A DNA stretch of 64,000 bases from Tolypothrix brevis GSE-NOS-MK-07-07A. Lineage in GTDB: Bacteria; Cyanobacteriota; Cyanobacteriia; Cyanobacteriales; Nostocaceae. The position numbers and the translations under genes were made by a program. This document shows positions 1 to 64,000 of this stretch, one piece after another. Numbering within the stretch: the stretch's first letter is position 1; the number at the start of each line of letters is the position of its first letter. The DNA is taken from assembly GCA_019358985.1 (NCBI GenBank), contig JAHHIJ010000014.1, forward strand, positions 1 through 64,000. The letters are read 5' to 3'. The notes under the pieces were generated by a model. It was not told the origin of the DNA. It saw only the letters and a list, made by a program, of their open reading frames with translations, and made no database searches.

Positions 1-1
1 T

Positions 2-178
2 GTTGGTCATAAGTTCAAGCGTCTTAGATACAAGGTAAGACAAGGCATGGAAAAACTCAGAACCAGAATTAAGAACCTGCGCTCTGAGTGCCACAAACAA
101 GTCGGGTCATACCTGGCGAAAAATTACTCTGTCTTAAAAAAAATACTGAATACCGTAAAGACAGCATTCGAGTTGTAG
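2..178 (+). pseudogene. TnpB fragment (IS200/IS605-type), truncated at the window edge
   Basis: An open frame runs in from the window edge and stops at the TAG at 176-178, giving 58 residues. It contains a basic stretch with MEKLRTRIKNLRSECHKQVG, resembling the helical segment of IS605-family TnpB proteins just before the RuvC-II glutamate, where the usual pattern is R-x-R-I-K-N-L with a following H-K. The frame then degenerates (NYSVLKKILNTVKTAFEL) instead of continuing to the catalytic and zinc-ribbon region. It is therefore probably the remnant of a decayed tnpB, although the part before the window is not visible. An unrelated short basic protein cannot be excluded. Confidence 0.45.
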
Positions 179-197
179 TCACTCGTTTGCTAGCATT

Positions 198-217
198 TGG
201 CAGTGCTACGTCTTTAC
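198..217. repeat. Half copy of the AGCACTGCT-type palindromic core
   Basis: The stretch reads GGCAGTGCTACGTCTTTAC and matches the right half of the palindromic core found intact at 52302-52330. The left arm is degenerate. Confidence 0.4.
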
Positions 218-294
218 ATACCATTTTTTACCACCAATTCCTTAATACCAACTGTATTGGTTTATTGCTAATAATTCATATCTGGTAAATAAAA

Positions 295-1506
295 ATGCTA
301 ATCAATAAAGTAAGTAAAACATCAAAAAACGGTGTTAATTTTCACAAAAAAACTCAGCATGTTTTCGTATTCTTAGAAATTTTTGAACGCGAAGGTGGAA
401 TTCAATCATATGTAAAGGATATTTTTCGAGCTTATGCCGGATTGAAAGAAACCTATCACGCGGAAGTATTTTTGTTGCGAGACGGTTCTGGCTGCTCAAA
501 TCCTTTTAAGTCTGAGCATTTAAAATTTCATTACTTTAAAACTGAGTCTCCTCAGGTGGGACGAATGAGAATGGCAACAGCATTGCTGAAGCATCTGCTG
601 CGACAGCGACCAGAGCAGGTTTTCTGCGGTCATATTAACCTCGCACCATTGGTAGGTATATTGTGCCAACCTCTAGGAATTCCCTACACAGTGATGATTC
701 ATGGCAAAGAGGTTTGGCAGCCATTACCAGCCGCGACAAAATCCAGCCTGCAAAAAGCAGCACGCATTTGGACGGTCAGCCGCTACACTTGTCAAGTTGC
801 CTGTGCTGTCAACAACCTTAATCCTGCTAATGTAGAAATATTACCTTGTGCGGTGAATGGTGATTACTTTACTCCAGGAGCCAAGCCGACTGCGTTGTTA
901 GAGCGCTATGGTTTAACTGATGCCAAGGTCTTAATTACTGTAGCGCGGTTGTGGTCGGGAGATATTTATAAAGGTGTGGATATAACGATTCAGGCGTTAC
1001 CCCAAATAGCTCGTGTTTTCCCACAAGTAAAATATTTGGTAATTGGTCGTGGCGACGATCAACCCAGACTAGCACAGCTAGCCAAAGATTTAGGCGTTGC
1101 ACAGCAAGTTATCTTTGCTGGGTTCGTGCCTACAGAAGAACTGGTAGCACACTACCGTCTCGCTGATGCTTACATTATGCCTTCCCAAGAAGGCTTTGGC
1201 ATTGTCTATTTAGAGGCGATGGCTTGTGGAGTGCCGGTGCTATCAGGTGATGATGATGGCTCTGCTGACCCCTTACAAGATGGTAAACTAGGATGGCGAG
1301 TACCCCACCGCGATCGCGATGCAGTGGCGGCGGCTTGTTTAGAAATTCTCAAAGGTGATGACCAGCGTTGTGATGGCGAGTGGTTGCGAGAAAAAGCGAT
1401 CGCTATATTTGGTATCGAAGCCTTCCAACAGCGGTTGCAGCAACTTTCATCAAGAGTCAAGAGTCAAGGGTCAAAAGTCAAGGGTCAAAAGTCAAGGATC
1501 TATTAA
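295..1506 (+). CDS. Glycosyltransferase family 4 (GT-B fold)
   Basis: A 403-residue glycosyltransferase of the GT4 type, expected to transfer a sugar from a nucleotide donor during polysaccharide or glycolipid synthesis at the cytoplasmic face. The N-terminal half has EREGGIQSYVKDIFRAY, the glycine-rich acceptor-side loop of GT4 enzymes. The C-terminal half has the donor-site EX7E motif (EGFGIVYLE, about residues 299-307) followed by AMACGVPVLSGDDDGSAD. The ATG at 295 is the only reasonable start, because the next methionine lies inside the fold. The last roughly 20 residues (SSRVKSQGSKVKGQKSRIY) are encoded by a GTCAA-type short tandem repeat that has run into the reading frame, so the natural C-terminus was probably near residue 384. 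Substrate is unknown. No co-directional polysaccharide operon is visible downstream. Confidence 0.85.
   Translation: MLINKVSKTSKNGVNFHKKTQHVFVFLEIFEREGGIQSYVKDIFRAYAGLKETYHAEVFLLRDGSGCSNPFKSEHLKFHYFKTESPQVGRMRMATALLKHLLRQRPEQVFCGHINLAPLVGILCQPLGIPYTVMIHGKEVWQPLPAATKSSLQKAARIWTVSRYTCQVACAVNNLNPANVEILPCAVNGDYFTPGAKPTALLERYGLTDAKVLITVARLWSGDIYKGVDITIQALPQIARVFPQVKYLVIGRGDDQPRLAQLAKDLGVAQQVIFAGFVPTEELVAHYRLADAYIMPSQEGFGIVYLEAMACGVPVLSGDDDGSADPLQDGKLGWRVPHRDRDAVAAACLEILKGDDQRCDGEWLREKAIAIFGIEAFQQRLQQLSSRVKSQGSKVKGQKSRIY
1451..1498. repeat. Short tandem repeat (GTCAAGAGTCAAGGGTCAAAA type)
   Basis: Degenerate tandem copies of GTCAAAAGTCAAGG cover the last codons of the glycosyltransferase gene. Such GTCAAAAGT arrays are common between cyanobacterial genes. 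Here they supply the C-terminal codons. Confidence 0.7.
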
Positions 1507-1983
1507 TTTTGGATTTGGGACGACTATATTGTAAAGTCGCTATCCTAGAAGAAGAGGCAAACTAAATAGTCCAATATTTTATCAAGCCTTCTTAAAGTTG
1601 AGCAGTTTAAGTAATTTTTTCGGAACTTGTATTCTGCTGTTTGTATGTGTAGAATGTAAAATAATGCCAAAAACCAAGGCTAAAACAATCTGGTTAGTAA
1701 ACCGCAGATCATTCTTGACTAGCAAGCCTGTAAAAAGGTAAACCGAGAGTCCACGGTTTGTTAAATTTGCTGAAATGAATGAACAATGGCTAAAAGCTTC
1801 AAAAAAAATTGCTTGGATAAAAAAATAGGGTGGGCTACACCCGAATTTATGCTTGTGGACAAGAAGGAGCCGACTCCCTTGGTTGAAGCAAGAAGCAGAC
1901 CCTCTAAAGGAAACTTTAGTTGAATGGCTAGCTTTAAAGAAGTTTGGTCAAGTTTTGTATAGCAGCAGGACAACATTTAAAAA
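1507..1983. other. Intergenic, no gene recognised
   Basis: About 480 bases hold no gene I can support. Short frames on both strands lack recognisable motifs. The second half (about 1785-1980) has fewer stops and could be a decayed coding remnant, but I could not assign it. Confidence 0.5.
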
Positions 1984-2355
1984 ATGAGCCTTAAATCCTT
2001 ACAGTTAAATCTTTTAAATCTCCGCCCTTGGCTGACTGTAGTCGCAGTTATCTGGTTGCTGGGGTCATTGGGCTTGGGCTGGTTGGTTAATTCGCTGCTA
2101 ATTATTTTTGGGCTGCTATTCTTAGCACCCGTTTTAGCTTTCTTTGGGTTTCGCTGGTGGTTGCAACGCAACTTGGTTAATGACCAGTGTCCCGTTTGTG
2201 CGTATGAATTTAGCGGGTTAAATAATACTCCCTTGCAGTGTCCTAACTGTGGAGAGCAATTACTGGTGCAACAAGGTCATTTTCGGCGTTTCACACCAGA
2301 AGGGACAATTGATGTTACCGCAGTGGAAGTGCCAGCCCAATCAATGGAAGATTAG
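1984..2355 (+). CDS. Small membrane protein with C-terminal zinc ribbon
   Basis: A 123-residue protein with two hydrophobic segments (about residues 16-36 and 38-58) followed by a four-cysteine knuckle pair, CPVCAYEF and CPNCGEQ (about residues 71-92), typical of a rubredoxin-like or zinc-ribbon fold. The C-terminal tail (GHFRRFTPEGTIDVTAVEV) is polar. Two-helix anchor plus cytoplasmic zinc ribbon is a layout I associate with conserved cyanobacterial hypothetical proteins. I infer a membrane-tethered metal-binding role, with no more specific function. The ATG follows an A-rich stretch without a strong Shine-Dalgarno sequence. Confidence 0.8.
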   Translation: MSLKSLQLNLLNLRPWLTVVAVIWLLGSLGLGWLVNSLLIIFGLLFLAPVLAFFGFRWWLQRNLVNDQCPVCAYEFSGLNNTPLQCPNCGEQLLVQQGHFRRFTPEGTIDVTAVEVPAQSMED

Positions 2356-2392
2356 TCATGCATCGGCTTAGTGTAAAATGAATGATTTTTGA

Positions 2393-2824
2393 CTACTTCT
2401 TTTGTTGCGAAAATGAAAGGCTATAGTTATACTGTCGTTGGGATAGCTCACCGACATATATTGAGTAATTCCCTTTTTCCCAGTAACCAGAAATTTCTGG
2501 CTTGCCTCCAGAGTAACTATCCGCTAAAACACAAAAGCGCCCTCCAGGACCGTCTATCAACAGTGTCGGCTTTCCAGGGCTTTCAACTGTTAATCGCAAG
2601 TAAGGTAGTGGATCTGTAATCTGGATAACTTGATTAGGTGTAGCGGCAATGTTACCGCAATTGCTTTTGTTTTCTCCCCCTGACTTGCCATTGACAATCA
2701 GTGGTTCGGGTTGGGAATTGGGCTTGATTACTAAAAGTGGTGCTTCCGCCAAAGTAACATTGGTAAAAACCAAACCCATCGCCAATACTACGGGAACAAC
2801 CGTAAATAGCTTAAGCGTCTTCAT
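2393..2824 (-). CDS. Secreted hypothetical protein
   Basis: A 143-residue protein with a clear Sec signal peptide (MKTLKLF, then the hydrophobic run TVVPVVLAMGLVFTNVT, with cleavage likely after LAEA). The mature part has two cysteines (SNCGN and GRFCVL), which could form a disulfide outside the cytoplasm, and a beta-rich sequence with GYWEKGNYSIYVGEL. This pattern resembles small pre-peptidase-type or beta-sandwich domains that describe a property as GNYSIYVG, but I cannot name the family. It converges with the upstream zinc-ribbon gene, 37 bases apart. Confidence 0.75.
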   Translation of the reverse strand: MKTLKLFTVVPVVLAMGLVFTNVTLAEAPLLVIKPNSQPEPLIVNGKSGGENKSNCGNIAATPNQVIQITDPLPYLRLTVESPGKPTLLIDGPGGRFCVLADSYSGGKPEISGYWEKGNYSIYVGELSQRQYNYSLSFSQQKK

Positions 2825-2961
2825 CTGCTAGTGCCCCCGATTTATATAGCGATATTGATATACATAGCTTCAGTTGGTAGACGCTGGCAATTGATTTTTT
2901 GTTTCTAAGTGTGACGGATAATTTTTTCTTGACGAAATAAATCACAAAAACATCGTCGAAC

Positions 2962-3023
2962 GGCACGTAAGCCCTTTGGCTTTAGACAGGGGAGGAAGTG
3001 CCAACGGTGGTTAAAACCACCGT
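2962..3023. repeat. Hairpins upstream of tnpB, probable IS left-end structures
   Basis: Two structures precede tnpB. One spans 2962-3002, with outer arms GGCAC/GTGCC and an inner AAGCC/GGCTT stem. The second at 3004-3023 is a perfect ACGGTGGTT/AACCACCGT hairpin with an AA loop. Subterminal hairpins are how IS200/IS605 elements mark their ends, so I read these as the left-end region. The exact boundary was not determined. Confidence 0.5.
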
Positions 3024-3071
3024 CAATATTCAACCATGATGTGGATCTTCTATTAACACACGGTCAATACA

Positions 3072-4364
3072 ATGTCTTATGGTTGTCAACAGATTTTAAT
3101 TAGTCCCGATAAAGAGCTAAAAGCATTACTTGAGTTTGTTTGTGCCGAGGCTAACAACTTAATCAATTGCGGAATTTATTATTCTCGACAGTTCTATTTC
3201 AAAACAGGCAAGTTTCCGAGCAAAGTCGATTTGCATAAGCAATTAGGGACTATTCAGCAAAACAAACATTATCAAGCTTTGTATTCTGATACAGCACAGC
3301 AGATTTTAACTGGTGTTGCAGAGTCTTTTAAGTCTTTTGTTGGGTTATTGAAAGGTATCAAAAAAGGTACTGTTACCCAAAAACCAAGATTACCGGATTA
3401 TCGTAAGTCTGGGGGAATGGCATTTGCAACTTTTACAGGACGCTCTATTAAGTTAAAAGATGGTATGCTGCGTTTCCCTTTAGGAAGTTTAGTAAAAACT
3501 TGGTTTGGCATTGATGCATTCTATTTACCTATGCCCTCTAATCTAGATTTCAAAGCTATTCGAGAAATCAGGATACTACCAAGAAACCGCCAATTTTACG
3601 CTGAATTTGTTTACAGAATTGAATTATCGGTTGTTGAAGTTGATAAGTCTAAAGTATTGGGGATAGACCACGGTATCGATAACTGGTTAACTTGTGTGTC
3701 AAATATTGACACATCTTTTATAGTTGATGGATTGCATCTAAAATCTTTGAATCAATGGTACAACAAGACAATTGCCAAAATCAAAGAAGGAAAAGCTCAA
3801 GGGTTTTGGTCTAACCGACTTGCCGCAATTACAGAAAAGCGCAACCGTCAAATGCGTGACGCAGTTAATAAAGCTGCAAGAATTGTAATTAACCATTGTA
3901 TTAATAATAAGATTGGTTCAATTGTATTTGGTTGGAACACTGGACAGAAAGATAGTGCAAATATGGGAGGAAAAACGAATCAGAAATTTGTTCAAATTCC
4001 GACAGCCAAACTAAAAGACCGTATTGCTCAGTTATGCGAACAATACGGAATTGATTTTATTGAAACAGAAGAATCCTACACTTCTAAAATATCGTTCTTG
4101 GATAATGATGTTCTACCTACATTTGGTGCAAAACCCGAAGGGTGGAAAAGTAGTGGAACTAGAATAACCAGAGGTCAATTTAAGACATCAACCGGAATCA
4201 AAATAAATGCAGACTGTAATGGTGCAGTCAATATAATCAGAAAAGTAGCGGCAATATTTAAGTTTGACTTAAGTAAAGTCAGTAGTGGTGTTTTAAGTAC
4301 GCCAAAGAAAGTTCTCCTGTGGACTCTTCAGAAATCCCCGTCCATTTATGGCGGGGAAGCTTAA
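3072..4364 (+). CDS. tnpB: TnpB, IS1341-type RNA-guided nuclease homologue
   Basis: A 430-residue TnpB/OrfB protein of an element without a nearby tnpA (IS1341-type). RuvC-I is VLGIDHGIDN with Asp199. RuvC-III is the INADCNGAVNIIR segment with Asp381. Where typical TnpB has an I-x-I/V-E-D-L RuvC-II motif, this one has SIVFGWNTGQKD without glutamate. The candidate acid is in IETEESYTSK, a segment conserved in this subgroup. The four-cysteine zinc knuckle is missing as well; the region reads ESYTSKISFLDNDVLPTFGA. TnpB proteins are known to be programmed by a right-end omega RNA, and this one ends in the expected right-end hairpin. Whether this protein is active is not decided by sequence. Confidence 0.9.
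   Translation: MSYGCQQILISPDKELKALLEFVCAEANNLINCGIYYSRQFYFKTGKFPSKVDLHKQLGTIQQNKHYQALYSDTAQQILTGVAESFKSFVGLLKGIKKGTVTQKPRLPDYRKSGGMAFATFTGRSIKLKDGMLRFPLGSLVKTWFGIDAFYLPMPSNLDFKAIREIRILPRNRQFYAEFVYRIELSVVEVDKSKVLGIDHGIDNWLTCVSNIDTSFIVDGLHLKSLNQWYNKTIAKIKEGKAQGFWSNRLAAITEKRNRQMRDAVNKAARIVINHCINNKIGSIVFGWNTGQKDSANMGGKTNQKFVQIPTAKLKDRIAQLCEQYGIDFIETEESYTSKISFLDNDVLPTFGAKPEGWKSSGTRITRGQFKTSTGIKINADCNGAVNIIRKVAAIFKFDLSKVSSGVLSTPKKVLLWTLQKSPSIYGGEA
4335..4357 (+). ncRNA. Right-end hairpin, probable 3' part of an omega RNA
   Basis: Arms TCCCC and GGGGA, with inner CCA/TGG pairing, form a hairpin inside the last codons of tnpB. Right-end hairpins overlapping the tnpB 3' end are the known 3' scaffold of omega RNAs, with the guide taken from DNA beyond the element. 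The right boundary, and so the guide, is not certain here. Confidence 0.5.
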
Positions 4365-4391
4365 AAGTATCCTGGCTAAGGTAAAAAATTT

Positions 4392-4742
4392 ATGAATCCT
4401 CAAAGAGAAGATGATTTGCATTCTAGGCTTCAACAACTAGAGGAAGAAATGAATTCCTCGTCTCCAAAAGTAGTTGTTGAGCAGCCACAAACGGAAAAAC
4501 AGACATCTAAATTCAATTTTCTCGCTTGGAAGCCGCACTTAGAGAGATTTAAAATCTGGTTCAAAAGCCTTTCAGGAATGGGAAAAATTGCTGTTGGTGG
4601 TGTAAGCGTTTTATTAGGTTTGGCGATGCTGCAAGCGGTTATCAAACTCGTTACGTCCGTTGTCAGTTTGGCAGTGTTGGCAGTGTTAGTGTATCTTGGA
4701 TACAAATTTTTTGTGTCCGGCAGCTTTCAACGCAAGCAATAG
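4392..4742 (+). CDS. Small coiled-coil/membrane hypothetical protein
   Basis: A 116-residue protein. Residues 1-25 are charged and heptad-like (LHSRLQQLEEEMNSS). Residues 55-75 (amphipathic FKIWFKSLSGMGKIAVGG) lead into a long hydrophobic region (LQAVIKLVTSVVSLAVLAVLVYLGYKFF) that would form one or two membrane helices, ending in a short basic tail. I do not recognise the family. It sits 58 bases before the RDD/pentapeptide gene on the same strand, so the two may be co-transcribed. The IS1341-type element ends about 30 bases upstream and may have replaced or displaced its original promoter. Confidence 0.7.
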   Translation: MNPQREDDLHSRLQQLEEEMNSSSPKVVVEQPQTEKQTSKFNFLAWKPHLERFKIWFKSLSGMGKIAVGGVSVLLGLAMLQAVIKLVTSVVSLAVLAVLVYLGYKFFVSGSFQRKQ

Positions 4743-4800
4743 TATTGTTGTCATCCACGATCAATAGTGGTGTGGAAATAAACTTAAAAGGAATTATGTA

Positions 4801-6924
4801 ATGACGATTCCAAGTGTGAGGAGAAGTAATCATCAAACCAGTCGTTCAAAAGAACCGGAAAAATCCAATTTTCTACCCTTGGGAACTAAGCGTATTGCCG
4901 CTTGGGTAGTCGAAATTACATTGGTTGTTAGCAGTGGGTTGATTCCCTTCGGTATGGGTGTATACGCGAATTCTCGAAGCGATCTAGATAGAGTACCACT
5001 CAACCCGGTGCTTGTAGTCACTGAAAGAGCGATCGCTCAACCCTTGGCTCTACCTGTTAGTTACGGAACACGAAATGTAGCATGGGCTACTAACTTTTTG
5101 TGGACAGTAGCTTTGCTAGCTCCCCTGACAGTCTCTGGCTGGCAATTATATTTACTGGCTAAAACCGGTAGCACCATTCCGAAAGGTTGGTTTGGCGTGC
5201 GGGTTGTGAACGAGAAAGGCGCACCTCCCGGTTTCGGGGCAGTTTTGGTGCGAGAAGGAATTGGTCGTTGGACTGTGCCAATGTCCATCGCTTATCTGGT
5301 ATGGAGATACAGCTTATTATTTCCTCACTTAAGTGTTTTTACGGGATTAGTTGCTTTGCTCTGGTTGGCAGAAGGGATGGGTTTCCCGTCGAGGCAGGGT
5401 CCTAGACGGGCACTACACGATCGCTTGGCGGGTACTTACACCATAGATGCGACTCGTCCCTTTACCCCCCCTAATGAAAGTCAGCCTAGCTTGACACAAG
5501 ATGAGGAACAAGCGATCGCACTAGAATATGTCGATCAGCCTAACCTCTGGGGACGGATGCAGCAAAACCCCAGTCTGCCTTTATTTGGCATAGCACTTCT
5601 CTGCATGGCTGCCGTGTTAGGAACTTTAGTCGGTACTCAAGTTTACATCCAAACTCAGGAAAGCAAGCGCGAAGCCGATCAAGGTAAAAGACAACAGTTT
5701 CTCGCACTGGAAAAACAGTTAACTCCCAACTCCACCGCAACGGACTCCGAACGCCGAAGTGCAATTTTGGCAATGGGTACTCTAAATAACCCCCAGGGGA
5801 TGAAATTTTTGGTGAGTCTGTTAGCTGAAGAGACCAATCCTATTTTACTTGATACGATTCAACAAGCGTTGATAAATATCGGTCCCGAAGCCATCCCCGA
5901 TTTAAAACGCATGAATCAGTTTCTCGCTGGTGAGATGAATGCTAACAGCAACTCGCCCCAAAATAGAGAAATGCGACAAACAAAGTTACATATCAATCAG
6001 CGAGCGATTAACAAGATTTTAGCTGTTAACAGCAGTCGAATCGACAGCCTCGATCTGAGTCGCACTCAATTGGGACAAAGCGTCACTGGCAATAATTCCA
6101 ACTTCAACTTGGTACTAAACAATGTTGATTTATCGGGAATTAATTTCAAATTCGCAAATCTAAATTCTGCCAGTTTTAAAAGTAGTCGTTTCCGGGGTGC
6201 AGGTGAAGATGGACGCTGGGATACATACGACGATTCAATTGCTGATTTAAGTGGCGCTCAAATCAAACAAGCCAATCTGAGCGATGCTAACCTCAGCCGC
6301 GTTTTGATGATCGGTACCGATTTGAGACGTGCTACCCTCAACAGAGCTAATTTATCTAATGGGCGTTTGGTTGGTGCTAAACTTGACAGCGCTCAATTAG
6401 TGGGAGCCGATCTGCGGGGTGCAGTTTTAGAAAATGCTAGCTTAACTGGGGCTGATTTGGGCGAAGCGAAATTAAACGAAGCCAATTTGTATGCTGCTAG
6501 TTTAAGTCGGGTGATTGCGATCGGCACGCAATTATCTTTTGCCAATTTAACTAAAACTAATTGGCAAGGATCGGATTTATCGGGAGCTTATTTGGATCGT
6601 GCCAATCTAAGCGATGCTAACTTAAGTGCGACTCGCCTGACTGGTGCTATATTGCGATCGGCTCAGATGAATAGGGTTAATTTGCGGAATGCCGACTTGA
6701 GTCTCGCAGATTTACGGGGAGCAAATCTGGCTGGTGCTGATTTTCAAGGGGCAATTCTTGCTCCTAGCAAACAAGATCCAGCAGATCAATTTGTGCGATC
6801 GCCCGCAATGGGGGCACAATCTGCTGTAGTACAAGGAGTTGATTTTACTCAAGTTAAAAATTTAGATCCTAAGCAACTGGCTTACATTTGTACTCAAGGT
6901 GGCATTCATCCTCGTTGCCCTTAG
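4801..6924 (+). CDS. RDD-family membrane protein with HEAT-like and pentapeptide-repeat domains
   Basis: A 707-residue fusion. Residues about 25-210 form an RDD-type membrane domain with several hydrophobic segments and the motif TIPKGWFGVRVV. A further membrane helix lies near 260-283 (LFGIALLCMAAVLGTLVGTQ). Residues about 318-373 look like a single HEAT/PBS-lyase-type repeat (RRSAILAMGTLNNPQGMKFL). From about 440 to 665 the protein is a pentapeptide-repeat beta-helix (repeated A-[DN]-L-x-x, for example ANLSDANLSRV), interrupted once by GAGEDGRWDTYDDS. The C-terminus has two cysteines (YICTQGGIHPRCP). RDD domains are linked to ion exchange or membrane anchoring in some bacteria. The role of this fusion is unknown. 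A strong hairpin follows the stop. Confidence 0.85.
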   Translation: MTIPSVRRSNHQTSRSKEPEKSNFLPLGTKRIAAWVVEITLVVSSGLIPFGMGVYANSRSDLDRVPLNPVLVVTERAIAQPLALPVSYGTRNVAWATNFLWTVALLAPLTVSGWQLYLLAKTGSTIPKGWFGVRVVNEKGAPPGFGAVLVREGIGRWTVPMSIAYLVWRYSLLFPHLSVFTGLVALLWLAEGMGFPSRQGPRRALHDRLAGTYTIDATRPFTPPNESQPSLTQDEEQAIALEYVDQPNLWGRMQQNPSLPLFGIALLCMAAVLGTLVGTQVYIQTQESKREADQGKRQQFLALEKQLTPNSTATDSERRSAILAMGTLNNPQGMKFLVSLLAEETNPILLDTIQQALINIGPEAIPDLKRMNQFLAGEMNANSNSPQNREMRQTKLHINQRAINKILAVNSSRIDSLDLSRTQLGQSVTGNNSNFNLVLNNVDLSGINFKFANLNSASFKSSRFRGAGEDGRWDTYDDSIADLSGAQIKQANLSDANLSRVLMIGTDLRRATLNRANLSNGRLVGAKLDSAQLVGADLRGAVLENASLTGADLGEAKLNEANLYAASLSRVIAIGTQLSFANLTKTNWQGSDLSGAYLDRANLSDANLSATRLTGAILRSAQMNRVNLRNADLSLADLRGANLAGADFQGAILAPSKQDPADQFVRSPAMGAQSAVVQGVDFTQVKNLDPKQLAYICTQGGIHPRCP

Positions 6925-6949
6925 GGGAGATAAGGAGATGGGGAGATGG

Positions 6950-6980
6950 GGGGACAAGGAAAATTATTCTCCTTGTCCCC
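6950..6980 (+). terminator. Rho-independent-type terminator after the RDD/pentapeptide gene
   Basis: An 11-bp perfect stem, GGGGACAAGGA with TCCTTGTCCCC, encloses a 9-base A/T-rich loop and is followed by TCTTTG. It lies 26 bases after the stop codon. The T tract is short, so termination strength is uncertain. Confidence 0.65.
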
Positions 6981-7085
6981 TCTTTGCCGGCAAATTTCCT
7001 ACATTTTGTCAAATACTATAAACAAACGTGCCAATTTTTGCCAATATAATATTATTTCCCAAAAAATCACTGGGCAATAATCGGC

Positions 7086-7820
7086 ATGAGTGAAAAATCC
7101 ATAGAAAGCGGCGGTAAGGCTTTTCTCGCTATACTTTTGCCAATCTGTTTTTTAATTATTTTCCTGGTTTCCACCTGGCGAGTTTTGCTGGGTGTTATTT
7201 TGCTGATAGCTGGTTTTAATCTTTGGCAGCGCTATAAATGGCAAAAGTGGTGTGAAGAAGTTAACCCGATTTTCAACAAAATGATTCGGGAAAGCCAGGG
7301 CAGAATTACGCCAATAGATTTGGCAATAAAGGGCAACTTTTCTGGGCAAACGGCAAAACGTTATTTAGATACTAAAGCCACGGAATTTGGCGCTAGCATC
7401 CTGAATGAAGACAGCAGTCCGGTCTATCATTTCATCACTGGTAGCATTCTCGGCAGCATACTTGATAGTAGTGAGCCAATTAAAGAACTTGCATCTTTAC
7501 CTGTTGCCATTAATACACAATTACTAGCAGCACCGTTACCTGAGGTACAAAACGAAAAAGTAGAAGCTGAAGCTGAATCATTAACACAAACAACAACAGA
7601 GGAAGTCAAAAACCCTTTGGAAAAACAATTGGTTTTTGGCTCTCTCATCCAATCAGAACTGGCTAAACGGCTAAAGGTTTATTCCAGCACGGTATATAAG
7701 CGACGAAACGATCCAGATTTTTCTGAGTGGAGTCGTAGTAGAGATCCTGATGGGATTGCTTGGAGTTTTTCCCGGACAAATAAGGAGTTTTTCCCGTTGG
7801 AGGAAGAAAGCAAAAGTTAA
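7086..7820 (+). CDS. Hypothetical membrane protein with C-terminal HTH-like segment
   Basis: A 244-residue protein. Residues 12-47 form two close hydrophobic helices (LAILLPICFLIIFLVS and VLLGVILLIAGFNLW), then a charged region to about residue 115. A middle stretch rich in glutamate (VEAEAESLTQTTTEEVK) acts as a linker. The C-terminal part (QSELAKRLKVYSSTVYKRRN, then DPDGIAWSFS) reads like a helix-turn-helix-like segment. The family is not recognised. An anchor-linker-C-terminal-domain layout suggests a membrane-bound adaptor, but this is inference only. The gene is monocistronic, between the terminator at 6950 and repeats. Confidence 0.75.
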   Translation: MSEKSIESGGKAFLAILLPICFLIIFLVSTWRVLLGVILLIAGFNLWQRYKWQKWCEEVNPIFNKMIRESQGRITPIDLAIKGNFSGQTAKRYLDTKATEFGASILNEDSSPVYHFITGSILGSILDSSEPIKELASLPVAINTQLLAAPLPEVQNEKVEAEAESLTQTTTEEVKNPLEKQLVFGSLIQSELAKRLKVYSSTVYKRRNDPDFSEWSRSRDPDGIAWSFSRTNKEFFPLEEESKS

Positions 7821-7905
7821 AAGTTAGAACTTATACCAATTCTGAATTTTCCCGTTAAGTCTGTCTAGCAAGCTACAGCACCCTATCGCTCTAATCGAAT
7901 ACATA

Positions 7906-7932
7906 TAGAGACGTAGCAGTGCTACGTCTCTA
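7906..7932. repeat. AGCAGTGCT-type palindromic core in a family C-like context
   Basis: A near-perfect palindrome with arms TAGAGACGTAGCA and TGCTACGTCTCTA. The following bases (GGGGTTTTACGCATGTACCT, 7943-7962) match the end of the family C repeats at 25775-25859 and 43583. It lies between the 244-residue protein gene and the response regulator gene. Confidence 0.75.
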
Positions 7933-8024
7933 CAAGGAGAGGGGTTTTACGCATGTACCTCATTTACCTGAAATCTGCTATATCAACCTTACTGGAGCTT
8001 TTTTTACTTTCACTCGCATCCTCT

Positions 8025-8206
8025 AAGCTCGACTTTATTCATTTTCTAGCAACGCGATCGCTTTGCTGAAACCTTTGTCTGGCGGTAGTTTTAATTTTTC
8101 GATTTCACCATAAAACAGTGAGATGGAAAAAGTTTTTGCCAAAAAGCTAGGGTTTTGTCCAACAAGAAGGATAACAAAGTTCTTAATTTTGGATAAAGTC
8201 GAGTTT
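8025..8206. repeat. 17-bp imperfect inverted repeats flanking about 150 bp
   Basis: AAGCTCGACTTTATTCA at 8025-8041 is the near reverse complement of TGGATAAAGTCGAGTTT at 8190-8206, with about two mismatches. The right copy overlaps the stop codon of the response regulator gene. Between them lies a 67-residue minus-strand frame (8035-8238) of unknown meaning. It could be a small MITE or a decayed gene. Confidence 0.4.
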
Positions 8207-10187
8207 AGACAACTCCACGGGAACTGGCGCTTGCCCAAGCCCGCACTCTTTGTAACCGCCTCAGAATCCGGTTAGCTAGTTCGACTCCCATAACGGGCTT
8301 ACACAGATAATCATCAGCACCGACAGTAAACGCTTGATTTTGGCTAGCGGAGTCTGTTAGCACACTTAGAAATAATACTGGTAACTTCTGCCAATGAGGG
8401 TCACTGCGGAGAATCTGGCAGAGTTCAAATCCATTGATTTGTGGCATATTCACGTCTAAGACTAGCGCATCGGGAGTGACTGCTTGCAGTACTGTCCAAA
8501 ATTGCAGCGGATCAGCCAGGGTTGTCACCTTAAATCCCCAAGGTTTAAGCAAGGTGGGGAGAGTGCGTAACCAATCTTGATCATCATCCAGGATCATCAC
8601 CTTGTTGGGAATATCGGGATCTCGTAACAAATTGACTACGGCATCAATCACTTGCTCCGGTGGAGTCGGTGCTGCCAAAAAAAGTTTTCCACCCCGTCGC
8701 ATGGTTTCCAAGCGATCGCTCAATTCACCGCCATCGCCCATGACGACAATTGGCAAGTCGGGGTAACGGTGTGCGAATGTCTGCAATGTTTCCCAAAAGT
8801 TCCTTACCTGGGAGATAAACTGATCAGTCACTTCCGACTCCGATGGAATTTCGGGCAACCGCAACAGGATGACATCGGGATCTTGACCTAAACCATCCAA
8901 GACAGACTCGCTTGTGAGCAAGGCTTTAGCCACATTTGGTGATTTCGCAATCTCAATGCGAATTCCCCGACTTGCCGCCACAGTCACTAGGGACTGGTTG
9001 AACTCAGTGTCCAAACTCACGATGAGCAACAGCGGTGACTGCCCATTGGGAATTTGGGACATCTGGATCAGTGTGGTATGATCAATGTCTTGCTGGAGAG
9101 CCATCACCAGAGTTTTCATTAGCGGCGCATGTTTCGGTTGCAGCGGCTCTCCACCACCCAACCAATACTCCAATTGCCGTGCGGTGTGCATTGTCTTGGT
9201 TAGCCCAAAGATTCCCAGAGTACCCGCCAGTTTGTGAGCCACCTGTTGCGCCTGTGCTTGTTGTGGGGGTTTGAGTTGATTGGTTTGTAAGTCTTTGACG
9301 GCTTGTAACAAAATGGTCATCTGGTCGAGGCTTTTCGATTTAGTCGTTGTCCAAGTCTCGTTCAGAAAAGCAAGGTATTGTTGTTGGGTGTCGGGAGGAT
9401 TATGCTTTGGGGAATCGCTGAACGCTTCTACTTTTATAGATGCAGCTATTCCAGAGGAACCCGCAGAATTATTTGCAGAGTGTGTAAAAGAGCGAACAAT
9501 TGATTCTTCCGTATCTAGTGCTTTCAGATAGTAGCCCCGTCCATGCATAGTGGCGATGAAATCCTGGCTAGCACCGGCAGCAACCAGCTTTTGTCGCACC
9601 CGACGGATGTGGGAACGTACCGTTGCCTCGGATGGAAAATCTTCCGAAGACCATAATCTGTCTAGAAGTTCTTCAGCGCTAAACACATGCTGGCAGTCCC
9701 GCAGCAGTAGTTCTAGCAAATCATATTCCATCGTTGTCAGGTTCAGGGGACGACCATTATAGGTGACTTCACAAGTACTAGGGTTGAGGAGTAAATCACC
9801 CCAGGTCAGCAGGGGAAAAGGATTGGTACTGCCTCGCCTCAGTAATGCCCGAATCCTGGCGATCAGTTCTACGGGATCGAAGGGTTTAACCACATAGTCA
9901 TCTGCCCCTGCATCCAATCCTTGCACTTTGGCGGTAATAGTATCTTGAGCCGTGAGTAATAGAATGGGGGTGATGTATCTCTCTGTGCGAAAACGCTTGC
10001 ATAAACTGATACCATCCAACTTCGGCAGCATGATATCTAGTACAATCAGGTCATACTCAAAGGTGGAGCCATAAGTCCAACCCATTTCCCCATCCTTGAC
10101 AGTATCTACAACATAGTGATGGGTTGCCAGATTCCTGGTCAGGACTTTAATTAATACGTCATCATCTTCCACAAGCAAGATTTTCAT
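8205..10187 (-). CDS. Multi-domain response regulator: REC-wHTH-HPt-pseudoREC-REC
   Basis: A 660-residue regulator. REC-1 has the acidic pair near residues 8-9, phospho-acceptor Asp51 ([11 protein letters not shown]) and VVKPFDP. An OmpR/PhoB-type winged helix follows (TWGDLLLNPSTCEV to GRGYYLKAL, about 125-225). An HPt domain has the HKLAGTLGIFG motif near residue 310. A degenerate receiver (about 385-500) lacks the aspartate (DVILLRLPEIPSE). A C-terminal REC has VMILDDDQDW, acceptor ALVLDVNMPQ and CKPV. An output domain, phosphotransfer domain and two active receivers in one chain imply internal phosphorelay control of DNA binding. The gene is transcribed alone. The truncated regulator at 43900 has the same order. 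Confidence 0.9.
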   Translation of the reverse strand: MKILLVEDDDVLIKVLTRNLATHHYVVDTVKDGEMGWTYGSTFEYDLIVLDIMLPKLDGISLCKRFRTERYITPILLLTAQDTITAKVQGLDAGADDYVVKPFDPVELIARIRALLRRGSTNPFPLLTWGDLLLNPSTCEVTYNGRPLNLTTMEYDLLELLLRDCQHVFSAEELLDRLWSSEDFPSEATVRSHIRRVRQKLVAAGASQDFIATMHGRGYYLKALDTEESIVRSFTHSANNSAGSSGIAASIKVEAFSDSPKHNPPDTQQQYLAFLNETWTTTKSKSLDQMTILLQAVKDLQTNQLKPPQQAQAQQVAHKLAGTLGIFGLTKTMHTARQLEYWLGGGEPLQPKHAPLMKTLVMALQQDIDHTTLIQMSQIPNGQSPLLLIVSLDTEFNQSLVTVAASRGIRIEIAKSPNVAKALLTSESVLDGLGQDPDVILLRLPEIPSESEVTDQFISQVRNFWETLQTFAHRYPDLPIVVMGDGGELSDRLETMRRGGKLFLAAPTPPEQVIDAVVNLLRDPDIPNKVMILDDDQDWLRTLPTLLKPWGFKVTTLADPLQFWTVLQAVTPDALVLDVNMPQINGFELCQILRSDPHWQKLPVLFLSVLTDSASQNQAFTVGADDYLCKPVMGVELANRILRRLQRVRAWASASSRGVV

Positions 10188-10583
10188 CGTTGATAAAATA
10201 AGTGCTTTTTACGACTTTATTGTATTGAAGATATAAATGGCGATCGCCCCTTGGGAAAACTTTGCGATTTACTGACACTCTTGACTCGCCACCCAGCGTC
10301 TACGCTATTTATCAAAGGATAATTGATCAAAGCCGGAAACGACATATTTTCCTAAATTGTTATGCAAAACTTTAAAAGATAATTAGGGATTTACCTTTAA
10401 AATAAAGGCTTTCAGGCAGTTATAATCTTGATTATATTCCAAAGACTCAAAAATTAAGATTAAAAGCTAATTTTCTTGTCCAGCCAGGAATCTAAGCTAT
10501 TTTATCGACATTTTTAGCATAATTACTTTTGACTTTTGACTTCCGCCTTGCGGTACTAGTTTCCTATTCTCTCTTCACTACTT
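10188..10583. other. Intergenic, probable promoter region of the response regulator
   Basis: About 400 A/T-rich bases upstream of the divergent response regulator hold no coding region I can support. It includes one GCGATCGC (HIP1) site and a TTTTGACTTTTGACTT short repeat near 10530. Confidence 0.5.
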
Positions 10584-10676
10584 ATGAGTAAATATGCCTG
10601 GATTCGTCAGCAAAGTTCCGAAGATTGCGCTGCTGCTAGTTTAGCGATCGTTTTAAATCTATTTTTTTATCTCTAA
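10584..10676 (+). pseudogene. 5' remnant of a C39-peptidase ABC exporter gene
   Basis: A 30-codon frame begins MSKYAWIRQQSSEDCAAASL. This matches the start of C39 peptidase domains of bacteriocin or peptide exporters, where a D/E-C-G/A-A-A-x-L segment holds the catalytic cysteine (Cys15 here). After AIVLNL the frame loses similarity and stops at 10674. Homologous exporters run to 700-1,000 residues, so this is a truncated remnant. It abuts, head to head and truncated, the remnant on the other strand (10636-10791). Confidence 0.55.
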
Positions 10677-10791
10677 GAAAATCGACGTTAATTTTCCCTT
10701 CATTTAAGCCCCAGATGATAATCTCATCGTCATGTTCTTTTAGAGCAGGCAAGATTTTTTCTCCGGCTGGACTTACTACTAGAATTCTCAT
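10636..10791 (-). pseudogene. 5' remnant of an unidentified gene
   Basis: A 51-codon minus-strand frame starts MRILVVSPAGEKILPALKEH and then reads DDEIIIWGLN. The opening MRILVVSP with a later EIIIWG looks like the first strand-helix-strand of a Rossmann-type domain, perhaps a formyltransferase-like or ATP-grasp enzyme, but I cannot choose. It ends in sequence overlapping the C39 remnant, so the two genes were probably both truncated and joined by one deletion. Confidence 0.35.
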
Positions 10792-10918
10792 ATTATTTAT
10801 ATTCCAAGAATATTTTATCCCATCTTCCGCACTTCAAAATGTATTATTTAGTGTTGCAAACCCTAATTACTAAGAATGCTCATGCGCTCAAGCATTAATA
10901 CTAACGTCTAAACAAAAG

Positions 10919-10942
10919 TAAGTAATTTACCGGACATGATAT
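10919..10942. repeat. End fragment of a family A MITE
   Basis: GTAAGTAATTTACCGGACATGATAT matches, reverse-complemented, the end at 32291-32315 (TATCATGTCC then GGTAAATTACTTAC). Only this end is present here. Confidence 0.65.
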
Positions 10943-11012
10943 GAGTGGGAATCTGAGACTGCGATCGCCTCAATTATGTTCAACTTCACTATTTATAGGG
11001 AATCCTACTAGA

Positions 11013-11034
11013 AGCAGCCAGTGTGGCTGCTTTT
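11013..11034 (+). terminator. Hairpin with T tract in the leader of the sensor kinase gene
   Basis: AGCAGCCA and TGGCTGCT form an 8-bp stem around GTG, followed by TTTT. It lies 31 bases before the kinase ATG. It could end transcription coming from upstream or act as an attenuator. A perfect 11-bp inverted repeat (CATGATATGAG at 10935, CTCATATCATG at 11057) encloses it and includes the start codon. Confidence 0.45.
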
Positions 11035-11064
11035 AACAAACATCCTGTTCACTAGGCTCATATC

Positions 11065-13143
11065 ATGCTGAAGTACCTCAAATTCCGGCAACCTCAAGAT
11101 CAGACAAATTCCCACAACCAGATCAATGGTATGGCAAAGCAATTTCTCAGTCTTTTTCTGCCCTTAACGGCATTGGTAGGCACAGGGTTGTTCACCTTTT
11201 ATCAGATTCAGACCAACGTGATCCGGGGTGAAATTGCCAGTACTGAGCGCCGTGAAGTAGATGTAAAAGCAACATTATTTGCAAACCACTTTAGCTCGAT
11301 TCGGGCTGACCTGATGGTGTTGGCAAAGCAGCATGAACTGCGAGTTATTCTTGATCCGGCAAGTAATCAAGAAACTATAAGAGAGTTTCGATCATCTCTG
11401 GCAGAAGAGTATCTGGTTGTGTCTCAACAGAAACAGCAGTATGACCAGATTCGCTTTTTAGACAATAGTGGGCAGGAAGTGGTGCGAGTCAACTTTAATC
11501 AAGGTCAGCCCAGTATTATACCAGATGAACGGTTACAAAATCAGTCCCAGCGCTACTGGTTTAAAGATACTCTCGCGTTGCCAGATGGTGAGATTTTCAT
11601 CTCACCATTGGACTTGAACATCGATTTCGGCAAGATTCAGCAACCCCTGAAACCGATGATCCGCTTTGGAACGCCTGTATTTGATGCCCAGGGACGTAAG
11701 CGTGGGATGGTTGTACTCAACTACCTGGCTGAAGCGTTTCTGAAAAACTTATCCCAAGAGAACTCGCAATCTTCTGGGGATATGTTGCTGCTGAATGCTC
11801 AAGGGTATTGGCTCAAAGGAACAAAGCCGGAAGACGAGTGGGGCTTTATGTATGACGATCGCCGCGATCGCACTTTTGCCAAAGCGTTTCCGCAAACATG
11901 GCAGCAAATTCTTAAGCAAAAAAACGGGCAATTTCACACCAATGAAGGACTATACACCTTTACCACGATTTATCCATTAATGGACATTCAAAAAGCACGT
12001 TCGAGTACGGGTTCGACTCGTGCCTTCGGATCTAGTCAAGCTGAAGTGGCTGCTGAGTCCTACTCCTGGAAGCTGGTTTCTCACGTCCCAATGGTGGTGG
12101 TTCTAACTCAGCGTTCCCAGGCAATCCGCAACCAAATGCTGCTCCTCTTCCTTGGACTCACAGGATTAATTGCGATCGGCTCCTGGCTTTTCGTGCAAGC
12201 CAGAATCAAGGGGATTCAAAGCGAACAGGAGGCAAAAGGGTTAGAGCAAAACCTTCAGGACGTGCATCGCAATCAGGCACAATTGGTGCAGACCGAAAAA
12301 ATGGTCAGCCTTGGTCAACTGGTTGCCGGAATTGCTCACGAAATTAATAATCCCGTTAATTTTATTCACGGCAACCTCAGTCACACCGATGAATATACTC
12401 AGAATCTACTGAACTTAATTCAGCTTTACCAAAAACACTATCCCAATCCAGCCTCTGAAATTCAAGCCGAAACAGAGGTAGTTGACTTAGCGTTTGTGCA
12501 AGAAGATTTACCCAAATTACTGGCATCCATGAGGATGGGAGCCAATCGCATTCGTCAAATTGTGCTGTCGGTTCGCAACTTTTCGCGGTTTGATGAAGCT
12601 GACTGCAAAGAGGTTGACATTCATGAGGGACTTGAAAGTACGCTGCTGATTTTGCAACACCGCTTGAAAGTCAGCCCTAGTCGTCCAGCGGTTGAGATCA
12701 TTAGAGCCTACGGCAACTTACCCCCCGTAGAATGCTATCCGGGGCAACTGAATCAGGTATTTATGAATATTTTGGCGAATGCAATTGATGCACTAGAAGA
12801 TTGTAACGCTAAGAGAACCTATGAAGAAATACAACGCAACCCCAGCAAAATTACCATTCGTACCTCTGCAATTGATTCAAACTGCGTAGAAATTGCGATC
12901 GCTGACAACGGTTCTGGTATGCCTAAACATATTCAAGAAAAGATTTTCGACCCCTTCTTCACAACGAAGCCAATCGGAAAAGGAACGGGAATAGGAATGT
13001 CTATTAGCTACCAAGTCGTGGCTGAGAAACATGGTGGTAAGCTGAAATGTTTTTCAACAGATGGAGAAGGAACAGAGTTTGTGATTCAACTTCCTGTCCA
13101 GCAACAAGTCGTGGTGCAGTCTAAGAAGCCCGTTGCAGCGTAG
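11065..13143 (+). CDS. Membrane sensor histidine kinase with extracytoplasmic Cache-like domain
   Basis: A 692-residue kinase. One membrane helix lies at about 27-48 and a second at about 359-379. Between them is a roughly 300-residue extracytoplasmic sensor of the dCache type (QQYDQIRFLDNSGQEVVRVN and later GMVVLNYLAEAFL). The transmitter has a HisKA H-box GIAHEINNPVNF with His425, N-box FMNILANAIDALE, G1 IADNGSGMP and G2 GKGTGIGMSIS. It has no receiver or HAMP domain that I can identify. The ligand is unknown. A convergent CheY-like gene starts 5 bases after its stop and could be its partner, but the opposite orientation argues against co-transcription. The start is the first ATG; no strong ribosome binding site is seen. 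Confidence 0.9.
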   Translation: MLKYLKFRQPQDQTNSHNQINGMAKQFLSLFLPLTALVGTGLFTFYQIQTNVIRGEIASTERREVDVKATLFANHFSSIRADLMVLAKQHELRVILDPASNQETIREFRSSLAEEYLVVSQQKQQYDQIRFLDNSGQEVVRVNFNQGQPSIIPDERLQNQSQRYWFKDTLALPDGEIFISPLDLNIDFGKIQQPLKPMIRFGTPVFDAQGRKRGMVVLNYLAEAFLKNLSQENSQSSGDMLLLNAQGYWLKGTKPEDEWGFMYDDRRDRTFAKAFPQTWQQILKQKNGQFHTNEGLYTFTTIYPLMDIQKARSSTGSTRAFGSSQAEVAAESYSWKLVSHVPMVVVLTQRSQAIRNQMLLLFLGLTGLIAIGSWLFVQARIKGIQSEQEAKGLEQNLQDVHRNQAQLVQTEKMVSLGQLVAGIAHEINNPVNFIHGNLSHTDEYTQNLLNLIQLYQKHYPNPASEIQAETEVVDLAFVQEDLPKLLASMRMGANRIRQIVLSVRNFSRFDEADCKEVDIHEGLESTLLILQHRLKVSPSRPAVEIIRAYGNLPPVECYPGQLNQVFMNILANAIDALEDCNAKRTYEEIQRNPSKITIRTSAIDSNCVEIAIADNGSGMPKHIQEKIFDPFFTTKPIGKGTGIGMSISYQVVAEKHGGKLKCFSTDGEGTEFVIQLPVQQQVVVQSKKPVAA

Positions 13144-13148
13144 TTCAA

Positions 13149-13520
13149 CTACCAATGGAGAATTCTGGCAATTTGCTCCGGTAGATCCAGGGAGTTAAAG
13201 GGTTTAGTAATTACACCACTAACTCCCAAATCATTAAATTGACGCTTTTCTGCCGTTTGTGCTTTGGCAGTTAAGAAAATAACCGGAATTCGTTCTGTTT
13301 CAGAATGGGACTGGAGTTCTTTAAAAGTAGCAATACCATCCATATCTGGCATCATTACATCCAACAAAATCATATCTGGTTTTTCGGTTTGTGCCGTCTG
13401 GATGCCTTCCGAACCAGAACTGGCAGTGAACACTTCCCAACCTGCCGCCATTTTGATGCCAAACTGCACAACGGTTTGAATGGTTTCTTCGTCATCAATA
13501 ATTAAAATCCGCTTATACAT
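13149..13520 (-). CDS. Single-domain response regulator (CheY-like)
   Basis: A 123-residue stand-alone receiver. The acidic pair is Asp9/Asp10 (LIIDDEE), the phospho-acceptor is Asp54 (MILLDVMMPDMDG), the conserved Thr is Thr84 (IFLTAK) and the Lys is Lys106 (VITKPFN). No output domain follows, so it must act by phosphotransfer or protein contact. Its stop lies 5 bases from the stop of the sensor kinase on the other strand. Such tail-to-tail arrangement fits a functional partner but does not prove it. Confidence 0.9.
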   Translation of the reverse strand: MYKRILIIDDEETIQTVVQFGIKMAAGWEVFTASSGSEGIQTAQTEKPDMILLDVMMPDMDGIATFKELQSHSETERIPVIFLTAKAQTAEKRQFNDLGVSGVITKPFNSLDLPEQIARILHW

Positions 13521-13836
13521 AGAACCTAATCATCGCATTCAAGGTTGTGTGGAGCAACAACTTGAGGAAAAATCCAGCTTGTTTGAACGCCTACAACAAA
13601 CTTTATTTAAGAAAGTTGTAGATTTGCCTTTCTTTGGCGTGCCGAATGATATTGCTGTAACTGTGCATAGTATCAAGAATATTCCACAAATGCGATCGCT
13701 TTTGAAAATTTGGGTATTTCAGCCATGAAAGAACACTTACATACTTGATTGCTTTTGTCAATACATAAATTCTAAATATAAAATAAAGCCATTATTATTA
13801 CCTTTTCGGTACTTTAGTTGTACGGAGACTAGATTA
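13521..13836. other. Intergenic with a possible coding remnant
   Basis: The plus-strand frame running to 13728 contains SLFERLQQTLFKKVVDLPFF and VPNDIAVTVHSIKN, which reads like protein but matches no family I know and overlaps the start of the CheY-like gene. I treat it as unassigned, possibly decayed. The rest is A/T rich and probably carries the promoter of the caspase-like gene. Confidence 0.4.
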
Positions 13837-16800
13837 ATGTCCAAACATACTTTCAATCGTAATTTCGCTATTATTATCGGCATTAATAATTATCAAAATG
13901 GTATTAGAGAGTTAAAAACCGCAGTTCCAGATGCTCTGAAATTAGCTGAAATTATTCAAAAGCAACATGAGACTCTAAAACCGCAATATCAGGCACAAAA
14001 TAGGTATAAAGTCCAATTATTTTTAAATCAACGTGCTAACCTCAGCCAGCTAAAGCAATTAATTGCCGACTTCCAAAAAGGACAAATATCTCTTGACAAC
14101 GAAAAAGTGACGGTTACTGAAAGCGATCGCATCCTATTCTACTTTGCTGGACATGGTATTGCTCTAGATGCTTTGGAAAATCAAGAGGGACCAGCAGGAT
14201 ACCTGATTCCTCAAGATGCTACATCAGGGGATAGCAATACTTACTTACCGATGCAGGAGTTACATGACGCGCTCAATACCCTCCCTTGTCGGCATATGTT
14301 AGCAATTCTCGATTGTTGCTTTGCTGGTGCTTTCCGTTGGGCAAGTCTCAAGCGAGAGGCTGTACGCAAAGTTAAAGTCTATAAAGAACGCTACGATCGC
14401 TTTATCAGTGATGCAGCTTGGCAAGTAATTACGAGTGCAGCTGACGATCAAAAAGCCTTAGATTCTTTGGGAACAAGAGGAATCGTCACAGACGGGAACG
14501 AAGAACATTCTCCCTTTGCCAAAGCTCTGTTTGATGCTTTACTTGGGAAAGGTGCAGATTTAAATCAAGATGGGATTATTACCGCAACTGAGATTTACTC
14601 ATATTTGCGGGATCAAGTAGAAATCCTCACAGAAGCGCACTACCAGCGACAAACACCTAGTCTGTGTCCACTGAGAAAACATGATAAAGGGGAATTTATC
14701 TTTCTCTCCCCTAAGTTTGACCGAGATAAGTTGGAAGATGCACCAAAACTAGACGAAAAAAATAATCCCTATCGAGGATTATCGTCCTATGATGAAAAAG
14801 ACAGTAATTTGTTTTTTGGTAGAGAAGAACAAATTAAAAAGCTTTACCAGAAAGTAGTTGATAACAAGCAACAATTAACATTAGTGTTGGGTGCTTCGGG
14901 AACGGGTAAATCTAGTTTGGTAAAAGCTGGACTTATTCCTAAACTAAGGGATGATAAAACTTGGCGTATCCTACCCCCTTTTCGACCAGGGGAGTCTCCT
15001 TTGAAGTCATTGAATAACGTACTAGAATCGGTTAAGCAGCTTTCGATCCCCAGTTCCCCTGAAGTAACATCTTCCCGTTTCTTCACCCCAGCCGAAGAAA
15101 GCTTGGGAAATTGGTTCAAGAATAATCCTCAAGCAAAGCTACTGGTGGTTATCGATCAGTTTGAAGAATTGATAACTTTATCTAAGAGTGAAGAAGCAGA
15201 GAAATTTCAGACATTTATTAAAAATTCACTTGCTAAATATCCTAACAACATCCATGTAGTTATTACCTTGCGACTCGATTTTGAAGCGCAGTTTCAAACC
15301 TCGGTACTCAAAGACTTTTGGAATCATGATGCTCGGTTTGTTGTTCCACCAATGAGCCAAAATGAATTCCGGGAAGCAATTGAAAAACCTGCATCAGAAA
15401 AAGTTGTATATTTTGACCCTCCTAGCTTAGTGGACGAACTGATTAACGAAGTCGTACAAATGCCGGGAGCTTTACCTTTGCTTTCTTTTACCCTGAGTGA
15501 ATTGTACCTGAAGTATTTAGGCGATCGCACCAGAGATAACCGCGCTTTAACCAAAGATGATTACGAAAAGTTGGGGAGAGTCGTTGGTTCTATAACCAAA
15601 CGTGCTAACCAGGAGTATGAGAAATTAGTTGCAAAAGACTCCAAATATAAAGATACGGTGCGTCGGGTAATGTTGCGGATGATTTCGTTGCAGGGAGGTG
15701 AATTAGCAAGGAGACAAGTGCCTAAATCGGAACTGGTGTATTTAAATAGGGAAGAAAGCGATCGCGTGCAAACAGTCATCAAACGCTTTTCTGAAGCCCG
15801 TTTAATCGTTGAAGGCTCTAATCCTCAAGGTGAACCCTATGTAGAGCCAGCCCATGATGCTTTAGTCCAGGGTTGGGATAAGTTACTTACTTGGAAAAAA
15901 GAAGAGGAGGAAAATTTAATTTTACAACGGCGACTGACACCAGCTGCCGAAGAATGGAAAAGCGTCACAAGCAAGTTACAGCCATCAGGTTTGCAAACAA
16001 AGATTGATTGGTTGGATCGCAGATTATACAGCATCGAAAACTTATTTAATAAAGTCAATGCTCGGCTGATTAGTCGATGGCAAAAAACACAAAATCAGCA
16101 CAAAAGTTCGATAGACAAACCCGTAGAGTTTCTTTGGAATGGCAATCCTTATCTTGATGTATTAAATCAAGAACTCCAGTCCAATAACAATTGGTTTAAC
16201 CAGTTAGAAGCGGAATTTGTCCAACAAAGTGTTTTACAAAAACGCCGAAATATAAGTTGGCGATCGCGGATTGCGATCGCAGTTATGCTGGGCTTAAGCG
16301 GGTTAACTATCTGGTCATTGATAAATCTTAGGCAATCAACGATAAATCAAATGCTGACTAATACTGAGTCCGCAGATGGTAACTTGCGTTCAAATCAATT
16401 AATTTTAGATGCCTTGGTCGATAGCTTATCGGCTGGAGAATCCCTTAAAAATCAGTGGCTATTGAAACTACCACCACCAAAACAAAATGAACAAACTCAA
16501 GTAATTAGAACTTTGCGAAAGGCAGTTTATACAGTCCGAGAATATAACAAACAAGAAGGGTTTCCCAGTGGGGTTCAAAGTATTTTTTGGGAAAAAGACG
16601 GTAGGTTACTAGTCGTTAGTACTGAAAATGATGGCACTGTCCGAGTATGGGACAAACAAGCTAAAAAGTTAGCTGAGTTACCAGGAAATCAATACACAGT
16701 TACACAGGTAATTTTTAGTCCAAATGGTAGCCAACTCGCTATTGGCACAAACAAGGGTGCTATCCTGTTTTGGGATTGGGAAAATCAACCACAGGCGACA

Positions 16801-18366
16801 ATATTACAACAAAATAAATGTGCGAACGGGAATGACATCTTTAGTTCCGATTCATGTCAGATTACAAGCCTCAGTTTTAATCAAAATGGCAGTCAACTTG
16901 TTAGCGTTGGAGATAACGGTATTGCTCGTTTGTGGAATTTATCTAATCAACAATATCAAGAATTCCAAATACCTCAAAACACAATTGTAACTGCTGGTTT
17001 TCGTCCTAATGGAGAATTATTATTAGTGACTACAACTGCAAATGGGACAATCGTCAGTGTATTTAATACTCTTTTGCAAGAGTTGAGTAAAACTAAGCAA
17101 TTTCCAGTAGGAGTTGATCGAGCAATCCTTAGTCCCAATAGTGAGGAAATAGCAATTACCTATGGAGGAGGTAGAAGCACCAGGGGTAGTGAAAGTAATT
17201 TATGGAGTTGGCAGCAACAATACCTGCCAAAGTTGCCTGGTCGGAACGAGGATATTAGTTTTAGCCGAGATGGGAAAATACTTGCTGCTACAGGATTTAA
17301 TGACGGTACTATCCGCTTATATAATGTGGACAACTTCAGCACTAGTGAACTAAAAGGACATCAAGGTCAAATCGCCAATTTCAATTTTCGCTCAGATGGT
17401 AAAGTCCTTGCTAGTGTCAGTGCTGATGGTACTCTCCGTCTTTGGTCTTTGGAACAACAACAGCTAGGTCAATCACAAGAACTTCCAGACAAACTTAACA
17501 GTCTTTCATTTAGCCCAGATGGCAAGCTGATAGCAACTCAAGCAATAGATGGAACTGTCCGATTATTAGATTTATCTGGCAAGCTAGTGCAGCGTTTTAA
17601 CAATCGATACTCTGTCTTTAATAGCCTGAGTTTTAGTCCTAATGGCAAGCAACTAGCAACCCTAAGCAATGAAGGAATTGTAGGCATATTAGATTTGTCA
17701 AATCAGAATTACAGAGAATTTACCGGAAAATATGACTCTGGTAGTAACCTGAGTTTTAGTCCTAATGGTAAGCAACTAGCAGTTACTGGAAATGACAATG
17801 ATAATAAAACAGTTTATTTGTTAGATATATCTTCAGGTAAGCCAATTGATAAGCCGTTTCCTTATGAAGAAACTATTAGGATTACCAATGTAATTTGGAA
17901 GCCAGATGACCAAATTCTGTTAGCTGGTGTAGAACAAATAAGTAGAGCCTACAAAAGTATTTTCTTATTGGATGTAAAGTCAGGAAAACAACTACAGACT
18001 ATTACCGAAAATCTTGGAGCAGATGAATTTTCCAGTATCAGTTCTAACAAAGATGGTAGTTTAGCTGCCTTTGTCCAAGAAGACGGTACTGTCAGCTTGT
18101 GGTATTTGGATGGAACCAAGATGGGAGAATTTAAAGACCCCGATCGCAAAATCAAAAGCGTCATTTTGAGTCCCGACAGTAGTATACTGGTTACTATTAG
18201 CGAGGACGGCACTACCAAATTATGGGAAATTGGTAAATTAGACGAATTACTTGCCAAAGGTTGCGATCGCGTGCGTGACTATTTACAGAATAACCCTAAA
18301 GTTGACAAGAGCGATCGCACTCTCTGTGACAATGTAGCACCAACTACCACAAATCCCAATAAGTAG
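13837..18366 (+). CDS. Caspase-like peptidase / STAND NTPase / TM / WD40-type repeat protein
   Basis: A 1,509-residue multi-domain protein. Residues 1-285 are a C14 caspase-like peptidase (orthocaspase type): RNFAIIIGINNYQ, the histidine in LFYFAGHGIA (about residue 105) and the cysteine in AILDCCFAGAF (about residue 161). From about 308 NPYRGLSSYDEKDSNLFFGR opens an nSTAND1-type NTPase with Walker A GASGTGKSS (about 351) and Walker B LLVVIDQFEEL (about 435). One membrane helix lies near 808-828 (IAIAVMLGLSGLTIWSLINL). About 600 residues of degenerate WD40-type repeats follow (repeated F-S-P-N/D-G-K). STAND proteins with peptidase effectors are known or proposed as conflict and cell-death sensors, where ligand binding to the repeats triggers the effector. 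Both catalytic residues are present. Confidence 0.9.
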   Translation: MSKHTFNRNFAIIIGINNYQNGIRELKTAVPDALKLAEIIQKQHETLKPQYQAQNRYKVQLFLNQRANLSQLKQLIADFQKGQISLDNEKVTVTESDRILFYFAGHGIALDALENQEGPAGYLIPQDATSGDSNTYLPMQELHDALNTLPCRHMLAILDCCFAGAFRWASLKREAVRKVKVYKERYDRFISDAAWQVITSAADDQKALDSLGTRGIVTDGNEEHSPFAKALFDALLGKGADLNQDGIITATEIYSYLRDQVEILTEAHYQRQTPSLCPLRKHDKGEFIFLSPKFDRDKLEDAPKLDEKNNPYRGLSSYDEKDSNLFFGREEQIKKLYQKVVDNKQQLTLVLGASGTGKSSLVKAGLIPKLRDDKTWRILPPFRPGESPLKSLNNVLESVKQLSIPSSPEVTSSRFFTPAEESLGNWFKNNPQAKLLVVIDQFEELITLSKSEEAEKFQTFIKNSLAKYPNNIHVVITLRLDFEAQFQTSVLKDFWNHDARFVVPPMSQNEFREAIEKPASEKVVYFDPPSLVDELINEVVQMPGALPLLSFTLSELYLKYLGDRTRDNRALTKDDYEKLGRVVGSITKRANQEYEKLVAKDSKYKDTVRRVMLRMISLQGGELARRQVPKSELVYLNREESDRVQTVIKRFSEARLIVEGSNPQGEPYVEPAHDALVQGWDKLLTWKKEEEENLILQRRLTPAAEEWKSVTSKLQPSGLQTKIDWLDRRLYSIENLFNKVNARLISRWQKTQNQHKSSIDKPVEFLWNGNPYLDVLNQELQSNNNWFNQLEAEFVQQSVLQKRRNISWRSRIAIAVMLGLSGLTIWSLINLRQSTINQMLTNTESADGNLRSNQLILDALVDSLSAGESLKNQWLLKLPPPKQNEQTQVIRTLRKAVYTVREYNKQEGFPSGVQSIFWEKDGRLLVVSTENDGTVRVWDKQAKKLAELPGNQYTVTQVIFSPNGSQLAIGTNKGAILFWDWENQPQATILQQNKCANGNDIFSSDSCQITSLSFNQNGSQLVSVGDNGIARLWNLSNQQYQEFQIPQNTIVTAGFRPNGELLLVTTTANGTIVSVFNTLLQELSKTKQFPVGVDRAILSPNSEEIAITYGGGRSTRGSESNLWSWQQQYLPKLPGRNEDISFSRDGKILAATGFNDGTIRLYNVDNFSTSELKGHQGQIANFNFRSDGKVLASVSADGTLRLWSLEQQQLGQSQELPDKLNSLSFSPDGKLIATQAIDGTVRLLDLSGKLVQRFNNRYSVFNSLSFSPNGKQLATLSNEGIVGILDLSNQNYREFTGKYDSGSNLSFSPNGKQLAVTGNDNDNKTVYLLDISSGKPIDKPFPYEETIRITNVIWKPDDQILLAGVEQISRAYKSIFLLDVKSGKQLQTITENLGADEFSSISSNKDGSLAAFVQEDGTVSLWYLDGTKMGEFKDPDRKIKSVILSPDSSILVTISEDGTTKLWEIGKLDELLAKGCDRVRDYLQNNPKVDKSDRTLCDNVAPTTTNPNK

Positions 18367-18448
18367 ATTGGAATAAAAGCGATCGCTATAGCCGAAAAAA
18401 TCTCCATCTCACGCAACTGCAAGCACCAAGCGAGGGCTTTTAGCCTAA

Positions 18449-18544
18449 TAGACAAACGTCGTGAAAATGAATGTAGAGACGTAGCACTGCTACGTCTCTA
18501 CAAGGGTTTCAGATAACGCATCATAAAAGAGCGGTCGATGTCTA
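18449..18544. repeat. Family B MITE-like element with AGCACTGCT core
   Basis: Ends are TAGACA at 18449 and GATGTCTA at 18537-18544. It contains the perfect 29-base palindromic core at 18473-18501. The flank AAGGGTTTC then AACGCATCAT is shared with copies at 22484 and 23730. It lies between the caspase-like gene and the convergent histidine kinase gene. Confidence 0.8.
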
Positions 18545-18547
18545 ATA

Positions 18548-20704
18548 TTAGGTAGGAAGATCGGCATTTGTGCGATTCTCTGTGAGCGGCAATGTAAACG
18601 CAAAGGTACTTCCACAACCTGGATTACTCTCAGCCCAAATTTTGCCATTGTGTTGCTCAATAATTTTGCGACAGATGGTCAACCCTAAACCAGTACCACC
18701 TTTTTTACGAGAATCTGACGAATCTACTTGTTGAAACCGTTCAAAGATCCGTTCAAGTTGGTCAGCAGGAATTCCTTGCCCTTCATCTCGTACCCGAAAC
18801 ACCACTTCGGTAGGGGAGTTTTGATTTGAGGAACCTTCCTCTTGTTCAACAGTCAGCCAAACAGTACTAAACGGTGATGAAAACTTGATGGCATTACTGA
18901 GTAAATTTGTTAAAGCTTGCAAGATGTAATCCGCATCTGCCCAAACTGAGATATCCTGTGGTTGTTTGACCAAAGTTACTTCATGCTGCTGTGCCATTGC
19001 TTGCATTGCCTCTGCTGCCTGAATCATCAAATTTGCCGCATTGCAAGCTTGGCACTCTATGATGACTTTGCCAGACTCAATTCGCTGCAAATCTAGGACG
19101 TTATTAACTAAACGCACTAACCGTACAGTACTGTCATCGGCAATTCCCAGCATTTGTTGCCCTTCATCCGAGAGAGTACCCAACCGTCCCGTAGCCAAGA
19201 TTTTTAAGGCACTGTGCAACGAAGTTAAGGGAGTCCGCAGTTCGTGGCTGATTACGGAAATGAATTCATCTTTCATCCGTTCAATGGCTTTGCGATCGCT
19301 GATATCGCTACTCAAGGCAAAAAATCCTTTCACGGTTTTCTGGTCATCTACATCTGGGATGTAAGTAACATCAACCGATCGCCAACTACCATCCTTCAAA
19401 ATAATATCATTTTCATAGTTTACAGCTTGCCCAGACAAAGTTTTTTCCACATATACTTGCATCTTTTGGTAGCAATCTTCTCCCCAAACCTGACGCAGAT
19501 GGCAGCCGTAAATTTCCCCCGGTGATTGCCCCAGCCAATCATGGTAGGCTTGATTATTAAAGCGATATTGTTGTTTCTCATCCACATATGCGATCAGTAC
19601 TGGCAGAGCATTGGTAATTAAGCGCAATTGCTCCTCACTTTGCCGCAACGCTGCTTCTGCCTGCATCCGCACATTGATTTCTTGTTGCAAGTTACGATTT
19701 ACATCCTGCAATTCTGCGGTACGGACTTCCACAATCTCTTCTAAGTGTTCCAGTAGTTGAGCTTGAGACAGGGCAATACTGATTTGATCTGCCAATTGTT
19801 GCATCAGTTCCAGTTCAAAATCAACCCAATGGCGATCGCTCTTGCATTGATGCGCGATTAACAACCCCCAAAGCTGATTCTGAGAGTGGGCATTGAGAGT
19901 TTGAACAATCGGTACAATGAGTTTGGCTTTGATATGGAATTGATCGACAAATTCCACCAAACAATCTGCCAAACCAGCCGCAGGATCATGCACATTAGCG
20001 ATCGCTCGCACTCGTCCCTGAGCATAAAGTTGTTGATACTCCTCTGGAAAGACTTCTTGAGGAAATTCCAGATCCATCAGTGTGGGATAATCTGGTAACA
20101 CGGCTTCGCTGATGGTTTTACCAGTACCGTCAGGCAATACGTGATAAATTAGTACCCGATCAGCTTGCAGAATCCGTTGCACTTCCGTGACGGTGGTATG
20201 CAAAATTTCCTTTAACTGTAACGACTGCCGAATTTTCAGCGTCACTTCCGAGAATAGTTCCACCCGCTGCTGTTGTTGTCGTAATTCAGCTTGCATTGAT
20301 TCCTTGGGCTGACTAATATCTCGTAATAGCAGCAAATGAAAGTGGGGAAGTATGTTTGGTGTTAAGGTATATTCTACCTCTTTTCGGATTTGGGCAGAAG
20401 ATGATACTAAGAGTTCTCCCATTAATGATTGTCCAGGTGGAAAACTTCCTTCTTCTTTGGGTTGACGAGGAAATTGCCCAGCGATGAAAGTGGATAAAGG
20501 TTGCCCTTTTAGTTTCTGACGCGGTAGACCTAGTAAATCACAAGCAGCAAGATTCATATCGACGAAATATAAGCGATCGTCAATTAGAGCGATCGCATCA
20601 TGAGCGTTCTTAAATAAAGTTTGAATCAGATGCTTTTGAGTTCGTCGTTGATTTTTAGATTTTTTGGCACCGGATTTTAATCGCTGCTTAGAACGTTTTG
20701 ACAC
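18548..20704 (-). CDS. Soluble sensor histidine kinase PAS-GAF-PAS-HisKA-HATPase
   Basis: A 718-residue kinase without membrane helices. It opens with a very basic tail (MSKRSKQRLKSGAKKSKNQR), then a PAS domain (AIALIDDRLYFVDMNLAACD), a phytochrome/CBCR-like GAF (about 170-335), a coiled coil, a second PAS (about 355-470), HisKA with His487 (VISHELRTPLTSL) and HATPase (N-box LTNLLSNAIKFS, G1 DEGQGIP, G2 GGTGLGLTI). In the GAF, the position where bilin-binding domains have Cys-His reads LADCLVEF: the cysteine is present but the histidine is replaced by leucine. Bilin binding is therefore possible but doubtful. The HisKA/HATPase module is of the HK1 type. There is no receiver. Confidence 0.88.
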   Translation of the reverse strand: MSKRSKQRLKSGAKKSKNQRRTQKHLIQTLFKNAHDAIALIDDRLYFVDMNLAACDLLGLPRQKLKGQPLSTFIAGQFPRQPKEEGSFPPGQSLMGELLVSSSAQIRKEVEYTLTPNILPHFHLLLLRDISQPKESMQAELRQQQQRVELFSEVTLKIRQSLQLKEILHTTVTEVQRILQADRVLIYHVLPDGTGKTISEAVLPDYPTLMDLEFPQEVFPEEYQQLYAQGRVRAIANVHDPAAGLADCLVEFVDQFHIKAKLIVPIVQTLNAHSQNQLWGLLIAHQCKSDRHWVDFELELMQQLADQISIALSQAQLLEHLEEIVEVRTAELQDVNRNLQQEINVRMQAEAALRQSEEQLRLITNALPVLIAYVDEKQQYRFNNQAYHDWLGQSPGEIYGCHLRQVWGEDCYQKMQVYVEKTLSGQAVNYENDIILKDGSWRSVDVTYIPDVDDQKTVKGFFALSSDISDRKAIERMKDEFISVISHELRTPLTSLHSALKILATGRLGTLSDEGQQMLGIADDSTVRLVRLVNNVLDLQRIESGKVIIECQACNAANLMIQAAEAMQAMAQQHEVTLVKQPQDISVWADADYILQALTNLLSNAIKFSSPFSTVWLTVEQEEGSSNQNSPTEVVFRVRDEGQGIPADQLERIFERFQQVDSSDSRKKGGTGLGLTICRKIIEQHNGKIWAESNPGCGSTFAFTLPLTENRTNADLPT

Positions 20705-20846
20705 CTACATCCATATTCAAGGGGACATTTCCATTGTTTACTTAACTTCTGAAAACTTCAAAGTTTTTAGGTAAAATTTAACATTACGACGTGCGTTCCT
20801 TGAATCATATCTATCGCCGCTCAATTTGGCTACCACTCTCAAAGCA

Positions 20847-21707
20847 TCACGAATTACAATACATACACTGTCCCGGATCGGCATATTTACCATCAGGGAA
20901 TAATTTTTCTTGACTAAAACCACATTTTTTGCATTGGTATTTGACAGCACGAGTTAGCAAAGTCGGTGTATAACAACTTGCACAGGGTAATCCTTTAATT
21001 CGTTGAGTTATTTCAAAACCGGGCATACCACAACTAGGACAAAAGTTATTAATCTTTTTTAATAAATTACGAGTGGCTTTTTCTATGTTTCTCATTCGTG
21101 TAGGGTTATACATCGCTCGCATATCTGTTTCTATATGCACCTTTTGATTTGATGAATTTTTTAAGGCAAAATTAACAGCTTCTTCAAGTTGTTTATCTGT
21201 AATAATACCTTTGAATATTTCACCGCTATCTTTAGGTGAATCAGAAATAACAATCAAACCATGTTGAGGAAACCCAACTTTAGTTGCAAACTTATACGCT
21301 TCTTCAATATTGTGAATAATCTGAAAATTATGGTTAGTTTCCAAAGAAAATTCCTCACCAATAATTTCTAGATTGTTTTCTTTATCTAATAAAATAACAA
21401 TTTCTCTATTACTAGAAATATAAGATAAGTCAGGATGAGGACGAAAAGTACCTTCGCTAGCGAAGGCTAAAGTTTCACCTGTCATAACAAGTGCTTTTTC
21501 CGCTTTTAATCTGGCAGCTTCAATTTGCGTACCAGAACGTTCAATGTCTCTGGTGAATGTACCAAAAACATCAGTATTTAAATCAGGTGGTACTATAACT
21601 TTAATTCCTAATTGCTCTAGAAGCGGTGCAATGACTATCTCTTTTTGATGCATAGTAGCGAGTATTCCAACTCTATTACTAAACAATTGCTGATTTTGCA
21701 TTGCCAA
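20847..21707 (-). CDS. DUF6671-family protein with zinc-ribbon C-terminus
   Basis: A 286-residue protein. The N-terminus reads RVGILATMHQKEIVIAPLLE and LNTDVFGTFTRDIER, which I associate with the DUF6671 family. A conserved acidic and basic core follows (HIETDMRAMYNPTRMRNIEK). The C-terminal 65 residues hold several cysteine pairs: CPSCGMPGF, LPCASCYTP, CKKCGF and CMYCNS, enough for two zinc knuckles. No catalytic function is established to my knowledge. The ATG at 21707 gives MAMQNQQLF; MQNQQ two codons later is equally possible. The neighbour downstream is the PAS-GAF kinase on the same strand, about 140 bases away. Confidence 0.75.
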   Translation of the reverse strand: MAMQNQQLFSNRVGILATMHQKEIVIAPLLEQLGIKVIVPPDLNTDVFGTFTRDIERSGTQIEAARLKAEKALVMTGETLAFASEGTFRPHPDLSYISSNREIVILLDKENNLEIIGEEFSLETNHNFQIIHNIEEAYKFATKVGFPQHGLIVISDSPKDSGEIFKGIITDKQLEEAVNFALKNSSNQKVHIETDMRAMYNPTRMRNIEKATRNLLKKINNFCPSCGMPGFEITQRIKGLPCASCYTPTLLTRAVKYQCKKCGFSQEKLFPDGKYADPGQCMYCNS

Positions 21708-21747
21708 TTAAACTTATTAAATAAATTATTTATTTTAATTTAGTGCA

Positions 21748-21802
21748 TAGTGGTTAGTGGTTAGTGGTTAGTGGAATAACAACTAACAACTAACAACCAA
21801 CA
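21748..21802. repeat. Heptamer tandem repeat (GTGGTTA) with opposing AACTAAC copies
   Basis: Three to four copies of TGGTTAG face copies of AACTAAC/AACCAAC, so the transcript can fold into a long imperfect stem. It lies between the DUF6671 and NUDIX genes and may act as a transcript end. This is the short tandemly repeated repeat type common in heterocystous cyanobacteria. Confidence 0.7.
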
Positions 21803-21811
21803 ATTATACTT

Positions 21812-22306
21812 TTACGCTAATGTTGTCAACCCCTGCAAATAATCTTGCAACTGTCGAGTGTGATCGTGAGACATTTCCCCTGGTGGTAGAGAGTTGAGAG
21901 GAAAAGCCTGGATTTCCATTGCTTCTAAGGTATCTTGAATCTCCATAATTCCTTGAACATCTGCTTCAACGACAATACAAATTGAATGAATTCTGGGATC
22001 GCGATCTGGTGCGGAGTAGACTCCTACCAAACGCCGAATTTTCACCAAATCAAGCCCAGTTTCCTCCATCAGTTCGCGCTGGACTGTATTGGGAATATCT
22101 TCTCCCCAGTCCACCATACCTCCAGGCAATGCCCAGCGACCATTGTCACGCCGCCGGATTAGTACAATCCTACCATCGGGTAAAATGGGGATGATACTCG
22201 TGCCAGTGATGGGATGACGAAAGAGGATACCCAATACAGCTTGTCCAAAACGCCATAAGCTACGTGTGGACTGGACAGTTGCAGCAAAAAAAGCAAAAAC
22301 GTTCAA
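21812..22306 (-). CDS. NUDIX hydrolase
   Basis: A 164-residue protein carrying a complete Nudix box, GX5EX7REUXEEXGU, as GGMVDWGEDIPNT followed by VQRELMEETGLDL (about residues 67-91). This box binds the divalent metals for cleaving nucleoside diphosphates linked to another group. The N-terminal 35 residues (FAFFAATVQSTRSLWRFGQ) are somewhat hydrophobic and could be a weak membrane-associating helix, an addition to the minimal family fold. Substrate cannot be predicted. The gene stands alone with repeats on both sides. Confidence 0.88.
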   Translation of the reverse strand: MNVFAFFAATVQSTRSLWRFGQAVLGILFRHPITGTSIIPILPDGRIVLIRRRDNGRWALPGGMVDWGEDIPNTVQRELMEETGLDLVKIRRLVGVYSAPDRDPRIHSICIVVEADVQGIMEIQDTLEAMEIQAFPLNSLPPGEMSHDHTRQLQDYLQGLTTLA

Positions 22307-22483
22307 TCTTCCAATATCAGTGTTGTACTGTAGAACTCGCCACCATCAACATCCGCTTAACTACCAAAATATTGAATTTTGTGTTATGTCAGGATGCTCG
22401 TGGTTTGACGTTTTATTCTAACGATTGCCGCAGAACATATCAATTTTAGCATTTGCTGAAACTAAAACTATGTACATACATAT

Positions 22484-22578
22484 TAGACAAACGTCGTGAA
22501 AATGAATGTAGAGACGTAGCACTGCTACGTCTAACCAAGGGTTTCGGGCAACGCATCATTAAGTTCGGTCGATGTCTA
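22484..22578. repeat. Family B MITE-like element
   Basis: Starts TAGACAAACGTCG and ends TTCGGTCGATGTCTA. The core palindrome begins at 22508. The right arm reads ACGTCTAACCAAGGGTTTC, unlike the ACGTCTCTACAAGGG of the 18449 copy, so the core right arm is replaced by host sequence here. Confidence 0.8.
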
Positions 22579-22816
22579 TTGATTATGAGCTACTAAATAC
22601 TTGCTGAAAAATCTAAATTGGTTAAATCTCCACTTGAAATAACCTTAATCTGATCAAGTCTTTAAGATTTGTTATTTTTCTCAGATATGAAATTTTCTTA
22701 GAGAATAGTTTCTAAATATTTTGCTTTAAAATTGGCTATTCCACATCAAAATTGAGCAATAAAATTACAAATATTAATTTATTGTTAATTAATCAAAAAA
22801 TAATTCTCAAGTTTGA

Positions 22817-22846
22817 TTGACAGAAAAAACTTAAATGCGGTAGACT
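22817..22846 (+). promoter_or_regulatory. Sigma-70-type promoter for the small basic protein gene
   Basis: TTGACA at 22817-22822 and TAGACT at 22841-22846 are separated by 18 bases. Transcription would start near 22853, giving a leader of about 118 bases before the ATG at 22971. Confidence 0.55.
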
Positions 22847-22970
22847 AGAACACTGTTTAAAGGGTATTGTGTGCTGAACTAGACTAAGATTATATCAATA
22901 ACATTGGTCGTTGATATTACCTGAGTTATTTGTGGCTTCAGCTAGTTTGTTGTTTATTAATGAGGTGAAC

Positions 22971-23138
22971 ATGGCCAAGCGCCGCAACCCCAAAAAAGAA
23001 AAGGCGCTACGGAACCAGGCATACGCCCGGAAGTTTCGTAAACGAACCACTACAGGACGAATGCAGAGAAGATTCCAACAAAGACCGCCGAAGAGTGAAG
23101 AGGATGAAGGCGCAGCAACAATGGATGCTGCTGAATAA
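22971..23138 (+). CDS. Small basic conserved cyanobacterial protein
   Basis: A 55-residue protein. I start it at the ATG at 22971, 4-9 bases after GAGGTG, rather than at an earlier in-frame ATG that lacks a binding site and would add a hydrophobic non-conserved tail. The first 35 residues are strongly basic (MAKRRNPKKEKALRNQAYAR, then KFRKRTTTGR), and the end is acidic (SEEDEGAATMDAAE). A basic body with an acidic tail fits RNA or ribosome association, but this is inference. It has a good promoter and a long structured 3' region ending in a terminator at 23693. Confidence 0.8.
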   Translation: MAKRRNPKKEKALRNQAYARKFRKRTTTGRMQRRFQQRPPKSEEDEGAATMDAAE

Positions 23139-23191
23139 AGAATGTTGCTTAACAGCAAGCATTTGATTTGTCTCTTTTAGCTTAAACTGAC

Positions 23192-23514
23192 AGAAGCCCC
23201 ACGTCTCACCGATAAGGGAGCGTGGGATGAATTTTGGTTAGTTGACGCACATTTCCCTGACCAATGTGCTCCCGCACGAGAGAAGGGAATAGGTCGGAAA
23301 CGAACAAATCTTGTTCTTCTGGTTTGTGATACAACTGGATTGATAGGTGTAATCCAATTAAATGCTGAAAAGCAGCCTATTTAAAAAACCAATTGTTTGG
23401 ATTAATCAAAGAATCGTGGGGCGCACGATCTGAAAGCTCAGTCAATGTCGTCTTCTTAGGAGTCGCTGAGAAGCCCACACTCACCGTACATAGGAGTGTG
23501 TGGAGTACGTCACC
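23192..23514 (+). ncRNA. Structured region with two IS200/IS605-type right-end hairpins, no tnpB
   Basis: Two similar hairpin motifs about 280 bases apart each begin AGAAGCCC. The first is CCCACG (from 23198) pairing with CGTGGG (23221). The second is CCACACTC (23475) with GAGTGTGTGG (23494), followed by AGTACGTCACC. AGAAGCCC, hairpin, then GGAGTACGTCAC resembles the right end of cyanobacterial IS1341-type elements, where omega RNA ends. No tnpB frame is present between or beside them. I read it as a non-autonomous or decayed element that may still be transcribed from the promoter at 22817. Confidence 0.4.
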
Positions 23515-23692
23515 TTAAATTCTATAATGCTCCTATCCTTAGCCGATCGCTAGGGGTTGGAGGATTACTAAATAGCCATAAAGCTTATGGAACTTAGTCA
23601 AAGTTTGTAAATTTTAGTAAGCTTTTGAGGTGTATTGTGTTTTCTGCAAAAGTTAAGGATGTTATGTAGTCTCATCAGTTTCCGTTATTTAA

Positions 23693-23717
23693 AAGGGCGT
23701 ATATTTATACGCCCTTA
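23693..23717 (+). terminator. Terminator hairpin
   Basis: AAGGGCGTATA and TATACGCCCTT pair almost perfectly, followed by ATTTATTATTTATT. It lies about 550 bases after the small basic protein gene and is the first strong candidate transcript end. Confidence 0.6.
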
Positions 23718-23729
23718 TTTATTATTTAT

Positions 23730-23819
23730 TAGACATCTCCAGAGTCATACGTAGAGACGTAGCATTGCTACGTCTAATCAAGGGTTTCGGGCAACGCATA
23801 ATTAAATTCGGTCGATGTC
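23730..23819. repeat. Family B MITE-like element
   Basis: Left end TAGACATCTCCAGA, right end TTCGGTCGATGTC, with the core variant AGCATTGCT (the central base changed but the arms kept). It ends 2 bases before the argH stop codon. Confidence 0.8.
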
Positions 23820-23821
23820 CC

Positions 23822-25210
23822 TTATTTAACAGATATTTGAGTGCGGGCGGCTTTCAGGGCTTTGCTTACTTGTTCAAAGCCTGTACCACCATAGCTATTG
23901 CGGGCTGCAACGACTTGACGGGGGGCGATGGCTTCATAAATATCTGCATCAAACGCTGGATGCAATTCTTGCCATTCTGATAAACTCAAATCTTTTAAAA
24001 GTTTACCTGCGGCAATACTGGTTTTTACCACCTTACCCACGAGATTATAAGCTTCTCGGAAAGGAATACCCCGCGCAGCCAGATAATCTGCTACATCGGT
24101 AGCATTGGAAAAGTCCTCAGCTACAGCTTCCGTTAAACGCTGAGTGCGAAATTCTAAACCTTCGTGTAGCAAAATTGTCATCGCTTCTAAACAAGCTTTG
24201 ACTGTTTTAACACTATCAAATAAAGCTTCTTTATCTTCTTGCAAGTCTTTGTTATATGCCAAAGGTAGCCCCTTCATCATTACCAACATTGCTTGCAAAT
24301 GACCAAATACCCGCCCAGTTTTCCCCCGCACCAATTCTGGCACATCGGGGTTTTTCTTTTGGGGCATAATGCTGGAACCCGTGGCACAGCTATCTTTCAG
24401 GGTGACAAAACGGAATTCTTCCGATGACCAAAGAATTACCTCTTCCGAAAGGCGGCTGAGGTGAACCATAATCAAGCTAGCAGCACAGAGAAATTCAATC
24501 GCAAAATCGCGATCGCTTACTCCATCCAAGCTGTTAGCATAAACTTCGTCAAATTGCAATAGTTCGGCGGTATAATGGCGGTCAATGGGGAAAGTAGTTC
24601 CCGCTAAAGCACCACACCCTAAAGGCGAAATATTTACCCGACGATAAACGTCTCCTAAGCGTTCCCAGTCGCGCTGCGCCATCTGATAATAGGCTAAGAG
24701 GTGATGAGCCAAACTTACAGGCTGGGCGCGTTGTAGGTGCGTATAACCTGGTATTAGAGTTTCAATGTGGTTGTCGGCTATATCTAATAATACACCTTGA
24801 AATTCTCGCAGTGAAGAGCGGATATCTTGAATTTGGTCGCGCAGATAAAGTCTGGTATCAGTACCAACTTGGTCATTACGCGATCGCGCTGTATGCAGCT
24901 TTTTCCCCACATCACCAACAATTTCCGTCAAACGCTTTTCCACAGCAAAGTGTACATCTTCCGCGTCGATACCTGGGTGAAATTTGCCAGCGCGATATTC
25001 CTGACGAATTTGTTCTAAACCTGAAACCAGAAGACTTCCTTCTTCTGGGGAAATGATGCCAGTGTGTGCCAGCATTTTACCATGAGCTTGAGAGCCGGTA
25101 ATATCGTATTCGATTAATTCAATATCAAATTTTATACTCGCATTAAACTGAGCGATCGCCGGATGTAACGCTGATTCAAATCGCTGACTCCAAGTTGGTT
25201 CTTTTGTCAT
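23822..25210 (-). CDS. argH: Argininosuccinate lyase
   Basis: A 462-residue protein, the normal length for this enzyme, which cleaves argininosuccinate to arginine and fumarate in the last step of arginine synthesis in the cytoplasm. The fumarase/aspartase superfamily signature [12 protein letters not shown] is complete (about residues 277-288). Other typical blocks are [29 protein letters not shown]-like [13 protein letters not shown] and the catalytic-loop region around it. The ATG at 25210 gives [12 protein letters not shown], the usual start. The gene stands alone: a family B repeat follows the stop and a family A MITE lies in its upstream region. Confidence 0.97.
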
Positions 25211-25236
25211 ATAGATAAGTCAAGAGTTATGAGTTG

Positions 25237-25362
25237 TACCATGTCCGTTTAATTAACAGCAATAAAAACCTACCTACCGTCGTAGAGACGTTCCGACGGA
25301 ACGTCTTTACCCCCGACGGAACGTCTTTACCCCCGGCGGAACGTCTTTACCCGGACATGATA
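25237..25362. repeat. Family A MITE with three tandem GGAACGTCTTTAC units
   Basis: Terminal repeats are TACCATGTCC at 25237 and GGACATGATA at 25353-25362. Inside are AGCAATAAAAACCTACCTAC and a type 2 core (arms GTAGAGACGTTCC / GGAACGTCTTTAC) extended by two more half units. It lies directly upstream of argH. Confidence 0.8.
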
Positions 25363-25416
25363 TTATGAGCTATGAATTATAAGTTTTTTGTAACTCCTAA
25401 CTCCTAATTTCCCAGT

Positions 25417-25623
25417 TTAACCGTAGCTGGTTAGATTCCGGATCATATAGCCAATGACCAACCCAATCAACAGTGCCCAGACTTGACCTGTTTGGATAAA
25501 GTGGTTAAAAGCTGTTTGTATTTGACCGATAAGATTAGCATCTCTAACGGTTTGAGCTATCATCGTTGAATATACAGGTGAATGCCATGCTAGCTGATAC
25601 ATAGTATCTAAAGCGTTATTCAT
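25417..25623 (-). CDS. Small single-pass membrane protein, hypothetical
   Basis: A 68-residue protein. The first 45 residues are soluble and helical (NNALDTMYQLAWHSPVYSTM), and residues 47-62 (VWALLIGLVIGYMIR) form one membrane helix close to the C-terminus, so it would be tail-anchored. I do not recognise a family. Codon use and the intact frame support a real gene, but there is no operon context to suggest a role. Confidence 0.6.
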   Translation of the reverse strand: MNNALDTMYQLAWHSPVYSTMIAQTVRDANLIGQIQTAFNHFIQTGQVWALLIGLVIGYMIRNLTSYG

Positions 25624-25774
25624 ACTTATTAATTAATGGGTTATTCCCTGGATTGTTGGTTTTCAGCGTTTTTTACACTGAGCATTAACCACATACTGAA
25701 ATTATGTGGTTAACCTTAATGTCATAACCTCAAGATGCGGGTGATGTAAATAGGGCAAAGGGCTTTTTACACCA

Positions 25775-25859
25775 CATTGCGTTGTGATTAAATACACGTA
25801 GAGACGTAGCAATGCTACGTCTCTACAGGGTTTTGGATTTTACGCATGTACCTCCTAAG
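25775..25859. repeat. Family C element with AGCAATGCT core
   Basis: Left end ATTGCGTTGTGATTAAATAC, then a 29-base core at 25798-25826 (central base A), then GGGTTTTGGATTTTACGCAT and GTACCTCC. The same flanks, reversed, occur at 43583 and 47653. Confidence 0.8.
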
Positions 25860-25876
25860 CACTGAAATTTGCTTTT

Positions 25877-26521
25877 TTACAAATCGACTGGATGCTGTCC
25901 ATAATAAGGTAAAGCCTCTGACCAATCGGGACGCTTGCCTTGTTGCCAGTCGAGATATGCAAGTTCCAACACGCTGGTTACGGTAGCTGCTAACCCAGAT
26001 TTGGCTTCGATTAATTGATAAGTTGTATTTGAAGCTAATTTTTCTTGCCACGCTTCTGGTGTAAATACGGTATCAGACAATAAAGATATTAAACCAGAAG
26101 CATCAGGTGTATATTGATAAATAGCTGCAAAAACTTGACCTCGTTGTGCTGGCATTTGCACAGCAACGATATCGTGGTTTGGGTCTTTGTTTGACCAGGC
26201 GATCGCTGCTAATGTGGAAATAGCAAACACCGGAATATTCAACTGTTGTCCTAATGTCCTCGCAGTCACAACCCCGATACGAGTACCAGTAAATCCACCA
26301 GGTCCTTTAGCTACGGCAATAAACGCCAAATCTGCCCAAGTTTGCGGTTTAATAAAATTAATTAAATATTCGTGCAACAAGCTAGATACGTTACGTTCTA
26401 AATTCCAAACGTCAGAACGTGTATCTCCAGCAAAGTTACTCATTGCCAAACCCAATTCAGGTGTGGTGGTATGTAGCGATAAGCTGTATTTTGTTGGTTG
26501 GATTTCTAATTCAGTGGTCAA
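25877..26521 (-). CDS. tsaB: tRNA threonylcarbamoyladenosine biosynthesis protein TsaB
   Basis: A 214-residue ASKHA-fold protein. TsaB is the partner that, with TsaD and TsaE, transfers threonylcarbamoyl to A37 of ANN-decoding tRNAs. The YSLSLHTTTPELGLAM opening, the central AVAKGPGGFTGTRIGV and TLGQQLNIPVFAISTLAAIA are diagnostic of TsaB. It lacks the metal-binding histidines of TsaD, as expected. Upstream on the same strand is ycf34, separated by a perfect palindrome likely to terminate transcription, so the two are probably not one operon. Confidence 0.93.
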   Translation of the reverse strand: MTTELEIQPTKYSLSLHTTTPELGLAMSNFAGDTRSDVWNLERNVSSLLHEYLINFIKPQTWADLAFIAVAKGPGGFTGTRIGVVTARTLGQQLNIPVFAISTLAAIAWSNKDPNHDIVAVQMPAQRGQVFAAIYQYTPDASGLISLLSDTVFTPEAWQEKLASNTTYQLIEAKSGLAATVTSVLELAYLDWQQGKRPDWSEALPYYGQHPVDL

Positions 26522-26543
26522 AGTTAATTTAAATATTAGTTTT

Positions 26544-26589
26544 TATAATGACGCAATTCATTGCGTCATTATAACGCAATAAATTGCGT
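26544..26589 (-). terminator. Two adjacent perfect hairpins between ycf34 and tsaB
   Basis: TATAATGACGCAAT and ATTGCGTCATTATA pair perfectly around TC (26544-26573). ACGCAAT and ATTGCGT pair around AA (26574-26589). Both carry the ACGCAAT half-site. They would end ycf34 transcripts, although the sequence also looks like a small palindromic repeat. Confidence 0.6.
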
Positions 26590-26601
26590 TACTACGGATG
26601 A

Positions 26602-26850
26602 TCAAGTTGGCACCAATTCACCTGGACGCAACTTAGACCACTTACCTGTTTCTTGCTTAAAGCTGAGACAACCGACAACATCCCATTCCATTTCAATATA
26701 ATCCTCTTTGGTACGGATGTTAACGTTGATAGAGGGTTCATTCGGCTCAAAATCTGGGATTTCCGTCAAGTGAGGTTGTTCATGCTGCGTTTCTACTGCA
26801 TTGTAGGTGTTGCAGCGGTCTACATAGTGACAGTTGACACAAATACACAT
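26602..26850 (-). CDS. ycf34: Ycf34 family protein
   Basis: An 82-residue protein matching Ycf34, encoded in cyanobacteria and some plastids. The opening MCICVNCHYVDRCNTYNAVE holds four cysteines in CxCxxC and a following C, and GCLSFKQETGKW follows near residue 60. Work on the cyanobacterial protein links these cysteines to Fe-S cluster binding and a role in photosynthetic electron-transfer regulation. The length is normal. The gene is divergent from the CCA-adding enzyme with about 90 bases between. Confidence 0.92.
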   Translation of the reverse strand: MCICVNCHYVDRCNTYNAVETQHEQPHLTEIPDFEPNEPSINVNIRTKEDYIEMEWDVVGCLSFKQETGKWSKLRPGELVPT

Positions 26851-26938
26851 AATAGAACCACGATACAGTTTGGCTTTATTGTTAATCTAGCTTAAGCCAA
26901 ATCGTAATTCATTAGTTCCTGGATTGATTTTTATTACA

Positions 26939-28180
26939 ATGTACTATGCAAATTCTTCTAACCTATCTTTTGATTATCCTTTTAGCCTGGAATTGTTGCC
27001 AAAAACAGCTTACATGGTAGGCGGTGCTGTGCGCGATCGCATTTTAGGAAGAAATCGCGAATATTTGGATTTGGATTTTGTGTTACCATGTGATACAGTC
27101 AAGGTAGCGCGGAAAATCGCAAAGCATTACAAAGCAGGTTTTGTGTTACTCGATCCCCAAAGACAAATTGCCCGTGTGGTGTTTCCCCAAGCTACGGTTG
27201 ATTTTGCCCAACAGTCGGGGGAATCTATAGAAACTGACTTGCATAGAAGAGATTTTACAGTAAATGCGATCGCCTACAATCCCCACACCCAAGAAATCCT
27301 CGATCCTCTGCAAGGTTGTGCTGATTTAGAACGGCGTATGATGAGGATGATATCACCTGCCAATCTGCAAGACGATCCTTTGCGATTAATGCGAGCTTAT
27401 CGCCAAGCGGCGCAACTTGGGTTTACTATTGAGACAGATACCCAGACGGCAATTCGCTCTCTAGCTTCACACATAACTGAAGTTGCCGCAGAACGAGTTC
27501 GGGTAGAAATCAATTATTTGCTTTTGAGTTCTCAGGGAACACCTTGGATAACTCGTGCTTGGGAAGATAATTTACTTGCGCCTTTTTTCAAGTTCGCCAC
27601 ATCAGAAAGTTTTGCTAAACTAACAGCAGTTGACGACTCAGCAGTGAAATTAGCAGAAAATTGGCAGCAATTAGGCGTAAAACTACAAGAGTATGTCAGA
27701 GATACTGTTAAAAGTACTTGGTTGAGTATTGCCAAACTCGCTTGTCTTGTCAACCCAGATGTGGAAGTTGCGGAAATTGAGTTACAAAAACTAACTTATA
27801 GTCGTGCGGAAATTAAAGGTGTAACTACCGCCCTGAAGCTGTTTCCGCAATTACAATTATCTCAGATGTCTTTGCGAGAACAGTATTTTTTCTTTCAAGA
27901 AGCGGGTTTTGTATTCCCGGCTACAGCAATTTTAGCTGTGGCTCATGATATCTTGGTAGAGGCGATCGCACCTTTGATCGATCGCTACCTGAACCCTGAT
28001 GATCTGGTTTCTCATCCCACACCCTTATTAAGTGGGAAGGAACTAATTATAGCATTGGGGATTCCTGCTTCGCCACTATTAGGCAAACTATTGATGGAAA
28101 TCGCTGTAGGGCAAGTTGAAGGGAAAATCTCGACCCCAGCAGAAGCGATCGCTTTTGCGCGTCAGTTACTTGAGGGTTAA
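26939..28180 (+). CDS. CCA tRNA nucleotidyltransferase / poly(A) polymerase family
   Basis: A class II nucleotidyltransferase of about 413 residues. The head has YMVGGAVRDRILGRNREYLD with the catalytic DLDF aspartates, then IETDLHRRDFTVNAIAYNP and DDPLRLMRAYRQAAQLGF, the tRNA CCA-adding signature. The C-terminal body is longer than minimal CCA enzymes and helical. I prefer the ATG at 26939 (MYYANSS) over a TTG at 26924, because the TTG adds five residues without a binding site. Cyanobacteria can split CC- and A-adding activities between two paralogues, so adding CCA, CC or A is undecided. Confidence 0.88.
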   Translation: MYYANSSNLSFDYPFSLELLPKTAYMVGGAVRDRILGRNREYLDLDFVLPCDTVKVARKIAKHYKAGFVLLDPQRQIARVVFPQATVDFAQQSGESIETDLHRRDFTVNAIAYNPHTQEILDPLQGCADLERRMMRMISPANLQDDPLRLMRAYRQAAQLGFTIETDTQTAIRSLASHITEVAAERVRVEINYLLLSSQGTPWITRAWEDNLLAPFFKFATSESFAKLTAVDDSAVKLAENWQQLGVKLQEYVRDTVKSTWLSIAKLACLVNPDVEVAEIELQKLTYSRAEIKGVTTALKLFPQLQLSQMSLREQYFFFQEAGFVFPATAILAVAHDILVEAIAPLIDRYLNPDDLVSHPTPLLSGKELIIALGIPASPLLGKLLMEIAVGQVEGKISTPAEAIAFARQLLEG

Positions 28181-28228
28181 CTGTTGCGATCGTAGTACAG
28201 CTTTGGGTAAAATTTTAGCCTTTTTTTA

Positions 28229-28270
28229 ACGCAAAGGGACGCTGAGGAAAGCGCAGAGGTACGCAGAGTT
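28229..28270. repeat. AACGCAGAGG-type short tandem repeat
   Basis: Degenerate copies of ACGCAAAGGGACGCTGAGG and GTACGCAGAG. Similar arrays lie at 55565, 61671 and 63927. Confidence 0.7.
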
Positions 28271-28310
28271 TTTTTAAAGAGGATTCGCTACGAATTTGTA
28301 CAATGTTGTA

Positions 28311-28497
28311 CTAAGGAGGAGGAATTTCCAAATCTTTGCAAATTTTAGCAGCTAGAATATCAACAATCTCAGTATGTCTTGGAACTGCTGAAGTTCTATT
28401 ATTTAATGGATTGTAGTAGATGGTATGCTTTCCACCTTAGAAGGAGAAACAGACATCCGTTATCTTCCAAATAACGAATCAGTTTACGTCTTTTCAC
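28311..28497 (-). pseudogene. Broken HicA-type toxin gene
   Basis: The frame starting at GTG (28497) reads VKRRKLIRYLEDNGCLFLLL. After a frameshift and an in-frame TAA, the remainder continues in another frame as GGKHTIYYNPLNNRTSAVPR and HTEIVDILAAKICKDLEIP, to a TAG at 28311. Together the two parts match a HicA-like mRNA interferase (the K-H-x-I-Y-Y-N-P and V-P-R-H motifs, with the active-site histidine). The frameshift lies at the KAYHL/KHTIYY junction. It follows the broken hicB without a separating stop. Confidence 0.7.
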
Positions 28498-28720
28498 GCT
28501 TATTTTGACTGTAATTTTTTCACGGATAACCTCTTTGTCAGAGAGTTGTTGTTCTGCAAGTTGCCGATTCGAGATTAAGATTAGTGCGATCGCTTCCTGC
28601 AAACTTTCCCTTGCTTCTTCCAAAGTTTTCTCTTGGACATTAGCACTCCTGTTACTCTTGGATGTAGCCAATATACCAATCATCTACCTTTTCAAATACC
28701 GCAGTAAAAGAGTTTTCCAT
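28495..28720 (-). pseudogene. Broken HicB-type antitoxin gene
   Basis: The ATG at 28720 opens MENSFTAVFEKVDDWYIGYI, then QE and a TAA. A one-base net insertion shifts the frame. The rest continues as ANVQEKTLEEARESLQEAIA and ends near KITVKIS. An intact HicB would read IQELPGANVQEKTLEEARES. Both halves are recognisable, so loss seems recent. Confidence 0.7.
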
Positions 28721-28763
28721 TATCTACCCTACGAACTTTGTTTTATTGCGTGAACAAGTAAAT

Positions 28764-28991
28764 TTAATTTTCCAAAGCTTCCAAGAATTCGTCTACCGTT
28801 ATTTCTGCCTTGGAAATTAAACTTCGCAATGTACCACGAGCTACTTCTTTATGATTAGGTACAGAAAGAGTGGCTGGATGTCCTTCTTTTGTCATAATAA
28901 TATGACTTCCACGCTGCCGAGAAACTTCCCACCCAAGTTTCTCAAATGTCTTGATAACCTCCGAAGATTTCAATATTGGTACAGCAGCCAT
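28764..28991 (-). CDS. hicA: HicA-type toxin
   Basis: A 75-residue protein of the HicA family of ribosome-independent mRNA interferases with a double-stranded RNA-binding-like fold. The pattern VIKTFEKLGWEVSRQRGSHI followed by MTKEGHPATLSVPNHKEVAR includes the SxxH core with the catalytic histidine (His30). Its start overlaps the last base of the upstream hicB, the typical coupled order here being antitoxin then toxin. It is intact, unlike the neighbouring hicA remnant at 28311. Confidence 0.88.
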   Translation of the reverse strand: MAAVPILKSSEVIKTFEKLGWEVSRQRGSHIIMTKEGHPATLSVPNHKEVARGTLRSLISKAEITVDEFLEALEN

Positions 28992-29197
28992 TATACAGAA
29001 ACTTCCACTTCGCGAGTTATCACGGTCATTGGCATTCCTTTTTCAGCCCTAACCTCTAAACATTCCTTAATTGCTTCTTGAATGTTTATAATAGCCTCTT
29101 TTTCGGTTTTGCCTTGACTAACACAGCCAGGAATTACTGGACATTCAGCAATGAACATCCCATCTTCATCTTGAAGGATAGTAATAAGAAACTTCAT
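28991..29197 (-). CDS. hicB: HicB-type antitoxin (minimal)
   Basis: A 68-residue partial RNase H-fold HicB: FLITILQDEDGMFIAECPVI, then PGCVSQGKTEKEAIINIQEA. It lacks the C-terminal DNA-binding domain of longer HicB proteins, so autoregulation would have to rely on the complex or another factor. It is the first gene of the pair and overlaps the toxin by one base. Neutralisation of HicA by binding is the family role. Confidence 0.87.
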   Translation of the reverse strand: MKFLITILQDEDGMFIAECPVIPGCVSQGKTEKEAIINIQEAIKECLEVRAEKGMPMTVITREVEVSV

Positions 29198-29269
29198 CAG
29201 CTTGTTTTATTTACATTCATTGTAACATCTTCAAGATTCTGATTATTTAATTCGTCCAATTAATGCAAT

Positions 29270-29707
29270 TTATGCTACTTGACTTTTAGCTTGGTGTAGT
29301 TGTGTAGGAGGTGATATAAGCGATCGCTTTTGATTTTCGCTATTATTAGCTTTATCTACCAACCTATTGACAATTTTCTGGGCATAAGCATAAAGCTCAC
29401 TATCATGCTGAAAATTGGTAAGTAGAAAAAAGATGTGCCATTCATCACGACTAATCGCTAAATATTCCCCTGGTTGATAATTATCTACCCCTGCGAGGAT
29501 TTTTCGCTCCGCATTCCACGGTAACTTAATTTGCAGATAGCGTTGACGATCGCTATTAAAACAAACTTTCACTTTTAATATATGACCGCTATTATTTTTT
29601 ATCGATGTCTCACTGATATATTCTTTACCATCATTCTGCATTTCGTTCCATAACTGATAGACATATTTACCAGCTTCGTAGAATGTTACAAACTGTGAAA
29701 TGTTCAT
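29270..29707 (-). CDS. Hypothetical protein
   Basis: A 145-residue protein with no membrane segment or signal peptide. It has mixed alpha/beta composition, with a central LPWNAERKILAGVDNYQPGE and YLAISRDEWHIFFLL. The last 25 residues are low-complexity and polar. I do not recognise the family. It is transcribed on the same strand as the hicB gene, about 70 bases upstream of it, which does not amount to an operon argument. Confidence 0.6.
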   Translation of the reverse strand: MNISQFVTFYEAGKYVYQLWNEMQNDGKEYISETSIKNNSGHILKVKVCFNSDRQRYLQIKLPWNAERKILAGVDNYQPGEYLAISRDEWHIFFLLTNFQHDSELYAYAQKIVNRLVDKANNSENQKRSLISPPTQLHQAKSQVA

Positions 29708-30024
29708 TTTTGCACCCTTTTGTTAGAAATTTTTTAAAGTAGTATTTAAACACTTATCACTGTTATAACGAAATACTGATCAAAATGTAAGTTGTTACAA
29801 TTACTGAAGATTAGTTATTTGAGCGATTGTCAATTGTTAGCAACATTTAATACAGTAAATATGCGAGGAAATAAAAGCTGTGCGATCGCCTACAAAATCA
29901 TAAAACTTTACAATTTGTTCAGTGTATAATTTAGAATTTGAGTTGTCACAAGCAATAACTAGAATTTTAACGATAACACGGTACAATCCAGGGGGACTTT
30001 TATTATTACCAACACGGGTTAAGG
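29708..30024. other. Intergenic, no gene recognised
   Basis: The 317-base divergent region between the hypothetical gene and the transporter gene carries a HIP1-like site at 29881 (GCGATCGCC). It likely holds both promoters. No conserved coding frame was seen. Confidence 0.5.
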
Positions 30025-30903
30025 ATGGAAGCAAATTTTCTGACGGCTGTTTTTCTGCCCCTGGCTCTATTTATTATCATGTTGGGTATGGGGTTAACCT
30101 TGACTCTAGAGGACTTCAAGCGAGTTGTAATCTATCCCAAAGCGGTGGTGATTGGCTTAGTGGCGCAGTTGATCGTGTTGCCGATTGTGGGCTTTGGCAT
30201 TGCGTCAGTATTTCCCCTTGACCCACAATTAGCAGTAGGTGTGATGATTTTAGCAGCCTGTCCCGGTGGCGCTACTTCTAATATGATTACGTTTTTGGCC
30301 GGGGGTGATGTTGCTCTTTCTGTGACGCTAACAGCTATTAGTAGTTTCATTACGGTTTTTACGATTCCTCTGGTAGTAAATTTGTCAATGCAGAGATTTT
30401 TGGGGGAAGGAACAACGCTACAGTTACCTTTCTTAAACACTGTTTTGCAGATTGCGGTGATTACACTTCTACCTATAGCAATTGGGATGACAGCCAAGCG
30501 GTATGCACCTGGATTGGCAGACAAGGCAGATAAACCTGTAAAGTGGCTGTCTTTATTTTTCCTGGCGGTGGTAATTACTGGAGTGCTGCTGCGAGAACGG
30601 AATAATTTTGTTTCTTACGTAATAGATGTGGGGTTGGCAACTCTGGTTTTGAATGTGGTTGCAATGGCTTTAGGTTTTGCGATCGCTACTTTAACCCGAT
30701 TAGGAGAAAAAAGCGTTACGGCAATTACAGTAGAAGTAGGAATTCAAAATGGAACTCTAGCGATCGCGATCGCTTCTACTCCTACGCTGCTGAATACTCC
30801 CACAATGGCTATTCCTGGGGCAATTTATGGTCTGCTAATGTTTGTGACTGGTGCTGGATTTGCTTGGTGGGCTAGTCGTCGTCAAGTCCTGTTGAAAGGA
30901 TAA
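30025..30903 (+). CDS. Bile acid:sodium symporter (BASS/SBF) family transporter
   Basis: A 292-residue protein with about nine to ten hydrophobic helices. The family motif is CPGGATSNMITFLAGGDVAL near residues 90-110, close to the sodium-binding crossover of BASS proteins. A second crossover-like motif, EVGIQNGTLAIAIA (near 237-250), is also present. BASS family members import organic anions, such as pyruvate or 2-oxoacids in chloroplasts, with sodium. The substrate here cannot be inferred. The gene starts at ATG 30025 right after GGTTAAGG. Confidence 0.9.
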   Translation: MEANFLTAVFLPLALFIIMLGMGLTLTLEDFKRVVIYPKAVVIGLVAQLIVLPIVGFGIASVFPLDPQLAVGVMILAACPGGATSNMITFLAGGDVALSVTLTAISSFITVFTIPLVVNLSMQRFLGEGTTLQLPFLNTVLQIAVITLLPIAIGMTAKRYAPGLADKADKPVKWLSLFFLAVVITGVLLRERNNFVSYVIDVGLATLVLNVVAMALGFAIATLTRLGEKSVTAITVEVGIQNGTLAIAIASTPTLLNTPTMAIPGAIYGLLMFVTGAGFAWWASRRQVLLKG

Positions 30904-30956
30904 ACGTAGTTTGCCTCATAGGTTATAGTATTTTTTCTATAGCACTCCTAAAAACA

Positions 30957-30989
30957 AGATCCCCGACTTATTACAGAAGTCGGGGATCT
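30957..30989 (+). terminator. Terminator-type hairpin after the BASS gene
   Basis: AGATCCCCGACTT pairs perfectly with AAGTCGGGGATCT around ATTACAG. The half AAGTCGGGGATCT recurs at 43398-43411, so it is also part of a dispersed palindromic repeat. Confidence 0.55.
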
Positions 30990-31036
30990 GAAGAAGGGCA
31001 ATTTTCACTTTGAAAATAGGATTGCTATATAAGTGC

Positions 31037-31228
31037 CAATACGCTTAGTGTTAAGGATTTTGGGTACTGATTTTAGACCTTGTAGAGACGCGATGCCAGT
31101 CGCTACAACGGGGGGAACCCTCCGAAGTTCTGATCGCAGGAAACCTCCGCTTAGACTTCTCTCCGCAACGCGCTGGCTCAAATTTCGCGTCTCTACGCTC
31201 GTATTTTGGGCTTAACTGAACGGTATTG
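31037..31228. mobile_element. Family E MITE, 192 bp, with 10-bp direct repeats
   Basis: The element begins CAATACGCTTAGTGTTAAG and ends CTTAACTGAACGGTATTG (terminal CAATAC/GTATTG). Flanking direct repeats ATATAAGTGC lie at 31027-31036 and 31229-31238, a clear target-site duplication. Inside are a GTAGAGACGCGA arm (31082) and a TCGCGTCTCTAC arm (31184-31195), enclosing GC-rich repeated sequence. No transposase is encoded. Confidence 0.85.
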
Positions 31229-31368
31229 ATATAAGTGCAACATCCCATTAAACGGTAACGCACACCTTCTCGTACTACACCATTAGGGTTAAGTTGTAAG
31301 GGAAGGGGTTGGGTTATCAGAGAAAGGGTCATCACGTTTACTTTCAGTATTTGATTTGAAGAATAAAG

Positions 31369-32121
31369 CTATATTAGCTTCTGCATTCCAGCCACAACAA
31401 TTTCTCCAAGATTATCAGATAAAGTTAGCAATGGCTTTTGTAGACCCCATTGTTTAACTTTACTTGCTGAAAGAGCGCCATGAACAGTTGCATTTCGCAG
31501 TGCTTTAGCAAGTATTATAGCCTCAACCCATGTAGAAATAGAGTTAGATTTAACTATCCAATTCTCCATTATTTTTAGATCATCTTTATTAAGACTAAGA
31601 AAATTAGCAAGCGCACTTTTTTCACTTTCTGAAGGCTTTTCTAGCCATTTCTCAAGTTTCACAAGTGTTGAACGATCAGGAGCAATCAATGAATCGTATT
31701 TTTGAAGAGTACATTTCTCTGTGAAGTCTTTCATAATTTGCTCAAAGGAATTATTATTTTTTTTATTATTCGGCTTTGGCAGTAAAGTCTTTGTAATGGT
31801 TTCAAACCCACCCCAAACCATCACAAGTCGCCATTGCAAACCACGGGCTTTATGTGTATCAGTAAGCTTATCAATTGAGTTATGACCAACGCTAGGTTCG
31901 TGCCATTCTAAACCAGATTTAATCAGATAATATCCTTTTGATAGAGATTGAATAACGTTATCGATATGGTCTAAGTCAGGTGAATGATTTTTGTTGAAAT
32001 GCAAAAGCTTCTGGTGTATATTTTGGCATTTAGCTGGATCGGATTTCCAAGAATCGTATTCTCCGAAAACTTGCCATATGTTGCGTGAGACATCCTCAAG
32101 ACGGATAATAAGTTCTGTCAT
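31369..32121 (-). CDS. HEPN-like hypothetical protein
   Basis: About 250 residues. The helical protein carries ALRNATVHGALSASK with Arg209 and His214 (R-x4-H), the motif of HEPN-domain proteins, several of which are RNases in toxin-antitoxin and phage-defence systems. A second block is RGLQWRLVMVWGGFETITKT. I prefer the ATG at 32121 (MTELIIRLE), preceded by GGAATTATAAAC, over the frame-opening ATG at 32184. No antitoxin-like partner is adjacent. The family is otherwise unrecognised, and the HEPN assignment rests on the motif and helical context only. Confidence 0.6.
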   Translation of the reverse strand: MTELIIRLEDVSRNIWQVFGEYDSWKSDPAKCQNIHQKLLHFNKNHSPDLDHIDNVIQSLSKGYYLIKSGLEWHEPSVGHNSIDKLTDTHKARGLQWRLVMVWGGFETITKTLLPKPNNKKNNNSFEQIMKDFTEKCTLQKYDSLIAPDRSTLVKLEKWLEKPSESEKSALANFLSLNKDDLKIMENWIVKSNSISTWVEAIILAKALRNATVHGALSASKVKQWGLQKPLLTLSDNLGEIVVAGMQKLI

Positions 32122-32290
32122 GTTTATAATTCCGAATGATAAGTTGCAAAATAGTAAGTAATTTTGCTGGGTTATGTGAAGCATAACTTACATTACGTCA
32201 GCACATAACAGTATCATCTCGGTAATCTACTCATCCGGACAAAACTCAATAATTTTTTGTTTTACCTTTGATAGGTAGAAGATAGTCTTG

Positions 32291-32391
32291 TATCATGTCC
32301 GGTAAATTACTTACAATGTAAAGACGTTCCGCCGGAACGTCTCTACGACGGTAGGTAGGTTTTTATTACTGTTAATTAAAGGGACATGATA
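32291..32391. mobile_element. Family A MITE, complete 101-bp copy
   Basis: Perfect 10-bp terminal inverted repeats, TATCATGTCC (32291-32300) and GGACATGATA (32382-32391). Between them are GGTAAATTACTTACAATG, a type 2 core (32320-32348) and GACGGTAGGTAGGTTTTTAT. It sits just after the stop of the chelatase gene. Confidence 0.85.
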
Positions 32392-32404
32392 TTAACTACA
32401 AAGC

Positions 32405-35400
32405 TTAAACCGTCACACCTTCCAACTCCTCATCTGTCAACTCATACAACTGACGCAACTTATCTAACTTCTCTGTATCAGCATTCCAAAAACCGCGTCC
32501 TGAAGCTTCTAACATTCTCCCGATAATATTGCGGAAAGCTTCTGGATTCGACTTTCGCAATCTTTCCGCCATCTCTGCATCTAATGCGTAAGTATCTGCG
32601 GCTTGGTCGTATACCCAATCATCCGTAAAATCCGCAGTACCCCCCCAACCAATCAAAGCCGTCATGCGTTGGGAAATTTCAAACGCACCACCAGAACCTT
32701 GATTAGCCATTGCTTCAGCCCATTTAGGATTTAGCAACTTGCTGCGATACTCCATCCGCAGTAAATCATCGAGATTGCGAGGTGTGGTATCTTTCGAGAA
32801 ACTTTCCACAAAGCTGGTTGTAACCTTCTTCTTACTTTGTTTTTCTGCTGCCTTTTTCAAACCGCCAGTATTAGCGTAATATTCTTGAATATCAGTCAAA
32901 CCGTATTCTACCGAATCGATTTCTTGAACAATGCGATCGCTTGTTTTTAACAACTCCATTAATACTTCTGGTCTAGCTTGACCCTTATCCTCTCTACCAT
33001 AACTGAAAACATTGCGACCTTGCCAAGTATCCCCCAACTCATCACCAGATTCCCAATTACCATCAACAATTCTATCATTTACCAACGAACCAAAATCACC
33101 AGCCGGATTAGAAAATAATCTCGCTGAAGCATTTTCAATACCTTGTGCTTTCAAAATCAAAGCATGTTTTCTAATAAAATTATTATCTTCAGATTCATCC
33201 GCATCAGCCGCACGTTGAAACAAATCATCCAACAACTCAATAATATTGACAAAACTATCACGAAAAATACCAGATAAATTTGCCAAAACATCAATTCTGG
33301 GATGTCCAACCTCAGCCAAAGACATTAATTCATAACGAACAATGCGTCCCGTCCCCTCCTTCACAGGTTCAGCCCCCACCAACTCCAAAAGAATACCTAA
33401 AGACTCACCCTTCGTCTTAATTGCATCCAAACCCCATAACATCACCGCCACAGTTTCCGGATATTTCCCATACTCATCTAAATGCTGCGAAATAATTTTT
33501 TTACCTATCTCCCTCCCCCTTTCATAAGCACCAGCAGAAGGCATTCTATAAGGATCTAAAGCATGAATATTCCTCCCCGTAGGCAACACACCAGAACCAT
33601 CCCGCAACAAATCACCACCAGGCGCAGGCATAATATACTCACCATTTAAACCCCTTAAAAGATTCGTCAACTCATCAGTAGATTGCATCAACAAACCTCT
33701 AATCTCCTCCTCCTCTTGGCGCTCTTGGTTACTTGGCGGTTCGTTGCCAAAATAAGCCTCCAAATACCCCCTCATCTCCTCATCATTCGGTGCTTCCCCC
33801 AAAATATGCAAACCCGAAGAAAAAAGCCGAGATTCTAACACTTGCAAATACTCATACAACTTCACCAAATAATCATTAAAAGCATGACCACTAAACAGCC
33901 GCACATTCTCCGGAGTAAACGAAATCCCCAAACGTTTCGCATCATCAAACGGACAATCAGCATCTAACCCACTATCAACAATCTTCTTACAAATCACCTC
34001 CTTCAAAGCATAATTTTTTTCCGAATCTTCTCGATACTCAGAAATCAAATCCCGCAAAGACATTAACTCCTTATACAAACCAGCACGTCCATAAGGAGGA
34101 ACATTGTGAGAAATCAACACACCATAACCGCGACGCTTCGCCAAAATAGATTCAGAAGGATTATTAGCCGCATATATATATAGATTAGGCAAATTTCCTA
34201 ACAAAATATCCGACCAAGAATAACCCGTATTTCCTAACGGCGATCCCGGCAACCATTCCACAGTACCGTGCATTCCAAAATGCACCACAGCATCAGCTTG
34301 AAACTCATTTTGCAGCCATTTATAAAAAGCAGCATATTGAGGATGCGGCGTTAAATCTCGTTCAAACATTAACCGCATCGGATCGCCTTGTATACCTAAA
34401 GGTGGTTGTACACCAATCCAAATATTTCCTAACTGAATACCGCCAATATTAAACTCATCACCGGAAGTTTTAATCCCCGTACCCGTGAGAGATTTCCATT
34501 GTTTTTCGATGCGAGATGTGCTAAGATATCCCAACCATTTTTCGAGAGTTTTGGCGTTGACAGTATTAACCGCAGATGAACGCGAATGAACGCTGATATC
34601 CATCTGCGTTAATCTGCGTTTATCTGCGGTTCCTATCTCTTCGTCCGCGTCTTTCACCTGACGAATCAATTCTTCCCCATCTACAGGCAAATTGCCCACA
34701 GCATAACCTTGATTTTGCAGTGCGTGGAGAAAATTGAGAAGCGATCGCGGTACATTTAATAATGCAGCTGTTCCTGTTGCACCGTACCCAGGTGGAAACC
34801 CATACAAAATAATCGCTATTTTCCTCTCTGACGGAGGTTTTCGACGCAACGCAACCCAACTTTTCACTCTCGCAATCAATCTCTGCACTCGTTCCGGAAC
34901 TAGATAAATTTGCTCTCCCACCAACCCACCGAGAGGAATTGTATCAATAGCGCCATCCAATTCTGGCAATGCATATAATACGACACTTTGCAAGCCTCCG
35001 ATACCTTGACGCGTCCAAGAGTAAATATCTTGAATTAGCAATGGTGCAGCGACAATGTAAGGTACATTCTTGGCAGCAAGGATTTTTACCGCAATTTGCG
35101 TTTGGCGTCCTGCTTCCATTGAACCAGCAGGACCACCCACCAAAGGAAAGCCAATTGTAGATACGATCGCATCCACTTTTACTGCTTCGTTGGAGAGTGA
35201 AGGTGTTTGAATATTACCATTATTTCGTTGCTGCGTTTCATAGTCACTGGTCATCCAATCGCGGACGGCAACGTGTCCTTCAACACCATTAATAAAAATG
35301 GGTAAAGGTATCAAACCAGCTTCTTCAAAACTACGAATTAATTGCGGAATATAAGGTTGTTTTGTAATAACGTGTTTGCGATAAAGTAAAATTCCAATAA

Positions 35401-36181
35401 CTGGGGAGTGGGGTAGAGACGTTCCGCCGGAACGTCTGTACGAAAGTGGAGACGTTCCGGCGGAACGTCTGTACGAAAGTGGAGAGTGGGAATTTTTTAT
35501 TATTCCCCTCTCCTCATACCACTTTAAATATTCTCGCGGAGATGCAAAAAAGCCTTGATAATCGGGATGAAGCAATCCCATATTAGGGGTTTCAATGGGT
35601 GGAGGAATTTCGCCTATTTTTAAATCTAAATATTTTTCTGCTAATATCCAAAATAATGCAGCTACGTTTTCTGCACCACCAGCATTCCAATAACCATAGA
35701 TAATTAACCAGTTGCGTAAGTCTTGGACTTTTTGCACTGGCACAAATTTGAGAAGTTTGGGACCAATTTTTAAGAAGCTGATGTAACCTGCAAGTTTATC
35801 TTCTTCTCGTCCGTTGCTAAATTTATCAAGGATGAATTTAACTGGTTTGGGCATTCCTTTCGGTCTATCACCGATAGCAAAATCACCCAATTTAGTTAAA
35901 CTCATCAATTCTAAAGCTGACTCAAAGACCAAACGGATGGGAATTTGAGAAACGCGATCGCGTAACCACAAAACTTGGTCATAATCAAATAGCAAGCTGC
36001 CAAAAAACACATCCGCGTTATGAAGTGCTGCTTCCACCTCGGTGCGTTTGGTGGTAATATCGCGATCGCTAAACACGCGGATATCCAACTCAACACAGCG
36101 CGAGTTAGCTTGTGAAGCTGCTTTTCTGTACAAATCAGCGTTGAACGATTCAAATCCAGCAATCAAAACGATGCGTTTCAT
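32405..36181 (-). CDS. Magnesium chelatase subunit H / CobN-type large subunit
   Basis: A 1,258-residue large chelatase subunit. The N-terminus has the DUF3479-type domain (MKRIVLIAGFESFNADLYRK). Core blocks are VVHFGMHGTVEWLPGSPLG and APGGDLLRDGSGVLPTGRNI, and the end is GRMLEASGRGFWNAD. ChlH binds protoporphyrin IX and, with ChlI and ChlD, inserts Mg for chlorophyll. The protein is somewhat short for ChlH (usually around 1,330), and a second ChlH-like or CobN paralogue is common in cyanobacteria, so the metal is not certain. Two palindromic repeat insertions lie in frame: residues about 229-257 (period-11 SPLSYRRSAGT) and about 515-538. Both fall in what look like surface linkers. Confidence 0.9.
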   Translation of the reverse strand: MKRIVLIAGFESFNADLYRKAASQANSRCVELDIRVFSDRDITTKRTEVEAALHNADVFFGSLLFDYDQVLWLRDRVSQIPIRLVFESALELMSLTKLGDFAIGDRPKGMPKPVKFILDKFSNGREEDKLAGYISFLKIGPKLLKFVPVQKVQDLRNWLIIYGYWNAGGAENVAALFWILAEKYLDLKIGEIPPPIETPNMGLLHPDYQGFFASPREYLKWYEERGIIKNSHSPLSYRRSAGTSPLSYRRSGGTSLPHSPVIGILLYRKHVITKQPYIPQLIRSFEEAGLIPLPIFINGVEGHVAVRDWMTSDYETQQRNNGNIQTPSLSNEAVKVDAIVSTIGFPLVGGPAGSMEAGRQTQIAVKILAAKNVPYIVAAPLLIQDIYSWTRQGIGGLQSVVLYALPELDGAIDTIPLGGLVGEQIYLVPERVQRLIARVKSWVALRRKPPSERKIAIILYGFPPGYGATGTAALLNVPRSLLNFLHALQNQGYAVGNLPVDGEELIRQVKDADEEIGTADKRRLTQMDISVHSRSSAVNTVNAKTLEKWLGYLSTSRIEKQWKSLTGTGIKTSGDEFNIGGIQLGNIWIGVQPPLGIQGDPMRLMFERDLTPHPQYAAFYKWLQNEFQADAVVHFGMHGTVEWLPGSPLGNTGYSWSDILLGNLPNLYIYAANNPSESILAKRRGYGVLISHNVPPYGRAGLYKELMSLRDLISEYREDSEKNYALKEVICKKIVDSGLDADCPFDDAKRLGISFTPENVRLFSGHAFNDYLVKLYEYLQVLESRLFSSGLHILGEAPNDEEMRGYLEAYFGNEPPSNQERQEEEEIRGLLMQSTDELTNLLRGLNGEYIMPAPGGDLLRDGSGVLPTGRNIHALDPYRMPSAGAYERGREIGKKIISQHLDEYGKYPETVAVMLWGLDAIKTKGESLGILLELVGAEPVKEGTGRIVRYELMSLAEVGHPRIDVLANLSGIFRDSFVNIIELLDDLFQRAADADESEDNNFIRKHALILKAQGIENASARLFSNPAGDFGSLVNDRIVDGNWESGDELGDTWQGRNVFSYGREDKGQARPEVLMELLKTSDRIVQEIDSVEYGLTDIQEYYANTGGLKKAAEKQSKKKVTTSFVESFSKDTTPRNLDDLLRMEYRSKLLNPKWAEAMANQGSGGAFEISQRMTALIGWGGTADFTDDWVYDQAADTYALDAEMAERLRKSNPEAFRNIIGRMLEASGRGFWNADTEKLDKLRQLYELTDEELEGVTV
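34568..34631. repeat. AACCGCAGAT-type palindrome inside the chelatase gene
   Basis: Outer arms AACCGCAGAT and ATCTGCGGTT are perfect complements, and inner copies of AACGC alternate with them. It encodes GTADKRRLTQMDISVHSRSS in the chelatase frame. Related copies lie in the dehydrogenase/cyclase gene at 63032 and 63152. Confidence 0.8.
35412..35495. repeat. Two tandem 33-bp type 2 palindromic units inside the chelatase gene
   Basis: Each unit holds GAGACGTTCC and GGAACGTC arms plus TGTACGAAAGTG. The 33-bp period adds exactly 11 codons, so the reading frame is kept. The same arms occur in the intergenic type 2 copies. Confidence 0.85.
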
Positions 36182-36317
36182 GGGTTAAGTGGTAAACACT
36201 CCATCTTAATTTTAAGCCCTCACCCTAGAAGGGTGGGGCTATAGGAACGAGAGCTTACCTGCGTGGGCTAAAATAAAATGAGGGATTTTATATTAGATTC
36301 GGTTAATCATATATATT

Positions 36318-36575
36318 GTAGAGACGTTCCGCCGGAACGTCTTTACTCCGCCGGAACGTCTTTACGACGGTTGCTTTGATCTAGGATTGCTATATATTGT
36401 AGAGACGTTCCGCCGGAACGTCTTTACTCCGCCGGAACGTCTTTACTCCGCCGGAACGTCTTTACTCCGCCGGAACGTCTTTACTCCGCCGGAACGTCTT
36501 TACTCCGCCGGAACGTCTTTACTCCGGCGGAACGTCTTTACGACGGTGACTGTATTTTTATTACTATTAATTAGT
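36318..36575. repeat. Type 2 palindrome array, seven tandem 19-bp units, family A flanks
   Basis: Two blocks start with TTGTAGAGACGTTCCGCC (36316 and 36399). The second block contains seven copies of the 19-bp unit TCCGCCGGAACGTCTTTAC between 36408 and 36541. It ends GACGGTGACTGTATTTTTAT and TACTATTAATTAG, as in family A ends. It lies upstream of the chelatase gene. Confidence 0.85.
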
Positions 36576-36635
36576 CCTTAGGGTGTACTTAATAAAATTT
36601 GATAGCGCCCTAATTAAGCGCTTTTAACATACAGA

Positions 36636-36977
36636 TTAAATAGCGTCTTTTGAATCAACTTCTGTTAACTGCAATGACTTTTCAAATTCCAAGCGCTGCT
36701 GTACGTTATGTAAGAAGTAACCATTAAGCATGGCAGAGCCTAACAACATACCCAAGTGTTGACGGCTGGTGGTAATTTCGATATCGAAGTCTTCTGAAGG
36801 TAAGCCACCCAACATACTAACAACGGTGCGTTCAATTGCTTGAAGTACTTCTGGTGATGTAGGCTTGGATAGTTGGGCAACCATTTCGGGATTCAGCGAT
36901 TTAATATATTGCCACAAGTTGTTATTAATTGCTTCCGAACCAAAGTTCTCTGGATTGCGATTAGAAAGATTGTTCAT
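36636..36977 (-). CDS. DUF760 family protein
   Basis: A 113-residue cyanobacterial/plastid-type DUF760 protein. The second half has DIEITTSRQHLGMLLGSAML and NGYFLHNVQQRLEFEKSL, the family core. The N-terminal half includes LWQYIKSLNPEMVAQLSKP. In other cyanobacteria, related members are stress- or light-regulated. No biochemical function is known to me. The gene is transcribed toward the array at 36318. Confidence 0.8.
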   Translation of the reverse strand: MNNLSNRNPENFGSEAINNNLWQYIKSLNPEMVAQLSKPTSPEVLQAIERTVVSMLGGLPSEDFDIEITTSRQHLGMLLGSAMLNGYFLHNVQQRLEFEKSLQLTEVDSKDAI

Positions 36978-37236
36978 GGTAGTAAATTAGCAGTATTTTA
37001 TCAACTTGTATCTACTGTAGCAATCTTTTTCTAACAGTGATGTCTGCTTAACCGAACTCTATTTAGGGGGGTTTCTTCATTTCTAAGTATATGGATTTAA
37101 TAAACACTCCTGAACGTAGTAACGGCTACCCTACGGGAAAGCTCCGCTAACAGCTGTTAAAATTGTCAGGGACGAGGGGTAAACCGTTCACTACGAAGGA
37201 GGTGAGTATTTTACGTTTAATTTTGCGGACTTCCCT

Positions 37237-37275
37237 ATGCCTCAACAAACACGCTACCCTACTGATATAATTTGA
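37237..37275 (+). pseudogene. Possible N-terminal remnant of an IS5-type transposase
   Basis: Twelve codons read MPQQTRYPTDII. The M-x-x-x-x-Y-P-[ST]-D pattern is how IS5-family transposases begin, where T-D-E-Q-W usually follows. Here a stop follows. A GGAGGT stretch lies upstream at 37198. Confidence 0.25.
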
Positions 37276-37295
37276 GATCGCAAAAATCTTCATTG

Positions 37296-37556
37296 GACAT
37301 AGGATTGAAAATCAACTATGCGTTGTCCACAACCCTTGATTAGACTATTCTGTGCTAGGTCTCTACATTAGACATCTCCAGATTCATACGTAAAGACGTT
37401 CCGGCGGAACGTCTCTACAAGGGTTTCGGGCAGCGCATAATTAATTTCTGGAGACGTCTATTAGACATAGGAGTGAAAATTAATTATGCGTTGTCCACAA
37501 CCGTTGATTAGACGTAGCACTGCTACGTCTCTACGTTGTTTTCCGGAGATGTCTAT
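37296..37556. repeat. Three adjacent family B units, one carrying a type 2 core
   Basis: Unit 1 (37296 to about 37367) is degenerate, with TGCGTTGTCCACAACC and CTATTCTGTGCTAGG in place of the core. Unit 2 (about 37368-37460) has family B flanks (TTAGACATCTCCAG, CAAGGGTTTCGGGC, GCATAATTAA) around a type 2 core with GTTCCGG/CGGAAC. Unit 3 (about 37459-37556) has family B flanks around a type 1 core. Host flanks and core type thus vary independently. Confidence 0.8.
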
Positions 37557-37647
37557 TGTATAAAAATCCGTCACAACACAAAAAATATATGTTGTAAGAT
37601 AGATGCGCTCATTGACTTGAATATGGTTAAATGTGAAAGGAATTATT

Positions 37648-37761
37648 ATGTTTTGCCGTCAAAGAGCAGTAAGCGTGAAAAGTTTTGTGCTTGGTGAAAC
37701 TAAAGCCCCTAAACTAAGTGTTGAATCCTTTACCAAAGGCGTGGCTGCGCTCAATGAATAG
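37648..37761 (+). CDS. Small upstream ORF overlapping the CheB-CheR hybrid kinase start
   Basis: A 37-codon frame with MFCRQRAVSVKSFVLGETKA and PKLSVESFTKGVAALNE. GAAAGG at 37636 is well placed as a ribosome-binding site, whereas the kinase ATG at 37754 has none and overlaps this frame (ATGAATAG). The arrangement suggests translational coupling of the kinase to this leader. Its product is unknown. Confidence 0.45.
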   Translation: MFCRQRAVSVKSFVLGETKAPKLSVESFTKGVAALNE

Positions 37762-40700
37762 GCAATCTTCTAGGAAATCTGAATCCGATCCCAGTGCCGC
37801 ATTGACACCCAATGGGGAGCAGCAAGACAACTCAAATGTATTCCCGATTGTTGGGATTGGAGCGTCTGCGGGTGGATTGGAAGCATTCACGGAATTGCTA
37901 AATTATCTGCCGAGTGATACCGGCATGGCATTTGTCCTGGTACAGCACTTAGCCCCAGATAAGAAAAGTTTGTTGACGGAGATTCTTTCGAGAGCAACCA
38001 GGATGCCGGTGCATGAAGTGGTTGAGAATACAACCGTGGAAATGAACCAGGTTTATGTGATTCCGCCGAATAAACAGATGATCATTTTTCAAGGGGTACT
38101 GAAACTGATGCCCCGTGAGAAAGTTCGTGGGATGGTGATGACCGTTGATACGTTCTTCTTTTCTTTAGCTGAGGATCAGGGTAACAAAGCGATCGCCATT
38201 GTTCTCTCTGGGGGCGATGGTGATGGCGCATTGGGAGCAAAGGCAATCAAAGCAGCTGGCGGGATTACCTTTGCTCAGTGTGAAGACAGCGCACAAGTCA
38301 ACAGTATGCCGAACACCGCCATCGCTACCGGGCATATAGACTTTATTTTATCACCCCAAGCGATCGCCGAAGAGCTAGGAAAAATCAGCCGCCATCCCTA
38401 CATTGCCACTCCTTTTTCAATAAAGGTCGCTGAAGAACTAGAACCAATTCCAGGCGAGAATGCCTTACAAAGCATCTTTATATTGCTGCGGACTACTACA
38501 GGAGTTGACTTTACCTATTACAAACACACTACCATTCGGCGGCGAATTCTCCGGCGGATGATGCTGTACCAAATAGAACAATTGTCGGATTACGTCACCT
38601 ATCTCCAGCACCATCCGGCAGAAGTGCAGGCTTTGTATGAGGATGTTTTGATTAATGTCACCAGTTTTATGCGTGATCCTGAAGCCTTTGAAGCACTAAA
38701 AAGTCAAGTATTTCCCATAATTACCAAAGATAAATCGCTAGAGATACCCATCCGCATTTGGGTAGCAGGTTGTTCAACGGGGGAAGAGTGTTATTCTATC
38801 GCCATTTGCTTGGTGGAATTTTTAGAGACGCAGCCAATTAAGCCGCCGATTCAGATTTATGCTACAGATATCAGTGAGAGTGCGATCGAAAAAGCTCGGC
38901 TTGGCATCTATAAACAGAGCCAGATGCAAGATATCTCACCAGAACGTCTGCGACGCTTTTTTATCCAGCTAGACGATGGGTATCAAATTAGTAAGCCGGT
39001 GCGCGAACTGTGTGTCTTTGCCAAACAAAATTTGTGTGCAGATCCCCCATTCTCCAAGCTCGACCTAATTAGCTGTCGGAATGTGATGATTTATTTCGGG
39101 GCGACTTTGCAGAAGAAGATTGTGCCAATCTTCCACTATGGTCTGAAATCAAACGGATTTCTGATGTTAGGAACTTCGGAAACTGTGGGGGAATTCTTAG
39201 ACTTGTTTTTGCTGGTTGATAAAAAGTACAAGATTTATGCCCGAAAGTTAGCCCCCGCTCGGTTGCCTTTAGATATAGCTAGCAACAATTATCCTTTAGA
39301 TTTAGGAAATCTTAATCCACAAGTCAAGGAAGAGACTTTTACTGATGTTGATTTGCAATTATTGGCAGACCAGATAGTCTTGAATCAGTATGCGCCGGTG
39401 GGTGTGATTACAAACTACGATCTAGAGATTCTGCAATTTCGGGGGCAGACCAGCTTTTATCTGGAACCTGCCCCAGGCAAGGCAAGTTTGAATTTGCTGA
39501 AAATGGTTCGAGAAAGCTTGCGGCTAGAACTCCGCACGGCAATTGGGCAAGCAAAAAAGCAGGACTTGCCAGTGAGAAAAGAGAACTTGCAAATCTGGGA
39601 CAACGAGCAGCCACGGGAGATTAGTATTAATGTTATTCCCTTACTCGCTCCCAAGTCACAAGAACGCTACTTTTTGATTTTGTTTGAGGATACCCCGACC
39701 CCAGCGACACCTCAGTTAGTGGAAACTAGTAGCCAGAAAACTGGGCGGAGAAAACAAACAATTGACAAGGAAATTGCGAGGCTCCAACAGGAACTGGCAC
39801 TGACTAAAGAGCATTTGCAAGCGATTATTGAGGAGCAGGAAGCCTCCAATCAAGATTTGAGAGTTGCCAACGAGGAAATTCTCTCCAGTAATGAGGAATT
39901 GCAAAGCACCAATGAGGAACTAGAAACCGCTAAAGAAGAAATTCAAGCAACCAATGAAGAATTAAACACCGTTAACGACGAACTGCATCGGCGTAATATC
40001 GAATCAAACTACCTCAGCAACGATTTGCAGAATTTGCTCAGTAGTACTAATATACCTATTTTGATGCTGGAAAGCGATCTCCGCATCCGTCGCTTTACCC
40101 CCCTAGCACAACAAATCCTGAACTTGATTCCCACCGATGTCGGACGACCCTTAGGAGATATCAATCTCAATCTCAATGTGCCAGACTTAGAGCAACAGAT
40201 TTTGGATGTGATTAATACCCTAACTATTAAAGAGCAGGAAGTGCAAGACCAGAAAGGGCATTGGTATGACCTGCGAATCCGTCCCTACCGAACAATTGAC
40301 AATAAAATTGATGGTGCGGTGGTGATGTTGGTGGATATTGACGCGCTCAAACGCAGTGCCAAGCTGCTGCAAGAATCCCGCAATTATGCCCAAGCTATTG
40401 TAGAGACGATGCGGGAAGCCTTGGTGGTGCTGGATAGGAACTTACGAGTCATCACCGCAAATCCGGCTTTTTATCAGATGTTCCAGGTAACATCAGGGCA
40501 AACCGAACAGCGCTTGATTTTTGAATTAGGGAATGGACAATGGAATATTCCCCAGATGCGATCGCTTCTAGAAGCGATCGCATCTGGTAATAGCCAGATG
40601 GAAGATTTTCAAAACTTCGAGGTTGACCATGAGTTTGAGCAAATCGGACACAAAGTCATGCTATTTAATGTCCGCAAAATGTCTCAAGCAGACCATCAGG

Positions 40701-41953
40701 ACATGATTCTTTTGGCTATCGATGACATCACCCAGGAAAAACAGTTGCAGACAGAACGTGCCCAACTTCTGACTCAAGAGCAGTCAGCTCGGACTGCGGC
40801 TGACACAGCTAATCGCATGAAGGATGAGTTCTTATCCGTCCTCTCTCACGAACTGAGGAATCCACTTAATTCTCTAGTGGGATGGACGCAGTTGCTCCGC
40901 AAGGAAAAAGTTGACAAAAACAAGCTGTCTCGTGGACTTGAGGCGATCGAAAACAGCGCCAAGTTACAAAGCCAACTGATTGAGGATTTGTTGGACATTT
41001 CCCGCGTTACTTCAGGTAAGCTGCGCTTAAACCCTTATCTGATTCAGCTTGCCCCAGTAATTAGACCAGCCATTGAAGTAGTTCGTCTGTCAGCAGAGGC
41101 GAAACGAATTCAACTTGTACCGAGGCTTGATGCTGCCTCAAAACATATATTTGGCGATCCCATTCGTTTGCAGCAAGTCGTCTGGAATTTACTTTCTAAC
41201 GCGATTAAATTCACCCCGCCACAAGGGCGAGTTGAAATTACATTAGAGTATATTGATTCAATGGCTCAAATTCAAGTCAGCGACACGGGTAAGGGCATCA
41301 GCGCTGAGTTTTTACCTTATGTTTTCGATCGCTTCCGGCAAGCAGATTCTTCCCTGACTCGCGCAGATACTGGACTTGGACTCGGACTGACCATTGTTCA
41401 TAATTTAGTTGAACTTCACGGTGGTACAGTTCAAGCTGAAAGTTTGGGTGAAGGGCAAGGAGCCACATTTACTGTGAGGCTGCCGCTGCAAAGTAAAATT
41501 GCAGATGTGGTGAACTTACCAGACGCAATGGACAGAGGAATGCCAGTTGGGGATATCCCATCCTTAGCCGGTGTGCGAGTCTTGATTGTGGATGATGCGG
41601 CTGATGTTCGTGAGTTATTCACGGTAGTGCTGGAAGAGTATCAAGCCACAGTAACGACAGTTGCCTCAGGAGATGAAGCGATCGCCACTTTAACAGCAAA
41701 CCCATCAGGATATGATGTGTTGTTATCTGATATCAGTATGCCAGGGGAAGACGGCTATACATTAATTCGCCGAGTTAGACAACTGAGTGCTGAAGCTGGA
41801 GGACAAATTCCCGCTGCTGCGCTGACAGCACATGCGAGAAGCGAGGATTATGCTCAAGCGATCGCAGGCGGCTTTCAAATATATCTTACCAAACCTGTAA
41901 CTCCCGATCAACTAGTACTTGCAGTCGCAAATTTAGCTGGACGAATCACATAA
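37754..41953 (+). CDS. CheB-CheR-PAS-PAS hybrid histidine kinase
   Basis: About 1,399 residues. A CheB methylesterase domain comes first (GIGASAGGLEAF with the catalytic Ser, LVQHLAPD with His), then CheR methyltransferase (GCSTGEECYSIAI and RNVMIYF). A long coiled coil has repeated NEEL (LRVANEEILSSNEELQSTNE). PAS domains and HisKA follow, with His1032 (LSHELRNPLNSL), N-box VVWNLLSNAIKFT, and G2 DTGLGLGLTI. A C-terminal REC has DVLLSDISMPGEDG. CheB/CheR fused to a kinase is a known cyanobacterial architecture; no MCP substrate is adjacent except the receptor at 47741. I take the ATG at 37754 over a TTG at 37718. Confidence 0.9.
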   Translation: MNRQSSRKSESDPSAALTPNGEQQDNSNVFPIVGIGASAGGLEAFTELLNYLPSDTGMAFVLVQHLAPDKKSLLTEILSRATRMPVHEVVENTTVEMNQVYVIPPNKQMIIFQGVLKLMPREKVRGMVMTVDTFFFSLAEDQGNKAIAIVLSGGDGDGALGAKAIKAAGGITFAQCEDSAQVNSMPNTAIATGHIDFILSPQAIAEELGKISRHPYIATPFSIKVAEELEPIPGENALQSIFILLRTTTGVDFTYYKHTTIRRRILRRMMLYQIEQLSDYVTYLQHHPAEVQALYEDVLINVTSFMRDPEAFEALKSQVFPIITKDKSLEIPIRIWVAGCSTGEECYSIAICLVEFLETQPIKPPIQIYATDISESAIEKARLGIYKQSQMQDISPERLRRFFIQLDDGYQISKPVRELCVFAKQNLCADPPFSKLDLISCRNVMIYFGATLQKKIVPIFHYGLKSNGFLMLGTSETVGEFLDLFLLVDKKYKIYARKLAPARLPLDIASNNYPLDLGNLNPQVKEETFTDVDLQLLADQIVLNQYAPVGVITNYDLEILQFRGQTSFYLEPAPGKASLNLLKMVRESLRLELRTAIGQAKKQDLPVRKENLQIWDNEQPREISINVIPLLAPKSQERYFLILFEDTPTPATPQLVETSSQKTGRRKQTIDKEIARLQQELALTKEHLQAIIEEQEASNQDLRVANEEILSSNEELQSTNEELETAKEEIQATNEELNTVNDELHRRNIESNYLSNDLQNLLSSTNIPILMLESDLRIRRFTPLAQQILNLIPTDVGRPLGDINLNLNVPDLEQQILDVINTLTIKEQEVQDQKGHWYDLRIRPYRTIDNKIDGAVVMLVDIDALKRSAKLLQESRNYAQAIVETMREALVVLDRNLRVITANPAFYQMFQVTSGQTEQRLIFELGNGQWNIPQMRSLLEAIASGNSQMEDFQNFEVDHEFEQIGHKVMLFNVRKMSQADHQDMILLAIDDITQEKQLQTERAQLLTQEQSARTAADTANRMKDEFLSVLSHELRNPLNSLVGWTQLLRKEKVDKNKLSRGLEAIENSAKLQSQLIEDLLDISRVTSGKLRLNPYLIQLAPVIRPAIEVVRLSAEAKRIQLVPRLDAASKHIFGDPIRLQQVVWNLLSNAIKFTPPQGRVEITLEYIDSMAQIQVSDTGKGISAEFLPYVFDRFRQADSSLTRADTGLGLGLTIVHNLVELHGGTVQAESLGEGQGATFTVRLPLQSKIADVVNLPDAMDRGMPVGDIPSLAGVRVLIVDDAADVRELFTVVLEEYQATVTTVASGDEAIATLTANPSGYDVLLSDISMPGEDGYTLIRRVRQLSAEAGGQIPAAALTAHARSEDYAQAIAGGFQIYLTKPVTPDQLVLAVANLAGRIT

Positions 41954-41986
41954 GTAGGTGGGCGTTAAAAAACATAACTATATTTT

Positions 41987-42065
41987 GTCATTGCGTTCGC
42001 GGAGCGTCTCGTAGAGAGGAGGCACGACGTTCGCGCAGCGTGTCGCAGACAAGCAATCGCAATGG
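41987..42065. repeat. GCGTTCGCGGAGCGTCTC-type cyanobacterial repeat
   Basis: GCGTTCGCGGAGCGTCTCGT, then CGTTCGCGCAGCGTGTCGC and CAATCGCAATGG. Copies of this interspersed repeat type are common in Nostocales genomes. It lies in the gap between two convergent genes. Confidence 0.65.
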
Positions 42066-42110
42066 TTTTGAGTGTTTTACATTTCGTTACATAGTTAGGT
42101 TTATTTGTGC

Positions 42111-43283
42111 TTACCTACTTAGGCTGTTATTGATAATGATGTGATTGTTTGAGTCGAAACTAATAAAACCTTTTTGCTGTAACTTGCTCATTAATCGTGT
42201 AATTGTTACTCTAGTAGTGCCGCAAGCGCTAGCAATTTCTTCATTAGTGAAGGGAATTGAAATGCGAGTTCCCTTTGCCACTCTTTGACCAATTTCCTTT
42301 TTTAAAAGCATTAATAAATCTTGCAACCGATCTTCGATCCTTCTTTTAGCGAAAATAAATAAAAAAGATTCTGTTTGTCGTAATCGCTGTTTTATTTTAG
42401 GTAAAAGTGTATAGTTCAAAAATGGGTTAGTTGCTATTTCTACTTCATGAATTGTCACTAACTCAACATCTGACAAGGCTATTGCTTCATAAGTGTTTAA
42501 AGAAATCATGCTAGAGCCAAAAATCATATTTGGAGTTGCTAACCCTAACATCACTTCTTCACCAGTTTCACAAAATTTAGTTAGCTTCACGGAACCCTGA
42601 AGAAGGTAGCAAACAACTAAAGGGTTAAGGGGAATAGTTTCACCTTTATAATATTTATGCACGGGACGATTTTGCCTGATATCGTAATCATTAGACTCAT
42701 AATTTGAAGGTGCATTTAGCTGATGCCCAGTTTGATCACGCACTAGCCAGTGTAGCGTTTTAGGCTTACCCTGCTTATTATTGACAACACCTACTGTCAA
42801 AGCTGCGTCAGATGAATTGCTTTGGCATGGCTTTAGTGGTACTAATTCTTTGCTTTTTTCTGATTGAGATATTTGCATTTCATTGGGAAAGCGTTGACAT
42901 TCTTCTAGAGAGACAAAATTAATTATTGGTTTGCCTACCAGAAGCTGTTTGGAACATGCAAGTAAATTACATGCAGCAAAGTTAGCGTCTTCGATTATGC
43001 CTTCGGTGTTAGTGACTAAATAAGCGTCTAATGTTAACTCAAATAAATCTTGGTAGGTTTGACATTCGTCTTCTAGTAAATATCGTATTGTGAGAAGTTC
43101 TTCATTTTGCTTATACAGTTTCTCTGCTGCTACCCGTAAAGTATTTGAGGTAGCAATCAGTTCTTTAAATGCTTCGGGTAGCAAATCTGGAGATATCCAA
43201 GACAATGCCTTAGTAGTTTCGTGTAAACTTGCTAAACGTTTGTGGAATACTTCTGCGTTTGTGGTAAATGGCTCCACGTTCAT
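42111..43283 (-). CDS. Crp/Fnr-family regulator with N-terminal PAS domain
   Basis: A 390-residue protein. The N-terminus is helical, then a PAS domain (about 85-190, LFELTLDAYLVTNTEGIIED). A cNMP-binding-type beta-roll follows (PLVVCYLLQGSVKLTKFCET and GEEVMLGLATPNMIFG, about 215-290). The C-terminus is a Crp-type winged helix (IPFTNEEIASACGTTRVTIT, RLMSKLQQKGFI). In Crp/NtcA proteins the R-V-T-I-T-R-L recognition helix contacts TGTAN8TACA-like sites. The arginine that would bind cAMP phosphate is not obvious, so the effector could be different or the PAS may be the sensor. The gene converges with the CheB-CheR kinase. Confidence 0.85.
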   Translation of the reverse strand: MNVEPFTTNAEVFHKRLASLHETTKALSWISPDLLPEAFKELIATSNTLRVAAEKLYKQNEELLTIRYLLEDECQTYQDLFELTLDAYLVTNTEGIIEDANFAACNLLACSKQLLVGKPIINFVSLEECQRFPNEMQISQSEKSKELVPLKPCQSNSSDAALTVGVVNNKQGKPKTLHWLVRDQTGHQLNAPSNYESNDYDIRQNRPVHKYYKGETIPLNPLVVCYLLQGSVKLTKFCETGEEVMLGLATPNMIFGSSMISLNTYEAIALSDVELVTIHEVEIATNPFLNYTLLPKIKQRLRQTESFLFIFAKRRIEDRLQDLLMLLKKEIGQRVAKGTRISIPFTNEEIASACGTTRVTITRLMSKLQQKGFISFDSNNHIIINNSLSR

Positions 43284-43582
43284 TTTAAATTCTCCTTATT
43301 TATACTTACTTTCTGTAATGATGCTTGAACGGAGCTTCAAACCATAGATTCTTCGTTCCTCAGAATGACAGATTTTATTTATAAACACCCTCTTAGAAGT
43401 CGGGGATCTCAGAATTGAGACTAAGAAGTAAAATAAAGCACAGGTAATGTGAGAAATTAACTTAACTGTAAGTTTAAAGAAATTAAGTGAATATTTTGTG
43501 AATAAGCCAGTAGATAATATAAAAAGGTAGCGTTAGCAACACTGTCTAACAAAGTTAGATTTGTCATACAGCAGATTTTAGG
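43284..43582. other. Intergenic, with a dispersed half-palindrome
   Basis: No coding region was seen. AGAAGTCGGGGATCTCAGAA at 43397 repeats the half-hairpin found at 30977-30989. The region probably carries the promoter of the PAS-Crp regulator. Confidence 0.45.
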
Positions 43583-43856
43583 TTTAGGAGGTACATGCGT
43601 AAAACCCAAAACCCGCTCACAGACGTAGCAGTGCTACGTCTCTACGTGTATTAGACATCTCCAGAAAAGACGTAAAGACTATTCTGTGCTACGTCTAATC
43701 AAGGGTTTCGGGCAATACATAGTTCAATTTGGTCGATATCTATTAGACATTTCCAGAAAACAATGTAGAGACGTAGCACTGCTACGTCTAATCAAGGGTT
43801 GTGGACAGAGTATAGTTCATTTTCACTCCTATGTGTATTTAATCACAACGCAATCG
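43583..43856. mobile_element. Family B pair inserted into a family C element (nested)
   Basis: A family C element (TTTAGGAGGTACATGCG ... CTCTACGTGTA, then TTTAATCACAACGCAA) is interrupted at 43651-43832. The insert is two family B units starting TTAGACATCTCCAG and ending CACTCCTAT. GTGTA is duplicated at 43646-43650 and 43833-43837. The uninterrupted family C copies at 25775 (reversed) and 47653 show the original join, CTCTACGTGTATTTAATC. Confidence 0.85.
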
Positions 43857-43899
43857 GCTGTAAATCTTTTCAACAAATAATAAATAAATATTTGTACCT

Positions 43900-45267
43900 A
43901 TGAAAATTTTGCTAGTAGAAGACGATCAAGTATCTGCTGAAATGTTAAAGAATATTCTGACACATCAGCATTACATAGTTGATTTGGCTTCTGATGGTGA
44001 GACTGGATTGTCCCTTGCTGAAATGTTTGCTTATGACTTAATTCTGTTAGATATTATGTTGCCAAAGCTGGATGGTCTCATGTTTTGCAGACAGCTACGT
44101 GCTAAAACAAATGATACGTCGATTCTGCTTTTGACAGCTTTGGATAGTAGCACTAGCAAGGTTATTGGGTTAGATGCTGGAGCTGATGATTATGTTGTTA
44201 AACCTTTTGACGTGAATGAGTTATTAGCTCGGATACGTGTTTTGATACGTCGAAAAACTCCGGCTCTCTCTTCAGTGATAGAGGCAGGAAATGTTAGACT
44301 TAATTCCACTAGCTCTAAAGTGACTTGCAATGGAAAATTTTTGCATTTGACTGCTAAAGAATATGCTTTACTAGAACTGTTTATGCGTAACAGTCACCGA
44401 ATCTTTAGTCAAGAAATCCTGCTCGATTATCTCTGGTCATCTGAAGAAATGCCTTTAACGAATACTGTCAGAGCGCACATCAAAGCTTTACGGCAAAAAT
44501 TGAAGCAAGCTGGGGCAAATGATTTGATTGAGACAGTTTACAAAATGGGGTATCGGCTGAAATTAGGACAAGATGGGCATTCTGAAGTTAAGCTTTCTGC
44601 TGCGACAGAGCTTGACTTTCAACCAACAGAAGTCGATGGGACTGTAGTAGATCGATACCAACCACAATTGTCCCCAGCGCTGGCTGATATTTGGAAGCGA
44701 TTTAAGCCCAAGTATAGCGATCGCATCACAATTTTAGAACAAAATATAATGCTGCTGCTTGCAGGTACGCTAACTGAAGAACAAGGGCAACAAGCACAGG
44801 AATCAGCTCACTTGTTAATCGGATCGCTAGGTAGTTTTGGTTTTACTGAAGCGTCACGTCTGTCTCGTGAAATTGAACAGATTTTTCGAGATGGAGTAAA
44901 ACAAAGTCAAGGTGAAGTTGAACGTCTTTCTCAACTCGTTATAGCGTTGCGGCAAGAATTGGAACGACCAATGGCAAACCTTGTACCTGCTGCGGTAACG
45001 AAGCGCTTTGCTAACATCAACCAACAACCCCAACTGTTAATTCTCAATAATGATGTCCAACTAAGTCAGCAATTAATAGAGGAGGCTAAAATCTGGGGAA
45101 TTCAGACTTTGGTTGCGACAAACTTAACTGAACTTAGAGTTGCGATCGCCCAAAAATGCCCGGATGTAGTATTAATCGATAAAATTATGGTTGTAGACGA
45201 CGATCCCCAAATGTTAGACGTTATGTTGGTATTACTTCAAGCTGTTGTTTCTCGGTTAAACACATAG
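43900..45267 (+). CDS. Truncated multi-domain response regulator: REC-wHTH-HPt-partial REC
   Basis: A 455-residue regulator. REC-1 has Asp51 ([13 protein letters not shown]). An OmpR-type winged helix follows ([15 protein letters not shown] and [10 protein letters not shown]), then HPt with His304 ([13 protein letters not shown]). The region from [14 protein letters not shown] begins like the pseudo-receiver of the homologue at 8205 but jumps from VVLIDKI directly into [18 protein letters not shown], the first strand of the next receiver. That receiver then ends after AVVSRLNT, codons that are antisense to the aspartoacylase gene. The last domain thus lacks its acceptor Asp. REC, DNA-binding and HPt domains look intact. 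Confidence 0.85.
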
Positions 45268-46105
45268 CAATGCCTTTCTCATAGTATGCCGCTTCGTTGA
45301 TAAAAATTGGATAAACGGTTGATGTTCCTTCAAATGCGATGGTTTTCCCATCAAAGGTAAGAAAAATCGGATCACCAGGATGAAGAGCTTGATAATCTTG
45401 AAATTCAAGTTGCGGATGAATCATTGCTTTAATTTCCCCATGCTCGTTTCTAGGAAAATCAATAACAGAAGCATATCGATAAACTGTCAGTGGGCTATTT
45501 ATATTTTCAATTATACCTTGGTTGCTTCTTTCTAAATAATCCAAAACTGCATAAACAAGTTCCTCTGTTTTCTGGAATAATTCTGTGCTCAAAACAGCTT
45601 GAGGCACTGGACCAACTTCAATGGCAAAACCAAAATCGCAGAGAGAACGAAGTAAATTACTCTTTTGCCCTTGGGTATAACAAACTTTTATCTCTGGATT
45701 AATTGAAGTCAAATAAGCAGCCAATTGCAAAGTAAATGGATGCAGTTCACCTAAAAGGATACTCAACCCCATATTTGCAGTTGTGCTGTGCAAATCTATA
45801 ATTACATCTACCTGAGATTTGCCTTTTGGTCCGAGCATTTTTTCAATAACTTTTGCCCGCACTTGTTCATAACCAGTAAGTGTTGAATTCTGCAAATCTT
45901 GACTAAAAAAGCTGCGATTTAAATCTTGATCAATATATCGTCTGCTTTCTTTAAAAGCTTCAGGATTTCCCAATAATGTCAGAGTTTCAAAACTAGGGCG
46001 TTTAACTAAGTTTAAGTCCTGCTCAAACTTTTTGATCAGGTATACTCCTGTAAACTCATTTCCGTGTGTTCCGCCAACAATTGCTACATAATTAATTTTG
46101 TTCAT
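45221..46105 (-). CDS. Aspartoacylase / AstE-AspA family deacylase
   Basis: About 294 residues from the ATG at 46105 ([20 protein letters not shown]). This family hydrolyses N-acyl-aspartate, releasing aspartate and the acid. Zinc ligands are His and Glu of GGTHGNE and the His of [12 protein letters not shown], with EVGPVPQ (Glu) near the active site. An in-frame extension to 46195 exists, but it reads through the tnpB right end, so I reject it. The 3' end overlaps the truncated response regulator by 47 bases. Together with the neighbouring tnpB, this gene looks like an inserted segment. Confidence 0.85.
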
Positions 46106-46160
46106 ACAAAAACTTATTGCTTGTTTGGTTTCCATCACAATAGACAAAAGTATTTGAACC

Positions 46161-47426
46161 TCACACGACTTGAAGTCGCGTGATTCCTGTTTCAACGATC
46201 TCCGCCTGGATTGCTCCAGGACTTACAAGTTCTCCACAGGCGTTTAGAGCCTCCGGGATACCCACGGCGGCTATTAGTCTCAATCCTTCACTCAAAATGT
46301 TTAACGCCGCGTTTTTATCTCTCAAGTTGTGAGTATTGCAACTAGGACAAGACCATTCGCGCAGCTTTAAATCCTTAACCAATGGGTTGATAAAACCACA
46401 GTAATTACAAGTCTGAGATGAAGGATAAAATGTACCAACTTTCTGCACGATTCGGTCATGCCACAGAGCTTTATATTCAAGCATGGTGGTAAATTTAGAC
46501 CAACTAGCGTCTGAAATACTCAGGGCTAATTTATGGTTTTTAACCATGTTACCAACTCGTAAATCTTCGATACAGATAATGCTGTTTTCCTTGATTAAAC
46601 GCGAAAGTGTCCACCGGGGAGTATCCCCGTGGCGCATTTCGCGAGTTGACAGCTTGTGCAAAAAGTCATCTCTTAAATTAGTAATGCGTTCGTAGGTTCG
46701 AGCCAGCTTGATTTTCGCTTTGACTCTATTGTTACTACTTTTGGTACTGCGAGAGAGTTTTTTATTTGATTTGCGTAACTTCCTTAGTTGAAGTCGATAA
46801 TATTTAGGATTTTCTACAACTTCACCATCGCTAGTAACCAGATAAGATTTGATACCTAAATCCAATCCAATATTTTGTGTGGCTTGAGGATATTTTTCTA
46901 TCTCAGTTTCACACAAAATACTAGCAATATATTTACCAGAAGAAGTCCGGGTTATCGTAACGTTTACAACATGACCAGTAATATCTTGTGATTTATGAAA
47001 CTTTATCCATCCTAACTTGGGAAGCTTTAAACGATTCTCTATAATTTGAATGTTCCCATTGGTGAGATTCGTCTTGTAAGATTGCTTGCAACCGTACTTC
47101 TTTTTGAACTTAGGAAAGCCGACACCTTTCTTATTTTTAGACTTCTTTAAGTCAGTAAAAAAGTTTTTGTACGCTGTCTCTAAATTCTTGAGCGAGTTTT
47201 GCAGAGCAAACTTATCTACTTCCTTCAACCATTCAATCTCTTTTTTGAGAAGAGTCAACTGTTGACTACAAGCATTGTAGTTTAAGGTTTTCTGCTCAGT
47301 CGTATATAACTCTTTCCTTAATGCCAGAAAACGGTTGTACACAAACCTAGCACAACCTATTGTCTTGTTAATTAAGACTTCTTGGTTGTGGTTAGGAATA
47401 AGTGCAACTTTAAACGCTTTCTGCAT
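46161..47426 (-). CDS. tnpB: TnpB, RNA-guided nuclease homologue with an in-frame palindrome insertion
   Basis: A 421-residue canonical TnpB. RuvC-I has [11 protein letters not shown]. RuvC-II has [13 protein letters not shown]. The zinc ribbon is [12 protein letters not shown] and CPSCNTHN. RuvC-III is [10 protein letters not shown]. All three acids are present, so the fold could be active. Between HKLST and RLIKEN, where relatives usually continue directly, an extra segment [13 protein letters not shown] is encoded by a GGGGATACTCCCC palindrome (46600-46643). No tnpA is adjacent. The insertion lies just before the RuvC-II strand, which might affect activity. Confidence 0.9.
46162..46182 (-). 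ncRNA. Right-end hairpin of the second tnpB element
   Basis: On the minus strand CACGCGACTT pairs with AAGTCGTGTG, then GAGGTTCAAATACTTTTG follows. This is the classic right-end hairpin of TnpB elements that forms the end of omega RNA. It lies at the 3' end of the tnpB coding sequence. Confidence 0.6.
46600..46643. repeat. GGGGATACTCCCC palindrome inside tnpB
   Basis: On the coding strand CGCGAAATGCGCCACGGGG pairs with CCCCGGTGGACACTTTCGCG around ATACT. It adds 13 codons in frame. A second copy is at 47519-47559, upstream of the same gene. Confidence 0.8.
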
Positions 47427-47518
47427 TTTGGTTTTAATGTTTCGCTATAATGATTTTACCATAATACGCAAGCATCTAAATATAGAAATATGGAGCGCCT
47501 AACTCATGACTTGAAGTC

Positions 47519-47559
47519 GCAAAGTCTGCCACGGGGAGTATCCCTGTGGCGAGCTTTGC
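47519..47559. repeat. GGGGATACTCCCC palindrome, intergenic copy
   Basis: GCAAAGTCTGCCACGGGG, AGTA, then TCCCTGTGGCGAGCTTTGC. The arms are complementary to each other with few mismatches and match the tnpB-internal copy. Confidence 0.75.
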
Positions 47560-47652
47560 ACTCTTTGTGCGGCTTGCAGAAATCAATAAACCTCCGGTTG
47601 TTGCTCAGAAAATTAAATCGCTCAACGAATAAAGAAATACAGCAATTTTTAG

Positions 47653-47732
47653 GTATGTGCGTAAAATCCAAAACCCGGTAACAGACGTAGCACTTGGTAG
47701 TCTCTACGTGTATTTAATCACAACGCAATCTG
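47653..47732. repeat. Family C element with degenerate core
   Basis: GTGCGTAAAATCCAAAACCC, then a core whose apex is mutated (AGCACTTGGTAGTC), then CTCTACGTGTATTTAATC and ACAACGCAATCTGC. The core has lost its symmetry here while the host flanks are conserved. Confidence 0.75.
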
Positions 47733-47740
47733 CTGTAACT

Positions 47741-50437
47741 TTAGGCATCGGTTTTGAATGCATTAATAGAGTCTTCTAATTGCAATGTTACTTGTTGTGT
47801 TTGTTGTAAAGAATTAGACACCATGTCAGATGAATTTGCAGTGTGTTCTGAAGCAGTGATAAGATGTTGCATCTTTGAAGCGATCGCACTCGAACTTTGT
47901 GACTGAGATCCGGTTGCACCTTTAATTGACTGCGCTAAATCATCAATTTGGTGGGATACTTCTAAAATATGCCCCAGATTATGCTTGACATTTGTAATCA
48001 TATTTGCTTTTTCTAGCACTTCCCTAGTTCCTATTTCTATAGTTTTGACGACTTCGCTAGTTTCCATTTCGATGTTCTCTAGCATTTGTTGAACTTCTTT
48101 GGTCACTTCTTGTGATTGAGCTGCTAATTGAGCAATTTGTTCTACCACTATCTTAAAGCCTCGACCTTCTTTGCTCACCCCCGCAGTTTCAATATTGCTG
48201 TTGATGGCTAACAAGTTAGTTTGCAAGAGGATTTGCTTAAGCAACGAGGCAACGAAGGATATTTTTTGCGAAGATTCTGCCACACGCTTGACTTTATTTA
48301 CTTTTTCTATTATTGTCTGTTCTAAATTAAAGATACTTTCTACAGTATTCTCGATTGCGGCTTGGGTTGTTGCTACTGCCTCTGAAGTGGTGTAGGCAAT
48401 TTCTGATAGTTGACGGGCATCATCTGCTACTGTTTGAATAAATAAATTAATTTTATTTACTTCTTCTAAAGTGTAATTAATTTCTTGTGCTTGTGTCAAA
48501 GCTTGATTCGTCAATTGCTGAATTACACCTGAGTTTTCATCAAGGGAAAGATTTACTTGATAAGCTGCAACTTTCACTTGATTGATAATCTGCCGCAGGT
48601 TATGAATAATCGTATTAAAAACATCAGCTACTACCCCTGTTTCATCGGCATTATTTTCTGTACCCACAGTTAAATTGCCTTTTGATGCTTCTTGAACGTT
48701 GAAGAGAATTTCCAAAAGTTGGCTTTGCAAAGCTTGTTGACTTAGCTTTAATTCTTCTTCTGCTTGTTTGCGTCGGCTAATGTCAGCTTGCACCCCAATA
48801 TAATTGACGACTTGTCCGAAGGAATCTCGCACTGGAGAAATTGTTAATTCACACCAACATGGTGTTCCATCTTTGCGGTAATTCTTAATTACTACCTGAC
48901 ATTCTAAAGAGTTGCGGATTGCATGACGTAATTCTTCAATAGTTGCGGGATCTGTGTCGGGTCCTTGCAAAAATCGACAATTGCGTCCAATCACTTCTTC
49001 CGGTGAATAACCTGTGATGGTTTCAAAAGCCGGATTGCAAAATATGATGGGGTTGTCCATCGCTCGTGGGTCAGTAATGACAATAGCATTTCTAGCAGCA
49101 GCAATGGCGCGATCGCGAAGCTGCAATATTTTCTGCGACTGCTTAAACTCATTAAAAAAACTCGCTTGTTCGAGAGCGATCGCAACTTGAATTGCTAGGT
49201 TTGCGATTAAATCAATTTCAAGCTTTTCCCAATGCCGAGGTTCAGAACATTGATGGACACATAAGAGGCTGATTAGCTGATTATTAATAATAATCGGTGC
49301 AACTAAATTCGCCTTGATTTGAAATTCTTCCAGAATCTGGCTGTGGTAATCTGTATAATCTGCTTCGTTAACGTTGTCGGTGGCTCGCACTTCACCATTT
49401 GTGTACATTGCAATGTAATCTTCTCTAAAGGGGTCATGGACTGTTTTGCCAATGATTTTGATCCAGCCGTCTGCTACCGATTCAGCAACGATGGTGGCAC
49501 TCCAGTCAGGATGAAAGCGATAAATAACTACGCGGTCTGATTTTAATGCTTGACGAATTTCCTTGACGGTGGTGTAAAGAACATCTTCTGATTTGAGCGA
49601 TCGCCTAATTTCTAAGGTAATGTCTGTAAATAGTTGCAAATATCTCGCTTCTGTTTCTTGCTTTTCTAAAAGCTTTACTTTCTCTGTCAATCGTCGATCG
49701 ACAAATGAAATGAGTAACGCGAAATCCAGAATCACAAAGGTGGCAACGCCAATAGTAAAAGCTAACCAGGTGAAGGAATCGTTGGAAGTCGCCCTTGCAA
49801 TTGCTTTTGTGTTAGTGGGTATAAAGTTAGCTGCTGCCATACCAGTGTAATGCATCCCGGCGATCGCCAATCCCATAATCAGCGCAGCCAAGATTTTTGC
49901 TAAGAGCGCAGATGTACTGCTTTGCGTGGATAGTTGAAAGGTGACAGATAAGGCTACAATTGAGGCACTAATGGCGATCGCTATGGAAATTGCAAACAGC
50001 AATGGATTATACATCGTGTCTGCTTCCATCCGCATCGCGGACATGCCAATGTAGTGCATTGAGGCGATGCCAATACCCATCAGGATACCGCCCATAATCA
50101 ATTGCCACAAGCTCAAAGTTGGGCGACTCGCTAAGAACAGCGCTCCTGCGGAGGCAATAATCGCAGGTAATATTGACAACAATACCGTCACCATGTCATA
50201 TGTTATTGGTATCGGTAGGCTGAATGCCAACATAGCGACAAAGTGCATCGACCAAATGCCAATGCCCATAACAAATGCCCCACCAATCAACCAAGCTTTT
50301 TTTGCCCAAGATGTAGCTGTTGTTACCCGTTCCGCTAAATCCAAAGCAGTATATGCAGCTAGGACAGCGATCGCGATGGAAAGTGATATTATACGGGGGT
50401 CGTAGCTACTATTTATCGCCATATCTGCCGTCACCAT
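47741..50437 (-). CDS. MHYT-GAF-LOV-MCP receptor
   Basis: An 898-residue membrane receptor. Residues about 18-215 form an MHYT domain, with the repeated motifs GIWSMHFVAM, IASMHYIGM and IAGMHYTGM and seven hydrophobic segments. MHYT domains are proposed to bind a metal and sense diatomic gas. A GAF follows (about 275-430), with Tyr where bilin-binding GAFs have Cys (ADYTDYHSQIL). A PAS domain holds GRNCRFLQG with Cys487, the signature of flavin-binding LOV photoreceptors. A C-terminal region (about 600-898) is an MCP-type signalling domain (QQVTLQLEDS, VEQIAQLAAQSQEVTKE). The chain thus combines a possible gas sensor, a blue-light sensor and a chemotaxis-type output. Confidence 0.9.
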   Translation of the reverse strand: MVTADMAINSSYDPRIISLSIAIAVLAAYTALDLAERVTTATSWAKKAWLIGGAFVMGIGIWSMHFVAMLAFSLPIPITYDMVTVLLSILPAIIASAGALFLASRPTLSLWQLIMGGILMGIGIASMHYIGMSAMRMEADTMYNPLLFAISIAIAISASIVALSVTFQLSTQSSTSALLAKILAALIMGLAIAGMHYTGMAAANFIPTNTKAIARATSNDSFTWLAFTIGVATFVILDFALLISFVDRRLTEKVKLLEKQETEARYLQLFTDITLEIRRSLKSEDVLYTTVKEIRQALKSDRVVIYRFHPDWSATIVAESVADGWIKIIGKTVHDPFREDYIAMYTNGEVRATDNVNEADYTDYHSQILEEFQIKANLVAPIIINNQLISLLCVHQCSEPRHWEKLEIDLIANLAIQVAIALEQASFFNEFKQSQKILQLRDRAIAAARNAIVITDPRAMDNPIIFCNPAFETITGYSPEEVIGRNCRFLQGPDTDPATIEELRHAIRNSLECQVVIKNYRKDGTPCWCELTISPVRDSFGQVVNYIGVQADISRRKQAEEELKLSQQALQSQLLEILFNVQEASKGNLTVGTENNADETGVVADVFNTIIHNLRQIINQVKVAAYQVNLSLDENSGVIQQLTNQALTQAQEINYTLEEVNKINLFIQTVADDARQLSEIAYTTSEAVATTQAAIENTVESIFNLEQTIIEKVNKVKRVAESSQKISFVASLLKQILLQTNLLAINSNIETAGVSKEGRGFKIVVEQIAQLAAQSQEVTKEVQQMLENIEMETSEVVKTIEIGTREVLEKANMITNVKHNLGHILEVSHQIDDLAQSIKGATGSQSQSSSAIASKMQHLITASEHTANSSDMVSNSLQQTQQVTLQLEDSINAFKTDA

Positions 50438-50800
50438 TAAGTTAACCTCAATTAAATAGTTTTATTAAATTAAATGTGACTTTTTTAGTAATCAGCAACC
50501 CAGGCTTCCATAATTTTTGTTTATTTTATTATCTTGTCAATTAAAAAACAATTATGAAGCTTTGGAAAGAAAAAATAGATAAATTTATCTATTCTTTATA
50601 CATGTGGGATAAGTGTTTTATTATATATATCCACTGATATAGTATAGTAACTAAAGTAAAGATATGGGGCTATAAGTTAGACAAATATAGGGAAAAGAAA
50701 ATCAACGAAAAATCTAATTAAACCTGAAGTATAAAGTACAGATTGTATCATTTTAAACAATATTGTGTAATTTTAAGCAAACCGGGGTTAAGAAAAACTA
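50438..50800. other. Intergenic, divergent promoter region
   Basis: 363 A/T-rich bases between the receptor and the kinase genes, with no coding frame. TATAGTATAGTAACT at 50640 is a plausible -10-type region. Nothing else was recognised. Confidence 0.45.
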
Positions 50801-52240
50801 ATGACACAAACATTTTTGAGCGATCGTTATCGCATTATCAGCATACTTGGATCTGGTGGATTTTGTGAAACATTTTTAGCCGAAGATACGCAAATGCCTT
50901 CGGGAAGAACTTGTGTAATTAAACAACTCAAACCAGTTGCCAATAACCCTCATATTCACCAGTTAGTTCAAAGACGATTTCAAAGAGAAGCTGCCATTTT
51001 AGAAGAATTGGGAGGAGCAAGCAAGCAAATTCCTACGCTGTATGCATACTTTCAAGAGGACGAACAATTTTACTTAGTACAAGAATGGGTTAGCGGACAA
51101 ACCCTGACCCAAAAAGTCAAAGAAAGCGGATGTCTGAGAGAAAGTGAGGTACGCTCGATTTTAATCAGTCTGTTAGAAGTGCTGAAATATGTTCATAGCA
51201 AAGGCATTATCCATCGCGATATTAAACCAGACAATGTTATTCTGCGCTCTAGTGATAACAAACCAGTTTTAATTGATTTTGGTGCTGTGCGTGAAACGAT
51301 GGCAACAGTGGTAAATTCTGAAGGTAATATTAGCAGTTCCATCGTCGTTGGTACAACAGGGTTTATGCCAAATGAACAAGCAGCAGGACGTCCGGTTTTT
51401 GCTAGTGACTTATATAGTTTGGGACTAACAGTTATATATTTATTGACGGGGAAAATGCCAGAACAATTGGCAACAGATTCCTACACTGCCGAGAATATTT
51501 GGGATCGGGAAATTGTCAGTCCAAATTTGGCAGCGGTATTAGATAAAGCAATTCGGTTTGATGTTAGGGAACGGTTTCACAGTGCAGAAGCAATGCTGAA
51601 TGCTTTGCAGAATACGAGAAATCCCCTTCCAGAAAAAACACCGACTTTTTCTCAACAGCCTTCGCAAAGTATTCCTGTTACTTCTGAATCTGTGGTTCAA
51701 AGTAGTAAACAAAACTCTATTTTGGTCAACAGTATTTTAGTTGCATCTGGAGTAATGGGTGCATCTGTAATTATTGGTCTTTTGTTGACAAATCCTCCTG
51801 ATTTAGGGACATATAATAAACCAATTACATCTTCGCTATTGACAAAACCACAAGTTGGCGAAAATTCATCATTCCCATCAGGGAATAGAAGTTCTCAAAT
51901 AGCATCATCGGAATCAGCAATTCTTAACAGCGCAAGTCTGCCTAATTCTTTTTATTTCATCGCAGATTCTAACTTCCTAAATCTGCAAACTGCGGTTAAA
52001 CAAATTAAGACTTTACAAATGGCAGGTTATAGTCAGCCAGGAGTGTTTTGGATACCAGATTATCCAAATCTATCAGATCAGCGTTCATTTGTAGTTTATG
52101 CAGGCACATTTAGCGATCGCACTAGTTGCCTCAACTTCCTGAAAACTTATGGAAAAGCCAATTCGGCAGCGTATTGCGGCTTCGCTAGCAAAGATCCACG
52201 TACACCGTCTGATAAAATATATTTCCAACAACTACAATGA
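50801..52240 (+). CDS. Ser/Thr protein kinase with TM and extracytoplasmic C-terminal domain
   Basis: A 479-residue bacterial (Hanks-type) kinase. The glycine loop is GSGGFCETFLA, the lysine lies in CVIKQLKP, the catalytic loop is HRDIKPDNVIL with Asp140, and DFG is IDFGAVRE with Asp159. A membrane helix spans about 307-328 (ILVNSILVASGVMGASVIIG). The C-terminal region of about 150 residues (NSFYFIADSNFLNLQTAVKQ, VVYAGTFSDRTSCLNFLKTY) is SPOR-like in feel, with two cysteines. It is the only kinase of this type in the window. The substrates are unknown. Confidence 0.9.
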   Translation: MTQTFLSDRYRIISILGSGGFCETFLAEDTQMPSGRTCVIKQLKPVANNPHIHQLVQRRFQREAAILEELGGASKQIPTLYAYFQEDEQFYLVQEWVSGQTLTQKVKESGCLRESEVRSILISLLEVLKYVHSKGIIHRDIKPDNVILRSSDNKPVLIDFGAVRETMATVVNSEGNISSSIVVGTTGFMPNEQAAGRPVFASDLYSLGLTVIYLLTGKMPEQLATDSYTAENIWDREIVSPNLAAVLDKAIRFDVRERFHSAEAMLNALQNTRNPLPEKTPTFSQQPSQSIPVTSESVVQSSKQNSILVNSILVASGVMGASVIIGLLLTNPPDLGTYNKPITSSLLTKPQVGENSSFPSGNRSSQIASSESAILNSASLPNSFYFIADSNFLNLQTAVKQIKTLQMAGYSQPGVFWIPDYPNLSDQRSFVVYAGTFSDRTSCLNFLKTYGKANSAAYCGFASKDPRTPSDKIYFQQLQ

Positions 52241-52249
52241 AAATATACG

Positions 52250-52361
52250 GCGTTGCTGATTAGATGTATGAAAATGATTCTGCGCTCTGGTCAAAACCCT
52301 TGTAGAGACGTAGCACTGCTACGTCTCTACATCCGGATTCATACCTGAATTCAGCAACACC
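52250..52361. mobile_element. Family D MITE with 9-bp target duplication and AGCACTGCT core
   Basis: Direct repeats AAATATACG lie at 52241-52249 and 52362-52370. Terminal inverted repeats are GCGTTGCTGATTAGATGTAT on the left and ATACCTGAATTCAGCAACAC on the right, near-complementary with mismatches and gaps. The perfect 29-base core occupies 52302-52330. It lies between the kinase and transferase genes. Confidence 0.88.
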
Positions 52362-52395
52362 AAATATACGATAAACATCTATGCGGGCTTTTTTC

Positions 52396-52453
52396 GTAGT
52401 AAGTGTTTCAACGCTTAAGGAAGATTTAAAGAAAGCACTGAAGTGCTTACTAC
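52396..52453. repeat. Small palindromic element with GTAGTAAG ends
   Basis: GTAGTAAG and CTTACTAC are perfect inverted ends, with an internal AGCACTGAAGTGCTT palindrome. It is about 58 bases long and lies upstream of the transferase gene. Confidence 0.6.
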
Positions 52454-52485
52454 AATAAAGAAGTCAAATTAGCGCTTTAAGAGAT

Positions 52486-53508
52486 ATGAAGGACGAAAAT
52501 TTCAATAAGAAAAAGGGTAAATCTCTCCCCCCGAAGCTGATTATTAAGTTGGGAAAGTTTGTCTGGACGAGTATTTGGCATATAATGATGTCGAAACTCG
52601 CACCACGCAATCAGTCGGGAGAGTATATTCGTCCGAAAAGCCAGTTTAGAAGTTTTGTTGGGAAAGAAGAGGGAAATTCTTACCAACCAGCAACAGGACG
52701 CTATCATCTTTATGTTGGCATGAGTTGTCCTTGGGCGCATCGAACTTTGGTAGTGCGATCGCTTAAGGGACTTGAAGAGGTAATATCAGTATCTATCGTC
52801 TTTCCTTCACCAATCGAAGGTGGTTGGGTGTTTAAGGAGGAAGAACAAAATTGTCGCACACTTGCTCAATTGTATGAGCTAGGGGCACCAAATTATACCG
52901 GACGCTCTACAGTTCCGGTGTTGTGGGATAAAGAAACGAAAACTATTGTTAATAACGAGAGTGCAGAGATTATTGTCATGCTGAACTCTGAATTTAACGA
53001 CTTTGCCAAAAATCCCACACTAAATCTTTACCCGGAGGAATTAAAAGAAAAAATAGACTGGTGGAATGAGAAAATTTATCACTCAGTTAATAACGGAGTA
53101 TATCGTTGCGGTTTTGCCCAAACTCAAGAAGCTTATAATCAAGTTTGTGATGAATTGTTCGTCACTTTGGATGAAATTGATGTAGCACTTTCAACAAGCC
53201 GATATCTTTGTGGCGATCGCGTCACATTAGCGGATGTTCGTTTATTTACAACATTATTCCGCTTTGATAGTGCGTATTACGGTTTGTTTAAGTGTAATCG
53301 CCGACGAATTCAAGATTATCATAATTTGGGAGCTTATTTACGTGATATGTATCAGCTTCCAGGTATTGCTGATACCTGCGATGTGGAAAGTGTGAAGCAA
53401 GATTATTATGGCAACCTTTTTCCCCTGAATCCTGGTGGTATTATTCCCAGTGGTCCTGATATGTCGTCTCTGCTGGAACCACATAATCGCGGTAGTATTG
53501 GGAAGTAG
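52486..53508 (+). CDS. Glutathione transferase, glutathionyl-hydroquinone reductase type
   Basis: A 340-residue protein of the omega/xi-class GST type (glutathionyl-hydroquinone reductase, ECM4/YqjG). The active cysteine is Cys81 in MSCPWAHRT, followed by YTGRSTVPVLWDKE and NNESAEIIVML. The C-terminal helical domain has YRCGFAQTQEAYNQ and DVRLFTTLFRFD. The family reduces glutathionyl-quinones through the cysteine and does not need a catalytic Ser/Tyr. It stands alone, with a MITE upstream. Confidence 0.9.
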   Translation: MKDENFNKKKGKSLPPKLIIKLGKFVWTSIWHIMMSKLAPRNQSGEYIRPKSQFRSFVGKEEGNSYQPATGRYHLYVGMSCPWAHRTLVVRSLKGLEEVISVSIVFPSPIEGGWVFKEEEQNCRTLAQLYELGAPNYTGRSTVPVLWDKETKTIVNNESAEIIVMLNSEFNDFAKNPTLNLYPEELKEKIDWWNEKIYHSVNNGVYRCGFAQTQEAYNQVCDELFVTLDEIDVALSTSRYLCGDRVTLADVRLFTTLFRFDSAYYGLFKCNRRRIQDYHNLGAYLRDMYQLPGIADTCDVESVKQDYYGNLFPLNPGGIIPSGPDMSSLLEPHNRGSIGK

Positions 53509-53620
53509 AGACAGATCGCACCCAGAATTAGGAATGCGATCGCTCTTACTATATCAGCTAATAGAGTTATCTTCATTTAATTGAGGGAATAATCTACATC
53601 TAAATTTTAGGGAAAATAAA

Positions 53621-53857
53621 GTGTTAAAAGTTAGCGTTGAAGAAGCAGCTATTAATTTAAAAAATCTCTTAGAGCAAGTGGCTAAAGGAGAAGAAGTTAT
53701 TTTAATAGACGAAAATCAAGTTGTAGCTCGTTTGGTTCCTCCACAAAAAAAAGAACAGCGTTTAGCTAGTATGAAACAATTTCGAGAAGCGCTTGTTGTT
53801 AAGGGAGAACCTTTAAGTGCAACTATAATTAATGCACGTATTGAGGAGCGCCATTGA
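53621..53857 (+). CDS. Phd/YefM-type antitoxin
   Basis: A 78-residue protein starting at GTG. The first half (VSVEEAAINLKNLLEQVAKG EEVILIDENQVVARLVP) has the Phd/YefM fold, with a strand-helix-helix-strand DNA-binding module. The C-terminal half is the disordered toxin-binding tail. The stop overlaps the start of the PIN toxin gene by four bases, the normal coupling of a type II pair. Confidence 0.85.
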   Translation: MLKVSVEEAAINLKNLLEQVAKGEEVILIDENQVVARLVPPQKKEQRLASMKQFREALVVKGEPLSATIINARIEERH

Positions 53858-54276
53858 TTTATCTGGATACAAGTATTGTTGCTCCTTTATATTGGCTAGA
53901 GGCATTAAGTGATACAGTTGAGGAGCTAGTATTAAGTGAATCTGAGCTTGGTTTGAGTCAATTAGTTGAGGTGGAATTTGTTTCTGCCTTATCCCGTCGG
54001 GTTAGAATGCGTGAAATATCCCAAGATGACGCAACAACTATAGTCGAAAGGTTTCAAACTGATATAGATAGCGGTTTTTATACTCGTATTAATCTGGAAA
54101 CGATTCACTACCACTTAGCGCGTGAGTGGATTAGTCGGTTTACAACACCACTGCGTACACTTGATGCTTTACATTTGGCTGTTGCATCCCAAAATAATAT
54201 TAGGTTGGTAACGGCGGATGCGGCTTTGGCTGCAAGCGCTCAGTTTTTGGGAGTTAATATTATTTTATTACAGTAA
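53854..54276 (+). CDS. vapC: VapC-type PIN-domain toxin
   Basis: A 140-residue PIN nuclease. The N-terminal Asp lies in IYLDTSIVAPLYW (D5), a second acid in VEVEFVSALSR, and the C-terminal pair in TLDALHLAVASQ and LVTADAALAA. These are the usual PIN metal ligands. Start is TTG at 53854, overlapping the antitoxin stop. It would cleave RNA when freed from its partner. Confidence 0.88.
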   Translation: MIYLDTSIVAPLYWLEALSDTVEELVLSESELGLSQLVEVEFVSALSRRVRMREISQDDATTIVERFQTDIDSGFYTRINLETIHYHLAREWISRFTTPLRTLDALHLAVASQNNIRLVTADAALAASAQFLGVNIILLQ

Positions 54277-54359
54277 ATTGATTTTTATTTATATTTCCCC
54301 ATCTTCGACTGCGCCTAGTGCTTTGAGGGTGGAAATTTCTGCTAAGGCAAGCTAGAAAA

Positions 54360-55442
54360 CTACCTTAATGAGCGAAAGATGACGCGTCCTAAACAATCTT
54401 CTTGGTTAATTCGCGCATATACCCGCAGACATGTTAACACTTCTCCGGGTGTACCGCCGCAATCTAGTTGTAAGTCATCTTTGGAAAAAGCACAGATATC
54501 TGCGTAAAGTCCGGATAATTGGCGAATTCGCACATCATAGCCGGCGTTGTTTGCTTTATCAGCTACTTTTTTCAGGATGCGTCGCGATTCTTGTTGTAAT
54601 TTTCCCCACCACGAATAGCGTTCGGCTGGAGGAACGAAGATTAGGGAGTGTATTGCTTCGTCGATATCAATCCAAGCACGCAGAGTTAATAAGGGATATG
54701 CATTTTGTTCAGCTTTTTGGATGCGTTGAAAGCGATCGCTTAAAGCTTCTATATATTGAGTTTTCTGTTCTGGTTTTGAATGCAAAGATACAACATCAAA
54801 GCTAAAAATACTCTTTAAAGCATGATGTAAATCTGGTTCAATTTCGATAAGTTTTATCAACAAACTCACCATATATGCAAGTAGATACATATCATTTGAT
54901 TCTTGTCCATGAGTCTTTTCATTTTGAGACAACTGCAAACCTTGGACATTGACACTACCGCTGAGTCCTGGATAAATAATTTCATCGCGAATAAAAGGAA
55001 GTTGGTATAAATTTGAATTATCCTCAATAGCACCAGCTTCTTCAGCAAGATTCAAAGCATGTTGACGCCAATATGTAGCTACATCCTCAGGAATTCTTAA
55101 CAGCTTTCTTTGAATTTCGTTCCACAAATCTGAGTCAGTTTGGCTTTGAAGTGGTGAATTTCCTAAATATAAAGTTAGCTCTTTGTCATCATTAAATTCA
55201 TCGCGCAAGCGTGTTAGTTTTAATTCATTTGTGGACGTGATATTATTTAAAGGGGCAACGGTTGAAGGTTGTAAAAGATGACAAAGTTCTTGCAGCACTT
55301 CGTCGCATATTTTCGCTCCTGGATCGTCAGAAAATTCTGCTTGAGCTTTTTTCAGAGATGCTTCTAGTCCGTACAAACTAAACCGTAATAATCGGGCTAA
55401 TTCTGAGTTTTCTACTTCTAAAAGTCGGCGTAAGTGCTGCAT
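54360..55442 (-). CDS. Unrecognised helical protein of the dynamin/Hsp70-like cluster
   Basis: A 360-residue soluble protein with no signal or membrane segment. It is mostly helical (LARLLRFSLYGLEASLKKAQ, YRQHALNLAEEAG). The C-terminal part has WGKLQQESRRILKKVADKAN and YADICAFSKDDLQLDCGGTP. I do not recognise the family. It is the third gene, 197 bases after the Hsp70-like gene and in the same direction, with no other gene between. It could be a partner or effector, but sequence alone does not show how. Confidence 0.65.
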   Translation of the reverse strand: MQHLRRLLEVENSELARLLRFSLYGLEASLKKAQAEFSDDPGAKICDEVLQELCHLLQPSTVAPLNNITSTNELKLTRLRDEFNDDKELTLYLGNSPLQSQTDSDLWNEIQRKLLRIPEDVATYWRQHALNLAEEAGAIEDNSNLYQLPFIRDEIIYPGLSGSVNVQGLQLSQNEKTHGQESNDMYLLAYMVSLLIKLIEIEPDLHHALKSIFSFDVVSLHSKPEQKTQYIEALSDRFQRIQKAEQNAYPLLTLRAWIDIDEAIHSLIFVPPAERYSWWGKLQQESRRILKKVADKANNAGYDVRIRQLSGLYADICAFSKDDLQLDCGGTPGEVLTCLRVYARINQEDCLGRVIFRSLR

Positions 55443-55458
55443 AATAAATTAGGAGTTA

Positions 55459-55520
55459 GGTAGAGACGTTCCGGCGGAACGTCTGTACTTAGGTAGAGAC
55501 GTTCCGCCGGAACGTCTGTT
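55459..55520. repeat. Two type 2 cores in tandem
   Basis: Two copies with GTAGAGACGTTCC and GGAACGTCTGT arms, one with a CCGG centre mirrored (GGCGG vs GCCGG). They lie between the helical and Hsp70-like genes. Confidence 0.75.
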
Positions 55521-55638
55521 AGGAATTAAAAAATTAGAAAAGAATGGAGAAATAATTTTTCTCACGCAGAGACGCGGAGGCACGGAGGAGAAGAAGAATC
55601 ATGATTTTTTCAAGTTAAATATTTACAACTCCTAACTA

Positions 55639-58600
55639 TTAATGAATACCACAAAATGGATCGCGTTCTTTATCAACTTCGTTGGGTTGTAATTCTAATT
55701 CAGCGCGAAAAACACATCCTTCTTCTTTAAGACATTCTTCATCTGTCGATGTCCAGTAAGGAACTTCACCTGCATGGATGCGGAGAATGCCTTTCTCATC
55801 AAGGGTAACATGATATTGACAAGGATAATCTGTGGTTATTTCTGGTTTAGTTAGGGCGCCAATTCTGATCCATTTTTTGGTGTTTGTTTGAGCATTTGTT
55901 TGATAAACGTAGAAGGTGTGCTCACTGTTTTGAGGAAAGGGAGGTAAGGGTTTACTGATTAAACCAGTTCCTGTTTCTTGTAAGCGATCGCGTATATAAC
56001 GAAATTCTTTGATAGATTTACTATCATTACTTTCTGACACAAATACCAAATGATAAGCATCTGGTTGATCGACTGTTGCTGACTCGATCACATTGACTGC
56101 AATGTCACCATTATTCAGCTTTTTATTGGGACGCTCAATGGCAATATTCCAATTCAATTTACCATCAGTAAATAACTTTGAGCTTTCGGCAGTGGGGAAG
56201 TGCGCTAATATTGCTATTCCGACATCAATACCAGGAACATCAATTAAATAATGCGGATTTCCTCGACAAAGTAACACGTTAAATAGTAGTGTTTGATCAA
56301 TTTCAAATTGAACTTTAATTTTTTTCAGAAAATCAGATTCTTCTATCTTCAATTTCTCCATCAAAGTTTTACCATCAAAGCTGCCCCAAAGCCGCAAATC
56401 TCCATCTTCGTAATCTTGACGATAGATGATGTTGCTTAATTGTATCCCTTGCCAATTAGTGCGGACTTTCGCTACAGATTCCCTATCAGCTAATTGATAA
56501 AGTTCTTGTCCTGCTTGAAAGATTGGCAGCAAATCGTTGCTTTGAGTTTTGCGTTTAAAGTTGCAAGGTAAATAATAAAATAAATTTTTGACATCTATTT
56601 CTAGTTGGTTTGCTCCCTTACGTAGCAATCCTTTAGATTCTTCTGGATCGAATCTGAGTCTTCGCAGTTTTTCAGCGTAGCAAGCACCGGCAGAGGTAGC
56701 TAATTTAGTAAACTCTAAAACAAAGGTAATTCGCTCTGGATTCCAAACAAAATATTGTGATTTACTAAATTCCTGGTAAATTTCTTGCTGCACTAAATCA
56801 AGATTGCAAGTTTTCCCAGATAGAATTAACCAATCAACTTTTTGTCCGCTACTTAGCAAGCGACTTTCCATCAATCCTTTAGCGATACCAATTGCTTCTT
56901 TAATTGCTGTAGCTGCGGTTCTTTCAAATTGTTGACTGTCTAAGGTGACGTTAATATTATGAGCATTTTGGATGTTGAATTTAATGCTACTTTGTGTTAA
57001 TAATTCTGAGATTTGTTGTTCAGAAACAGTGAAGGTTAAAGTAGAACCATCTGCTGGTGACTTTTGTCCTAATTTGAGTTTTGCAGCTTCTGCAAGTTCC
57101 CAAAGGGCGTAAAATGTTTGTAAGCGTTGAGGTGCTTGTTGCCAACGAGTAGGTAACACTTTTTCCGCAGTATCTAGAGCATCTTTGTAAGCTGCATCAC
57201 CTTCAGGATTTTCTTTATCTACACATTTTAAAAGACTGCCGCTTTTAAATTTTCCTTGTTCTAAAAAGCGCTCGTTTAATTCGGAATTAATTAAATCTTC
57301 TAATTTATCGCTTTCTAAAGAACCGAGAGTTATTGCAGTGAGCAAAGAATCTGCGATCGCTACTTTCAAAAGACGAAACATTCGCAGTGTAATTAACTCA
57401 CCACCTAATTGCAAATGACCAGATGAACCTAATAGTTTGGGAGTAAGTCTATAGTAGCGTCCTCCAAGTCCTCTATCTTCATTATCTGCAAAAAAGGGAG
57501 TTTTATCTTCTAAAGTTAATTCAATTAAAGCTAAATCAGTTGTTCCCCCACCAATATCTAAAACAAGCACATTTTGCGACCATTTATTTTTTTCATGATG
57601 ACAACGAGTTTTGAAAGATTCAATTCCAATATTCAAATTACCACCAAACTCTCGCCATAAAAAGAATATTGCCACAGAAACAGCTTCATCATAAGCTGTT
57701 TGTACATCATCAATACCAAGTTGTTCCACAAGTTCTTTAATTTCCTTGCGAATAACTGGGGGGGCAACAGTTGGATAAGTCACAACTGCCGTCAAAAAAT
57801 CCCCTTCCGAAAATTTGCGTCGTGAGCGTTGCCGATAATCTTCAGTTAACTCAACAAGATGTCCCCAAGCAGCTTGAATTAACTGATTAACAGTAATTGT
57901 AATTTCTTCGCCTTCTATAATAACTCCAAAAGACCGCTCTTGACCGAAATATCTTTTAGGTGAATGATGAAACTTGCTAATAATTTCCTTCAAAGAACCG
58001 CTAGTTCCTTGAGCGATCGCCTTTTTTCTGTTGTCTCTTGCTTCTCTCCCCATCCTCAGTTTTAAAGCAGTCAAATTAGAAACTTCCAACTCACTAGGAA
58101 TCTCCGTATCTCGACGGTCAATATCTAACACAACCGGGATGAGATTTTGCGATTCTAGAGTCGGAACGCGGAACACTTCATGATATATTTGGTAAAGTTT
58201 TTTGCTCACAGCACGACGAAAGCGATCGCTTGTTCCCAAACATAATTCAATTTGACGAATTGCTTCTAAAAATCGTTCCTTATTATCACTTTCAAAAACT
58301 TCACCTAACTGACTTGGTTCTATTTCCAGATTTTTGCTAATTTCCGCGATGAACTTATCCCACTCACTTGCGCTAATATCTGGTAAAGCAATTGCAGCGG
58401 GAGAACTCAACCATTGTGCCATGCGATCGCGCAAACGTATCTCTTGTTCTCTCGGCAGAATTTCCGCGATAGGTACTTCAATGGGGTCGAATAATGTAAC
58501 TGTAGAATTTGATGTGCCAAAATCTATCGCAAACCATCCGGGAAATCTTTTTTTTGGTTTCTCGGTTTTGTTAATTTGTTCAAAGTTCATTGTTAATAAA

Positions 58601-58641
58601 TCGGTTATTTTTTTATTATTAATGGGTTGGAAAGGGTTCAT
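55639..58641 (-). CDS. Hsp70/actin-fold ATPase-like protein (SrfB-like)
   Basis: A 1,000-residue protein. The phosphate-1 motif is FAIDFGTSNSTVTLFDP (Asp40), phosphate-2 is LVLDIGGGTTDLALIEL (about 358-374), and a third is WLILSGKTCNLDLVQQ. These define the actin/Hsp70 ATPase superfamily. Its length is far above DnaK (about 640). The C-terminal part of roughly 300 residues resembles none I know, and it lacks a DnaK substrate domain. Size and layout resemble proteins annotated as SrfB, which I treat as a tentative match. The upstream dynamin-like GTPase is the other half of the resemblance. The protein would be cytoplasmic. A later ATG at 58590 is an alternative start. Confidence 0.8.
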   Translation of the reverse strand: MNPFQPINNKKITDLLTMNFEQINKTEKPKKRFPGWFAIDFGTSNSTVTLFDPIEVPIAEILPREQEIRLRDRMAQWLSSPAAIALPDISASEWDKFIAEISKNLEIEPSQLGEVFESDNKERFLEAIRQIELCLGTSDRFRRAVSKKLYQIYHEVFRVPTLESQNLIPVVLDIDRRDTEIPSELEVSNLTALKLRMGREARDNRKKAIAQGTSGSLKEIISKFHHSPKRYFGQERSFGVIIEGEEITITVNQLIQAAWGHLVELTEDYRQRSRRKFSEGDFLTAVVTYPTVAPPVIRKEIKELVEQLGIDDVQTAYDEAVSVAIFFLWREFGGNLNIGIESFKTRCHHEKNKWSQNVLVLDIGGGTTDLALIELTLEDKTPFFADNEDRGLGGRYYRLTPKLLGSSGHLQLGGELITLRMFRLLKVAIADSLLTAITLGSLESDKLEDLINSELNERFLEQGKFKSGSLLKCVDKENPEGDAAYKDALDTAEKVLPTRWQQAPQRLQTFYALWELAEAAKLKLGQKSPADGSTLTFTVSEQQISELLTQSSIKFNIQNAHNINVTLDSQQFERTAATAIKEAIGIAKGLMESRLLSSGQKVDWLILSGKTCNLDLVQQEIYQEFSKSQYFVWNPERITFVLEFTKLATSAGACYAEKLRRLRFDPEESKGLLRKGANQLEIDVKNLFYYLPCNFKRKTQSNDLLPIFQAGQELYQLADRESVAKVRTNWQGIQLSNIIYRQDYEDGDLRLWGSFDGKTLMEKLKIEESDFLKKIKVQFEIDQTLLFNVLLCRGNPHYLIDVPGIDVGIAILAHFPTAESSKLFTDGKLNWNIAIERPNKKLNNGDIAVNVIESATVDQPDAYHLVFVSESNDSKSIKEFRYIRDRLQETGTGLISKPLPPFPQNSEHTFYVYQTNAQTNTKKWIRIGALTKPEITTDYPCQYHVTLDEKGILRIHAGEVPYWTSTDEECLKEEGCVFRAELELQPNEVDKERDPFCGIH

Positions 58642-58715
58642 ATTTGTATAAAGTTTGGATTAAGAGAAACGAACCACGAAGGCACCAAGGACACGAAGGA
58701 AAGAGAGTAAGATAT

Positions 58716-58795
58716 AACAGTAATAAAAATCTACCTACCGTCGTAGAGACGTTCCGCCGGAACGTCTTTACATTGTAAGTAATTTACTGGACATT
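58716..58795. repeat. Family A MITE, left end missing
   Basis: AACAGTAATAAAAATCTACC and TACCGTCGTAGAGACGTTCC precede a type 2 core (58743-58771), then GTAAGTAATTTACTGGACAT. The TATCATGTCC-type end on the left is missing. It lies between the two large cluster genes. Confidence 0.75.
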
Positions 58796-58889
58796 ACATA
58801 ACATATAATTAACCTAATTTCTAAACTAATTCCTTTCTCCTCCTTTCTTCCTTAGCGTACTTCGCGTCTTTGCGGTTCGTTTAAAACAA

Positions 58890-61457
58890 TCAAATCGAAT
58901 TACTCTCAAAGTTAGCAATATCTAAAAGAATCTGCAACCAACTAGGAATTTCCGCATTGATTTGCGATTCATCTGTTGCAATATATCTTAACAACGCTTC
59001 CTTTTTAGAAATATTTTGTAAACAAGGAACAATCTGATCTAAAATTCCTTCTAGTTCGGCATTAACTCGCTGATTCACTTCACTAACATATTGCACAAGA
59101 TGCAAACTGGCACTAGCGGTAATTTCATCTCGCAGTCGCAGTACTAAAAGTTGATGATTAGCGGTTCTGGGGTTGCTTTGGCTTCTTTCTGGCGCCCAAT
59201 CAAAGATTTGTCCAATGTTGTGTTTATCGTCTTGACGCGCTAAGGGAAACATGTTTGCAGGGATGCTGGTTTTATCTTTACTAGTAACTTCGTCAGTTAT
59301 AGCTTTTTGCCATTGGTTGGGATCGCATCCTAAAAGCAGTTTGTAAAATAAATCTGCTTCTTCATCACCGAATTTTTGTTGAATGTCTTGCTCTTGTTCG
59401 GGATGGAGAATTTCTCGTAAGCGATCGCGTTCTTTGGCTATCTGATTTGATAACTTACTTAATGAGTCTACCACTGCTTGACTCAGGCGATCGCGTGCAA
59501 ATTCTTCTAGTTCTTTAATTGTCTTTTCAAATGCTGGATAAAAATCATCGCTTTTAGTTGGGAGGGAACTATTAAGTCTATTTCCTCTATCAAATAATTT
59601 ACCTGCCGCACCTTTTGATTCTGTTAATGATATCATTCCATTGTTTGCTTTGTTGAAAAGCAAAGTCCACTGACTCCAATTAAGTATTCTATAAGTTAGT
59701 TCGTCTTTCACCACATCGCTAACTGTAATTCCTCGTTTGTCTTTGAGTGGTTCTTTACTTAATTCTTTTTGGAATTTTCTGTATGTTTTATCTAAGGTTT
59801 CCACGGCAAAGCGTAAGTCAATAAAAGATTGACTTTCTGCCATTGGTATGCCTTGTTCTTTAATTTCATCTAAGATATTTTTCAACTTATCTTGTTGTTG
59901 ATGCAAAGCATTAGTAGCTCGACGAGTGTCTTCATAAAGTTGCTTGAAACCGTGAGTAGCTACGTGGGTTTGAATCAATTCTCGCAGTTTGCTAATACTG
60001 CCATCTTGAGCAAAGTAACTCAATTGTCTGCCTAGATGACTGCGGGAATCAGATTCTAACAAACGTTCGCTTAAATGTCCCCATTTTTGTTGCAATCGTT
60101 TAGAACGATCTAAATAATCAGGATAATCTAAGTTAGCTAAAAACTCTGGTGAACCTGCTTTCACTTTACTAGAACGTTTGGCTAAATCAGCTAATCCTAA
60201 AAGTGGTGATAGTAGAAGAATTCGCTCTTTTTGGCTGGTAAATGCAGATGCACCTTCAAGAGTTGTTTGCAACACTTTGAGTTTTTCGCAAACGGTGTTT
60301 TCTTTTAAAGGATTATCTGCATTATCGTTAATTAAGCTATCAAGTTCTCTTTCACCACCTTCACTTTCTAAAGGTAGTTGATCGAAACGTCCTACACCTA
60401 CTAAAATTAAATCTTTGAGGTCTTGTCCTGGACGTTGCTGTTGCATCATCGTGAAGATTTTGTTAGCGCGATCGCTTCCTGGAGATTTACCATTTAGCAA
60501 GACTAAAATTGTTTGTACTTCTGCCAATTCTCGCAACGACAAAAATGTATCTCTCACTCCGGAATTAGCAGCACCTAATCCGGGAAAATCTAATAAAATA
60601 AACTCTGATGTTCCACTTTTTCCGGAAAGATCCCAAATATCTTTTGATATTTTTACCTCAATATCTACACGACGAATCAGCGGAAAGCTATTTTGTAATA
60701 ACTTTGCTGGCAGTCTTTGAGGTGCATTTGGTAATTTAATATGCGTTGGTGGTAAATCTTTAAAGTCGAGAGTCTGAATTGCCATCGGTTGATCAGCTAG
60801 CGTCAGTCCATCGCGAGCAGTGGTAGCATCAATATTGTAGCGCCTACCAGACATCGCCGCACCATAAGAATTATAAGCGCGAATGAAAGTTACTAACTCG
60901 CGCAACAGATAACGCAACTCCAAGTTTTTACTATTGTTCCACGTTTCTTCGCACCAGCTAAGAATATCATTCCAGGTTTTCAGCTTTTCTTGGGGTACAG
61001 AAGATAATCCCGCTGGGATTGTTCTTTGGTTTGCCTCCCCCAGCATGAAGCGCAAGCACTCGTTAACCTCGTCGTGAGTCAAATACTCCACAGTAAAATT
61101 ACTCAGTTGCGTAGTTTTAAAGTCTTCTTGCGGTTTGAGGTGAATAGCGGTAACATTGCCTGTGGTAGGATTCTCACTAATTGGTAAAGCATCTGCGTAA
61201 CCAATCAAACTGCCTAAAAGCAAAGTTTTCCCACTACTGAATTCACCCATCACGCCGATTTTAACACTTGATGTCGCAAGTTTGATAGTTTTCTGTGCAG
61301 CTTCCCGCAGGTGAATCAGACAGTCATCTAGACTAGCTGGAACCCAATCCTCTTGTTGTGAAGGCTGTTGCGGTACTGAGTCTATTTTCCGGAGAATCGA
61401 TTCACCATACCTTTGAAAACGATCCAGTTTTTCTGATTCCATAGGGAAGTTTTCCAC
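58890..61457 (-). CDS. Dynamin-like GTPase
   Basis: An 855-residue protein. G1 is VMGEFSSGKTLLLGSL (about 70-85), with G2 threonines in NPTTGNVTAI. G3 is LLDFPGLGAANS (about 288-299). The G4 position reads VGVGRFDQLP, with the usual T/N-K-x-D altered to G-R-F-D. After about residue 480 the chain is long and helical (LKNILDEIKEQGIPMAESQS), as in bacterial dynamins. GEFSSGK is the P-loop of dynamin-like proteins, which remodel membranes or assemble on targets; some are phage-defence proteins. It is the first gene of the cluster with the Hsp70-like gene 248 bases downstream. No membrane paddle is evident. Confidence 0.85.
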   Translation of the reverse strand: MENFPMESEKLDRFQRYGESILRKIDSVPQQPSQQEDWVPASLDDCLIHLREAAQKTIKLATSSVKIGVMGEFSSGKTLLLGSLIGYADALPISENPTTGNVTAIHLKPQEDFKTTQLSNFTVEYLTHDEVNECLRFMLGEANQRTIPAGLSSVPQEKLKTWNDILSWCEETWNNSKNLELRYLLRELVTFIRAYNSYGAAMSGRRYNIDATTARDGLTLADQPMAIQTLDFKDLPPTHIKLPNAPQRLPAKLLQNSFPLIRRVDIEVKISKDIWDLSGKSGTSEFILLDFPGLGAANSGVRDTFLSLRELAEVQTILVLLNGKSPGSDRANKIFTMMQQQRPGQDLKDLILVGVGRFDQLPLESEGGERELDSLINDNADNPLKENTVCEKLKVLQTTLEGASAFTSQKERILLLSPLLGLADLAKRSSKVKAGSPEFLANLDYPDYLDRSKRLQQKWGHLSERLLESDSRSHLGRQLSYFAQDGSISKLRELIQTHVATHGFKQLYEDTRRATNALHQQQDKLKNILDEIKEQGIPMAESQSFIDLRFAVETLDKTYRKFQKELSKEPLKDKRGITVSDVVKDELTYRILNWSQWTLLFNKANNGMISLTESKGAAGKLFDRGNRLNSSLPTKSDDFYPAFEKTIKELEEFARDRLSQAVVDSLSKLSNQIAKERDRLREILHPEQEQDIQQKFGDEEADLFYKLLLGCDPNQWQKAITDEVTSKDKTSIPANMFPLARQDDKHNIGQIFDWAPERSQSNPRTANHQLLVLRLRDEITASASLHLVQYVSEVNQRVNAELEGILDQIVPCLQNISKKEALLRYIATDESQINAEIPSWLQILLDIANFESNSI

Positions 61458-61968
61458 TGATTTAAATAAATAATGAATTTTTATTACTAGAGAAGAAAGT
61501 AATTTAGGTACGTGGTGCAGATACTTTATTAGCTACAAAACCGGAAAATGTCAATACCTATGAGGCGAAACATCTGTATTCTATGATAAAAGGTGCGATC
61601 GCATTAATCAACTTCTCCCTGCAATCAACTATCCTGTACAATAATAAAATTCCTTAACGAAGTTTCTAAGCATTGACTTTGCGTTACTTTGCGCTTACCT
61701 CAGCGTCCCTCTGCGTTTAAAAAAATCCTATAACGCTTTCATGGGCTTTGTCAGCGTAACCCAAGGCTATATGTATCTTTAATTAGTATTTCACTAAAAC
61801 TTAACTTAAATTGATAAAAATCTTAACCTCTTGGGTGTTAACTAAATACTGATTCACTTTTTGCTGCAACTTTTCAACCCCTCAAAGCTTGAAATTTACT
61901 CTTGTTTGGGGGGATTATTTATTTGAGTGCTGAGTTGCTCAGTTTAGAACTGCAAAAATGAAAAAATT
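61458..61968. other. Intergenic, divergent promoter region
   Basis: About 510 bases without a supported gene. It contains a CGCAGAGG-type short tandem repeat in reverse (61671-61725) and A/T-rich sequence. It separates two divergent transcripts. Confidence 0.5.
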
Positions 61969-63921
61969 ATGGAGATTCGCTCTATCCTAGATATTACCAA
62001 CTCCTTCTTACTTCAGCAAGTTGCGCCCAAAGCTAACGAAATAGACAGCAACCCCCAAGCGCTATATCAAGCACTCCAAGGTTTGGGAAAGTTAGGTTTA
62101 CTAGCGCTAAAAACTGACAAACAACTCAGCGAAGCGACTTTTGGCGACTTTCAAGAATTAATCGCCAGATATTCTGGTGCTTTAGCTTTTGTGCAAACCC
62201 AACATCAAAGTGCGGTAGGGATGCTCGTCAACAGTGACAACTCAGCATTACAACAAGCATACCTGAAGCGCATGGGCAACGGTGAAGTTTTAATTGGAGT
62301 CGGTTTCTCGCATTTGCGACGACAAAGTGAACCCCTAACCTTAGCCGTACCTGTTGCGGGAGGATATCAGTTAGATGGAGTTGTACCTTGGATAACTGGC
62401 TGGAACTTATTTCAACATTTTATCATCGCCGCGACATTACCTGATGGTAGTGCAGTTTTTGGTATCGTCCCTTTTGTGCAGACATCTCAAATCACATTTA
62501 CCACCCCAGCACAACTGTCAGCAATGACATCAAGCAATACAGTATCTGCCACTTTAACTCGCTGGTTCCTACCTCAAGAGCGCGTAGTTTCTATTAAACC
62601 ACCCGGATGGATTCACGAAAACGATAAAAACAACATTTTGCGGGCAACTTTTTTAGCTACAGGATGCGCTTTTGCAGGTTTAGATATTATTGAAGCAGCT
62701 AAAGAGAATAAATCACTACCTTTTATTAACGATGCCTTTGAATCTTTATTACAAGAATTGACTCAGTGTCGTACTCTTATTAGAGAAGCGCAACAAAAAC
62801 CGATTGTAATAGCAGAAAGCTTGCAAATGCGAGCTTGGGCAATTGACTTAGCAACGCGAATCGCTCACGCTGCTGTTACCGTTTCCAGTGGAGCCGCTAA
62901 TTATATGCATCATCCGGCACAACGAGTATATCGGGAAGCTTTAGTATTTACGGTAACAGGACAAACTACCGCAGTTATGGAAGCAACACTTCAGCAGTTA
63001 ACGCGATCGCCAATTCAAAATAAAGAATTTCAACCGCAGATGGACGCGGATAAACGCGGATACTCTTTATTATATCCGCGTTCATCTGCGTTTATCGGCG
63101 GTTCAAAACTAGAACAGTTGACGCGATCGTCAATTCAAAATAAAGAATTTCAACCGCAGATGGACGCGGATAAACGCGGATACTCTTTATTATATCCGCG
63201 TTCATCTGCGTTTATCAGCGGTTCAAAATCCTCCGTCATCCATCTAAGTCATATAATTGATACAGATATTCCGCAATGGGAAGGCGATCCTCCAGTAGAA
63301 TTTGAGACTGTAGCAGAATTAGAAAAAGATGGTTATTATCTGCGACGTTTTTCTTTGGGGGAACACAGCGCTACTCATATCAACGCTCCGAAAAGTTTTC
63401 ACGACTTTGGTGTGGGAATTGACAAATACCCTGCCGAATCGTTGATTGTGTCGGCAGTAGTTATAGATATTCGCGCCAAAACTACAGTTAATTTTGATTA
63501 TACCCTGACTGTGGCTGATGTTCTGGCTTGGGAAGAAGAATATGGCGAGATTCCCGCAGGAGGTGTAGTTTTACTGTATACGGGGTGGCAAGAAAAATGG
63601 TGTGATAAAGATGCATTTTTTAACCAAGATGCTGAAGGAAGTCTGCATTTTCCAGGGTTTGGCAGTGATGCTGTCCAGTTTTTGCTAGATGAACGCGAAA
63701 TTGCTGGGGTAGGAATTGATACTCACGGTGTAGATTCTGGGCAAGATACAAGCTTTACTATCAACCGTTTGGTGTTGGAGAAACCGCGCATTGTGCTGGA
63801 GAATTTAACTAATTTGGATCAATTGCCACCAAGAGGAGTTATGCTGGCGATCGCACCTCTATTATTAGAAGATGCTTCTGGTTCTCCGGTTGGGGTGTTG
63901 GCTTTAGTGCCAGGAATTTAA
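61969..63921 (+). CDS. Acyl-CoA dehydrogenase-like / cyclase family fusion
   Basis: A 650-residue chain of two domains. Residues 1-345 resemble an acyl-CoA dehydrogenase-type flavin enzyme (LLQQVAPKANEIDSNP, VPWITGWNLFQHFIIAATLP). Residues about 425-640 are a cyclase-family domain (VIHLSHIIDTDIPQWEGDPP), whose metal motif reads EHSATHINAPKSFH, where the family usually has H-x-G-T-H-x-D-x-P. The Gly and Asp are replaced by Ala and Asn. The linker (about 345-423) is a 40-residue unit repeated twice, PQMDADKRGYSLLYPRSSAF, encoded by AACCGCAGAT-type palindromes. In other cyanobacteria such domains are likely separate proteins; the fusion may be due to the repeats. Confidence 0.85.
   Translation: MEIRSILDITNSFLLQQVAPKANEIDSNPQALYQALQGLGKLGLLALKTDKQLSEATFGDFQELIARYSGALAFVQTQHQSAVGMLVNSDNSALQQAYLKRMGNGEVLIGVGFSHLRRQSEPLTLAVPVAGGYQLDGVVPWITGWNLFQHFIIAATLPDGSAVFGIVPFVQTSQITFTTPAQLSAMTSSNTVSATLTRWFLPQERVVSIKPPGWIHENDKNNILRATFLATGCAFAGLDIIEAAKENKSLPFINDAFESLLQELTQCRTLIREAQQKPIVIAESLQMRAWAIDLATRIAHAAVTVSSGAANYMHHPAQRVYREALVFTVTGQTTAVMEATLQQLTRSPIQNKEFQPQMDADKRGYSLLYPRSSAFIGGSKLEQLTRSSIQNKEFQPQMDADKRGYSLLYPRSSAFISGSKSSVIHLSHIIDTDIPQWEGDPPVEFETVAELEKDGYYLRRFSLGEHSATHINAPKSFHDFGVGIDKYPAESLIVSAVVIDIRAKTTVNFDYTLTVADVLAWEEEYGEIPAGGVVLLYTGWQEKWCDKDAFFNQDAEGSLHFPGFGSDAVQFLLDEREIAGVGIDTHGVDSGQDTSFTINRLVLEKPRIVLENLTNLDQLPPRGVMLAIAPLLLEDASGSPVGVLALVPGI
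62998..63237. repeat. 120-bp tandem duplication of an AACCGCAGAT palindrome in the fusion gene
   Basis: Two copies at exactly 120-bp spacing. Inside each, CCGCAGATGGACGCGGATAA faces ATCCGCGTTCATCTGCG (63032-63103 and 63152-63223). The copies differ by only a few bases (C/T at 63010/63130, G/A at 63098/63218). Confidence 0.9.
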
Positions 63922-63926
63922 AGATT

Positions 63927-63969
63927 TAAACGCAAAGGAACGCAAAGGTTCACGCAGAGGTTCGCGGAG
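63927..63969. repeat. AACGCAAAGG-type short tandem repeat
   Basis: Degenerate units AACGCAAAGGAACGCAAAGG, then CACGCAGAGGTTCGCGG, directly after the fusion gene. Confidence 0.7.
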
Positions 63970-64000
63970 TTTGGTTCATGAAGAGGGGGAAAGGGGAAAG

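Follow-up and report, generated by a model that had tools for sequence, protein, structure and literature searches.

Described systems and the gene trio

Heterocyst-forming cyanobacteria are a main model of bacterial multicellularity. Many signature genes of the heterocyst clade have no assigned function, and only part of the membrane machinery for heterocyst necks, septa and thylakoid rearrangement is known. The described systems closest to the locus reported here are the bacterial dynamin-like proteins (BDLP of Nostoc punctiforme, DynA, LeoA and SynDLP), the Hsp70/DnaK chaperones, and the srfABC operon, which comprises the GTPase SrfC, the Hsp70-like SrfB and a third protein, SrfA. Additionally, alr1146, alr1147 and alr1148 of Anabaena PCC 7120 are published as heterocyst-specific genes with no assigned function (PMC4365693; for alr1146, also PMC2823733). 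Two of the three rose 8- to 9-fold at 12 h after nitrogen step-down (PMC4365693); in Simm's table, alr1147 rose only about twofold and was missing from the cluster of one strain (code Nos2). PMC4365693 also names actinobacterial relatives. Among the matches listed, the literature searched yielded no described system that combines an Hsp70-type ATPase and a third protein with a dynamin-like GTPase, nor such a pairing, in line with the initial annotation, which had proposed a candidate undescribed system.

We analyzed a 64,000-nucleotide stretch of the Tolypothrix brevis GSE-NOS-MK-07-07A genome, hereafter the window. As first annotated, it carries three large genes on one strand with repeats between them:

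58890 to 61457, minus strand: C, dynamin-like GTPase, first of the set; ORF of 855 aa from a GTG
58642 to 58889: C-B gap of 248 bases, with one copy of a 21-base palindromic repeat
55639 to 58641, minus strand: B, Hsp70-type ATPase; ORF of 1000 aa
55443 to 55638: B-X gap of 196 bases, with two copies of the 21-base palindromic repeat
54360 to 55442, minus strand: X, orphan protein predicted to be mostly helical; ORF of 360 aa

The window contains 10 copies of the palindrome and shuffled sequences contain 0; three of the copies lie within the two intergenic gaps. In many relatives, a longer B gene, which includes an N-terminal domain, begins at the site of the C-B gap.

The median dN/dS was 0.08 for C, 0.07 for B and 0.13 for X, indicating purifying selection on all three, which argues against chance ORFs. 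For this comparison, 59 loci were entered and 51 compared. Those left out were partial sequences shorter than 85% of the length, one member of every identical C pair and loci lacking a gene; X of two genomes was taken from their second locus. A single B pair gave a dN/dS of 1.53, probably from a disrupted N-terminus of one member (L067), and was left in the median.

Upstream of C, the NtcA box GTAN8TAC was found in 4 of 43 loci and the DIF hexamer also in 4 of 43, once inside the C gene. As neither motif is conserved there, NtcA or DIF control of the trio was rejected. A conserved promoter-like block, TTTTTTGTGTTATAAAACTCACAG, precedes C in 41 of 53 loci when sought with a loosened pattern; this pattern was picked once a k-mer count had been made, whose top 8-mer occurred in 26 of 40 loci. 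Given that the window itself lacks this block and that the loci are relatives of each other, it was taken as a lead only. No nitrogen-specific motif is recognizable in it.

The encoded proteins

C and B belong to two nucleotide-hydrolase classes, C as a Dynamin_N GTPase and B, by its motifs and lobe II fold, as an Hsp70-type ATPase. C matched Pfam Dynamin_N (PF00350) with 36.0 bits against a cutoff of 27 over residues 67-116, and the divergent C of locus L050 reached 29.7 bits, above the same cutoff; these matches span only profile positions 1-49 and 1-58, respectively, of 168. The G1 motif GEFS[S/A]GK[T/S] was present in all 42 rows containing the region (in the remaining row of 43, L071, C is split and the G1 region is missing), and the G3 motif DFPGLG was present in 43 of 43. 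At the G4 site, all 43 rows read GRF[D/N]QLP (D in 36, N in 7) and depart from the canonical [T/N]KxD, which leaves the nucleotide preference uncertain. C has no sequence relative among solved structures, and simple hydropathy gave no transmembrane-like segment (maximum of 1.11 in the window protein and 1.51 at the top of 43 rows). The annotated GTG start at 61457 may be wrong, since a conserved methionine, M6, aligns with the starts of relatives; from the alignment, the true start is likely near 61442, giving 850 aa. One set of 41 loci used in the analysis includes some genomes twice (e.g., L010 and L065).

In B, the phosphate motifs DFGTSNS (residues 40-46) and DIGGGTTD (362-369) were invariant in 14 rows. 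Lobe II of the predicted model, whose mean pLDDT of 41.7 makes it usable only in or near that lobe, matches Hsp70/DnaK structures and has the Hsp70-type lobe II fold. Against the Pfam HSP70 profile, the window protein stayed under the cutoff (18.2 versus 20.6 bits). Residues 664-1000 matched no Pfam family (best E 0.17), and the model there lies mostly below a pLDDT of 50. In most relatives, B has an extra N-terminal domain that the window's lineage lacks and that was not found elsewhere in the window's genome; this new domain looks ancestral and lost about six times, the window's lineage included.

X had no credible family in Pfam (best E 0.01) or NCBIfam (best E 0.022), each searched with 13 members. 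Its model is helical and of low confidence (pLDDT 51), too poor for a structure search. The hydropathy of X was 1.39 in the window and up to 1.93 in some relatives, and in B a single segment comes close to the usual threshold (1.61 for the window protein, at most 2.03). The B segment lies within a helix of the Hsp70 lobe, and the segments of B and X were therefore not taken as membrane anchors. These results bear out the initial description of a GTPase with an intact P-loop and G3 and an altered G4, an Hsp70-like protein with both phosphate motifs, and an unrecognized third protein.

Distribution, descent and competing readings

Searches of 217 genomes of the window's family detected C in 211, B in 210 and X in 209. 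By hand tally, 208 carry all three genes, five carry none, and four carry a partial set, most of these four being fragmentary assemblies. Across 292 genomes sampled from the phylum, C, B and X matched the same 32, every one in the window's family, and none of the 260 genomes outside it. The searched family was taken to be the heterocyst-forming one, inferred from named loci; the trio thus has the distribution of a heterocyst-clade signature, present across the heterocystous family and absent from the other cyanobacteria sampled. The trio is missing from G321, G329, G447, G448 and G459, with a completeness of 88% for G447 and at least 95% for the other four. G447 and G448 form part of genus g149, which we presume to resemble the diatom symbionts of the genus Richelia in genome size; if it is Richelia-like, heterocysts can form without the trio, which counts against our main reading.

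The pairwise distances of C, B and X agree with each other, indicating congruent evolution. Co-occurrence, joint absence and congruent evolution show the genes behaving as a unit, as expected from the proposal that they form one system. Our main reading, held tentatively and at slightly less than even likelihood, is an NTP-driven machine with three components in the heterocyst-forming family, vertically inherited and kept as a unit.

The alternative that survives best is a stress-related or housekeeping machine of general use in the heterocystous family, engaged in membrane repair, proteostasis or division in all cells, with an incidental rise on nitrogen loss. Near-universal presence, usually as one match per genome and even in genomes as small as G051 (3.8 Mb), fits this alternative, as do the purifying selection and the upstream regions of C, with no conserved NtcA or DIF motif and, in many loci, a TTTTTTGTGTTATAAAACTCACAG block carrying no recognized nitrogen-specific motif. 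However, none of the 260 sampled phylum genomes beyond the family has the trio, which would be odd for housekeeping genes, and the 8- to 9-fold rise of two of the three probable Anabaena orthologues also speaks against it (PMC4365693). We consider it possible but doubtful.

A resemblance to the SrfB/SrfC pairing had been suggested from the outset. One candidate reading is therefore a SrfABC branch in cyanobacteria with the same unassigned job, and the kinds of parts agree. In the window protein, SrfB (PF07520) gave B a better E-value than HSP70 did (2.4e-5 versus 8e-4), and it matched the ATPase core of B in the same 32 phylum genomes (E 1.2e-6 to 1.8e-4). However, the match in the window is short (positions ~510-583 of 992) and under the cutoff (23 versus 27.1 bits); it exceeds the cutoff in 5 of the 32 genomes, still extending to position 626 at most. 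The window's C had no match to SrfC (PF10139) at E up to 1. With a weak SrfB match of about 70 residues and no SrfC match, the profiles reject SrfB/SrfC membership, the suggested resemblance comes down to that short stretch of B, and descent as a SrfABC branch appears improbable.

The suggestion of a defence complex, here an anti-phage system fixed in the family, fared worse. Bacterial dynamins can delay phage lysis, as PMC9950537 describes for DynA, and PADLOC models gave hints: LeoA for C (E 1.6e-4, in the P-loop region, 89 of 855 residues) and PDC-M61B for B (E 0.01, in 14 of 14 members). No defence model matched C or B over the greater part of its length, and X matched none. Searches by tblastn of B and X in plasmids and of C in phages gave no match, and the one plasmid match of C spanned 80 residues at the P-loop of a Leisingera plasmid dynamin. 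In viral contigs, two short peptide patterns each for B and C, a probe of limited reach, retrieved no relative. No full-length relative of the trio proteins was found in the plasmid, phage and viral searches covering these protein and database pairs. The distribution is not patchy; near-universal, congruent presence in one family and absence elsewhere in the phylum sample leave the defence reading unsupported. A defence island was rejected on distribution and the mobile-element searches, and we regard anti-phage defence as highly unlikely. Presence in nearly all genomes of the heterocyst-forming family and in none of those tested outside it points instead to an undescribed cell machine of these multicellular bacteria.

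The initial annotation would have been undone by genes not conserved as neighbors; we found adjacency kept in most genomes examined, with gene order mostly conserved among relatives and changing flanking genes. Adjacency is broken in G051 and G174, where X is unlinked, and in G401, where C lies ~440 kb from B, and the gap from C to the B core reaches 1350 bases (L064), so a single transcript is not assured everywhere. Despite these long gaps and broken linkages, three unrelated genes merely staying neighbors are scarcely credible, since all three are retained where linkage is broken, are all-or-none in good assemblies except G314, are jointly missing from five genomes, give only partial matches together in G325, and often have a C-B gap of only ~40-60 bases where B has the N-terminal domain.

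A putative machine and its known counterparts

In the three-part machine that we favor, C would assemble on a membrane under GTP control and bend, tether or stabilize it; membrane remodeling by C is an inference from its GTPase class. B would spend ATP to load or dismantle C or a C-X assembly, acting as an Hsp70-type ATPase with no recognizable DnaK client domain, and X may be an adaptor or client joining C and B. If the expression published for the probable Anabaena orthologues is a guide, exhaustion of fixed nitrogen would raise production of the machine, which might serve membrane or septum remodeling in differentiating filaments. A more specific version is a dedicated differentiation machine that originated a single time, together with the heterocystous lineage. 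In it, an Hsp70-type ATPase and an adaptor specific to the family would drive a dynamin-like GTPase, and the whole would reshape membranes or septa as a filament cell becomes a heterocyst; we judge this version somewhat unlikely. The main reading joins three signature genes into one unit with recognizable engines and is directly testable in Anabaena PCC 7120.

On length, order and adjacency only, alr1146-alr1148 are probably C, B and X. They are likewise three consecutive, same-strand, clade-specific genes, and alr1146 encodes 847 aa, the same as C in two of our loci (L098 and L104); however, the available text of PMC4365693 and PMC2823733 does not describe them as a system or by domain. B shares the phosphate motifs and the lobe II fold with Hsp70/DnaK chaperones but differs in the longer distance between these motifs, the extra N-terminal domain of many relatives and a C-terminal third that matches no family. 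With the SrfABC operon, the trio shares the SrfB-like ATPase core of B and a set composed of a GTPase, an Hsp70-like protein and a third protein, whereas B lacks a full-length SrfB match and C lacks an SrfC match. Finally, C resembles the bacterial dynamin-like proteins in its Dynamin_N match, G1 and G3, and differs from them in its altered G4 and in adjoining a gene for an Hsp70-type ATPase.

Three adjacent genes and their surroundings

Three long ORFs on the minus strand of the window follow one another in the order C, B, X, going from high to low coordinates:

58890-61457, minus strand: C, dynamin-like GTPase gene
55639-58641, minus strand: B, Hsp70-type ATPase gene
54360-55442, minus strand: X, orphan gene encoding a predicted mostly helical protein

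The window C passed the Pfam Dynamin_N cut-off (36.0 bits against 27), and its start is likely the ATG near 61442, 5 codons inside the GTG ORF. The initial annotation described a GTPase with an intact P-loop and G3 and an altered G4. Across 43 loci compared, G1 was kept in the 42 having that region and G3 in 43, and G4 reads GRF[D/N]QLP. With start codons chosen by us, C measures 842-869 aa in all but one of the 43 loci that carry it. The two phosphate motifs reported for the Hsp70-like protein were both kept across 14 aligned rows, and the window B matched SrfB and HSP70 in Pfam, both below threshold. X, described as unrecognised in the initial annotation, gave no credible match in the Pfam search.

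A 21-base palindrome, AGACGTTCCG[CG]CGGAACGTCT, was found at 10 sites in window 25286-58767 (one with one mismatch) and at none in shuffles. Three copies lie in the gaps of the C-B-X set, where repeats had been noticed, and two lie at 35417-35470, within the long ORF 32405-36181. The ORF 61969-63921 combines a part resembling acyl-CoA dehydrogenase with a Cyclase-family part through a linker containing the segment EFQPQMDADKRGYSLLYPRSSAFI twice, seemingly a translated intergenic repeat; in two relatives (L004 and L005), the corresponding ORFs are long too, with 634 and 627 aa. A PIN-domain (VapC-like) gene, 53620-54276, sits on the opposite strand beside the 3' terminus of X, and a small candidate antitoxin frame was recognized by eye directly upstream of it. 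A promoter-like block, TTTTTTGTGTTATAAAACTCACAGAAATT, is conserved upstream of C in L007, L049, L059, L098, and other loci, in many of them about 45 bases ahead of the start codon used; it was not found in the window.

Distribution, linkage, and descent

We submitted a phylum sample of 292 genomes to separate profile searches for B, X, and C. Each profile matched 32 genomes, one identical set belonging to the window's cyanobacterial family (f1), and none matched any of the 260 sampled genomes outside f1. From the names of 13 loci in the named genome collection and general taxonomy, we infer that f1 is the heterocyst-forming family: 11 loci carry heterocystous genus names; of the other two, one comes from an uncultured cyanobacterium, and the second, under the title Plectonema, clusters with Tolypothrichaceae.

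Searches across the 217 genomes of f1 detected B in 210, X in 209, and C in 211. A hand tally of the match tables gave 208 genomes with all three genes, five with none (G321, G329, G447, G448, and G459), and four with partial sets; three of the latter (G312, G382, and G456) are assemblies with a completeness of 72-89%, and in G314 the contig ends within B. Of the 206 assemblies with completeness of at least 90% and contamination of at most 5%, 201 have B, 201 have X, and 202 have C. A second search with E up to 0.1 found X in none of the seven B-less f1 genomes; at that limit C matched in four, two full-length (G312 and G314) and two through a weak P-loop only. G325 gave three partial-scoring matches for each of C, B, and X, which suggests joint decay.

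Several genomes showed further variation. G325 measures 4.9 Mb, versus 7.8-7.9 Mb in its two genus mates. In G340, G341, G343, G346, G364, and G377 (8.4-12.4 Mb), B, X, and C were each matched twice, possibly through duplication of the whole set. C is split in two frames in L071 (G019), and a single in-frame stop interrupts it in each of G430 and G432, with B and X matched in these genomes.

In most of the genomes examined, the three genes proved to be conserved neighbours. Order and strand were identical in 13/13 named loci, one of which (L002) has X cut by the contig end, and the flanking genes vary, save among the closest relatives. In all 41 loci of a second comparison that hold both C and B, the two share a strand, with 46-1350 bases from C to the Hsp70-core start of B. 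X comes next after B in 39 of the 41, at a gap of 28-335 bases. Exceptions to the linkage are G051 and G174, in which X is located elsewhere, and G401, in which about 440 kb of the same contig separate C from B and X. None of these genomes has lost any of the three genes, which argues that their tie is functional, not only positional.

Pairwise distances over 51 loci were correlated (C-B 0.98, C-X 0.90, B-X 0.89); none of 999 permutations reached such values. Median dN/dS was 0.08 for C (63 close pairs), 0.07 for B (62), and 0.13 for X (63); one B pair stood out at 1.53. By tblastn, B and X had no match in 72,556 plasmid records, where C had a single match of 80 residues, and C had none in 50,697 phage records; pattern scans confirmed no relative of B or C in viral contigs. 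Because the genes are near-universal in f1, restricted to this one family, congruent, and retained and absent together, we read C-B-X as a lineage-specific core machine rather than a defence island; a defence complex was one possibility raised in the initial annotation.

The N-terminal domain of B

The B gene is longer in many relatives, with a conserved domain at its start:

L009, 9611-10015: N-terminal domain of B, about 135 aa, found also at 32 other loci

Three examples searched matched no Pfam family. Where B carries this domain, the real C-B gap is shorter, often 40-60 bases. Among the 51 loci of the B-core tree, the domain was scored in 33, including L083, which has it only in part, and was missing in 18. 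Six changes are required on the tree, and well supported branches force at least five of them; under midpoint rooting, the domain is present in the two deepest rows. The simplest reading is therefore that it was lost about six times in f1. A profile search recovered the domain in the positive control (G191) and in none of 16 genomes without it at the locus or without the set, including the window's genome.

Possible roles of the trio

The Anabaena PCC 7120 genes alr1146, alr1147, and alr1148 are likely the counterparts of C, B, and X, respectively. C has 847 aa in L098 and L104, as does alr1146, a Nostocales protein according to the 2010 Signature-proteins paper (PMC2823733). Simm et al. 2015 (PMC4365693) count 93 genes in heterocyst-specific clusters, of which 51 have no assigned function (Table 6); in that table, the three form the sole run of three consecutive numbers. 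Under nitrogen starvation, the changes given for them at 12/21 h are 9.1/5.3, 2.5/1.8, and 8.7/7.7, respectively (PMC4365693, values from Flaherty et al. 2011). The same source gives outside hits in Streptomyces aurantiacus for alr1146, in Frankia EUN1f and S. aurantiacus for alr1147, and none for alr1148, and shows strain code Nos2 without alr1147. In the literature searched, the three tags were named only in these two papers (PMC4365693 and PMC2823733), and the matches listed held no description of a C-B-X-like set.

Clade restriction and the published expression of the probable orthologues would be consistent with a part played in nitrogen step-down or in the development of heterocysts, although the rise of alr1147 is weak (PMC4365693). 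Also against this role, no conserved NtcA or DIF motif was found upstream of C, and five f1 genomes lack the set. Two of these five may be Richelia, which makes heterocysts.

As for the working of the proposed core machine, the engine classes suggest that C would perform GTP-driven membrane work under ATP-driven control by B, and X would serve as an adaptor. The initial annotation likened the trio to SrfB/SrfC, which belong to the SrfABC operon (SrfB PF07520, SrfC PF10139). Kinship was not found at family level, the SrfB match of the window B being sub-threshold; nonetheless, in Pfam SrfB outscores HSP70 on the B core, and the trio may work in a manner similar to SrfABC.
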